NCBI GenBank assembly: GCA_900315125.1
Contig: OMXT01000037.1
Span: 1 to 36,809, forward strand
Origin: an uncultured Eubacteriales bacterium
GTDB lineage: Bacteria; Bacillota; Clostridia; Peptostreptococcales; Anaerovoracaceae
Reading direction: 5' to 3'
Length of the DNA stretch: 36,809 nt
Under the pieces are notes generated by a model. That model worked only from the letters and a program-made list of their open reading frames with translations, ran no database searches and was not told the origin of the DNA. Below are positions 1 to 36,809 of this stretch, in pieces; position 1 is the first letter of the stretch, and each line of letters opens with the position of its first letter. Both the position numbers and the translations under genes were made by a program.

Positions 1-260
1 ACCCAGAAGGACGAAAATAGTCTACCCAGTCTGGAAAATAGCGGGTGGGTAGATAACCATGTAGCGCTAAACGGTCTCGGGTAGACCTAGAACGTCGAAA
101 TAGTCTACCCAGCCTGGAAAATCGCATGCGGGTAGATAACCTCCCAGCGCGGAACGGTCTCGGGTAGACCCAGAAGGACGAAAATAGTCTACCCAGCATG
201 AAAAATCACGCGCGGGTAGATAACCATGCAGCGCAGAATGGTCTCGGGTAGACCCAGAAC
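1..260. repeat. Tandem array of 83-84 bp repeats with internal inverted arms
   Basis: Units beginning GGTCTCGGGTAGACC start at 73, 156 and 240 (periods 83 and 84). A truncated unit fills 1-72 and a 21-base partial unit closes the array at 260. Each full unit carries GGGTAGAC, then GTCTACCC, then GGGTAGAT (in the 73-155 unit at 79-86, 103-110 and 130-137), so the middle arm can pair with either neighbour; GGTCT/AGACC is a further short stem. The array continues off the left edge, so the copy number is unknown. The one-base difference between units breaks any reading frame, so I read it as non-coding. Function unknown; it lies directly downstream of the minus-strand regulator gene. Confidence 0.9.
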
Positions 261-267
261 GGCATCT

Positions 268-315
268 ACAAAAAATAAAAATAACGCTGATCCCACGGGT
301 ACGCAGAATCAGCGT
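268..315 (-). terminator. Intrinsic terminator of the MntR-like gene
   Basis: ACGCTGAT (284-291) and ATCAGCGT (308-315) form an 8-bp stem. On the minus strand it is followed by a T-rich run (269-282), the expected layout for the gene ending at 371. Confidence 0.75.
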
Positions 316-370
316 ATGTAACTTTACTTTAATAGACAGCCCATTTGATTGGGGCCGTACCACTCAATAA

Positions 371-772
371 TCATTTATTCTCTTCCAGCATTTCCTCTTC
401 CGATACAATGTTATCGGTGATATACTTGCGGAATGCCTGGTAGGACTGTTCGCTCATGTCGTGCTCCATGTTGCAGGCGTCTTCCTTCGCTGTAATGGGA
501 TCCACGCCGATGTGGGTCAGGAAGGACGTCAGTACCTTGTGACGGTCGTATATGGATGTGGCGATCTTGAGTCCGCTTTCTGTCAGCGTGATCAGGCCGT
601 CCCGGTCCATGGTTATATAACCGTTTTCTCTCAGCCGTTTGGTGGCATAGGATACGCTGGGCTTGGTTACGCCCAGCTGTGCGGCGACATCGATAGAACG
701 GATGTAGCCGTGTTCCTCCTTCATCATGAGCATTGCTTCCAGATAATCTTCTGATGACCGATTGATCTGCAT
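371..772 (-). CDS. MntR/DtxR-family metal-dependent transcriptional regulator
   Basis: 133-residue metal-responsive repressor of the DtxR/MntR family. A winged helix (about residues 8-62, with the recognition segment around KPSVSYATKRL) is followed by the dimerisation and metal-binding helices. Counting along B. subtilis MntR, the metal ligands map as D9, E12, H78, C100, E103 and H104. Five match MntR, but C100 (in EDACNMEHDM) matches the DtxR/IdeR cysteine rather than the MntR glutamate, so metal preference (Mn or Fe) cannot be called. The start at 772 is chosen because GGAGGGAGACC lies just upstream; a longer frame to 877 lacks a ribosome binding site. It is divergent from a second DtxR-like gene and probably controls the metal ATPase locus. 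Confidence 0.88.
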   Translation of the reverse strand: MQINRSSEDYLEAMLMMKEEHGYIRSIDVAAQLGVTKPSVSYATKRLRENGYITMDRDGLITLTESGLKIATSIYDRHKVLTSFLTHIGVDPITAKEDACNMEHDMSEQSYQAFRKYITDNIVSEEEMLEENK

Positions 773-867
773 TGGTCTCCCTCCTCGCTGCAGCGGCAGA
801 ATTCCTGTTTGATCGGGCTGAAGCGGAGCGTATTTCGCCCCATAGATTCTGCGGCTGATACAGAAGT

Positions 868-896
868 AATTTATCATATTCTGTCCATTTTTTCAA
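868..896 (-). promoter_or_regulatory. Promoter of the MntR-like gene
   Basis: On the minus strand TTGAAA (891-896), a 17-base spacer and TAAATT (868-873). It implies a 5' leader of about 90 bases before the ATG at 772. Confidence 0.6.
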
Positions 897-901
897 GCGG
901 C

Positions 902-930
902 TTGACAAATATCGGAAGTAAGGGTAAACT
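902..930 (+). promoter_or_regulatory. Promoter of the DtxR-like/DUF6110/ATPase operon
   Basis: TTGACA (902-907), 17 bases, TAAACT (925-930). The same -10 hexamer appears in the candidate promoter of the DUF2325 gene. The palindrome at 968-989 lies downstream of the predicted transcription start. Confidence 0.6.
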
Positions 931-967
931 AAAGCCGGTTAGAAAACATTAACTATCTTTTCGAGCA

Positions 968-989
968 ATAGTTAGTTGCAACTAACTAT
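968..989. promoter_or_regulatory. Perfect 22-bp palindrome, probable DtxR-family operator
   Basis: The arm ATAGTTAGTTG is followed immediately by its exact reverse complement. The core TTAGTTGCAACTAA resembles the inverted TTAGG/CCTAA-type boxes bound by DtxR-family regulators. It sits between two divergent DtxR-like genes, 20 bases before the second start codon. Which of the two proteins binds it is not known. Confidence 0.75.
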
Positions 990-1009
990 GAAGGGAGCGG
1001 ATATCAATA

Positions 1010-1369
1010 ATGAGAGATGATCTTACGAGTGCACATCTGAAATATTTGCTGGCGATCTATGAGATAAGCCGGGAGTCGCCGGATGTTTCTTCGGCCAGCA
1101 TAGCCAGGAAGCTCGGCATATCCAAGCCCTCGGTTTCAACCATGCTGACCGCGCTGATGAACAGACATCTGCTGGTCAGGGAAAGATACAGTAAGGTGTA
1201 TCTGACGGACGAAGGATTTCTGATCACTAAGAGGCTCAACGATAATCTTCACGCGCTGGAAACAGCGATGAAGAAGATGCCTATCCAGGTCTCGGATGAA
1301 GAGGCTCATCGCATGGCCAGCCTGATCGTAACAGAAATACCGGAAAAAGATTTTGTATTGGAGGAATAA
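1010..1369 (+). CDS. Short DtxR-like winged-helix protein with degenerate metal site
   Basis: 119 residues related to the N-terminal winged helix and part of the dimer domain of DtxR/MntR (recognition region around GISKPSVSTMLTAL, residues 36-49). Where the family has EEACRxEH, this protein reads EEAHRMAS, so the positions equivalent to the Cys, Glu and His ligands are H100, A103 and S104; the N-terminal Asp/Glu ligand pair is also absent. I infer that it does not sense metal in the usual way, or binds a different ligand. It is first in an operon with a DUF6110 gene (2-base gap) and a P1B ATPase, and faces an MntR-like gene across a shared palindrome. It may act as an antagonist or partner of that regulator. 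Confidence 0.8.
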   Translation: MRDDLTSAHLKYLLAIYEISRESPDVSSASIARKLGISKPSVSTMLTALMNRHLLVRERYSKVYLTDEGFLITKRLNDNLHALETAMKKMPIQVSDEEAHRMASLIVTEIPEKDFVLEE

Positions 1370-1371
1370 TC

Positions 1372-1659
1372 ATGAAGACAAAGGATTGCGGACTTGTAGC
1401 AGCAGGCGTGCTTATTGGAACAGCAGGGATCAAAGCCCTGACCAGCAGCGATGCGAAGAAGTTCTATACACATTGCGCTGCTCTGACTCTCAGAGTAAAG
1501 GATGACATCATGAAGACCGTGAGCAAGGTCAGAGAGAACTGCGATGACATCGTATCCGATGCGAAAGACATCAATGAGAAGTTTGCGGAAGAAACAGATG
1601 CTGCGATAGAAGACGCAGCGATCGAGGATGCAGCGGCAGGTGCGGCAGCGGGAGAATAA
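1372..1659 (+). CDS. DUF6110 family protein
   Basis: 95-residue small protein that I recognise as the DUF6110 family, which in Clostridia is seen beside heavy-metal P-type ATPases. Residues 7-22 (GLVAAGVLIGTAGIKA) form one hydrophobic membrane-anchor-like segment. The rest is a charged, probably helical stretch (KVRENCDDIVSDAKDINEK) ending in an Ala/Glu-rich tail with a repeated IEDAA. The ribosome binding site GGAGG lies 8 bases before the ATG. It sits between the short DtxR-like gene and the ATPase with almost no spacing, so co-translation is likely. Function is unknown; an accessory or regulatory subunit of the ATPase is a guess from position. Confidence 0.8.
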   Translation: MKTKDCGLVAAGVLIGTAGIKALTSSDAKKFYTHCAALTLRVKDDIMKTVSKVRENCDDIVSDAKDINEKFAEETDAAIEDAAIEDAAAGAAAGE

Positions 1660-1665
1660 TCGGAA

Positions 1666-3735
1666 ATGAAATGTAGAATACTGCATGAGTCCGCCGGCAG
1701 GATCCGTCTCCATGCGGTGCAGGAAAGAATGACATACCGCCAGGCGGACCAGCTGGATTATTATTTCAGAAAGTCCGATGGAATAACGGATGTCAGGGTG
1801 TATGAGCGCACCGGCGATCTGGTGCTCCGCTACCGCTGCGAACGGGCGGAACTGATTCGTATGGTTTCCGCTTTCTCATACGATAAGGCGGAAGACGCCC
1901 CGGTGAGCGGTGGCAGGGAACTCAGCTCGAAGTATGAAGAAGAGCTGACAATGACTGTAGTCCGCAGGGTCCTCAAGAGGCTGTTCCTCCCCATGCCGGT
2001 CAGGAACGCCATCACGGCATACCATGCGGTCCACTTCATATGGAAGGGGATCAGGGTCCTGGCTCAGAGGAAGCTGGAAGTGCCGGTGCTGGATGCTACA
2101 GCTATCAGTGTCTCTCTGCTCCGGAGAGACTTCAGCACCGCTTCGTCCATCATGTTCCTGCTGCATATCGGCGAGATCCTGGAAGAGTGGACAAGAAAGA
2201 AATCCGTGAACGATCTGGCACAGGCTATGTCCCTGAACGTGGATCAGGTCTGGACGGTGGTAAACGGAGAAGAAGTACTGCAGCCGGTCAGTGATATCGG
2301 TGTCGGTGACCAGATCATCATCCGCTCCGGCAGCATGATCCCGCTGGACGGCAAGGTGCTGAAAGGAGAAGCCAGTGTAAACCAGGCGTCCATGACTGGC
2401 GAGTCCATGCCCGTCCGCAAGTCGGAAGGCAGCTATGTATACGGAGGAACCGTGGTAGAGGACGGTCTGATCCATATAGAAGTCACCCGCGACAGCGGAA
2501 GCGGCCGTTATGACCGCATCGTGAAGATGATAGAGGAATCGGAGAAACTAAAGTCTGCAAGTGAAGACAGGGCTTCTCATCTCGCAGATCACCTGGTGCC
2601 CTACAGCCTCCTGGGCACGCTGGCGGTCTGGCTGATCACCGCAAATGTAACACGGGCGCTGTCCGTGCTTATGGTCGACTTCTCCTGCGCGCTGAAGCTT
2701 GCCATGCCCATTTCTGTCCTTTCAGCGATGAAGGAAGGGAGCAGGCATCACATGACCGTCAAGGGCGGGAAGTTTATGGAAGCGGTTTCTGAAGCGGATA
2801 CCATCGTATTTGATAAGACAGGAACCCTTACCTATGCTACACCGACGGTTGCAGAAGTTATCACCTTCGGAGAAAACGAGGAACAGGAAGCGCTGCGGCT
2901 TGCGGCATGTCTCGAGGAACACTTCCCCCATTCCATGGCGAACGCCGTGGTGGAGGAAGCGAAGAAGCGGGGTCTGATGCACGAGGAGCGGCACACGAGA
3001 GTGGAGTACGTGGTAGCCCACGGCATTTCCAGTACAGTAGACGGGAAGAAAGTCGTGATCGGCAGCTATCACTTCGTCTTCCAGGATGAGGGATGTACGA
3101 TTCCGGAAGGGGAGCAGGAGCGTTTCACCGAACTGCCTGACGGTTACTCTCATCTCTATATGGCGGTGTCCGGCATCCTTGCGGCGGTCATCTGCATAGA
3201 GGATCCCATACGGGAAGAAGCGGCGGACGTGATCCGGCAGCTGAAAGCTCACGGGATCAGCAAGGTAGTCATGATGACCGGTGACAGCGAGCGAACGGCG
3301 AAGGCCGTAGCAGAGAAAATCGGCGTCGATGAGTACTTCTCTGAGGTGCTTCCGGAGGACAAAGCCGCGTTTATCCGCAGGGAACACGAGGAGGGCAGGA
3401 CCGTGATCATGACGGGAGACGGCATCAATGATTCGCCGGCTCTGTCAGAAGCTGATGCGGGCATCGCGATTTCTACCGGAGCGGCAATAGCCCGGGAGAT
3501 CGCAGATATAACCATTGCAGGCGGCGGCCTCCAGTCCCTTGTTATCCTTAAGGAACTGTCGGACGGACTGATGAACAGGATCAACGGAAATTACCGGTTC
3601 ATCATGGGATTCAACGGAAGCCTCATTGGACTTGGAGTGCTGGGCATTCTTCAGCCTTCCACGTCGGCTCTGCTCCATAACGCGTCCACGCTGGCGATCA
3701 GTCTGCACAGTATGAGCAGTCTCTTGAACGATTGA
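1666..3735 (+). CDS. P1B-type metal-translocating ATPase with SCALK motif
   Basis: 689-residue P-type ATPase of the heavy-metal (P1B) group, expected to pump a transition metal out across the cytoplasmic membrane. Residues 1-70 resemble a heavy-metal-associated fold but lack CxxC. The actuator motif TGES is at 244-247, the phosphorylated aspartate is D383 in DKTGT, the HP-type motif PHS is near 421-423, and GDGIND is at 584-589. In the membrane ion site the usual CPC is replaced by DFSCALKLAMP (C341, K344), so the metal is not predicted to be Cu(I) by the normal rule; Mn or Fe would fit the MntR-like neighbour. It lies 6 bases after the DUF6110 gene, which suggests one operon. Confidence 0.88.
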   Translation: MKCRILHESAGRIRLHAVQERMTYRQADQLDYYFRKSDGITDVRVYERTGDLVLRYRCERAELIRMVSAFSYDKAEDAPVSGGRELSSKYEEELTMTVVRRVLKRLFLPMPVRNAITAYHAVHFIWKGIRVLAQRKLEVPVLDATAISVSLLRRDFSTASSIMFLLHIGEILEEWTRKKSVNDLAQAMSLNVDQVWTVVNGEEVLQPVSDIGVGDQIIIRSGSMIPLDGKVLKGEASVNQASMTGESMPVRKSEGSYVYGGTVVEDGLIHIEVTRDSGSGRYDRIVKMIEESEKLKSASEDRASHLADHLVPYSLLGTLAVWLITANVTRALSVLMVDFSCALKLAMPISVLSAMKEGSRHHMTVKGGKFMEAVSEADTIVFDKTGTLTYATPTVAEVITFGENEEQEALRLAACLEEHFPHSMANAVVEEAKKRGLMHEERHTRVEYVVAHGISSTVDGKKVVIGSYHFVFQDEGCTIPEGEQERFTELPDGYSHLYMAVSGILAAVICIEDPIREEAADVIRQLKAHGISKVVMMTGDSERTAKAVAEKIGVDEYFSEVLPEDKAAFIRREHEEGRTVIMTGDGINDSPALSEADAGIAISTGAAIAREIADITIAGGGLQSLVILKELSDGLMNRINGNYRFIMGFNGSLIGLGVLGILQPSTSALLHNASTLAISLHSMSSLLND

Positions 3736-3762
3736 TGAAATTAAGAAGGAAACGGGTATCTC

Positions 3763-3787
3763 ATAAGCGGCCGCGCAGGCCGCTTAT
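3763..3787. terminator. Hairpin after the ATPase gene
   Basis: ATAAGCGGCC, five loop bases, then GGCCGCTTAT: a perfect 10-bp GC-rich stem 28 bases after the ATPase stop. Neither strand has a clean T run next to it, so it may stabilise the mRNA end or terminate weakly. Confidence 0.55.
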
Positions 3788-3796
3788 ACAAAACGA

Positions 3797-3830
3797 GTTG
3801 GTTAAATTCATTTAACTAACAAAATAAACT
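3797..3830 (+). promoter_or_regulatory. Promoter with overlapping AACTAAC-type inverted repeat
   Basis: GTTGGTTAAAT (3797-3807) and ATTTAACTAAC (3810-3820) are inverted arms with one mismatch. They cover the candidate -35 TTAAAT (3802-3807) of a promoter whose -10 is TAAACT (3825-3830, spacer 17). The half-site AACTAAC is shared with the palindrome at 968-989, so the DUF2325 gene is probably under the same metal regulator. Confidence 0.6.
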
Positions 3831-3860
3831 CAGGGCAGGAATATCCAAAAGGAGGATTCA

Positions 3861-4139
3861 ATGAGTGTAGTAATAATCGGCGGAAATGAGTGTATGGTCT
3901 GCCAGTACAAGAAACTCTGCAAAGAATATAACTGTAAGGCGAAGGTATTTGCCAAATACAGCGAAGCGCTGAAACGATCCATGGGGTCGCCGGATCTGAT
4001 GGTGCTTTTTACAAATACCGTTTCCCATAAAATGATAAAATGCGCACTGGCGAATACGAAGGGGACGGACACCGTCGTCGTGCGGTCCCACTCCAGCTCC
4101 ATGGCGGCCCTTCGTTCTATCATGGAGGAGCATTCGTGA
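3861..4139 (+). CDS. DUF2325 family protein
   Basis: 92-residue protein recognised as DUF2325 from its N-terminal VVIIGGNECM and the conserved GSPDLMVLFT and SHSSSMAAL blocks. The alternating hydrophobic strands and Gly-rich start suggest a small Rossmann-like fold. It has several cysteines (C11, C14, C20, C25) but no clear metal motif. In Clostridia the family is often found near ferrous-iron or other metal genes, which fits this locus; the biochemical role is unknown. AAAAGGAGG lies 6 bases before the ATG. Its TGA overlaps a GTG start of the following broken ABC gene by 4 bases, so the pair was once translationally coupled. Confidence 0.82.
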   Translation: MSVVIIGGNECMVCQYKKLCKEYNCKAKVFAKYSEALKRSMGSPDLMVLFTNTVSHKMIKCALANTKGTDTVVVRSHSSSMAALRSIMEEHS

Positions 4140-4362
4140 ACGATGAAGAGAAAACAAGCCGTTATCTGGAGATCGATGAGGTCCGAAAATACTTCGGCTC
4201 CGGCGAAAGCAAGACGGAGGTACTCCAGGGCGTTACGGCGAATATAGAGAAGGGGAGCATCTGTGTTCTCCTTGGCCCCTCCGGTTCTTTATCATTGACC
4301 GGGTGCTGCAGAAACGGGTCAGGGAGATCCCGCTTACTGAGGCGCTGAAAAATATTGAATAA
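4136..4362 (+). pseudogene. Remnant of ABC exporter: ATPase start fused to FtsX-type permease end
   Basis: From GTG 4136 the frame encodes the first 50 residues of a MacB/LolD-type ABC ATPase, ending within the Walker A motif (LLGPSG). At about 4281-4290 the homology stops. From 4285, in another frame, the sequence reads FFIIDRVLQKRVREIPL then TEALKNIE and a stop at 4362, the typical last residues of an FtsX/MacB-family ABC permease. Thus the rest of the ATPase, any gene between, and nearly all the permease have been lost in one deletion with a frame mismatch. Neither remaining piece could work. The intact parent was probably an operon ATPase-permease following the DUF2325 gene. An assembly collapse is the main alternative. 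Confidence 0.8.
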
Positions 4363-4385
4363 TAATTCGGTGATATATGTACAGT

Positions 4386-4428
4386 AAAAGACCCGGACGG
4401 AACTGCATCTCAGCAGTCCTGTCCGGGC
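4386..4428 (-). terminator. Terminator of the glycine cleavage operon
   Basis: Long inverted repeat (CCCGGAC near 4392-4398 with GTCCGGG at 4421-4427, extended inward by ACTGC/GCAGT). On the minus strand it is followed by TTTT (4386-4389). It lies 24 bases beyond the lpd stop. Confidence 0.75.
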
Positions 4429-4451
4429 CTTCTGCGTCTGAAATTGCGGAT

Positions 4452-5846
4452 TTATTTCAGTGTTTCGCCAATGGCTTCAGCAAATGTGGGATGGGGATAG
4501 ACCGTATGGGCCATATCCTCCAGCGTAAGGCCGTTTACCACAGCCTGAGCGAATTCGCTGATCATGTCTGTGGCACGGGCACACATCATCTGGGCGCCGA
4601 GGATGCGGTGAGATTCTTTCTCCGCGACGATCTTGATGAATCCTCGTTCCTGCAGGGAGAGGGTGGATTTTCCGTTGGCGCCCATGGGGTATTTCTTCGT
4701 GATCACATCGATCTCCTGCTGTTTCGCCTCGTCAGCGCTGAGTCCGACGCTGGCGATCTCCGGATCTGTATAGATGCAGGAAGGAATGGTGCGGATGTCT
4801 ACCGGAGGCTCCGCTCCTTTCATGGCTGCTACAGCGCAGCGGCCCTCTGCCGTTGCCACATGAGCCAGCTGGATGCCGCCGATGACGTCGCCGATGGCGT
4901 AGATGCCCGGTACGCTTGTCTCGTACTTTTCATTGACCAGGATCTTGCCTCTGTCCATAGACATGCTCCGGACTTCCTCAGAGGACGCGTCGCTGAACAG
5001 ACCTTCTGTATACGCACGGCGGCCGATGGACATGAGCACCAAGTCCGCTGTTGCTTCACAGGGTTTGTCTTTTTCTGTGTAGCAGCATGTCCAGCCGTTC
5101 TCTGCATTCTTGATCTCCGTGACAGTAGAACCAGTGTGGATGTCCACACCGTGGGAGCGCTTCATGATCATCTTCAGATTCTGAGCGAATTCTCTGTCCA
5201 GGTTGGCGATGATCCGGGGCAAAGCCTCGATGACCGTTACCTTAACGCCGAGAGAGCTGAAAACAGAGGCGAATTCCATGCCGATGACGCCGCCGCCGAT
5301 GACGACGAGGCTCTCGATCGGATGATCCAGTTCCAGCAGCTCATCGCTGGTGACTACACCTTCCTGGTCGGAGCCGGGGATCGGCGGACGGGCAGGAACG
5401 GAGCCGGTGGCGATCAGGATATGCTCCGCCTCAAGGTCTGCGGGAGCATCCTCAGGATCTGCGGGATTCACCCGGACATGGCCTTTGTCCAGGATGGTTC
5501 CTGTGCCGTGATATACACTGACCTTAGAGGATTTCATCAGGGATGCCACGCCGTTTCTGAGTTGCTCGACCACCGCGTTCTTGCGGCTGTGGAGCTGGGC
5601 CATGTCGTATCCGTCATCCTCGATGTTCGTCAGGCCGATCTCTGCGCCGTGGGCTTTGATCTGGTGATAGAGCTCTGCCGTATGGAGCAGCGTCTTGGTG
5701 GGGATGCAGCCCCGGTTCAGGCATGTGCCGCCAAGGTCGCGGTTCTCTACGAGGGCGACCTTCATTCCGTAGGTGCGTGCAGCGTCAGCGGCGGCCTCAT
5801 AGCCTCCGGGACCGGCGCCGATAATGATAAGATCGAATTTTTCCAT
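4452..5846 (-). CDS. lpdA: Dihydrolipoyl dehydrogenase (L protein)
   Basis: 464-residue FAD enzyme that reoxidises dihydrolipoyl-GcvH with NAD+, the L protein of glycine cleavage. FAD-binding GAGPGG is at residues 10-15 and the redox-active disulfide is C42/C47 in GGTCLNRGCIPTK. A second dinucleotide motif (VIGGGVIGMEFA) binds NAD, and the C-terminal catalytic pair is H452/E457 in YPHPTFAEAIGE. There is no N-terminal lipoyl domain. It is last in the gcv operon; a 154-base spacer with a hairpin separates it from gcvPB, so it may have separate expression. AAGGAG lies just before the ATG. Confidence 0.95.
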   Translation of the reverse strand: MEKFDLIIIGAGPGGYEAAADAARTYGMKVALVENRDLGGTCLNRGCIPTKTLLHTAELYHQIKAHGAEIGLTNIEDDGYDMAQLHSRKNAVVEQLRNGVASLMKSSKVSVYHGTGTILDKGHVRVNPADPEDAPADLEAEHILIATGSVPARPPIPGSDQEGVVTSDELLELDHPIESLVVIGGGVIGMEFASVFSSLGVKVTVIEALPRIIANLDREFAQNLKMIMKRSHGVDIHTGSTVTEIKNAENGWTCCYTEKDKPCEATADLVLMSIGRRAYTEGLFSDASSEEVRSMSMDRGKILVNEKYETSVPGIYAIGDVIGGIQLAHVATAEGRCAVAAMKGAEPPVDIRTIPSCIYTDPEIASVGLSADEAKQQEIDVITKKYPMGANGKSTLSLQERGFIKIVAEKESHRILGAQMMCARATDMISEFAQAVVNGLTLEDMAHTVYPHPTFAEAIGETLK

Positions 5847-5943
5847 TAATGTTCTCCTTGGGATGATACAAAGGCTTCTCTGACGCGCTCCGGATATGCG
5901 GTATACAGCAGAGCCATGCCTTTGTTATAAACTTCGGATAAGA

Positions 5944-5968
5944 GACGGCGGATCAGGAATCCGCCGTC
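5944..5968. other. Intercistronic hairpin between gcvPB and lpdA
   Basis: GACGGCGGAT, five loop bases, ATCCGCCGTC: a perfect 10-bp stem in the 154-base gcvPB-lpdA spacer. There is no T run, so mRNA processing or protection of the upstream transcript is more likely than full termination. Confidence 0.6.
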
Positions 5969-6000
5969 TGATATTATTCTGATATTTAGATGTCCGGGTA

Positions 6001-7437
6001 TCAGTCGTCCCAGCTGTAGCGAACCACCGGATGACGGGCAGCCTCTACCTCGTCCGGACGGCCGATGGCCGCATGGTGCGGTGCGGAGTGCAGGTTCTCC
6101 GGATGGTCATGAGCTTCCTTATAGATCTCATGCAGGCAGTCCGCGAAGCTGTCAAGCACTTCTCTCGGCTCTGTCTCGCAGGGCTCTACCATCAGCGCCT
6201 CATGGACGATGAGCGGGAAGTACATTGTGGGCGGATGGATGCCGTAGTCCAGCATCGCCTTGGCTACATCCAGAGCGCTGCAGCCTGTCTCATGGAGCAG
6301 GTCAGCGATATCCATGACGAACTCATGCATGCATGTAGTATCGTAAGCCATGGTATAGACGTCGTCCAGCTTCTTCCTCAGGTAGTTTGCATTCAGCACT
6401 GCGTTGGAGGACGCTTCCGGAATGCCCTCCTTGCCAAGGGTCATGATATAGGTCAGGGCCCGGACGATGACCAGGAAGTTTCCGTGGAACATCTTGACAG
6501 CGCCCATGGTCTTGTCTGCAATGGAGTAATGATATCCGTACTCGTCCTCGCGGATGCGATAACCCGGCAGGAAGTCCTTCAGGAAGTCCTTGCATCCTAC
6601 AGGGCCGCTGCCCGGTCCTCCGCCGCCGTGGGGCGTGGAGAATGTCTTGTGCAGGTTGACGTGAACGCAGTCGAATCCCATGTCGCCGGGGCGTACAATG
6701 CCCATGACAGCATTCAGGTTCGCGCCGTCGTAGTAGCACAGGCCGCCTGCCTCGTGGACGATGCGGGTGATCTCTGTGATGTTCTTATCGAAGAGTCCTA
6801 CTGTGTTCGGGTTTGTCAGCATCAGTCCGGCTGTGTCGTCGCCGACCGCTGCCTTCAGCGCTTCCAGGTCAACGCATCCGTCCTCTGCGGAAGGAATGCT
6901 TACGACCTCAAATCCGCACATGGCTGCGCTGGCGGGGTTGGTGCCGTGGGCAGAGTCAGGAACGATGATCTTGTTCCGCTTGGTGTCGCCCCGGTCTGTA
7001 TGGTAGGACTTGATGAGAAGCAGTCCGGTGAATTCGCCGTGGGCGCCTGCAGCCGGCTGGAGGGTAAATTCATCCATGCCGGTGATTTCTGCCAGAGAGT
7101 CCTGCAGCTTCTTCATCACTGCCATGGAACCCTGAACGGTCTTCTCGTTCTGCAGGGGGTGTACCCGGTTAAAGCCGGGCAGGGCGGCAGCTTCTTCATC
7201 CACTTTGGGATTGTATTTCATGGTGCAGGAACCCAGAGGATAGAACCCGTTGTTCACACCGTGAGTACGCTCTGCCAGTTTGGTATAATGTCTGCTGATC
7301 TCGTTCTCAGAAAGCTGGGGCAGATGGGGTGCAGCTGTTCTTGACAGGCTGTCCGGCATCGCTGTTTCAGGAACATCGCATTCCGGGAGAAGAGACAGCT
7401 TGCGGCCTTCAGCGCCGATTTCAAAAATCAATTCCAT
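6001..7437 (-). CDS. gcvPB: Glycine dehydrogenase (decarboxylating) subunit 2
   Basis: 478 residues, the C-terminal half-type subunit of the glycine cleavage P protein. With GcvPA it forms the PLP enzyme that decarboxylates glycine and passes the aminomethyl group to lipoyl-GcvH. The PLP lysine is K264 in HVNLHKTFSTPHGGGGPG, and the Gly-rich loop follows at once. PLGSCTMKYNPK near the N-terminus is also characteristic. The length fits the split two-gene form found in Clostridia and other Firmicutes. The gene begins 3 bases after the gcvPA stop, so translation is probably coupled. Confidence 0.95.
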   Translation of the reverse strand: MELIFEIGAEGRKLSLLPECDVPETAMPDSLSRTAAPHLPQLSENEISRHYTKLAERTHGVNNGFYPLGSCTMKYNPKVDEEAAALPGFNRVHPLQNEKTVQGSMAVMKKLQDSLAEITGMDEFTLQPAAGAHGEFTGLLLIKSYHTDRGDTKRNKIIVPDSAHGTNPASAAMCGFEVVSIPSAEDGCVDLEALKAAVGDDTAGLMLTNPNTVGLFDKNITEITRIVHEAGGLCYYDGANLNAVMGIVRPGDMGFDCVHVNLHKTFSTPHGGGGPGSGPVGCKDFLKDFLPGYRIREDEYGYHYSIADKTMGAVKMFHGNFLVIVRALTYIMTLGKEGIPEASSNAVLNANYLRKKLDDVYTMAYDTTCMHEFVMDIADLLHETGCSALDVAKAMLDYGIHPPTMYFPLIVHEALMVEPCETEPREVLDSFADCLHEIYKEAHDHPENLHSAPHHAAIGRPDEVEAARHPVVRYSWDD

Positions 7438-7440
7438 GGC

Positions 7441-8775
7441 CTATGCCTCCTTTCCGGAAATCAGGTCGGCTGCAATTTCTACAAGCCGGTCGATATCGTT
7501 CTTCGTGTTCATCTCTGTCGCGCACCACAGAACCGCATTGTCCGTGATGGGCAGTCCGCCGAGAATCCCTTCCTCAGCAAGGGCGTCCATCAGTTCCTTG
7601 GATCCGCAGGGGCAGTCTGTGATGAACTCGTTGAAATAATCGTGCTGGTACATGGGCTTGAATCCAGCCTTCTCCAACTCGCCGCACAGATAGTGAGCCT
7701 TGGACATGCTCTGTTTAGCAGCCTCAGCCATTCCGTCCGCGCCCATGGCTGCCATGTAAACGGATGCAGCCAGGCAGCAGAGATCCTGGTTGGAGCAGAT
7801 GTTGGAGCTTGCCTTCTCCCGGCGGATGTGCTGCTCTCTGGCCTGGAGGGTCAGTACGAAGGCACGGTTGCCGTCGTCGTCCCTGGTCTCGCCGACGATT
7901 CTGCCCGGCAGCTTACGCATGTTCTTCTTGGTCGTAGCCATGAATCCTACATAAGGTCCGCCATATGCGATGGGCAGTCCCAGGGGCTGGCCGTCGCCGA
8001 CCGCGATATCCGCGCCGCATTCTGCCGGCGTCTTCATGATGGACAGTGCGATCGGATCCACGCCCATGACGTATTTGGCGCCGTTTGCGTGGGTAATCTC
8101 TCCCAGTTTGACCGCGTCCTCAAAGTTCCCGTAGAAGTTCGGCTGCTGTACGTAGAAGCAGGCTGCCGCGGGATCCTCGGAGAGCATCTTCTGGAGGGCA
8201 TCCGTGTCTGTCAGTCCGTCTTTGGCGGGAACGACCACAAGCTTGGTTCCGGAGCCGAAGCAGTATGTCTTCATGACCTGGATCGTTGCCGGATTGGTTG
8301 TCTCAGAAACATAGGCGACGGTGTGCTTTCTGTCCTTACACATGGGGATGGACTCGGCGGCCGCCGTTGCTCCGTCATAATGAGAAGCGTTGGAAACGTC
8401 CATACCTGTCAGCTCGCAGATCATGGTCTGGAACTCGAATATGGACTGGAGAATGCCCTGGCTGATCTCCGCCTGATAAGGCGTATATGTGGTCAGGAAT
8501 TCTTCCTTGGATGTTACACTCTTTACAATTGCCGGGATATAGTGGTTATATGCGCCGGCGCCCCGGAAAATGGAACGGAAGGTGACATTCTTGTCTGCCA
8601 GATCCTCCATCTCGCGGATGACTTCCATCTCGCTGAGACCGGAGGGCAGGTCGAGAGGCCGCTTCAGTTTCACATCGTCGGGGATACAGGAAAACATATC
8701 CTCAAAGCTCTCGTAACCGGAAGCCTTAAGCATTTCCTCCTGTTCTTTCCTGGTATTTGGTACGTATGAACCCAT
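7441..8775 (-). CDS. gcvPA: Glycine dehydrogenase (decarboxylating) subunit 1
   Basis: 444 residues, N-terminal half-type subunit of glycine cleavage P protein, which pairs with GcvPB. Recognisable blocks include FRGAGAYNHYIPA, TPYQAEISQGILQ and the NASHYDGATAAAE segment. The length agrees with the family. It has the fold-type I aminotransferase layout but lacks the PLP lysine, which is supplied by GcvPB. It lies between gcvH (47-base gap) and gcvPB (3-base gap) in the minus-strand operon. Confidence 0.95.
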   Translation of the reverse strand: MGSYVPNTRKEQEEMLKASGYESFEDMFSCIPDDVKLKRPLDLPSGLSEMEVIREMEDLADKNVTFRSIFRGAGAYNHYIPAIVKSVTSKEEFLTTYTPYQAEISQGILQSIFEFQTMICELTGMDVSNASHYDGATAAAESIPMCKDRKHTVAYVSETTNPATIQVMKTYCFGSGTKLVVVPAKDGLTDTDALQKMLSEDPAAACFYVQQPNFYGNFEDAVKLGEITHANGAKYVMGVDPIALSIMKTPAECGADIAVGDGQPLGLPIAYGGPYVGFMATTKKNMRKLPGRIVGETRDDDGNRAFVLTLQAREQHIRREKASSNICSNQDLCCLAASVYMAAMGADGMAEAAKQSMSKAHYLCGELEKAGFKPMYQHDYFNEFITDCPCGSKELMDALAEEGILGGLPITDNAVLWCATEMNTKNDIDRLVEIAADLISGKEA

Positions 8776-8822
8776 TCATTTCACCTCTGTTTATGATGCA
8801 TTGCGCTTGCTTGTCCCACGGA

Positions 8823-9197
8823 TTATTCTTCGCCCAGGCTGGCTACGAATTCCTTATAAGCAGCCTCGTCCATCAGCTCTTCCTTGTCGGTGATGTTCTC
8901 GACCTTGACGAACCATGCCTCATAGGGTTCCTCGTTGATCTTTTCCGGAGCATCCAGCAGTTCCTCGTTGATTTCTGCAACGGTTCCGGTAACAGGGGAG
9001 TAAACGTCGGAAACTGCCTTGACGGATTCTACGTCAGAGAAGGGCTCGCCTGCGGTAACGTCGTCTCCCTCTTCCGGCAGGTTAACGAAGACCAGACCGC
9101 CCAGCTCGTTCTGCGCATAGTCTGTCAGTCCAACAGTAGCAGTAGTGTCATCGATCATGTTTACCCATTCGTGGGATTTGGAAAAAAGCAGTGCCAT
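8823..9197 (-). CDS. gcvH: Glycine cleavage system H protein
   Basis: 124-residue lipoyl carrier that shuttles the aminomethyl group between P, T and L proteins. The lipoylated lysine is K60 in [20 protein letters not shown] near the N-terminus and the C-terminal YEAWFVKV block are typical. The start at 9197 is chosen because AAGGAGG lies at the right distance, although the frame is open to 9290. No lipoate ligase gene is visible in the window, so lipoylation must be encoded elsewhere. Confidence 0.95.
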
Positions 9198-9243
9198 TTG
9201 ATTGTACCTCCTTAATGTACATTGATTATTCAGATTCAGTAAC

Positions 9244-9279
9244 TGCCGGCAGGATCTATGCTGCCCGGTCCTGCCGGCA
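9244..9279. other. Intercistronic hairpin between gcvT and gcvH
   Basis: TGCCGGCAGGA and TCCTGCCGGCA form a perfect 11-bp stem around a 14-base loop in the gcvT-gcvH spacer. No T run follows on the minus strand. It probably tunes mRNA stability or ribosome flow. Confidence 0.6.
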
Positions 9280-9309
9280 CGTTTAAACAATTAGTATTGC
9301 TTCTGCGGA

Positions 9310-10410
9310 TTATTCCGCTCTTTTATAGAACTGAGACTTGACCATCTTGGCCTTGACCATGCGGCCGCGAACGTCGACTTCTACTTCCTCGCCCAGTTCT
9401 CTCTGGTCTGCGTCGATCAGTGCGCAGGCACAGGCCTTCTTGATATACGGGCACATCGTTCCAGATGTGGTTACGCCGATCTTCTTGCCGTTGCGATAAA
9501 CATCCATGTGCTCGCGGATGATGCCGCGGCCGGTAACTTCCAGGCCCACCTTCTTGCGTGTCGGCGGTGTCTTGACAGCGATGGCGTCCTTGCCGATGAA
9601 CTCCGGCTTGTCCATCTTGACGAAGATTGACAGCAGCGCTTCCTTCGGTGTGATGGTGTCGTCCATCTCATGTCCGTAGAGAGGCATGCCTGCTTCCAGA
9701 CGGAGCGTATCCCTTGCGCCCAGTCCGCAGGGGATCAGACCCTCGTCTGAGCCTGCTTCCATCAGCGCTTCCCAGATCTCGGGCGCCTTGTCCATGGGCA
9801 TGTAGATTTCCACGCCGTCTTCGCCGGTATAACCGGTGGTGGAGATCATGACCTTGGTTCCGCACATATCGTTGTCATATGTTGCGGCATAATATTCTGT
9901 GGGGATAGACTCCTCAGCAACGAGCTTGCGCAGGATCTGCTTGGCAAGAGGTCCCTGCAGTGCGATCTGGCCGATGGTGTCGGAGATGTCCTCGAATACG
10001 ACATCGCCGATCTGGTGAGCCTTGACCCATGCGAAATCCTTGTCCTTATTCGCAGCGTTGACTACCATCAGGAAGTCCTCTGCGCTTCTTCTGTAAACGA
10101 TCAGATCGTCGACTACGCCGCCCTCTTCATTGCACATGGGGCTGTAACGTGCCTGGCCGTCCTTCATCCCGGTGTAATCGTTTGTCAGCAGGTGATTGAG
10201 GTTCTTCTCCGCGTCCGGACCCTTACAGGTGATCTCACCCATGTGGGACACATCGAACATGCCCGCCTTGGTGCGGACTGCCATGTGCTCCGCAATTACG
10301 CCTGCCTTGTACTGTACCGGCATCTCCCAGCCTGCAAACGGCACCATTTTCCCGCCATATTTAATGTGGGTATCGTGAAGTGACGTCATCTTGAGATTCT
10401 CTTCTGACAT
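9310..10410 (-). CDS. gcvT: Glycine cleavage system T protein (aminomethyltransferase)
   Basis: 366 residues. It releases ammonia from aminomethyl-lipoyl-GcvH and transfers the one-carbon unit to tetrahydrofolate. The N-terminal block [20 protein letters not shown], then [10 protein letters not shown], and [18 protein letters not shown] are diagnostic. The start at 10410 is preferred: AAAGGAGAAGGGAGAACC is just upstream and the length is normal, whereas the 15 extra residues up to 10455 are not family-like. It is first in the operon, about 50 bases after the riboswitch terminator. Confidence 0.95.
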
Positions 10411-10457
10411 TTTGGTTCTCCCTTCTCCTTTATTACTCTGAGACTGATGAAACAACT

Positions 10458-10504
10458 AAAAAAGCGCATGGAAAAAAGCCTTTCTGAAAAAGCTCTCCAT
10501 GTGC
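10458..10504 (-). terminator. Riboswitch-linked terminator before gcvT
   Basis: On the minus strand GCACATGGA (10496-10504) pairs with TCCATGCGC (10464-10472) with one mismatch, an inner AGC/GCT pairing extends it, and six T follow (10458-10463). It lies at the 3' edge of the second glycine aptamer, so it is the expected expression platform. Confidence 0.8.
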
Positions 10505-10675
10505 CCCTGTCCTGTTACCTGAAAGATTGATCCTCTTCGGTGCTTTGGAAACATAATGCCTCCTCGCTCTCCAGGGTTCCGTCCGAATCCAGTCCTTTTG
10601 CCTGAGAGTTTATCGCTCTAGCACCTTCGGCTCCGTTCCGCTCTGCAGGGAGCGGTCCGGTCTCTCCCAGATCCA
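10505..10675 (-). ncRNA. Tandem glycine riboswitch
   Basis: Read on the minus strand, aptamer 1 shows GGAGAGACCGG, then CCGAAGGTGC and AAACTCTCAGGCAAAAGG. Aptamer 2 shows CCCTGGAGAGCGAGG, GCACCGAAGAGG and TCTTTCAGGTAACAGG. These are the conserved cores of the gcvT-type glycine aptamer, here in the classic two-aptamer arrangement. The P1 stem of aptamer 2 (CCCTG/CAGGG) closes beside the terminator. In known systems glycine binding permits expression of glycine cleavage genes; the ON behaviour here is inferred. Confidence 0.95.
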
Positions 10676-10697
10676 TCAGCCGGAATAATATATTCCT

Positions 10698-10726
10698 ATA
10701 ATATCATAGGAAAAAATACAGGTCAA
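10698..10726 (-). promoter_or_regulatory. Promoter of the gcv operon
   Basis: On the minus strand TTGACC (10721-10726), a 17-base spacer and TATTAT (10698-10703), immediately before the riboswitch. Confidence 0.8.
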
Positions 10727-10780
10727 TGTTTTTCACTAAATGCGAGTGAAGATTCAGAAAATTTCCTGAACCGATGGCGG

Positions 10781-10809
10781 TTCCATCTGTGCTCCGGACA
10801 TGGTACAAT
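10781..10809 (+). promoter_or_regulatory. Probable promoter of exoA
   Basis: TTCCAT (10781-10786), 17 bases, TACAAT (10804-10809); 37 bases before the exoA ATG. The -35 is weak. Confidence 0.5.
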
Positions 10810-10846
10810 ATCAACAATAATGTCCATAATAAAGGAGGAATTTTCT

Positions 10847-11599
10847 ATGCGGCTTATTTCATGGAATGTCAACGGCCTTCGCGCCTGCCTTAAGAAGGGC
10901 TTTCAAGAGAGCGTGCGGGGGCTGGATCCCGATATTATTTCTATCCAGGAGACCAAGATGCAGCCGGGGCAGGCGGAGGTGGATCTTCCGGAGTACACGG
11001 AGTATTTCTGCAGCGCGGAGAAGAAGGGCTATTCGGGGACTGCTGTTTTTACAAAGCCTGTACCGGACAGTGTCCAGTATAACTTCGGCTCCCACCAGGA
11101 TGAAGGCAGGGGCATCATCTGCAGCTATCCCGGATTTTATCTTGTCAACGTCTATGTCCCCAATGCCCAGAACGAACTGAAGCGGATCGATTACCGCATG
11201 GAATGGGAAGATGATTTCCGGATTTTCGTAACGGAACTGGATAAGGAGAAGCCGGTGATCATCTGCGGCGACATGAACGTGGCACACGAGGAGATCGACC
11301 TGAAAAACCCTAAGACGAACCGGGGCAACGCAGGCTTTTCCGATCAGGAGCGGGGGAAGATGACCGAGCTCCTTGACGCAGGATTTACGGATACCTTCCG
11401 CTATCTCTATCCGGATGTGACCGGGATCTACAGCTGGTGGTCCTACCGGTTTAACGCCCGGAAGAACAACGCGGGATGGCGCATCGACTATTTCATCGTC
11501 AGCAACCGGCTGGCAGACCGGATCGTGGACGCAAAGATCCATACGGATATCATGGGAAGCGATCACTGCCCCGTGGAACTGGAGATCGATCTGGACTAG
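10847..11599 (+). CDS. exoA: Exodeoxyribonuclease III / AP endonuclease
   Basis: 250-residue Xth-family enzyme of base-excision repair that cuts at abasic sites and has 3'-5' exonuclease and 3'-phosphatase activities. Catalytic residues can be followed: N7 in SWNVNG, E35 in QETK, D142 and N144 in CGDMNVAH, and D239/H240 in GSDHCPVE. The length is typical of the ExoA group. The start at 10847 is chosen because AAAGGAGG lies 8 bases upstream; an in-frame ATG at 10820 has no ribosome binding site. It is monocistronic, divergent from the gcv operon. Confidence 0.93.
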   Translation: MRLISWNVNGLRACLKKGFQESVRGLDPDIISIQETKMQPGQAEVDLPEYTEYFCSAEKKGYSGTAVFTKPVPDSVQYNFGSHQDEGRGIICSYPGFYLVNVYVPNAQNELKRIDYRMEWEDDFRIFVTELDKEKPVIICGDMNVAHEEIDLKNPKTNRGNAGFSDQERGKMTELLDAGFTDTFRYLYPDVTGIYSWWSYRFNARKNNAGWRIDYFIVSNRLADRIVDAKIHTDIMGSDHCPVELEIDLD

Positions 11600-11624
11600 G
11601 GGCGGTCAGGACTTTGTTCCTGCG

Positions 11625-11690
11625 TTAAGTAATACTTAATATGAACTGAAGAATCCTGCGTTTTACTTCATCCATGACACCATATACAAT
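11625..11690 (+). promoter_or_regulatory. Promoter and nearby palindrome before the EamA transporter
   Basis: TTTACT (11662-11667), 17 bases, TACAAT (11685-11690). Upstream, TTAAGTA and TACTTAA around a single A (11625-11639) form a perfect 15-base palindrome that could be an operator; no regulator is known for it. Confidence 0.45.
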
Positions 11691-11717
11691 GGAATTGTCA
11701 GAGAAAGGATGGAGACT

Positions 11718-12683
11718 ATGGATACGCAGAAAAGCAGCAGAGGTTATCTGATGATCTTCGGGGCGGGGTGTCTTTGGGGAATGATCGGTTTTTTCGTGAA
11801 ACACCTGAGCGCGCTGGGAGCAGATCCCGGGAGCATCGCCTTCGTCCGTCTTTTTACGGCGGCGCTGATCCTGCTGGGCATATTTACCGTCTCGGGCAGG
11901 CTGTCCTGCCTGCGGATCGACGGGCAGAGCCTCTTCTTCTGCGCTCTCCTGGGGGTGCTGACCCAGGGCATGTTCAATTATTTCTATAATTCCGCCATCC
12001 TGTCCGTGGGCGTTGCCACGGCGGCGATCCTTCTCTATATTTCACCGGTTTTCGTGTGCATCATGTCTGTGATGTTCTTTCGGGAGCATATGGGAGCATG
12101 TAAATGCGCCGCGCTGTTCATGAATCTCCTTGGCTGCGTCATGGTCGTTACAGACGGCGATCTGTCCCGGCTGGGAGCGAGCCGGATCGGCATTCTTCTC
12201 GGGGTGGGAGCAGCTTTTACTTACAGCCTCTGCGCGATCATCGGAAGAGTCGCCGCGGATCGGCTGGAGCCGGGAGCAGTGGCATTCTACGGGCTTCTGT
12301 TCGGGAGCATCACCATGGCGGTGATCGCCCGGCCCTGGGACACGCTGCCGGGAGTTATTTCAGTGCGGTTTGTGATCTATGCCGTCGGCTTCGGTCTGAT
12401 CAGCACCGTCTGCGCCTATCTGCTGTATTTCAGCGGGATCAGCCGGGTGCGGGAGATCTCCCGGGTGCCGGTGATCGCTTCTGTTGAGGTGCTCGTCTCT
12501 GCACTTGTCGGCATGCTGGTCTTCTCTGAGAAGGCCGGATGGATAAAAATTACAGGGGTTGCCGTGATTCTCCTTTCCATTGTACTGATCAACGTGCAGT
12601 GGAAGGGCCGGCGGCCCGGAAAGAGGTTTGGAGGTGCTGCGGGCAGCGCTGAAAATCTTCTTCTAAATGGGCCCGATCTGTAG
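11718..12683 (+). CDS. EamA/DMT-superfamily transporter
   Basis: 321-residue membrane protein of the drug/metabolite transporter (EamA, formerly DUF6) superfamily, with about ten hydrophobic helices in two repeated halves. The first half opens with GAGCLWGMIGFFVKHL and the second with GVGAAFTYSLCAIIGR, the usual start of each EamA repeat. The C-terminal tail is basic (WKGRRPGKR). Substrate cannot be predicted. AAAGGATGGAG is placed correctly for the ATG at 11718; the ATG at 11709 overlaps that element. It may share a transcript with the metallophosphoesterase gene 12 bases downstream, although that gene also has a promoter-like sequence. Confidence 0.85.
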   Translation: MDTQKSSRGYLMIFGAGCLWGMIGFFVKHLSALGADPGSIAFVRLFTAALILLGIFTVSGRLSCLRIDGQSLFFCALLGVLTQGMFNYFYNSAILSVGVATAAILLYISPVFVCIMSVMFFREHMGACKCAALFMNLLGCVMVVTDGDLSRLGASRIGILLGVGAAFTYSLCAIIGRVAADRLEPGAVAFYGLLFGSITMAVIARPWDTLPGVISVRFVIYAVGFGLISTVCAYLLYFSGISRVREISRVPVIASVEVLVSALVGMLVFSEKAGWIKITGVAVILLSIVLINVQWKGRRPGKRFGGAAGSAENLLLNGPDL

Positions 12684-12689
12684 TACAAT
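12661..12689 (+). promoter_or_regulatory. Promoter predicting a leaderless mRNA
   Basis: TTCTAA (12661-12666), 17 bases, TACAAT (12684-12689). The A of the next start codon lies exactly 7 bases after the -10, and no Shine-Dalgarno sequence precedes it. Confidence 0.45.
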
Positions 12690-12695
12690 GTCAGC

Positions 12696-13601
12696 ATGAA
12701 GAAAAGAAACAGAAATCTGATGTGCGCCTGCGGCGCCGCCGTAACGGCGGGAGCAGTGTGCGGAGCAGCCTCTCTGCTGCGATGGAATAATAAATCAATC
12801 GTTACAACAGAATATGAAATTGGGTCGCCGAGGGTGCCGGAGGCTTTTGACGGTTTCCGGATCGTTCAGGTATCCGACCTGCAGAGTGAATATTTCGGTC
12901 TGTCCCAGAGCAGTCTGCTGCGGGCGGTCAGAAACGGGGATCCGGATATCATCGTCATTACTGGAGATCTGATCGACCGCAATCATACGGATTATATGGC
13001 GGCCTATCAGGCGGTATCCGGCCTGGTCCGCATCGCGCCCGTTTATTATGTGAACGGAAATCATGAATATGTTCTGCCGGACCGCAAGCTGCTGCCTTTC
13101 TTCGGTAAAATGAGAGACCTGGGTGTTCACATGATGCTGGATGAGGGAGAAGAGATCCGCCGTGGAGATTCCCATATTAATATTGCGGGACTTTCTGAGA
13201 ACAGCGTGTTTGCCGCGAAGGAAGCCGGACAGGAGCTGGGGGTCACCTTTGAATATACGGAGCTGATCCAGCGGATGAAGGAGGTCCTAGAGAAGACGGA
13301 TGGGGAATACAGCATTCTTCTTACCCACGAGCCTCAGTATCTGGAACAGTATGCAAGGCTGGAGCCGGACCTGATCTTCTGCGGTCATGCCCATGGAGGC
13401 CAGTTCAGGCTGCCGGGCGGCCAGGGCCTGTTTGCGCCGGGTCAGGGCCCGCTGCCGAAACTGACCAGCGGCGTCCACCAGATGGGCAGAACGCAGATGG
13501 TGATCAGCAGGGGACTGGGCAACAGCATATTCCCCTGGCGGCTGAACAACCGGCCGGAAATTGTTGCAGCGGTGCTGCGGAGCAGTGAAGACGAGGATTG
13601 A
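12696..13601 (+). CDS. Metallophosphoesterase, YaeI/YkuE type
   Basis: 301-residue calcineurin-like phosphoesterase with an N-terminal hydrophobic anchor (residues about 8-28), so it probably acts at or outside the membrane. The metal and active-site motifs are SDLQ (D61), TGDLID, NGNHEY, THEP and CGHAHGGQ. The first motif is normally DxH; here the histidine is Q63, which removes one usual metal ligand. Relatives hydrolyse phosphodiesters, including UDP-2,3-diacylglucosamine in YaeI-type enzymes, but the substrate here is unknown. It starts 12 bases after the EamA stop without a ribosome binding site. Confidence 0.85.
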   Translation: MKKRNRNLMCACGAAVTAGAVCGAASLLRWNNKSIVTTEYEIGSPRVPEAFDGFRIVQVSDLQSEYFGLSQSSLLRAVRNGDPDIIVITGDLIDRNHTDYMAAYQAVSGLVRIAPVYYVNGNHEYVLPDRKLLPFFGKMRDLGVHMMLDEGEEIRRGDSHINIAGLSENSVFAAKEAGQELGVTFEYTELIQRMKEVLEKTDGEYSILLTHEPQYLEQYARLEPDLIFCGHAHGGQFRLPGGQGLFAPGQGPLPKLTSGVHQMGRTQMVISRGLGNSIFPWRLNNRPEIVAAVLRSSEDED

Positions 13602-13645
13602 TTTTTTGTGCGTTTCCTGGAATGCACCAGGATACAGCTTACGAA

Positions 13646-13690
13646 AACGCCTCAGGGAATAAACTTTTAATTTCCCGGGACGTTTTTTCT
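13646..13690 (+). terminator. Terminator after the metallophosphoesterase gene
   Basis: Outer arms AACG (13646-13649) and CGTT (13681-13684) and inner arms GGGAA/TTCCC form an imperfect hairpin followed by TTTTTT. Confidence 0.55.
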
Positions 13691-13702
13691 TTCTCTATGC
13701 GA

Positions 13703-13731
13703 TTGACAATATATGGTAATAATGATAAAGT
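13703..13731 (+). promoter_or_regulatory. Promoter of the PC4-like gene
   Basis: TTGACA (13703-13708), 17 bases, TAAAGT (13726-13731), about 90 bases before the ATG. Confidence 0.65.
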
Positions 13732-13820
13732 CTCCTACAAAAGGGGACGGGCAGCAGGGGCTGCCCGACAGAGGCGACCGGCGGATTCGCCGGCGCTGTT
13801 GACTGGAAGGAGGAGACATT

Positions 13821-14459
13821 ATGGCCAGCAGCAATGACAGGGATTTTACGTTTGAGATCGTAGATCACATAGGGACTATTTCCAGGGGGAAGAACGGGTG
13901 GAACAAGGAACTGAACCTGATCCGGTGGAACAACCAGAACTCGCCCAAGTTTGACATCAGGGCATGGCCGGAGGATCATGAGCACATGGGCAGGGGCGTC
14001 ACCCTCTATGCAGACGAGATCCGGGAACTGTTTGCCGTGTATATGAAGTGGAAGAATCGCAGAACCGTAGAGGAAGCGAAACGGGAGGAACAGCGGAGAA
14101 ATGACAGCTACCGCAGGCAGCGGGAGGAAATACAGAACCGCAGCGGAGCAGTGGTTGATTTCTCGGAGGACGAGGCGAAATCAACGGGAATGGCAGAGAG
14201 CAGAGAGAAGATGGAAGATGCCCAGGCGGCGCCTGCCGCAGCAGCTGCAAGTGTAGCTGAGGCTGTCGCAGAAAATTCTGCCTTAGAAAGTGCTGGAGCA
14301 GAAGATGCTGCCTTAGAAAATGCTGACGCGGGCAGCGGGAGTGCTTCGGAAAATAAGCCGGAAAGCACAGAAGAGGATAGTACGGGAGCGATTCCCTATG
14401 CATCCCTTGCGGACAGCGGCGCTGCAGACTCGCTGGTGGCAGAGGAAGTGCCGTTTTGA
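13821..14459 (+). CDS. PC4/YdbC-type ssDNA-binding protein with SSB-like C-terminal tip
   Basis: 212 residues. The first 75 or so match the bacterial PC4 (YdbC) fold that binds single-stranded DNA: FEIVDHIGTISRG, WNKELNLIRWN, KFDIRAWPEDHEHMGRGV. A charged helix (about 75-100) follows, then a long Ala/Glu/Ser-rich, probably disordered tail. The last residues are VAEEVPF. This resembles the acidic DDDIPF-type tip with which SSB recruits replication and repair proteins. Typical YdbC proteins are only the PC4 domain, so the tail is an unusual addition. GGAAGGAGG lies before the ATG and the gene stands alone behind its own promoter. I infer a genome-maintenance role; the tip function is untested. 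Confidence 0.85.
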   Translation: MASSNDRDFTFEIVDHIGTISRGKNGWNKELNLIRWNNQNSPKFDIRAWPEDHEHMGRGVTLYADEIRELFAVYMKWKNRRTVEEAKREEQRRNDSYRRQREEIQNRSGAVVDFSEDEAKSTGMAESREKMEDAQAAPAAAAASVAEAVAENSALESAGAEDAALENADAGSGSASENKPESTEEDSTGAIPYASLADSGAADSLVAEEVPF

Positions 14460-14470
14460 TCATTAACGAT

Positions 14471-14505
14471 GGGGCTGTCTCGGAATGGCGGGGCAGTCCC
14501 TTCTT
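14471..14505 (+). terminator. Possible weak terminator after the PC4-like gene
   Basis: GGGGCTG (14471-14477) and CAGTCCC (14494-14500) pair with one G-U wobble, then TTCTT. A short, imperfect T run makes this uncertain. Confidence 0.35.
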
Positions 14506-14541
14506 AACAGCAGTAATAATATTCCCTCGCTATTTACAAGC

Positions 14542-14570
14542 TGTTTAAAATATTTTATCATATGTATAAT
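14542..14570 (+). promoter_or_regulatory. Promoter of the sulfate-binding protein gene
   Basis: Consensus -10 TATAAT (14565-14570) with a poor -35 (TGTTTA, 14542-14547) at 17 bases, about 50 bases before the ATG. Confidence 0.5.
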
Positions 14571-14619
14571 AAAGTTGAATACAGCAGCAGGCCCGGCGGG
14601 TCTGGTACAGGAGAAGGGA

Positions 14620-15672
14620 ATGAACCGGGATAAACATATGATAAGGAAGGTGCTGGCGGGGGCGCTGGCATGCATTATGGCTGTGTCGCTGGCGGGATGC
14701 GGTGTGAGCCCGGGCGGGTCCAGCAGCAGTTCCGGCAAGGCATATACCGTGAAGAATGTGACATTTGACGGGGCAAGCGAGTTCTTTAAAGAGTACAACC
14801 GGGACTTTGCCGCATATTATAAAGAAGAAAAGGGAATAAACGTGAGCATCACCATGTCCTCCGGCGGCTCTGCAGCTCAGGCGGATGCGGTAATAAAAGG
14901 AGAAAATGCCGATGTGGTGACACTGGCCCGGTCTTATGATGTGAGCCGAATTAAGAAGCACGGGCTGATCGACTCCGGATGGATGGGGAGCCTGGACTGG
15001 GATTCTTCACCATTTTCAACGACCATCGTCCTGCTCGTGCGGAAAGGAAATCCCAAACATATCCGGGACTGGGACGATGCGGCGAAACGTAAGGTGAGGG
15101 TCATTGCGGCGGATCCCAGAACAAGCGGCAGCGGCTGTTTCGGCATGATCGCCGCATGGGAATATGCCAGCCAGAACCTGAAGGAAAACCAGGACGCCTG
15201 CGAAAAGTTCATGAAGAAACTGTATGGAAAGAAGAATGCGGTCATTGCCGCCGATTCGGCAGAGGCTGAGGATACCTTTCTGAAGCAGAAGAAAGGGGAT
15301 GTACTCATTGCCTGGGAGAGCGACGCACTGCAGACGGTCGAAAAATATCCCGATAGTTATAAGATCATATATCCAAGCATCAGCGCTCTGGCGAAACCGA
15401 CAGTTGCTGTCGTGGACCGGAATGCGGATGCGGACAGTGTTTCAGATGTTTCGGAGGATTATCTTAAGTATCTGTATTCCGATGAAGCCCAGAAACTTCT
15501 GGCGGAGTACGGGTTCCGCCCGGGCAATGACAAAATAATGGAAAAGTACAGCAGCAAGTTCCACTCAAAAAAGACAATGCTGTGCTCGGAAGAAGATCTG
15601 GGGGGATGGAGCAGAATTAATGAGCAGTTCCTGGAAGAGGGAGCGCTGATGGATCAGATCCTGGACGAATAA
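14620..15672 (+). CDS. Sulfate/thiosulfate-binding lipoprotein
   Basis: 350-residue extracellular solute-binding protein. A type II signal peptide ends in the lipobox LAGC, with C27 as the lipidated residue, followed by a Ser/Gly linker. The sulfate-binding protein family (CysP/Sbp) is recognised from STTIVLLVRKGNPKHIRDW, AADPRTSGSGCFGMIAAWEY and the NADVVTLARSYDV segment. The start at 14620 follows AGGAGAAGGGA; the frame upstream is not signal-like. No cysT/cysW/cysA permease genes are nearby, so it would have to work with transporter parts encoded elsewhere. Sulfate, thiosulfate or another oxyanion (molybdate, tungstate) remain possible ligands. Confidence 0.85.
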   Translation: MNRDKHMIRKVLAGALACIMAVSLAGCGVSPGGSSSSSGKAYTVKNVTFDGASEFFKEYNRDFAAYYKEEKGINVSITMSSGGSAAQADAVIKGENADVVTLARSYDVSRIKKHGLIDSGWMGSLDWDSSPFSTTIVLLVRKGNPKHIRDWDDAAKRKVRVIAADPRTSGSGCFGMIAAWEYASQNLKENQDACEKFMKKLYGKKNAVIAADSAEAEDTFLKQKKGDVLIAWESDALQTVEKYPDSYKIIYPSISALAKPTVAVVDRNADADSVSDVSEDYLKYLYSDEAQKLLAEYGFRPGNDKIMEKYSSKFHSKKTMLCSEEDLGGWSRINEQFLEEGALMDQILDE

Positions 15673-15755
15673 TGGATCCTGGATGTGTGATTGATCTTGG
15701 AGAGTAATTGTATTTTAGACAGATAATGAGGGTATTGTGACCGGGAGGCATTGGG

Positions 15756-17420
15756 ATGAAAATTCAGCTGAAAGCGGAATACAGGGGAGAATTCAGGGAA
15801 ACAGAAGTAAAAGAGGGTACGTCCATCAAGACAATTGCGGACCAGTATCAGCAGGAACTGTCCTATCGGATCCTGTTGGCGAAAGTAGAGAACGAATACC
15901 AGGACCTGAATTACACCCTGGAGCGGGAATGCCGGGTCGAACTGCTGGACATGAGGACCTGGGCGGCTAGCCTGACCTATCAGTACAGTCTATGTCTGAT
16001 ATTTCTTGCGGCGTTCCGCAATGTGGTTGGCCACAGGAAGGTGACGATAGACAATTCCCTGAATCAAGGGCTCTATATCGGTGTGGACCGGGTCGAAGAG
16101 CTGGATGATGAGAAAACAGCTGCGGTGGAAAGGGAAATGCGCCGCATCGTTGAAGAGGATCTCCCCATTGAGTACACGGAAGTGACAAGAGAAGAAGGCC
16201 TCAGGATCATGGCAGAGGATGAGAGAGAATGCAGCATCCGGAGGATCCGACATCTGTCGCCGGCCAGAAAACTGAAATATTACCGGTTGGACGGATACCT
16301 GGACTATTTCTACGGCCTCATGGTTCCCTCTGCGGGATATATTGAGTACTTCGAACTGAAACGCTATAAAGACGGACTCCTGCTAAGGTTTCCTTTGTCC
16401 TCGGCACCTAAAGAAATCCCGGCGTATAAGGACCAGAAGAAACTGTACGGCGCATTCAAAGAGCAGAGCCGGTGGGATGAACTGCTGAGGGTAGACTTCG
16501 TGCCGGAGCTGAATGAGAAAATTGAGAGCGGCGCATACAAAGACCTGATCATGACCTCTGAAGCGCTTCATGAGAAGAAGATTGCGGAGATCGCCGATCA
16601 GATCGTCAGCAGCGGCAAGAGGATCGTCCTGATCGCGGGGCCTTCTTCCTCTGGCAAGACAACGTTTGCCCAGCGCCTGCGGATCCAGATGCGGGTCTGC
16701 GGACAGGAATCGATCTACATGGGAACCGATGATTATTTCGTAGAGAGGGAAGACACGCCCCGGGACGAAAACGGCGAGCCGAATTATGAGGATCTGGACG
16801 CCATAGACATCGATCTCTTCAACCGGAATATGAATGATCTGCTGAATGGAAAGGAAGTGGATCTGCCCACATTTGACTTTATTACCGGCCACAAAGTATT
16901 CGGAAAGAGAATGACCCGGCTTCATCCTCATGAATCTGTCGTTATAGAAGGGATCCACGGTCTGAATGAGAAGCTGACGTCCCTGATCCCGAAAGACGAG
17001 AAATTTAAGATCTACATCAGCCCCCTGACTCAGCTCAACATGGATGAACATTCCCGGATCCCCACGACAGATGAGAGGATGCTCCGGCGGATGGTGAGGG
17101 ATTACCAGTTCCGGGGACACAGCGCCCAGATGACCATTGACGAATGGCCCAAGGTACGGGCGGGGGAGGATGTGAACATATTCCCCTACAGCGATGAGGC
17201 GGATGTGCTGTTCAATTCCTATCATATATATGAGATCTCCGTGCTGAAGAAATACGCGGAGCCCCTCCTGAGCTGGATCGGCCCGGACGAACCGGAGTAT
17301 GCGGAAGCCCAGCGGATGCTTGCCTTTCTGCGGCCCTTCAGCACGATCGTGGATGACTCCGTGATCGTAAACAACTCTATTATCAGAGAGTTCATCGGCG
17401 GCAGCGTGTTCGTGCAATAA
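15756..17420 (+). CDS. TGS-domain nucleoside (uridine kinase-like) kinase
   Basis: 554-residue multidomain protein known in Clostridia and relatives. An N-terminal ubiquitin-like TGS-type segment (about 1-65) is followed by a region like the second additional domain of threonyl-tRNA synthetase (HRKVTIDNSLNQGLYIGVD onward). The C-terminal half is a uridine-kinase/phosphoribulokinase-type P-loop domain with Walker A GPSSSGKTT at 295-303, then YMGTDDYFVER and VVIEGIHGLNEKL. It is expected to phosphorylate a nucleoside in salvage; the true substrate is uncertain. GGGAGG precedes the ATG. There is an 83-base gap to the preceding lipoprotein gene. Confidence 0.85.
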   Translation: MKIQLKAEYRGEFRETEVKEGTSIKTIADQYQQELSYRILLAKVENEYQDLNYTLERECRVELLDMRTWAASLTYQYSLCLIFLAAFRNVVGHRKVTIDNSLNQGLYIGVDRVEELDDEKTAAVEREMRRIVEEDLPIEYTEVTREEGLRIMAEDERECSIRRIRHLSPARKLKYYRLDGYLDYFYGLMVPSAGYIEYFELKRYKDGLLLRFPLSSAPKEIPAYKDQKKLYGAFKEQSRWDELLRVDFVPELNEKIESGAYKDLIMTSEALHEKKIAEIADQIVSSGKRIVLIAGPSSSGKTTFAQRLRIQMRVCGQESIYMGTDDYFVEREDTPRDENGEPNYEDLDAIDIDLFNRNMNDLLNGKEVDLPTFDFITGHKVFGKRMTRLHPHESVVIEGIHGLNEKLTSLIPKDEKFKIYISPLTQLNMDEHSRIPTTDERMLRRMVRDYQFRGHSAQMTIDEWPKVRAGEDVNIFPYSDEADVLFNSYHIYEISVLKKYAEPLLSWIGPDEPEYAEAQRMLAFLRPFSTIVDDSVIVNNSIIREFIGGSVFVQ

Positions 17421-17456
17421 GCGGAATCCTGACGGGAGTAATACATAACAAAATAA

Positions 17457-17495
17457 GGAGCTGACCAGAAGGTTTGTAACCCTCCGGGCAGCTCC
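17457..17495. terminator. Bidirectional terminator between convergent genes
   Basis: GGAGCTG (17457-17463) and CAGCTCC (17489-17495) close a hairpin with inner AGG/CCT pairing. On the minus strand it is followed by TTATTTTGTT, on the plus strand by CTTTATATT. It separates the nucleoside kinase and desulfoferrodoxin genes. Confidence 0.7.
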
Positions 17496-17537
17496 CTTTA
17501 TATTCGGAATATTATTGTCTATGTCAGGTATGAATCT

Positions 17538-17915
17538 TTACAGATCAGCCTTCCACAGTCCGTGCAGTGTGCAGTACTCATAAACAGCAACGGGTTTCTC
17601 TCCCGGAGCAACGGTGAATGTAGCTTCCGGTTTATCGGTGTACTTCAGGAATCTTGTCTGCAGGCTGCCGGTGCACTCCAGCAGGATGCTTCCGATATAA
17701 TGCTCCTCTGTCATAGGATGCTCAACGCTGCCGACCTTAACTGTTACTGTATTTCCGTCAACGGTAGCAACCGGAACGTGCTTCTCTGCTGCTGCATCGA
17801 AGGTGTTAGCCTCCAGGAGCTCCATGGGCTCGCCGCAGCATACCAGCTGGCCGCCGCCGTTGTAAGCCATGATCACGATATTTCCACAATGTTTGCATCT
17901 GTACATTTTCAGCAT
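17538..17915 (-). CDS. dfx: Desulfoferrodoxin (superoxide reductase)
   Basis: 125-residue two-iron superoxide reductase that reduces superoxide to peroxide without making oxygen, an oxygen-defence enzyme of anaerobes. The N-terminal desulforedoxin domain holds centre I (C7, C10, C26, C27). The catalytic centre II ligands are H46, H66, H72, H118 and C115, seen in EKHVPV, EHPMTEEHYI and YCTLHGLW. All ligands are present. GAGGAGG lies 9 bases before the first ATG. It is divergent from perR-rbr, which would consume the peroxide formed. Confidence 0.95.
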   Translation of the reverse strand: MLKMYRCKHCGNIVIMAYNGGGQLVCCGEPMELLEANTFDAAAEKHVPVATVDGNTVTVKVGSVEHPMTEEHYIGSILLECTGSLQTRFLKYTDKPEATFTVAPGEKPVAVYEYCTLHGLWKADL

Positions 17916-17971
17916 GTTATTTACCTCCTCTACGGTGAACGCCGCGTCTGCGGCTTGTGTCTGTTACTGTT

Positions 17972-18000
17972 ATTATACTTCATATGGTATGTATTGTAAA
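17972..18000 (-). promoter_or_regulatory. Promoter of dfx
   Basis: On the minus strand TTTACA (17995-18000), 17 bases, TATAAT (17972-17977). I see no clear PerR box over it. Confidence 0.75.
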
Positions 18001-18034
18001 GGATAATTAATGAAATAAAATCGAGAAATACGGC

Positions 18035-18079
18035 TTGACAACTTGCATTTAAGCGATTACAATAATGATAATCGTTATC
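18035..18079 (+). promoter_or_regulatory. perR promoter with Fur/PerR box over the -10
   Basis: TTGACA (18035-18040), 17 bases, TACAAT (18058-18063). AATAATGATAATCGTTATC (18061-18079) matches 17 of 19 positions of the classical Fur box, and TTACAATAATGATAA (18057-18071) matches 12 of the 14 defined positions of the PerR box. The overlap with the -10 predicts autorepression by the encoded regulator. Confidence 0.8.
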
Positions 18080-18098
18080 ATCAATTAGGAGGGAGAGT

Positions 18099-18524
18099 AT
18101 GAGATACAGCAAACAGAGGAATCTGATACTGAATATCCTCAGCAGCACGGATACTCACCCGACGGCGGAGTGGATCTATGGCCGTGCCCGTGAGGAAATG
18201 CCGGGCATCGGGGTCGCTACGGTATACCGCAATCTGAACGCACTGGCGGAAGCTGGTGAGATCCAGACGATCATCGCTCCGGACAACATCAGGCATTTTG
18301 ATTACAGAACCGATGACCACTGGCACCTTGCCTGTCAGAAATGCGGACGGGTCAGAGACCTAACCCCCGTTTCAGAAGAGCAGGTGAAAGAGGTCCGCCG
18401 GATGATCTGCGATACGTTCGATGTGAAGGATCAGAACGTTCGGTTCGGAAGGACACTGCTTCAGGGTATCTGTAATGACTGCCTCAGAAAGGAACAGGCG
18501 CCGGATACTTCGGCTGTTGAATAG
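18099..18524 (+). CDS. perR: Peroxide-responsive repressor PerR (Fur family)
   Basis: 141-residue Fur-family repressor. Aligning by its zinc cysteines (C79/C82, C125/C128) to B. subtilis PerR gives a constant offset of 17, and all five regulatory metal ligands are conserved: H20, D68, H74, H76 and D87 (PerR H37, D85, H91, H93, D104). The aspartate at D87 favours PerR over Fur. Such proteins bind Fe or Mn and are inactivated by peroxide oxidation of the histidines. The gene is followed by rubrerythrin and divergent from desulfoferrodoxin, and has a Fur/PerR box in its own promoter. Confidence 0.9.
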   Translation: MRYSKQRNLILNILSSTDTHPTAEWIYGRAREEMPGIGVATVYRNLNALAEAGEIQTIIAPDNIRHFDYRTDDHWHLACQKCGRVRDLTPVSEEQVKEVRRMICDTFDVKDQNVRFGRTLLQGICNDCLRKEQAPDTSAVE

Positions 18525-18566
18525 TCTGTTACAATATGGTAAATTTATAGCAGGAGGTAATTTAAT

Positions 18567-19103
18567 ATGAAAGATTTAAAAGGCACCAAGACACTGGAAA
18601 ATCTGATGACCGCATTTTCCGGCGAGTCCCAGGCGAGAAACAAGTATACATTCTACGCTTCCAAGGCGAAGAAGGACGGCTATGTCCAGATCCAGAAGAT
18701 CTTTGAGGAAACAGCTGCCAACGAGAAAGAGCATGCAGAGCTCTGGTTCAAGCACGCAGTAGGCATCGGAGACACCATGGACAATCTGCTGGACGCTGCG
18801 GCAGGCGAGAACTATGAGTGGACAGAGATGTACAAGGAAATGGCTAAGACCGCTTATGAAGAGGGCTTCGACGACATCGCCCGCCAGATGGAAGGCGTTG
18901 CGAGAATAGAGAAGGAGCACGAGGAGAGATACCGCAAGCTGGCTGAGAACATCAAGAACGGCGAAGTATTCGAGAAGAAGCAGGACGTGATCTGGCAGTG
19001 CAGCAACTGCGGATTCCAGTTCGTCGGCAAGGAAGCACCGGAAGAGTGTCCGGTATGCCACCATCCCAAATCATATTTCCAGGTCAAGGCAGAGAATTAT
19101 TGA
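18567..19103 (+). CDS. rbr: Rubrerythrin
   Basis: 178-residue NADH-linked peroxide reductase of anaerobes. An N-terminal diiron four-helix bundle ([38 protein letters not shown]) provides the Glu/His ligands. A C-terminal rubredoxin domain carries C145, C148, C161 and C164 (CSNCG, CPVC). It lies 42 bases after perR. A TACAAT sequence at 18530-18535 may give it an extra promoter, but without a good -35, so co-transcription with perR is most likely. A strong terminator follows. Confidence 0.95.
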
Positions 19104-19125
19104 TCACAGTAAATTAGAAGAATCA

Positions 19126-19156
19126 GGGTCGTCGCATTCGCGGCGGCTCTTTTTTA
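19126..19156 (+). terminator. Terminator of perR-rbr
   Basis: GGGTCGTCGC and GCGGCGGCTC pair over 10 bp, counting G-U wobbles, around ATTC, followed by TTTTTT. Confidence 0.85.
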
Positions 19157-19157
19157 T

Positions 19158-19205
19158 GTACAAAGTCCTGTCTGGACGAAAAAAGTGCCGGTCAGGGCTT
19201 TGTAC
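19158..19205. repeat. Long near-perfect inverted repeat before the S10 operon
   Basis: Arms 19158-19175 (GTACAAAGTCCTGTCTGG) and 19188-19205 pair over 18 positions with one mismatch and two G-U wobbles, around a 12-base A-rich loop. It lies between the rbr terminator and the S10 promoter and has no T run. GGACTTTGT-type sequences recur at 11610 and 32166. Between 19206 and 19329 I see nothing recognisable. Confidence 0.75.
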
Positions 19206-19329
19206 GGAGAGAAAGAATATGTGTACGCCAGAAAACGTGTAAAAGAAATCGAGCCATAAGCCCTTGAAATGAGCGGACTTTAGCGCGGTGAAACTGCTGA
19301 AAAAAGGATAAAAACTTTATAAAAAAGTC

Positions 19330-19358
19330 TTGCATTACTCAGATGTTTACGATATACT
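19330..19358 (+). promoter_or_regulatory. Promoter of the S10 ribosomal operon
   Basis: TTGCAT (19330-19335), 17 bases, TATACT (19353-19358). It implies a leader of roughly 305 bases before rpsJ. Confidence 0.75.
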
Positions 19359-19364
19359 AATAAA

Positions 19365-19670
19365 GCTTGCGTAAGGCGATGAAACGGGAAGTTGCTGAGC
19401 TATCAGGTAATTTCCGTGGAGAATTGTCCTCGCTGGACGGGGGCGAAGGAGTTCGCCGGCTTTTGTTTTGTGCCTTTTCGTTAGGAAACGCACGGAAGCG
19501 TGTAAAACGCAGGCAAATCGATATACACGTTCCAGGAGCAGGTTTGCAGGCGATCGCAGCCGTGAGGCTGAAGGGAAGATCGGGATTAAAACAAATAATT
19601 CTGACGATTGCCGCAGAAGAACCCCTTGTACGAGAATAGCGAAAATTGTACAGAATACAGGAGGAAAACA
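19365..19670 (+). ncRNA. Structured leader of the S10 operon mRNA
   Basis: Candidate elements in order: a hairpin ACGGGAA...TTTCCGT (19384-19417) with inner CTGA/TCAG; GTCC/GGAC just after; then GGCGAA-GGAG-TTCGCC (19442-19457) followed by GGCTTTTGTTTTG, which looks like an attenuator. The rest to 19670 shows only short stems such as CACG/CGTG. In E. coli the S10 leader is the L4 autoregulation target; whether this leader binds a ribosomal protein is inference. Confidence 0.55.
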
Positions 19671-19982
19671 ATGAGCGAATTACAGAAAATCAGAATCAAG
19701 CTTAAGGCTTATGATCACGCACTGCTGGATCAGTCCGCTGCCAAGATCGTAGAGACAGCCAAGAAGACCGGCGCTGATGTATCCGGTCCGATCCCTCTGC
19801 CCACAGAGAAGGAAGTAGTTACCATCCTTCGTGCGGTCCACAAATATAAGGACAGCAGAGAGCAGTTCGAGCAGAGAACACATAAGAGACTGATCGACAT
19901 CACCAATGCCACACTCCAGACAACAGACGCGCTGACCAAGCTGGATCTGCCCGCTGGTGTGGACATTGAGATCAAACTGTAA
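19671..19982 (+). CDS. rpsJ: 30S ribosomal protein S10
   Basis: 103-residue small-subunit protein of the 30S head, first gene of the S10 operon. [18 protein letters not shown] at the start and the RTHKRLIDI block are diagnostic. The ATG at 19671 follows CAGGAGG; the open frame further upstream is leader sequence. As NusE, the family also serves in antitermination complexes. Confidence 0.97.
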
Positions 19983-20021
19983 GGGACTCTCCCTTAGTAT
20001 GTACGCCGATGGGAATCGGCG
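19981..20021. other. Paired hairpins in the rpsJ-rplC spacer
   Basis: AAGGGA-CTC-TCCCTT (19981-19995, starting in the rpsJ stop codon) and CGCCGAT-GGG-AATCGGCG (about 20004-20021). No T run follows. They may block exonucleases or modulate rplC translation. Confidence 0.5.
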
Positions 20022-20047
20022 CACCAATGTAAGAACGGAGGAAATAT

Positions 20048-20683
20048 ATGAAGGCAATTTTAGGAAAGAAAATCGGGATGACCCAGATTTTCGCAGAGTC
20101 AGGAGAGGTAATTCCTGTAACTGTAATTGAAGCCGGTCCGGAAACTGTCACACAGATCAAGACAGCAGAGACAGACGGTTATGACGCAGTTCAGGTTGGA
20201 TTTGAAGATCAGAAACCTCAGAGAGTAAACAAGCCCATGACCGGACACTTCGAGAAGAGCGGAAGCACTCCCAAGAAGTACCTGGCAGAGTTCAGAAATG
20301 ACGAGGGTGAGACTTACGAGCTGGGACAGGTAATCACAGTCGCTGACTTTGAAGAAGGCAAGAAGCTGGACATCACCGGCGTTTCCAAAGGTAAGGGAAC
20401 GCAGGGCGCCATCAAGAGACATGGACAGCACAGAGGACCGACAGGACACGGTTCCAAGCACAAGAGACTGCCGGGCGGCCTTGCCGGAGCGACATATCCT
20501 TCCAGAGTATTCCCTGGAAATAAGGAAGCTGGACGCATGGGCCGCGAGACTGTAACAGTACAGAACGTAGAATTAGTAAAGATCGACACTGACAGAAACC
20601 TGATGCTGGTCAAGGGCGCTGTTCCGGGAGGAAGAGGCAGCCTGGTCAAGATCAGATACGCTGTAAAGGGTCAGGACAAATAA
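20048..20683 (+). CDS. rplC: 50S ribosomal protein L3
   Basis: 211 residues, an early-assembly protein that reaches the peptidyl-transferase centre. The N-terminal KKIGMTQIFAESGEVIPVTV and the central extension with KGKGTQGAIKRHGQHRGPTG are typical. An ACGGAGG-type site precedes the ATG. It lies 65 bases after rpsJ, a spacer that contains two small hairpins. Confidence 0.97.
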   Translation: MKAILGKKIGMTQIFAESGEVIPVTVIEAGPETVTQIKTAETDGYDAVQVGFEDQKPQRVNKPMTGHFEKSGSTPKKYLAEFRNDEGETYELGQVITVADFEEGKKLDITGVSKGKGTQGAIKRHGQHRGPTGHGSKHKRLPGGLAGATYPSRVFPGNKEAGRMGRETVTVQNVELVKIDTDRNLMLVKGAVPGGRGSLVKIRYAVKGQDK

Positions 20684-20710
20684 GCAGACTGAGGAAAGGA
20701 GGAAGCTATA

Positions 20711-21334
20711 ATGGCAACAGTAACAATGCTCAACATGGCTGGCGCTGAAGCCGGTACGATCGAGCTGAAGGACGAGATTTTCGGCATTACACCAAACGAA
20801 AATGCTGTTCATGAAGTAGTAGTCAACTACCTGGCTAATCAGAGACAGGGCACTCAGTCCGCGAAGACAAGAGGCGAAGTAAGAGGAGGAGGACGCAAGC
20901 CGTTCAGACAGAAGGGCACCGGCCGCCACAGACAGGGAAGCAGCACCGATCCTTCACAGATCGGAGGAGGCGTTGTATTCGCACCCAAGCCGAGAGATTA
21001 CCGTTATGCGGTACCCAAGAAGGTCAAGAGACTGGCGCTGAAGTCCGTACTCTCTGCCAAGGTTGCAGACAACGAGATCATCGTTCTCGATGATCTGAAG
21101 TTTGACGCTCCGAAGACAAAGGACATGGTTGAGACGCTGAAGAACATCAACGCTGCCAAGAAGGCGCTGATCGTTACAGCAGAGAAGGATGACAACGTAG
21201 TAAGATCTGCTGCGAACATCCCGGGCGTAAGAACTGCTCTTGTCAGCACCATGAACGTTTATGAGATTCTGAACTACACGAGCTTCATCGTAACGAAGGA
21301 AGCGATAGAGAAAATTGAGGAGGTGTACTTATAA
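20711..21334 (+). CDS. rplD: 50S ribosomal protein L4
   Basis: 207 residues. L4 lines the exit tunnel and in some bacteria autoregulates the S10 operon. The tunnel loop region [20 protein letters not shown] is clear and the length is normal. AAAGGAGG precedes the start. The TAA stop shares its last base with the rplW ATG, so the two are translationally coupled. Confidence 0.97.
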
Positions 21335-21624
21335 TGAGATCACCCTATGATGTAATCCTCAAGCCGGTCATTACTGAAGCAAGTATGGACGTGGCTCCTG
21401 AGAAGAAGTACACATTCAAGGTTGCAGTAGATGCTAACAAGACAGAAGTAAAGCACGCAATCGAGAAGATTTTTGATGTTGAAGTCAAGAAAGTAAACAT
21501 CATGAATGTTAACGGTAAGAAGAAGAGAATGGGAAGAACTGAAGGAACAACGGCTGCTTACAAGAAAGCAATCGTGACCCTGACAGAGGGCAGCAAAGAG
21601 ATCGAGTTCTTCTCCAGTCTGTAA
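21334..21624 (+). CDS. rplW: 50S ribosomal protein L23
   Basis: 96 residues at the tunnel exit, a docking point for SRP and trigger factor. [34 protein letters not shown] and [15 protein letters not shown] are typical. AGGAGG lies within the end of rplD and the start overlaps its stop by one base. Confidence 0.96.
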
Positions 21625-21638
21625 AGGAGGCAAAGCAA

Positions 21639-22472
21639 ATGGGAATTAAGAAATACAATCCAACGTCTCCTGGTCGCAGAGGCATGACTAGCCCGACTTT
21701 TGAAGAGATCACTGCTACTAAACCTGAGAAGTCGCTGACAACAAGCCTGAAGAAGCATGCCGGCAGAAACACCAGAGGAAAGATCACTGTTCGTCACAAG
21801 GGCGGCGGAGAGAGAAGAAGATACAGAATCATCGATTTCAAGAGAAATAAAGATGGTATCCCCGGAAAAGTAAGCACGATCGAATACGATCCCAACAGAA
21901 GCGCCAATATCGCGCTGATCGTATATGCTGACGGTGAGAAGAGATACATCATCGCGCCGAACGGACTGAACGTAGGCGATACGATCTACTCCGGAACAGA
22001 CTGCGATATCGTAACAGGAAACACACTGCCTCTGGCAAACATTCCTGTAGGTACTATCATCCACAACATCGAGATGAAGCCGGGCAAGGGCGCACAGCTC
22101 GTAAGATCCGCCGGAAACGGCGCTCAGCTCATGGCTAAGGAAGGCAAGTATGCTTCCGTAAGACTGCCGTCCGGAGAAGTTCGCCGCATCCTGCTTGTCT
22201 GCAGAGCTACCATCGGAGAGGTTGGAAACATCGATCACTCCAACATCCAGCTTGGTAAAGCCGGCCGTAAACGTCACATGGGAATCCGTCCTACTGTAAG
22301 AGGTTCCGTAATGAACCCGAACGACCATCCTCATGGCGGTGGTGAAGGACGTGCTCCGATCGGACGTAAGAGCCCTGTTACTCCCTGGGGTAAACCTGCT
22401 CTTGGTTACAAGACCAGAAAGAAGAACAAGGCTTCTGATAAATATATCGTAAAGAGAAGAAATGACAAGTAG
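21639..22472 (+). CDS. rplB: 50S ribosomal protein L2
   Basis: 277 residues, needed for subunit association and peptidyl-transferase assembly. The RNA-binding core [15 protein letters not shown] and the C-terminal signature [19 protein letters not shown], with its critical histidine, are present. AAAGGAGG precedes the ATG, 14 bases after rplW. Confidence 0.97.
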
Positions 22473-22487
22473 GGAAGGAGCGAATAA

Positions 22488-22769
22488 ATGAGCAGATCAA
22501 TTAAAAAAGGCCCTTTCGTAGATCGCAAGCTGCTTGCTAAGATAGAAGAAATGAACGCGGCCAACGAGAAAAAGGTGGTCCTGACATGGTCAAGAGCATC
22601 CACGATTTTCCCTCAGATGGTTGGACATACGATCGCTGTTCATGACGGCAGAAAGCATGTTCCTGTATATATCACAGAGGATATGGTTGGACACAAGCTC
22701 GGAGAATTTGCTCCGACCAGAACATTCAGAGGCCATGCCGCTGACAAGGCCAGCAAGGTTAAGAAATAA
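22488..22769 (+). CDS. rpsS: 30S ribosomal protein S19
   Basis: 93 residues of the 30S head, in contact with S13. [15 protein letters not shown] at the N-terminus and [19 protein letters not shown] with [16 protein letters not shown] are signatures. Length is normal, with a GGGAAGGAG site upstream. Confidence 0.97.
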
Positions 22770-22787
22770 GCAGAAAGGAGATAGGAA

Positions 22788-23126
22788 ATGGAAGCGAAAG
22801 CAGTAGCAAAATACGTCAGAATGTCTCCTTCTAAGCTGAAGCCGATCGTAGATCTGGTCAGAGGCAAGGACTTGGATGAGGCACTGAACATCCTGAAGTT
22901 CACGCCCGGTAAGGGTTCGGAAATCGTGGAGAAAGTTGTGGAGTCAGCCGCAGCAAACGCTGAAAATAACTTCGACCTGAACCGTGATGATTTATATGTT
23001 GCAGAAATATATGCAAACCAGGGTCCGACCATGAAGAGATGGAGAGCGGGAGCCCAGGGCAGAGCATCTATGATTCTCAAGAGATCCAGCCACGTTGGTG
23101 TAACTCTGAGAGAGAAAGAAGACTAA
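22788..23126 (+). CDS. rplV: 50S ribosomal protein L22
   Basis: 112 residues. A long beta-hairpin reaches into the exit tunnel. VRMSPSKLKPIVDLVRGK and the C-terminal GPTMKRWRAGAQGRA block are typical. AAAGGAG precedes the ATG; rpsC follows after 13 bases. Confidence 0.97.
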   Translation: MEAKAVAKYVRMSPSKLKPIVDLVRGKDLDEALNILKFTPGKGSEIVEKVVESAAANAENNFDLNRDDLYVAEIYANQGPTMKRWRAGAQGRASMILKRSSHVGVTLREKED

Positions 23127-23139
23127 GGAGGTTCGTTGA

Positions 23140-23997
23140 ATGGGTCAGAAGGTAAGCCCGCATGGGTTAAGAGTAGGCGTAATCAAGGACTGGAATTCTA
23201 AATGGTACGCAGGGAAAGACAGCTTTGCTGATTACCTGGCTGAGGACAGCAAAGTAAGAAAATACATTAAGCAGAAGCTTTATGGAGCTGGAGTATCCAA
23301 GATCCTGATCGAGAGATCTGCAGCTGACAAGATGAAGATCACAGTTCTGACAGCAAGACCTGGTATGGTCATAGGAAGATCCGGAGCAGGCATCGACGAG
23401 CTGAAGAAGAATCTTGAGAAAATGACCGGCAAGCAGCTGACCATCTCCATCGAGGAAGTCAGAAGAAGCGAGCTGGACGCGCAGCTGACTGCTGAGAGCA
23501 TCGCAGATGCCCTTGAACATCGTGTATCTTTCAGAAGAGCCATGAAGCAGGCGATCGGCAGAACCATGAAAGCCGGAGCCAAGGGATGCAAGGTCCTCTG
23601 TTCCGGAAGACTGGGCGGAGCTGAGATCGCGCGTAATGAGAAGTACAGCGAAGGCAATGTTCCTCTGCATACACTGAGAGCTGATATCGATTACGGATTT
23701 GCTGAGGCCAATACGACCTACGGCAAGATCGGCGTCAAAGTCTGGATCAACCACGGCGAGATTCTCGAGAAGGGACTGCAGAGCCCGATCCGCGAGGAGA
23801 AGAGAGACCGCAGAGACAGAAGAAACAGAAGAGACGGCGACAGAAGAAGAAATGACAGAAGAAGAGGCGGAAGAAACGACAGAAACGACCGCCAGAATTC
23901 CATGAGAGCTGTCAATCCGAGAATCAGAAAGACTCCGAAAGAAGAGCCTAAAGCAGAACCTCAGGTAGAAGCACCTGCAGAACAGGCACAGGAATAA
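23140..23997 (+). CDS. rpsC: 30S ribosomal protein S3 with long charged C-terminal extension
   Basis: 285 residues. The first 218 are ordinary S3 ([17 protein letters not shown], a KH domain with [14 protein letters not shown], then [11 protein letters not shown]). Residues 219-285 are an extension, first built of Arg/Asp/Asn runs ([16 protein letters not shown] type), then a Pro/Glu/Ala acidic end. S3 lies at the mRNA entry site, so the basic part could contact mRNA or rRNA; this is inference. Related Firmicutes S3 proteins may have shorter tails of the same kind. The encoding DNA is a purine-rich AGA/GAC repeat. Confidence 0.95.
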
Positions 23998-24023
23998 GCA
24001 AGAGTGAAAGGAGGAACTGAGCC

Positions 24024-24461
24024 ATGTTAATGCCAAAGCGCGTGAAACATAGAAGAGTTCATAGAGGCAGAATGAAGGGCGTTGCCACCAAGGGCAATAC
24101 AGTGACCTACGGTGATTACGGCCTGGTTGCCACCGAGTGCGGCTGGATCACATCCAATCAGATCGAGGCTGCCAGAATCGCGATGACAAGATACACAAAG
24201 AGAGGCGGAAAAGTTTACATCAAGATTTTCCCGCACAAGTCAGTTACTAAGAAGCCGGCTGAAGTACGTATGGGATCCGGAAAAGGTGCTCCTGAATACT
24301 GGGTAGCAGTTGTTAAACCGGGCAGAGTAATGTTCGAGATCGCAGGCGTATCTGAAGAGCAGGCGAGAGAGGCTATGAGACTGGCAAGCCACAAGCTTCC
24401 GATTAAGTCCGAGTTCGTTGCCAAAGCCTCACAGGAACAGGCAAAGGAGGGTGAAGCGTAA
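24024..24461 (+). CDS. rplP: 50S ribosomal protein L16
   Basis: 145 residues near the A-site t[41 protein letters not shown] and [18 protein letters not shown] are hallmarks. AAAGGAGG precedes the ATG. The TAA stop overlaps the rpmC ATG by one base. Confidence 0.97.
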
Positions 24462-24661
24462 TGGATCTGAACAAGATGAGAGAGATGACAGACGTTGAGC
24501 TCAACGCTGAACTGGACAAGATGAAGAAGGAACTGTTCAATCTCAGATTCCAGCATGTTACCGGACAGCTGGAGAACCCTGTTAAGATGAGGGAAGTCAA
24601 GAGAGACATCGCAAGAGTCAAGACGATCATCAGAGAGAAAGAACTGGACGTTCAGGCTTAA
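24461..24661 (+). CDS. rpmC: 50S ribosomal protein L29
   Basis: 66 residues, a two-helix protein near the tunnel exit. [20 protein letters not shown] and [13 protein letters not shown] are typical. The start overlaps the rplP stop and AAAGGAGG lies in the end of rplP, indicating coupling. Confidence 0.95.
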
Positions 24662-24679
24662 TCGAAAGGAGGATGTGAA

Positions 24680-24940
24680 ATGGCAGACGTAAGAAATAAT
24701 AGAAAAACCAAAGTCGGCGTCGTTGTCAGCGATAAGATGGATAAGACCATCGTTGTTGCCATCGAAGATCTCGGCAGACATTCTCTTTACGGAAAAGCGA
24801 TAAAGAGTACCAAGAAGATCAAGGCTCATGATGAGAACAATGAGTGCGGCATTGGTGACAGAGTTAGAATCATGGAGACAAGACCTCTTTCCAAGGACAA
24901 GAGATGGAGACTTGTCAACATCGTTGAGAAAGCTAAATAA
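24680..24940 (+). CDS. rpsQ: 30S ribosomal protein S17
   Basis: 86 residues with the OB fold of S17, binding 16S rRNA of the body. [20 protein letters not shown] and [18 protein letters not shown] are signatures. AAAGGAGG precedes the ATG. Confidence 0.97.
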
Positions 24941-24954
24941 AGGAGGCGCCAGTA

Positions 24955-25329
24955 ATGATACAGACTGAAACAAGATTGAAGGTTGCTGATAATTCCGGCG
25001 CTAAGGAACTTCTCTGCATCCGTATCCTGGGCGGTACAAGCCGTCAGTATGCGAACATCGGCGACATCATCGTATGCGCTGTTAAGGATGCGACACCCGG
25101 CGGAGTCGTTAAGAAGGGCGACGTTGTCAAGGCAGTCGTCGTCAGAAGCAAGACGGGCGCCAGAAGAGCAGACGGCAGCTACGTAAAGTTCGACCAGAAC
25201 GCTGCTGTAATTATCAAGAGCAAAGAAGATAAAACTCCGGTTGGAACACGTATTTTCGGACCTGTTGCAAGAGAACTCAGAGACAGAGGATTCATGAAGA
25301 TCGTGTCACTTGCTCCGGAAGTGCTGTAG
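24955..25329 (+). CDS. rplN: 50S ribosomal protein L14
   Basis: 124 residues, at the subunit interface. [24 protein letters not shown] and the C-terminal [10 protein letters not shown] with [12 protein letters not shown] are typical. AAAGGAGG precedes the ATG, 14 bases after rpsQ. Confidence 0.97.
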
Positions 25330-25341
25330 GAGGTGTAACGA

Positions 25342-25647
25342 ATGCGTATTAAAAAAGATGATATGGTAATCGTTATTTCCGGAAAGGACAAGGGCAAGAC
25401 AGGCAAGGTCCTCAGAGCGATCCCGAAAGAGCACAGAGTCGTTGTAGAAGGTGTAAACATCCAGACGAAACACCAGAAGCAGACTCAGAAGGAAAGAGCT
25501 GAGATCAAGCATGTAGAAGGCCCTATCGACGTTTCGAACGTAATGTATTACGATGATAAAGCGAAAGAACCGGTTAAGATCGGCTATGACTTTAAGGACG
25601 GAAGAAAAGTCAGAGTCAACAAGAAGACCGGCAATGTAATTGACTAA
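25342..25647 (+). CDS. rplX: 50S ribosomal protein L24
   Basis: 101 residues, an assembly-initiator protein with a KOW motif: [33 protein letters not shown] is also conserved. Its AGGAGG site overlaps the rplN stop region. Confidence 0.97.
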
Positions 25648-25664
25648 GAAAGGAGGAGAAGGTT

Positions 25665-26207
25665 TTGGCAGCAAGATTAAAGGAAACTTACAATAACGAA
25701 GTATTCAAAGCTCTGCAGGAAAAGTTCCATTACACAAACGTCATGGAAGTGCCCAAGCTGGAGAAAGTCACCGTCAACATGGGACTGGGAGAAGCCAAGG
25801 ACAACGCCAAGCTTCTGGAATCCGCTGTTGAGGAGATCGGACTGATCACAGGACAGAGACCTGTAGTAACCAAGTCCAAGAAGTCCATCGCGAACTTCAA
25901 GGTAAGAGCCGGACAGCCTGTCGGCGCTAAGGTAACGCTGCGCGGCGACAACATGTATGTCTTCATCGACAAGCTCTTTAACATTTCTCTTCCTCGTGTA
26001 AGAGACTTTAAAGGCGTCAGCAGAAACTCCTTTGACGGCAGAGGAAACTATTCCATGGGTCTGAAGGAGCAGCTGATCTTCCCTGAGATCAACTATGATG
26101 ATGTAGATGAAATCAAGGGAATGAACATTGTATTTACGACTACGGCAAAAACCGACGAAGAAGCACTGGCTCTGCTGGAGCTGCTCGGAATGCCGTTTGC
26201 AAAGTAG
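25665..26207 (+). CDS. rplE: 50S ribosomal protein L5 (TTG start)
   Basis: 180 residues, binding 5S rRNA in the central protuberance. [28 protein letters not shown] and [15 protein letters not shown] are signatures. The start is TTG at 25665, supported by AAAGGAGGAGAAGG just upstream and by the normal N-terminal [10 protein letters not shown]; no ATG is available at a sensible place. Confidence 0.96.
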
Positions 26208-26217
26208 GAGGCTGAAT

Positions 26218-26403
26218 ATGGCTAAAACATCTCTTAAGGTTAAACAGCAGAGAAAACCGAAGTATTCTACCCGTGCCTATACGAGATGCAGAATCTGCGG
26301 AAGACCCCATTCTGTCCTGAAGAAGTATGGAATCTGCCGTATCTGCTTCCGTGAACTTGCTTATAAGGGAGAGATCCCGGGCGTTCGCAAGGCCAGCTGG
26401 TAA
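26218..26403 (+). CDS. rpsN: 30S ribosomal protein S14, zinc type
   Basis: 61-residue short S14 (type Z). The zinc ribbon is C24/C27 (CRIC) and C40/C43 (CRIC), and the C-terminal [11 protein letters not shown] is standard. TAGGAGG overlaps the rplE stop. It is followed by an unusually long 107-base spacer before rpsH. Confidence 0.97.
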
Positions 26404-26510
26404 GACGGATGCGGCAAATGCTGCCGCAGCGTAATCAATAGTTTTTTTGTGCAAGTGGGTCAGACATATTATCACGTCTGCCCATACTACACGAGAAGGG
26501 AGTAAACATA
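26404..26510 (+). promoter_or_regulatory. Hairpin-bearing spacer between rpsN and rpsH
   Basis: TGCGGCA-AATGC-TGCCGCA (26410-26428), then TTTTTTT at 26442-26448, then TGGGTCAGAC/GTCTGCCCA (26456-26484, one mismatch around a 10-base loop). Neighbouring spacers in this operon are only 10-20 bases long. It could be an attenuator or a protein-binding leader for rpsH and the genes beyond. The 13-base gap between the first stem and the T run argues against a simple terminator. Confidence 0.6.
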
Positions 26511-26909
26511 ATGACAATGACAGATCCGATTGCGGATATGCTTACAAGAATCAGAAATGCTAACTCCGTTGGTCATGAGACTGTAGAAATCCCCTCTTCC
26601 AAGATGAAGAAGGCGATCGCGAAGATCCTTCTGGACGAGGGCTTCATTGCAGATTATGAAGTGATTGACGACAGCATTCAGGGCACCATCAAGGTCACTC
26701 TCAAGTATGGAGCTAACAAAGAAAAGGTTATCAACGGAATCAAGAAGATTTCCAAGCCGGGCCTGAAAGTTTACGCAAAGGCTAACGATGTACCGAAGGT
26801 CCTGGGCGGACTGGGTATCGCGATCATTTCCACATCCAAGGGAATCGTCAGCGACAAGGAAGCGCGTAAACTCGGTGTTGGCGGAGAAGTCATCTGCTAT
26901 GTTTGGTAG
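26511..26909 (+). CDS. rpsH: 30S ribosomal protein S8
   Basis: 132 residues of the 30S body; in E. coli the spc-operon autoregulator. [16 protein letters not shown] at the start and [20 protein letters not shown] near the end are diagnostic. AGAAGGGAG precedes the ATG. It follows a hairpin-bearing spacer. Confidence 0.97.
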
Positions 26910-26920
26910 GAGGTAATAAT

Positions 26921-27466
26921 ATGTCAAGAATAGGTAATAAGCCTGTTGCACTTCCTGCCGGAGTAGAGGTCAAGATCGATGACAACAACGTTGTTACCGT
27001 AAAGGGACCGAACGGACAGCTTGAGCAGCAGATCAACCCGGCAGTTCATGTCGAGGTAAAAGAAAACGAAGTCATTCTCACAAGAGAAAGCGACGACCGC
27101 GAGCACAGATCTCAGCACGGACTCTCCAGAGCGCTGATCAACAACATGGTTGAGGGCGTAAGCAAGGGATTTGAGAAGAAGCTCCAGATCATCGGCGTTG
27201 GCTACAGAGCCGAGAAGAAAGGCAAGACCCTCGTTATGCATCTGGGATACTCACACCCGGTAGAGATGGAAGATCCGGAAGGCATCACAACAGAGACGCC
27301 GGATGCAAACACCGTCGTTGTAAAAGGTATAGACAAAGCCCTCGTTGGAAACTACGCAGCAGTAATCAGAAAGTGGAGAAAGCCGGAGCCGTATAAGGGC
27401 AAGGGTATCCGCTATGAGAACGAGCACGTACGCAGAAAAGAAGGCAAGACCGGAGCTAAGGCATAG
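26921..27466 (+). CDS. rplF: 50S ribosomal protein L6
   Basis: 181 residues near the sarcin-ricin loop. [16 protein letters not shown] and the C-terminal [20 protein letters not shown] are signatures. The start at 26921 follows TAGGAGG; a start six codons earlier would overlap rpsH and is not family-like. Confidence 0.97.
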
Positions 27467-27482
27467 AAAGGAGTGAAGCAGG

Positions 27483-27848
27483 ATGGCAAACGTTAGTAAG
27501 AAAGACAAGCGTCTGAAGAGACATGCCAGAGTAAGAAATCACCTGGTTGGAACTCCTGAAAGACCGAGACTGGCTGTTTACAGATCAAACAAGAACATTT
27601 CCTGTCAGATCATTGACGATGTGAACCACACAACGCTGGTAGCTGCATCCACTCTGGACAAGGAGCTCAAGGCTGAAGTTGAGTACGGCGGAAACAAGGA
27701 AGCAGCGAAGAAAGTCGGAGAAGCTATTGCTAAGAGAGCGCTCGCGAAGGGAATCGAGACAGTCTGCTTTGACAGAGGCGGATTCCTCTATCACGGAAGA
27801 GTCAAGGAACTGGCGGACGGCGCTCGCGAAGGCGGATTGAAATTCTAA
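27483..27848 (+). CDS. rplR: 50S ribosomal protein L18
   Basis: 121 residues, binds 5S r[34 protein letters not shown] and [20 protein letters not shown] are typical. An AAAGGAG site precedes the ATG. Confidence 0.97.
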
Positions 27849-27862
27849 CAGGAGGATATATA

Positions 27863-28366
27863 ATGCGTAATGTTATTGATGCTTCCAAGCTTGATCTGAC
27901 TGAAACTATTGTCAACATCAGACGTGTTGCCAAGACGGTTAAGGGCGGCAGAAACATGAGATTCTCCGTTACCATCGTTGTCGGCGATCACAATGGATAT
28001 GTAGGCGTAGGTCTGGGCAAGGCTCAGGAAATTCCTGAGGCTGTCAGAAAGGCTACGGAAGATGCTAAGAAGAATCTGATCTATGTTCCGACAGTAGGAA
28101 CTACGATCCCTCATAAAAATATCGGTGTTTTCGGCGCAGGACGCGTGATCCTGATGCCTGCTGCACAGGGTACCGGAGTTATTGCCGGAGCATCTGCCCG
28201 TACAGTATTGGAAGCTGCCGGAATCAAGGACGTAAGAGCGAAGTCCGTAGGTTCCAGCAACAGCGGAAATATCGCCTATGCTACACTGGAAGGCCTGAAG
28301 GGCATGATGACGGTGGAGCAGGTTGCCAAGCGCAGAGGAAAGACACCGGAAGAAATTTTGGGATAG
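27863..28366 (+). CDS. rpsE: 30S ribosomal protein S5
   Basis: 167 residues, at the mRNA entry tunnel and important for decoding fidelity. [20 protein letters not shown], the [16 protein letters not shown] loop, and [19 protein letters not shown] are signatures. CAGGAGG precedes the ATG. Confidence 0.97.
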
Positions 28367-28379
28367 GAGGAGTTAACCA

Positions 28380-28565
28380 ATGGCTAAGAAAATGCTGAAA
28401 ATCACATTAACTAAGAGTACTATTGGCGCCAATCCCAAGCAGAAGAAAGTTGTCGCAGCATTAGGACTCAAGAAGATGCACCACAGCGTAGAGCTGGAAG
28501 ATACCCCGGCAACCCGCGGTGCCTGTGACAAGGTAAGACATCTTGTTACTGTAGAAGAGCTGTAG
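28380..28565 (+). CDS. rpmD: 50S ribosomal protein L30
   Basis: 61 residues. [18 protein letters not shown] and the [10 protein letters not shown] end are typical of the short bacterial form. TAGGAGG overlaps the rpsE stop. Confidence 0.96.
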
Positions 28566-28584
28566 GATAGGGGGTGCATTAATA

Positions 28585-29028
28585 ATGAAACTTCATGAAC
28601 TGAAAGCGCCTGCCGGCTCTAAAAGATCCCGCAAGAGAAGGGGCCGCGGTACGGCTACCGGACAGGGCAAGACCGGCGGCAGAGGCATGAACGGACAGAA
28701 GTCCAGAAGCGGCGGCGGAGTAAGACTCGGATTTGAGGGCGGCCAGATGCCGCTGTATCGCCGTCTGCCTAAGAGAGGATTCACCAACGTTTGGGGAACT
28801 GCATATTCTACACTGAATGTCAGTGACCTGGAGAGATTCGATGAGGGTACCGTCGTAACACCGGAGCTGCTGAAGGAGCTTGGCATGGTCAAGCAGCCTG
28901 AAAATGGCGGAATCAAGATCCTCGGTGATGGAGAACTGAAGAAGAGCCTCACAGTTAAGGCAAACAAGTTCAGCAAGAGTGCTGTAGAAAAAATTGAAGC
29001 CGCTGGAGGAAAGGCTGAGGTGATCTAA
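28585..29028 (+). CDS. rplO: 50S ribosomal protein L15
   Basis: 147 residues, a late-assembly protein. [18 protein letters not shown], the Gly-rich [20 protein letters not shown] and RRLPKRGF are signatures. It ends 1 base before the secY start, so the two are probably coupled, as is usual. Confidence 0.97.
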
Positions 29029-29029
29029 T

Positions 29030-30313
29030 ATGGAGATGTTCAAGACTATTTCCGAAGCCCTCAAGGTCAAGGAAATCAGGGGCAAGATGATCTTCACGTT
29101 ATTGATGCTGGTTGTTTTCCGGCTGGGATCTAATATCCCAGTCCCGGGAATTAACCGTGAATATCTGGCCCAGATGTTCAGCGGAGACAATATGGGACTG
29201 TTTGAACTGTTCAACCTGTTCTCCGGAGGATCGTTCAGCAACTTTACGATCTTCGCACTGAGCGTTACGCCTTATATTACAGCATCGATCATTATTCAGC
29301 TGTTAACGGTGGCGTTCCCTTACTTCGAAAGACTGGCTAAAGAAGGAATGGAAGGCCGGAAGAAAATGGCGCAGATCACCCGGTATACGACAGTTGTACT
29401 GTCGCTGATTCAGGGTCTGGGCCTTACTGTCGGTCTTTTCCGGAGAACGATCATCGACCAGAACTGGTTCACATTTATCGTAATCACACTGATTCTGACT
29501 GCAGGAAGTACATTCCTCATGTGGCTCGGTGAGCAGATCAACGAGTACGGAATCGGCAACGGCATGTCGCTTCTGATTTTCGGAGGTATCGTGTCGCGTA
29601 TCCCCAGCGGAATCGCGAATATCATGGACAGATATTCGGACGGATCCATGAACCTTATCACCATCGTGCTTTTCCTGGCATTTGCACTGCTGGTTATCAT
29701 GGGTATCGTCGAGGTCCAGCAGGGAACGAGAAGAATCCCTGTGCAGTACGCTAAGCGCGTCGTAGGCAGGAAAATGTACGGCGGACAGTCAACACATATT
29801 CCGCTGAAGGTAAATCAGGCAGGCGTTATTCCAATCATCTTCGCTCTGTCGATCCTCCAGTTCCCGCTGACGATCATGTACTTCTTCCCGGATACCGCAT
29901 TCTACGATTTCTGCGAAAAGTACCTGTCACCCGGCGGAAGCCCCGGCGTATGGGTATATGGTATCCTTAATGTGATACTTATCATATTCTTCAACTACTT
30001 CTACACAGCGGTTACATTCAATCCGATTGAAGTAGCGAACAACATGAAGGCAAACGGAGGATTCATTCCGGGCATCAGACCGGGCAAGGCAACCGTTGAT
30101 TATCTCAACAGAGTCATGTCAAGAATCTCTATCGTAGGTGCGATTTTCCTGGCAGTCGTCGCTACGCTGCCGACGATCGTTTCTCAGTATACAGGTCTTG
30201 AGATCCGTTTCGGCGGAACATCACTGCTCATCGCTGTAGGTGTGGCGCTGGATACTATGAGACAGCTGGAAAATCAGATGATAATGCGTAATTACTCAGG
30301 TTTCCTGAAGTAA
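29030..30313 (+). CDS. secY: Preprotein translocase subunit SecY
   Basis: 427-residue core channel of the Sec translocon with about ten membrane helices. FRLGSNIPVPGINREYL, the plug-proximal LFNLFSGGSFSNFTIFAL and the loop QGTRRIPVQYAKRVVG (a SecA/ribosome contact) are diagnostic. Start at 29030 is directly after the rplO stop, with GAGGTGATC as ribosome binding site inside rplO; an ATG two codons later is also possible. Confidence 0.96.
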   Translation: MEMFKTISEALKVKEIRGKMIFTLLMLVVFRLGSNIPVPGINREYLAQMFSGDNMGLFELFNLFSGGSFSNFTIFALSVTPYITASIIIQLLTVAFPYFERLAKEGMEGRKKMAQITRYTTVVLSLIQGLGLTVGLFRRTIIDQNWFTFIVITLILTAGSTFLMWLGEQINEYGIGNGMSLLIFGGIVSRIPSGIANIMDRYSDGSMNLITIVLFLAFALLVIMGIVEVQQGTRRIPVQYAKRVVGRKMYGGQSTHIPLKVNQAGVIPIIFALSILQFPLTIMYFFPDTAFYDFCEKYLSPGGSPGVWVYGILNVILIIFFNYFYTAVTFNPIEVANNMKANGGFIPGIRPGKATVDYLNRVMSRISIVGAIFLAVVATLPTIVSQYTGLEIRFGGTSLLIAVGVALDTMRQLENQMIMRNYSGFLK

Positions 30314-30331
30314 CAGCAGAGGAGGCACGAA

Positions 30332-30979
30332 ATGCTTAGAACAATATTGTTAGGACCTCCGGGAGCCGGCAAAGGCACACAGGCGGACAGGATCGTTGAG
30401 AAGTATCAGGTTCCCCACATCTCCACTGGCGATATTTTCAGAGAGAATATCAAGAACGGAACGGAGCTCGGCAAAAAGGCTCAGGAATATATGAACCGCG
30501 GCGAACTTGTTCCCGATGATCTGGTTGTAGAGATCGCAACGGATCGTCTGCTGAAGGATGACTGCAAAGCAGGTTTCCTGCTGGATGGTTTTCCGAGAAC
30601 AGTTTACCAGGCAGAAAAGCTGGATGAGTTCCTTGAGGCTCACGGCCAGAAGCTGGACAAAGTCATCGATCTGGAAGTAGGTGAGCAGGAACTCATGGTC
30701 CGTCTTACCGGACGCAGAGTCTGCAAGAACTGCGGCGCCAGCTACCACATCGTGAATATTCCTCCCAAGAAGGAAGGGATCTGCGACAAGTGCGGCGGCG
30801 AGCTGATTCAGAGAGCCGATGACAACGAAGAAACAGCAAAGAATCGTATTGACGTATACAACAAGGAAACTGCGCCTCTCGTAGATTATTATGAGAAGGC
30901 TGGTAACCTTGCTCGCATCGACGGAGCACAGCCCGCCGATCAGACATTTGAGAGCATAACAGCAGCTCTGGGGCAGTAA
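30332..30979 (+). CDS. adk: Adenylate kinase
   Basis: 215-residue AMP + ATP = 2 ADP enzyme. The P-loop GPPGAGKGTQA is at residues 7-17, and FLLDGFPRTVYQAE follows. The long LID carries a structural zinc site, C131/C134 (CKNC) and C151/C154 (CDKC), the Gram-positive form. AGAGGAGG precedes the ATG. Its position after secY is the standard Firmicutes order. Confidence 0.97.
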   Translation: MLRTILLGPPGAGKGTQADRIVEKYQVPHISTGDIFRENIKNGTELGKKAQEYMNRGELVPDDLVVEIATDRLLKDDCKAGFLLDGFPRTVYQAEKLDEFLEAHGQKLDKVIDLEVGEQELMVRLTGRRVCKNCGASYHIVNIPPKKEGICDKCGGELIQRADDNEETAKNRIDVYNKETAPLVDYYEKAGNLARIDGAQPADQTFESITAALGQ

Positions 30980-30982
30980 AGT

Positions 30983-31729
30983 ATGATCATTTTAAAATCA
31001 TCAGAAGAAGCGGAACTGATGCGTACAGCCGGCAGGGTGAACCGTGAGATCTTCGACGGTCTCAAGACGTTCATCAAGCCGGGCATTACAACGATGGACA
31101 TCGATGATTATGTCGCGGAGACCGTGAAACGTCACGGCATGATCGCGGCAGAAAAGGGATATGGCGGATTTCCCGGACACGTGTGCACTTCTGTTAACGA
31201 AGAAGTAGTACACGGTATTCCGAGCCGTGACCGTGTCCTGAATGAAGGGGATATCGTCAGCGTGGATCTCGTGGTAGAATACGAGCACTACATGGCGGAC
31301 TCCTGCAGGACATTCGGCGTGGGAACGATCAGCGACAAAGCACAGCACTTGATCGATACTGCAGAGAAATCCTTCTTCGAAGGGATAAAGTTCGCGAAGG
31401 AAGGTTATCGACTTTTTGATATCTCTCACAGAATACAGGAAGTCGTCGAGGGTGAAGGCTATGGCGTGATCCGGGATTATACCGGTCATGGGATAGGATC
31501 AGAGATGCACGAGGATCCGGCGATACCTAATTATGGAAAAGCCGGGAAGGGTCCGAGACTCCAGCGAGGCATGACATTAGCTATTGAGCCGATGATCGTG
31601 GAAGGCTCCTATGAGACTGACACACTGCTGAACGACTGGACTGTCGTGACACAGGACGGCGGATGGGCTGCCCATTATGAGAACACTGTTTTCATTACAG
31701 ACGGGGAGCCGGATATTCTAACGATATAA
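30983..31729 (+). CDS. map: Methionine aminopeptidase, type I
   Basis: 248 residues; removes the N-terminal methionine of new proteins. Metal ligands include D95 and D106 ([14 protein letters not shown]), the histidine in [11 protein letters not shown], and the glutamates in IEPMI and YENTVFIT. It lies 3 bases after adk without a clear ribosome binding site, so translational coupling is likely. Confidence 0.96.
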
Positions 31730-31743
31730 AGAGAGGTAATATT

Positions 31744-31965
31744 ATGGCGAAAAAGGACGTCATAGAGGCAGTCGGGACTGTTGTAGACGCGCAGCCTAAC
31801 GCGATGTTCAAGGTAAAGCTGGATAACGGTTTCGAGGTACTGGCTCACATTTCCGGCAAGATCCGGATGAATTATATCCGGATCCTTCCGGGAGATAAAG
31901 TAAAAGTTGAACTTTCACCCTACGATCTGACCCGGGGAAGGATCACCTGGAGAGACAAGGGCTGA
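31744..31965 (+). CDS. infA: Translation initiation factor IF-1
   Basis: 73-residue OB-fold factor that occupies the 30S A site at initiation. [20 protein letters not shown] and [20 protein letters not shown] are signatures. AGAGAGG precedes the ATG, 14 bases after map. Confidence 0.97.
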
Positions 31966-32014
31966 TAAAATGATAATGCTTCAGAGATAATGCAGGCGAA
32001 CAAGGAGGTTTAAA

Positions 32015-32128
32015 ATGAAAGTAAGAGCTTCAGTAAAGCCGATCTGTGAAAAATGCAAGGTTATCAAGAGACATGGCAAGGTCATGGTTATCTGTGAGAA
32101 CCCCAAGCATAAGCAGAGACAGGGCTGA
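32015..32128 (+). CDS. rpmJ: 50S ribosomal protein L36
   Basis: 37 residues. The zinc ribbon is complete: C11, C14, C27 and H32 ([14 protein letters not shown], then [13 protein letters not shown]). CAAGGAGG precedes the ATG. This is the zinc-containing form. Confidence 0.96.
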
Positions 32129-32286
32129 TCGCAAAACAATACAGTAATGGTTGAAGTCCGGCAAACAGGACTTTGTACCCTATAAAAGGCCGGGATGCCA
32201 GGGTCCATGGCTTAATCACTATTTTTCAGAACGCCTGTCTATATCACCCTGGATTTGTGACGGAAGATAGGAGAAGGAGGAAACAT
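32129..32286 (+). promoter_or_regulatory. Spacer of 158 bases between rpmJ and rpsM
   Basis: Contains AAGTCC-GGCAAACA-GGACTT (hairpin, about 32155-32174) followed by TGTACCCTATAAAAGG, a possible internal -10 region, but I find no convincing -35. It could hold an alpha-operon promoter or a leader for S13. Confidence 0.4.
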
Positions 32287-32655
32287 ATGGCGCGTATAGC
32301 CGGTGTCGACTTACCAAGAGACAAAAGAGTAGAGATTGGTCTGACTTATATCTACGGAATTGGCAAAACATCAGCGAAGGCGATCCTCGAAGAGGCAGGA
32401 ATCAATCCTGACACAAGAGTTAAGGACCTGACCGAGGAAGAGGCTGGTAAAATCAGAAGGATCATCGAAAACGAATACATGGTGGAAGGTGATCTGAGAA
32501 GAGAAGTTTCCATGAACATCAAGAGACTGATGGAGATCGGAAGCTACAGAGGCATCAGACACAGAAGAGGTCTGCCTGTCAGAGGACAGAAGACCAAGAC
32601 CAATGCCAGAACACGCAAGGGTCCAAAGAAAACAGTAGGAAGAAAGAAGAAGTAA
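32287..32655 (+). CDS. rpsM: 30S ribosomal protein S13
   Basis: 122 residues of the 30S head, with contacts to P-site tRNA and the large subunit. [28 protein letters not shown] and [20 protein letters not shown] are signatures. The start at 32287 follows AGAAGGAGG; the open frame upstream belongs to the spacer. Confidence 0.97.
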
Positions 32656-32668
32656 GGAGGACGCTAAT

Positions 32669-33067
32669 ATGGCTAAGGGCGGAAAAAAAGTCGTTAGAAG
32701 AAAGAAAGTTCAGCGTAAGAACATTGAAAAAGGCCAGGCTCATATTCAGTCCACCTTTAATAATACACTTGTAACGCTGACCGATATGGATGGAAATGCG
32801 CTTTCATGGTCCAGCGCTGGTTCCCTGGGATTCAAGGGATCCAAGAAGTCCACTCCTTTCGCTGCGCAGCAGGCTGCTGAGGTAGCCACAAAGGCAGCAA
32901 TGGAGCATGGTCTGAAAACAGTAGAAGTTTATGTAAAAGGACCGGGATCCGGAAGAGAAGCTGCGATCCGTGCTCTGCAGGCAGCAGGCCTGAAGATCAC
33001 TATGATCAAGGATATCACCCCGATTCCTCACAACGGATGCCGTCCGCCGAAGAGAAGAAGAGTCTGA
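32669..33067 (+). CDS. rpsK: 30S ribosomal protein S11
   Basis: 132 residues of the 30S platform. [31 protein letters not shown] and [14 protein letters not shown] are signatures. AAGGAGG precedes the ATG. Confidence 0.97.
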
Positions 33068-33090
33068 TTAGAAGGGAGGAGTAAGAACAT

Positions 33091-33711
33091 ATGGCAAGAT
33101 ATACAGACGCAAACTGCAGATTATGCAGAAGAGAAGGTCAGAAGCTTTTCCTGAAGGGTGACAGATGCTACGGCGCCAAATGTGCTCTTGAGAGAAAGAA
33201 TTACGCTCCCGGACAGCACGGCCAGATGAGAAAGAAGAACTCTGAGTACGGACTGCAGCTCCGTGAGAAGCAGAAGGCTAAGAGATTCTACGGTCTCCAG
33301 GAAAAACAGTTCCACAACCTGTTCAACAGAGCAGCATCCAAGAAGGGCGTTACCGGTGACAATCTGCTGATCCTGCTGGAGAGCAGACTGGACAACGTTG
33401 TTTACAGACTGGGAATGGCTTCTTCCAGAAAAGAAGCAAGACAGCTGATCGTGCACAGTCACTTCACAGTAAACGGAAAGAAAGTAAATTCTCCGAGCCA
33501 GGAGGTTAAGGCAGGAGATGTGATCGCAGTCAAGGAAAAGAGCCAGAACTCTCCGAAGTTCAAGGAGATCAAGGACATGCAGATCACCGTTCCTTCCTGG
33601 CTGACTATGGATACAGAAAAACTGGAAGGCAAGGTTATTGCACTGCCCACAAGAGCAGATATCGACACACCGATTGCTGAACACCTGATCGTCGAGTTGT
33701 ACTCCAAATAA
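33091..33711 (+). CDS. rpsD: 30S ribosomal protein S4, zinc-binding
   Basis: 206 residues, a primary 16S binder; in several bacteria it autoregulates the alpha operon. The N-terminal zinc site is present: C9, C12, C26, C31 (CRLC, CYGAKC). The S4 RNA-binding domain has [20 protein letters not shown] and [19 protein letters not shown] precedes the ATG. The following 148-base spacer precedes rpoA. Confidence 0.97.
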
Positions 33712-33859
33712 TCCAGCGCCTTATAGCAGCGCAGCGCATTTTGCTGCAGCGCTTCGGGGCTTCGTCTGGAAGCTCCGGGGGCTCAGGGCACAAAGGCTAT
33801 TGTGCCCGGGATTAACGGAAATGTTAAATTAATCAGGCTACCAGGAGGAGGTTTTCTTA
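33712..33859 (+). promoter_or_regulatory. Hairpin-rich spacer between rpsD and rpoA
   Basis: Main element GGGCACAA-AGGCTA-TTGTGCCC (33786-33807), a perfect 8-bp stem. Upstream, GCAGC/GCTGC and TTCGGGGCTTCG-type repeats give further pairing. No T run follows, so it is not a plain terminator. It is a possible S4 target or processing site controlling rpoA-rplQ. Confidence 0.5.
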
Positions 33860-34804
33860 GTGATAGAAATCGAAAAACCAACGATAACAAAAGAAGTCAG
33901 CGATGACGGAACCTATGGAAAATTCGTCGTAGAACCTCTGGAGAGAGGCTATGGAACAACCTTAGGAAACTGCATGAGAAGGATTCTCCTCTCGTCCCTC
34001 CCAGGGGCTGCAGTAACATCCGTAAAAATCGATGGAATCCTTCACGAATTCTCGACGATCCCGGGCGTCAAGGAAGACGTCACAGAGATCATCCTGAATC
34101 TGAAGAAACTGGCGGTCAAGTTAACCGGTGAAGATACGAAGAGAGTCATAATAAATGCGGTGGGACCGAAAGACGTTACCGCGGCAGATATTATCGGTGA
34201 TTCTGAAATGGAGATTTTCAATCCGGATCTCCATATTGCCACACTGGAAGAGGGTGCGACCCTTGTCATGGAGATCAATCTGGCTAAGGGAAGAGGTTAC
34301 GTTCCCGCAGATCAGAATAAGACGGACAGCACGCCGATCTCTGTAATTCCTGTGGACTCGATCTATACACCGGTTCGTCGTGTCAACTATACCATCGAGA
34401 ATACTCGAGTAGGTCAGGTTACGGACTATGACAAACTGATTCTGGAAATCTGGACTGACGGATCCATCACTCCTGAGGAGGGTGTATCCATCGGTGCCAA
34501 GATCATGGAAGAACATCTGAATCTGTTCATCCAGCTGGATGATAACACAGACGGCATGGAGATCATGATCGAGAAGGAAGAGGATCAGAAGGAAAAGGCG
34601 CTTGAGATGACAATTGAGGAACTGGAGCTTTCCGTTCGTTCCTTCAACTGCCTGAAGAGAGCGTCCATCAATACGGTCGAGGAACTGACCGAACGTACTG
34701 AGGAAGATATGATGAAAGTCAGAAACCTCGGTAAGAAATCCCTTGATGAGGTAAAGAATAAACTTGCAGAACTGGGTCTCAGTCTGAAACCCAGCGATGT
34801 ATAG
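33860..34804 (+). CDS. rpoA: DNA-directed RNA polymerase subunit alpha (GTG start)
   Basis: 314 residues. The N-terminal dimerisation domain has [20 protein letters not shown] and [20 protein letters not shown]. The C-terminal domain, which contacts UP elements and activators, has [14 protein letters not shown] and [16 protein letters not shown]. The start is GTG at 33860, with CAGGAGGAGG about 9 bases upstream. It follows a hairpin-bearing spacer and precedes rplQ. Confidence 0.97.
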
Positions 34805-34831
34805 TCAGACTGGAGAAAGGAGCACAGAGAG

Positions 34832-35173
34832 ATGCCGGGATATAGAAAACTGGGCAGAAATTCGGCTCACAGAAAGGCAATGCTGAGAAATCTCGTTACA
34901 GACCTGTTCCGTGAAGAGAGAATCTCAACGACCGATACGAGAGCGAAGGAAGCCAGAAGAGAAGCAGAAAAACTCATCACGCTGGCTAAGCGCGGAGATC
35001 TTCACGCAAGAAGACAGGCGCTGGCTTACATCTATGATGAGGGTGTAGTAGCAAAGCTGTTTGACGAGATCGGTCCCAGATATGCGGACCGCAACGGCGG
35101 ATACACAAGGATCCTGAAGCTCGGTCCCCGCAGAGGCGACTGCGCAGAGATGGTATTCCTTGAGCTGGTATAA
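34832..35173 (+). CDS. rplQ: 50S ribosomal protein L17
   Basis: 113 residues, last gene of the operon. [20 protein letters not shown] at the start and [20 protein letters not shown] are signatures. AAAGGAG precedes the ATG. A strong terminator follows 20 bases after the stop. Confidence 0.97.
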
Positions 35174-35192
35174 CTGAATACTGCAGATATTC

Positions 35193-35218
35193 AAACCCGC
35201 GCTTCGGCGCGGGTTTTT
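35193..35218 (+). terminator. Terminator of the ribosomal protein operon
   Basis: AAACCCGCGC-TTCG-GCGCGGGTTT: a 10-bp stem with a stable TTCG tetraloop, then a run of T. Confidence 0.95.
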
Positions 35219-35246
35219 CCGTGCTCCGGAAATCCTGCTTTTATTA

Positions 35247-35293
35247 TTGACATATGACGGAAACATGATTATACTTTAAATGTCATATGACAT
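35247..35293 (+). promoter_or_regulatory. Promoter and twin CATATGAC operators of the DUF134-NifX gene
   Basis: TTGACA (35247-35252), 17 bases, TATACT (35270-35275). ATGTCATATGACAT (35280-35293) is a perfect 14-bp palindrome just after the -10. CATATGAC also occurs at 35251-35258, overlapping the -35. The two copies flank the promoter, as expected for a repressor; the encoded HTH protein is the obvious candidate. Confidence 0.75.
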
Positions 35294-35353
35294 AAATATA
35301 TCGTTGAGAAGCACGGCGATGGCATTTCATGATTGCACATCAGAGGTGGAAGG

Positions 35354-36130
35354 ATGGCGAGACCTAAAATCGTTAAAAGAATATGCGAGGAACCCGTCAG
35401 TGAGGGCTTTGTTCCTGCAGGACAGCATCCAGGCGGCAGCCCGGTGACGCTGACATTTGACGAGTATGAGGCGATCCGGCTCATTGATCTGGAGGGTCTC
35501 AGCCGGGCGGAATGCTCGGAGCGTATGGGTATCGCAAGGACGACAGCCCAGGCGATTTATAACAGCGCCAGGAGGAAGATCGCCGAGTGTCTTGTACGGG
35601 GCCGGGAGCTTCGGATCAGCGGCGGGACATACTGGATCTGTGACGGGATGGCGGACTGCCCGGGCTGCAGGTTCCGGGGCAGATCCGGCGGCGCTGCGCC
35701 GAAATTTGACATTGGAGAGAAGGAGAAGAACAGTATGAGAATTGCAGTAACCTATGACCAGGGGCAGGTTTTCCAGCACTTTGGCAGGACAGAGAATTTT
35801 AAGATCTATGATGTAGCTGACGGAGAGGTGAGAAAGACGGCGGTGTGCGGAGCAGATGGCATATCTCATGGCGCGCTGGCGGGACTTCTTGATGGAAATG
35901 ATGTGGACGTTCTGATCTGCGGCGGACTGGGAGGCGGAGCGATGAGCGCCCTGGAGGAAGCCGGCATTCAGGTCGTATCGGGAGCATCAGGCGACGCGGA
36001 CCTGGCAGTACAGGATTTTCTCGCGGGCAGGCTTGTTTCTTCCGGATCGAACTGTGACCTTCATGGACACGGGGAAGGCGGCCATTCCTGCGGTTCCCAT
36101 GGAGGCGGAGGCTGCGGCCATTCCTGCTGA
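35354..36130 (+). CDS. DUF134 HTH - NifX-type fusion protein with His/Cys tail
   Basis: 258 residues. Residues 1 to about 95 are a DUF134 helix-turn-helix domain (MARPKIVKRICEEPVSEGF, then LSRAECSERMGIARTTAQAI), followed by a small Cys cluster (CDGMADCPGC). From residue 128 (ATG at 35735) the protein is a NifX/NifB-type dinitrogenase iron-molybdenum cofactor domain: MRIAVTYDQGQVFQHFGRTE, ICGGLGGGAMSALEEAGIQV. It ends in a His/Gly/Cys-rich tail (GHGEGGHSCGSHGGGGCGHSC), a likely metal or Fe-S binding site. AAGGAG precedes the internal ATG, so a separate NifX product is possible. No nif genes are present; the role is probably in metal-cluster handling. Start at 35354 follows GGTGGAAGG. Confidence 0.88.
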   Translation: MARPKIVKRICEEPVSEGFVPAGQHPGGSPVTLTFDEYEAIRLIDLEGLSRAECSERMGIARTTAQAIYNSARRKIAECLVRGRELRISGGTYWICDGMADCPGCRFRGRSGGAAPKFDIGEKEKNSMRIAVTYDQGQVFQHFGRTENFKIYDVADGEVRKTAVCGADGISHGALAGLLDGNDVDVLICGGLGGGAMSALEEAGIQVVSGASGDADLAVQDFLAGRLVSSGSNCDLHGHGEGGHSCGSHGGGGCGHSC

Positions 36131-36148
36131 ACATAATAAACAGTAATA

Positions 36149-36194
36149 GAAATGCTCCGGCTGCCGGTGATAAACCGGTAACCGGAGCATTTTG
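36149..36194. terminator. Bidirectional terminator between convergent genes
   Basis: AAATGCTCCGG and CCGGAGCATTTT pair around an inner CCGGT/ACCGG stem. T runs flank both ends, so it serves the NifX fusion (plus) and the Cys-rich gene (minus). Confidence 0.8.
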
Positions 36195-36230
36195 CTGTTG
36201 ATCCGCGGGCATACAGCCGCTGCCTGGAGG

Positions 36231-36575
36231 CTAGTCCCGGCTCTTTCTGCGCTGGAGCAGGCGTCCTTCTGCGGGATCCGATGCGGGAGCATCCGGTTTC
36301 TGCTTCCTGGCTGCTACCGCGATGATATCGGAATAGCGTTCAAGGATCTTGGGGTAGTTATTCCTTACATGGGGGAACATGCATCCGGTGCAGTCCTTGA
36401 ACCCGTTCTCAAGGTACTGAAAATTTCCTCCGCAGTTCTCCCCCAGAGCGTACAGGGGACAGTAGCAGAACAGACAGTTAAACTCCTCCGGCTTGCCCGT
36501 CTGGTGACATGGAAAGTATTCACACTCCCTGTGCTGGAAAAACGTATATTTTTTGTCTCTGAAATTATCGTCCAT
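36231..36575 (-). CDS. Cysteine-rich small-domain protein
   Basis: 114 residues with a compact cysteine-rich small domain: HRECEYFPCH, NCLFCYCPLYALGENCGG and DCTGCMFPH, ten cysteines plus histidines, suggesting metal or Fe-S binding. The family occurs alone or near cobalamin-related genes; its function is unknown. The C-terminal 30 residues are polar and basic. The start at 36575 follows GGAGG at 7 bases; the frame is open to 36635, but that would start inside the promoter. It is convergent with the NifX fusion, which also has a Cys/His-rich end. Confidence 0.8.
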   Translation of the reverse strand: MDDNFRDKKYTFFQHRECEYFPCHQTGKPEEFNCLFCYCPLYALGENCGGNFQYLENGFKDCTGCMFPHVRNNYPKILERYSDIIAVAARKQKPDAPASDPAEGRLLQRRKSRD

Positions 36576-36606
36576 TCTAAAACCTCCATTTTCCGTCAAC
36601 ACTTCT

Positions 36607-36635
36607 ACTATATCGGTAATCCGGCCCGGCGTCAA
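36607..36635 (-). promoter_or_regulatory. Promoter of the Cys-rich protein gene
   Basis: On the minus strand TTGACG (36630-36635), 17 bases, TATAGT (36607-36612), 32 bases before the ATG. Confidence 0.75.
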
Positions 36636-36678
36636 TAGCAGCTGTGCCTCATATAACAGGGGATATCTAAATACGGGG

Positions 36679-36755
36679 TTCAGCGCTAAAATGTGTTAGT
36701 GTAAAATAGATGTGGAGGTTTTATGTTGTCCGGCAAATTAAATGCCTGTGGATAA
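36679..36755 (+). other. Promoter-like sequence, 10-codon ORF and DnaA-box match at the window end
   Basis: TTCAGC (36679-36684), 17 bases, TAAAAT (36702-36707); GGAGG at 36714-36718; ATG at 36723 opening a 10-residue frame (MLSGKLNACG) that stops at 36755. TGTGGATAA (36747-36755) is the exact reverse complement of the DnaA box TTATCCACA. The -10 to GGAGG distance leaves almost no leader. This could be the start of a leader-peptide transcript continuing past the window, or chance. Confidence 0.3.
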
Positions 36756-36809
36756 GTCAAATTAATCAAGGCGGTTTTTCAACAATGCGAGCCCTATCCG
36801 CAATTTAAA

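Follow-up and report, generated by a model that had tools for sequence, protein, structure and literature searches.

The window, that is, the whole stretch of 36,809 nucleotides that was analysed, contains on its + strand a gene for a PC4/YdbC-type protein with a long C-terminal tail (tailed PC4 below) and, further downstream, a kinase gene. The features of this locus are the following:

13703..13731, + strand: sigma-70-type promoter-like site TTGACA-17-TAAAGT (10/12 consensus matches)
13807..13815, + strand: Shine-Dalgarno sequence AAGGAGGAG upstream of the tailed PC4 gene, rated a good ribosome-binding site
13821..14459, + strand: tailed PC4/YdbC-type protein gene (212 aa plus stop)
13839..14036, + strand: PC4/YdbC domain, aa 7-72 (3pm7 match over aa 7-72; PF02229 over aa 25-70; 14 invariant columns)
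14043..14150, + strand: mixed-charge stretch after the PC4 domain, aa 75-110 (from sequence and net charge)
14151..14441, + strand: acidic Ala/Glu/Ser low-complexity linker, aa 111-207 (from sequence and net charge)
14442..14456, + strand: SSB-Ct-like tip EEVPF, aa 208-212 (recurrence in relatives; the SSB of the genome ends DEDVPF)
15756..17420, + strand: uridine-kinase/PRK-type kinase with a TGS-like N-terminus (PF00485, 59.2 bits), which marks the orthologous locus

The initial annotation had read in this protein a PC4/YdbC domain, a long low-complexity linker and a final EEVPF, and all three were confirmed by the Pfam search, by matches to solved chains and by the sequence itself. PF02229 (PC4) passed narrowly over aa 25-70, with 25.7 bits for a cut-off of 25. 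Solved chains of the YdbC/SP_0782 type match aa 7-72, four of them with E-values of 3e-17 to 1.9e-14, and 14 columns of the YdbC-type core are invariant across 34 sequences, the tailed PC4 protein among them. No NCBIfam model matched the protein at E<=0.01, and the OB fold of SSB (PF00436) was not among its Pfam matches at E<=1. The first 40 aa past the domain carry a net charge of +1 and the last 95 aa a net charge of -17; the mixed-charge stretch at aa 75-110 is probably a helix extension. The C-terminal residues are VAEEVPF, i.e., an acidic residue followed by x-P-F. Proteins of the YdbC/SP_0782 family (PDB 2ltd, 2ltt, 2l3a, 5zkl, 3pm7 and 4g06) share the domain found at aa 7-72, but their solved chains have 79-82 aa and no tail, whereas the tailed PC4 protein continues for about another 135 aa and has an SSB-like tip at its end. 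Among these entries, 2ltd and 2ltt are YdbC structures, 2ltt with ssDNA, and judged by its solved relatives the tailed PC4 protein probably binds ssDNA as a dimer.

Upstream of the gene, the TTGACA element was seen by eye in 9 of the 14 other orthologues of the genus examined (10/15 with the source gene included). The 5' leader (13727-13823) folds much better than its shuffles (z -5.8) into two hairpins and an outer stem, the latter covering part of the Shine-Dalgarno site. A structured leader was dropped as part of the explanation, no shared fold being apparent by eye in the upstream sequences of 15 genus orthologues; the Rfam search returned 2 matches only, both far below their gathering scores.

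The tip is rare in the source genome (G000, 2.3 Mb). The pattern [D/E]-V-P-F followed by a stop (or TGG) occurs there at 2 sites, which are the SSB gene and the tailed PC4 gene. Relaxing it to [D/E]-x-P-F gave 17 matches, 8 with TGG and 9 with a true stop; two of these nine are again SSB and tailed PC4, and each of the remaining seven lies either in a frame of between 6 and 68 codons or in one of 164 codons that runs antisense to a frame of 537. Judged by frame size and position, SSB and tailed PC4 are the only clear genes found in G000 with such an end. The SSB, ending DEDVPF, is encoded by a separate gene on contig C13, and the genome also has a RecO gene.

Within the genus (g1), PC4 matches were obtained in 16 of the 17 genomes searched, and the best match of each genome extends 17 to 173 aa past the domain. 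Ten of these 16 orthologues have a terminal F and seven end in [V/L]PF: V-P-F in G000, G013, G001, G003, G015 and G006, and L-P-F in G004, which is Eubacterium pyruvativorans i6. Two others end in AAF (G002 and G007) and one in SAF (G008), and the ends of G016, G012, G009, G010, G014 and G011 have no F. Their linkers can barely be aligned, and 12 of these proteins span 94 to 254 aa. A terminal F was found in none of 12 additional short PC4 loci of the genus. As for SSB itself, each of the 17 full-length copies from 16 genomes of the genus terminates in P-F preceded by acidic residues (V-P-F in 16, I-P-F in one), and the tip is missing from an SSB fragment (L060). In E. pyruvativorans i6, the PC4 tail ends GELPF and the SSB ends EDDVPF. 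Thus the parallel drawn in the initial annotation, the plan of SSB built on an unrelated fold, is real: it recurs in orthologues with barely alignable linkers, and the SSBs of the genus also end in V-P-F.

The survey was extended to the bacterial family, where a profile search matched 276 of 349 genomes, part of these matches being read: 30 loci from the search, 40 further loci and 58 lower-scoring PC4 loci (2 of 60 regions were other genes). A PC4 protein was called tailed with at least 25 aa beyond the domain and tail-less with fewer than 10 aa, those with 10-24 aa falling in neither class. A first set, which also holds loci from other searches (genus genomes and viral contigs among them), kept 220 of 261 candidate frames after removal of 2 open-ended frames, 7 without a GITL-like motif and 32 duplicates. 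The second, lower-scoring set kept 55 of 58 (3 dropped), 7 of which were already in the first set. At least two of the resulting 100 distinct tailed proteins (L117 and L143) do not belong to the family.

In the first set, 39 of the 70 distinct tailed proteins end in F, a set biased toward PF-like ends because the search profile (A1) itself contained tails. In the second set, 6/30 tails end in F, one of them in PF, which alone still exceeds background (binomial 2.6e-4, although p-values of this kind come out too small when sequences are related). Taken together, the 100 tailed proteins comprise 45 with a terminal F, 18 of which are PF ends, and 55 without one. Shuffling within tails over 2000 rounds produced on average 2.1 F ends (maximum 9) and 0.15 P-F ends (maximum 3), and background proteins end in F in 13 of 424 cases and in PF in one of 424. 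Terminal F was found in 3/139 PC4 proteins with fewer than 10 aa past the domain, in 1/15 of those with 10-24 aa in the first set (L008, VPF), and in none of the 18 with fewer than 25 aa in the second set. The preference is confined to the very end: F is the last residue in 39/70 first-set tails and occurs in at most 5/70 at any position from -2 to -20, and it makes up 1.6% of tail residues (92/5783). An acidic residue lies within the six before F in 44 of the 45 F-ended tails, and the tails are acidic, with a median net charge of -8 over their last 30 aa. An acidic Phe or Pro-Phe end therefore recurs among the relatives far beyond chance. The initial annotation had named similar tails lacking a conserved P-F end as counter-evidence, and the family partly shows this: what recurs is a terminal Phe, carried by roughly one in two tailed proteins, with the P-F dipeptide in only 18/100.

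The distribution of these ends over the family is uneven. F-ended tails are present in nine genus codes, with F ends in 11/12 members of g41 (12 of its 13 genomes were read), 4/4 of g220 and 10/16 of g1, and, among tree rows, in 12/36 of code g251 and 2/15 of code g223; P-F ends account for 6/14 tails in g1 and 8/12 in g41. On a poorly resolved tree of 99 rows, from which L117 and L143 were omitted and to which L008 was added, 19 changes of the terminal-F label are required. Five of 73 non-F-ended tails contain an internal [V/I/L]PF that follows acidic residues (DGDVPF, EDEVPF, EDQIPF, AEELPF and EEELPF), as does none of 46 F-ended ones, small numbers for which the shuffle control had a mean of 0.8 and a maximum of 5 in 1000, i.e., reached the observed five. 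These motifs look as if a former tip had later been extended, a weak indication since shuffles reached the observed count.

SSBs were also read from 28 other genomes of the family, and all 29 end in P-F; further SSB matches, mostly weaker, lie outside this count. Their ends are V-P-F in g41, g220 and g11 and I-P-F in g251, g260 and g224. In the sister genus g41, the SSBs thus end in V-P-F whereas T-P-F accounts for six of the eight PC4 tails with a P-F end (six of the 12 members), so that PC4 tips are not exact SSB copies, and exact copying of the SSB tip as a general rule was rejected. Other PC4 tips are A-x-F or E-S-F, looser than those of SSB, and ends such as AAF, ESF and EERF are poor copies of the SSB-Ct. 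Three SSB-like proteins of about 213-219 aa (L296, L396 and L397, from g41 and g251) gave weaker PF00436 matches and have no P-F end, and in two genomes (G613 and G614) the SSB profile matched one and the same frame twice.

The genomic context bears on the origin of the gene. The kinase, whose TGS match scores 19.8 bits, below the cut-off of 22.2, is a neighbour at 52 of 70 loci with tailed PC4 versus 9 of 150 loci with short PC4, and where it is missing it may lie beyond the sequence covered, because flank lengths differ. Given this shared neighbour, tailed PC4 is for the most part a single inherited gene to which a tail was added. A mobile or phage origin was judged unlikely for the same reason, and none of the 38 PC4 loci on viral contigs is among the first-set tails of at least 25 aa. 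One viral locus (L208) has a long extension after PC4 that ends in A. The neighbours are not DNA-metabolism genes, except for exonuclease III three genes upstream of tailed PC4; exonuclease III and a metallophosphoesterase recur at several loci and give little functional hint.

Outside the family, 20 long-frame PC4 loci from a sample of the class included one short tail ending DNQPF (L425), and the tails of L418, L421, L427 and L429 have no terminal F. The PC4 tail of Weissella uvarum (L143) ends LNDF. In a sample of the phylum, a PF02229 search found PC4 in 56 of 398 genomes; of 15 long-frame loci, six matched the PC4 profile, none with a tail, and nine gave no match. This part of the survey is weak because the PF02229 genome search missed the source gene itself, finding only a short PC4 on contig C71. 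L430, from another family of the class, has two PC4 stretches in one 355-codon frame with a long extra C-terminal region, and the C-terminal extension of PC4 in L117 (Anaerovibrio) looks folded rather than low-complexity.

Several known systems resemble parts of this arrangement. Bacterial SSB (SsbA, PF00436) is likewise laid out as an ssDNA-binding domain followed by a low-complexity linker and an acidic-x-P-F end; the tailed PC4 protein shares the V-P-F of the SSBs of the genus and differs in having no SSB OB-fold domain. Both the acidic residues and the last Phe are important in SSB tips. Phage T7 gp2.5, unlike tailed PC4, has an OB fold and phage replisome partners. The likeness of gp2.5 lies in an acidic tail with a functionally essential last Phe, its C-terminal Phe being called essential in a title cited in PMC9917605. 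According to PMC3128108, the DDD(I/L)PF tail of SSBs is a site of partner interactions, and the EEEELPF tail of pneumococcal SsbB matters for ssDNA processing. SsbB binds ssDNA in an accessory role, as proposed for tailed PC4, and has an acidic tip of the SSB type, but, by the same source, it is an SSB paralogue made during competence. Deinococcus DdrB is also an alternative ssDNA-binding protein on a non-SSB fold, but a pentamer of another fold. AcrIIA22 and PC4-like proteins of phage T5 likewise use a PC4-like fold to act on DNA in bacteria and phages, but AcrIIA22 is a nickase and the accessible part of PMC8545432 describes no SSB-like tail for these proteins. More generally, the literature presents the SSB C-terminal tip as an address tag for many genome-maintenance enzymes that is studied as an inhibitor target. 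Among the open-access matches listed, no title or abstract opening describes a bacterial PC4 protein with an SSB-like tip, in agreement with the initial annotation, which knew of none.

We give about an even chance to the reading that tailed PC4 binds ssDNA alongside SSB, using a fold other than OB, and that its tip would imitate the SSB-Ct so as to share SSB partners or compete for them. A chromosomal PC4/YdbC-type protein would bind ssDNA, probably as a dimer, and would have gained, within this bacterial family, a presumably flexible acidic tail with an SSB-Ct-mimic tip. Once bound to ssDNA, it could present this tip to the SSB-Ct pockets of partners such as RecO or PriA, and thereby either bring SSB partners to PC4-covered ssDNA or compete with SSB for them. 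The T-P-F tips in g41, the 55/100 ends with no F, the mere 18/100 in P-F, the 6/30 F ends of the lower-scoring set, the 2/15 F ends in g223, poor copies such as AAF, and a neighbourhood that, exonuclease III apart, has no DNA-metabolism genes count against such mimicry. The main rival is that the tail acts in cis, its acidic Phe-ended tip folding onto the DNA-binding surface of PC4 and lowering or tuning ssDNA affinity with no SSB partner involved. Acidic tails sitting on a DNA-binding domain, PC4 tips more variable than those of SSB, as would suit a loose intramolecular contact, and the essential C-terminal Phe of T7 gp2.5 named in PMC9917605 all fit a role in cis. It does not predict, however, the P-F dipeptide, the V that the tip shares with the SSBs of the genus, or that SSB is the only other clear gene of G000 found with a [D/E]xPF end, and we regard it as unlikely; such a role would not be exclusive, as SSB tails may do both.

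It is also improbable, in our view, that the Phe-ended tail docks onto a different, lineage-specific partner (e.g., RNA polymerase, a chaperone or a protease) instead of the pockets of SSB partners. That terminal Phe alone is widespread with P-F in the minority (18 PF ends against 45 F ends among 100 tails), and that several clades end in AAF, ESF, EEAF or ADF, would suit such a partner, but P-F is frequent in g1 and g41, and the few internal acidic-then-[V/I/L]PF motifs fit an ancestral SSB-like tip. Finally, the tail could be a fast-evolving disordered segment with no specific function and no partner, its Phe end inherited by descent, as might be suggested by tail lengths at the locus ranging from 2 to 173 aa, by the roughly half of tailed members with no Phe end, and by the 19 label changes on the poorly resolved tree. 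We consider this very unlikely, because drift should have erased the F while the linkers hardly align, and yet F stands last in 39/70 first-set tails and in at most 5/70 at each of the next 19 positions. The initial reading of an SSB-like PC4 protein is thus partly supported as a whole, with docking onto SSB partners being what we infer from the form and recurrence of the tip.

In its wider form, which we hold slightly less probable than an even chance, the proposal is that in this bacterial family two ssDNA-coating proteins of unrelated fold would work on one partner network, PC4 having convergently evolved an SSB-Ct tag that calls RecO, PriA or others, or keeps them from SSB. If this is true, SSB would not be the only protein to which its partners respond, and a role for bacterial PC4 proteins in DNA repair or replication would become testable, a question for which Eubacterium pyruvativorans i6 offers a named strain.
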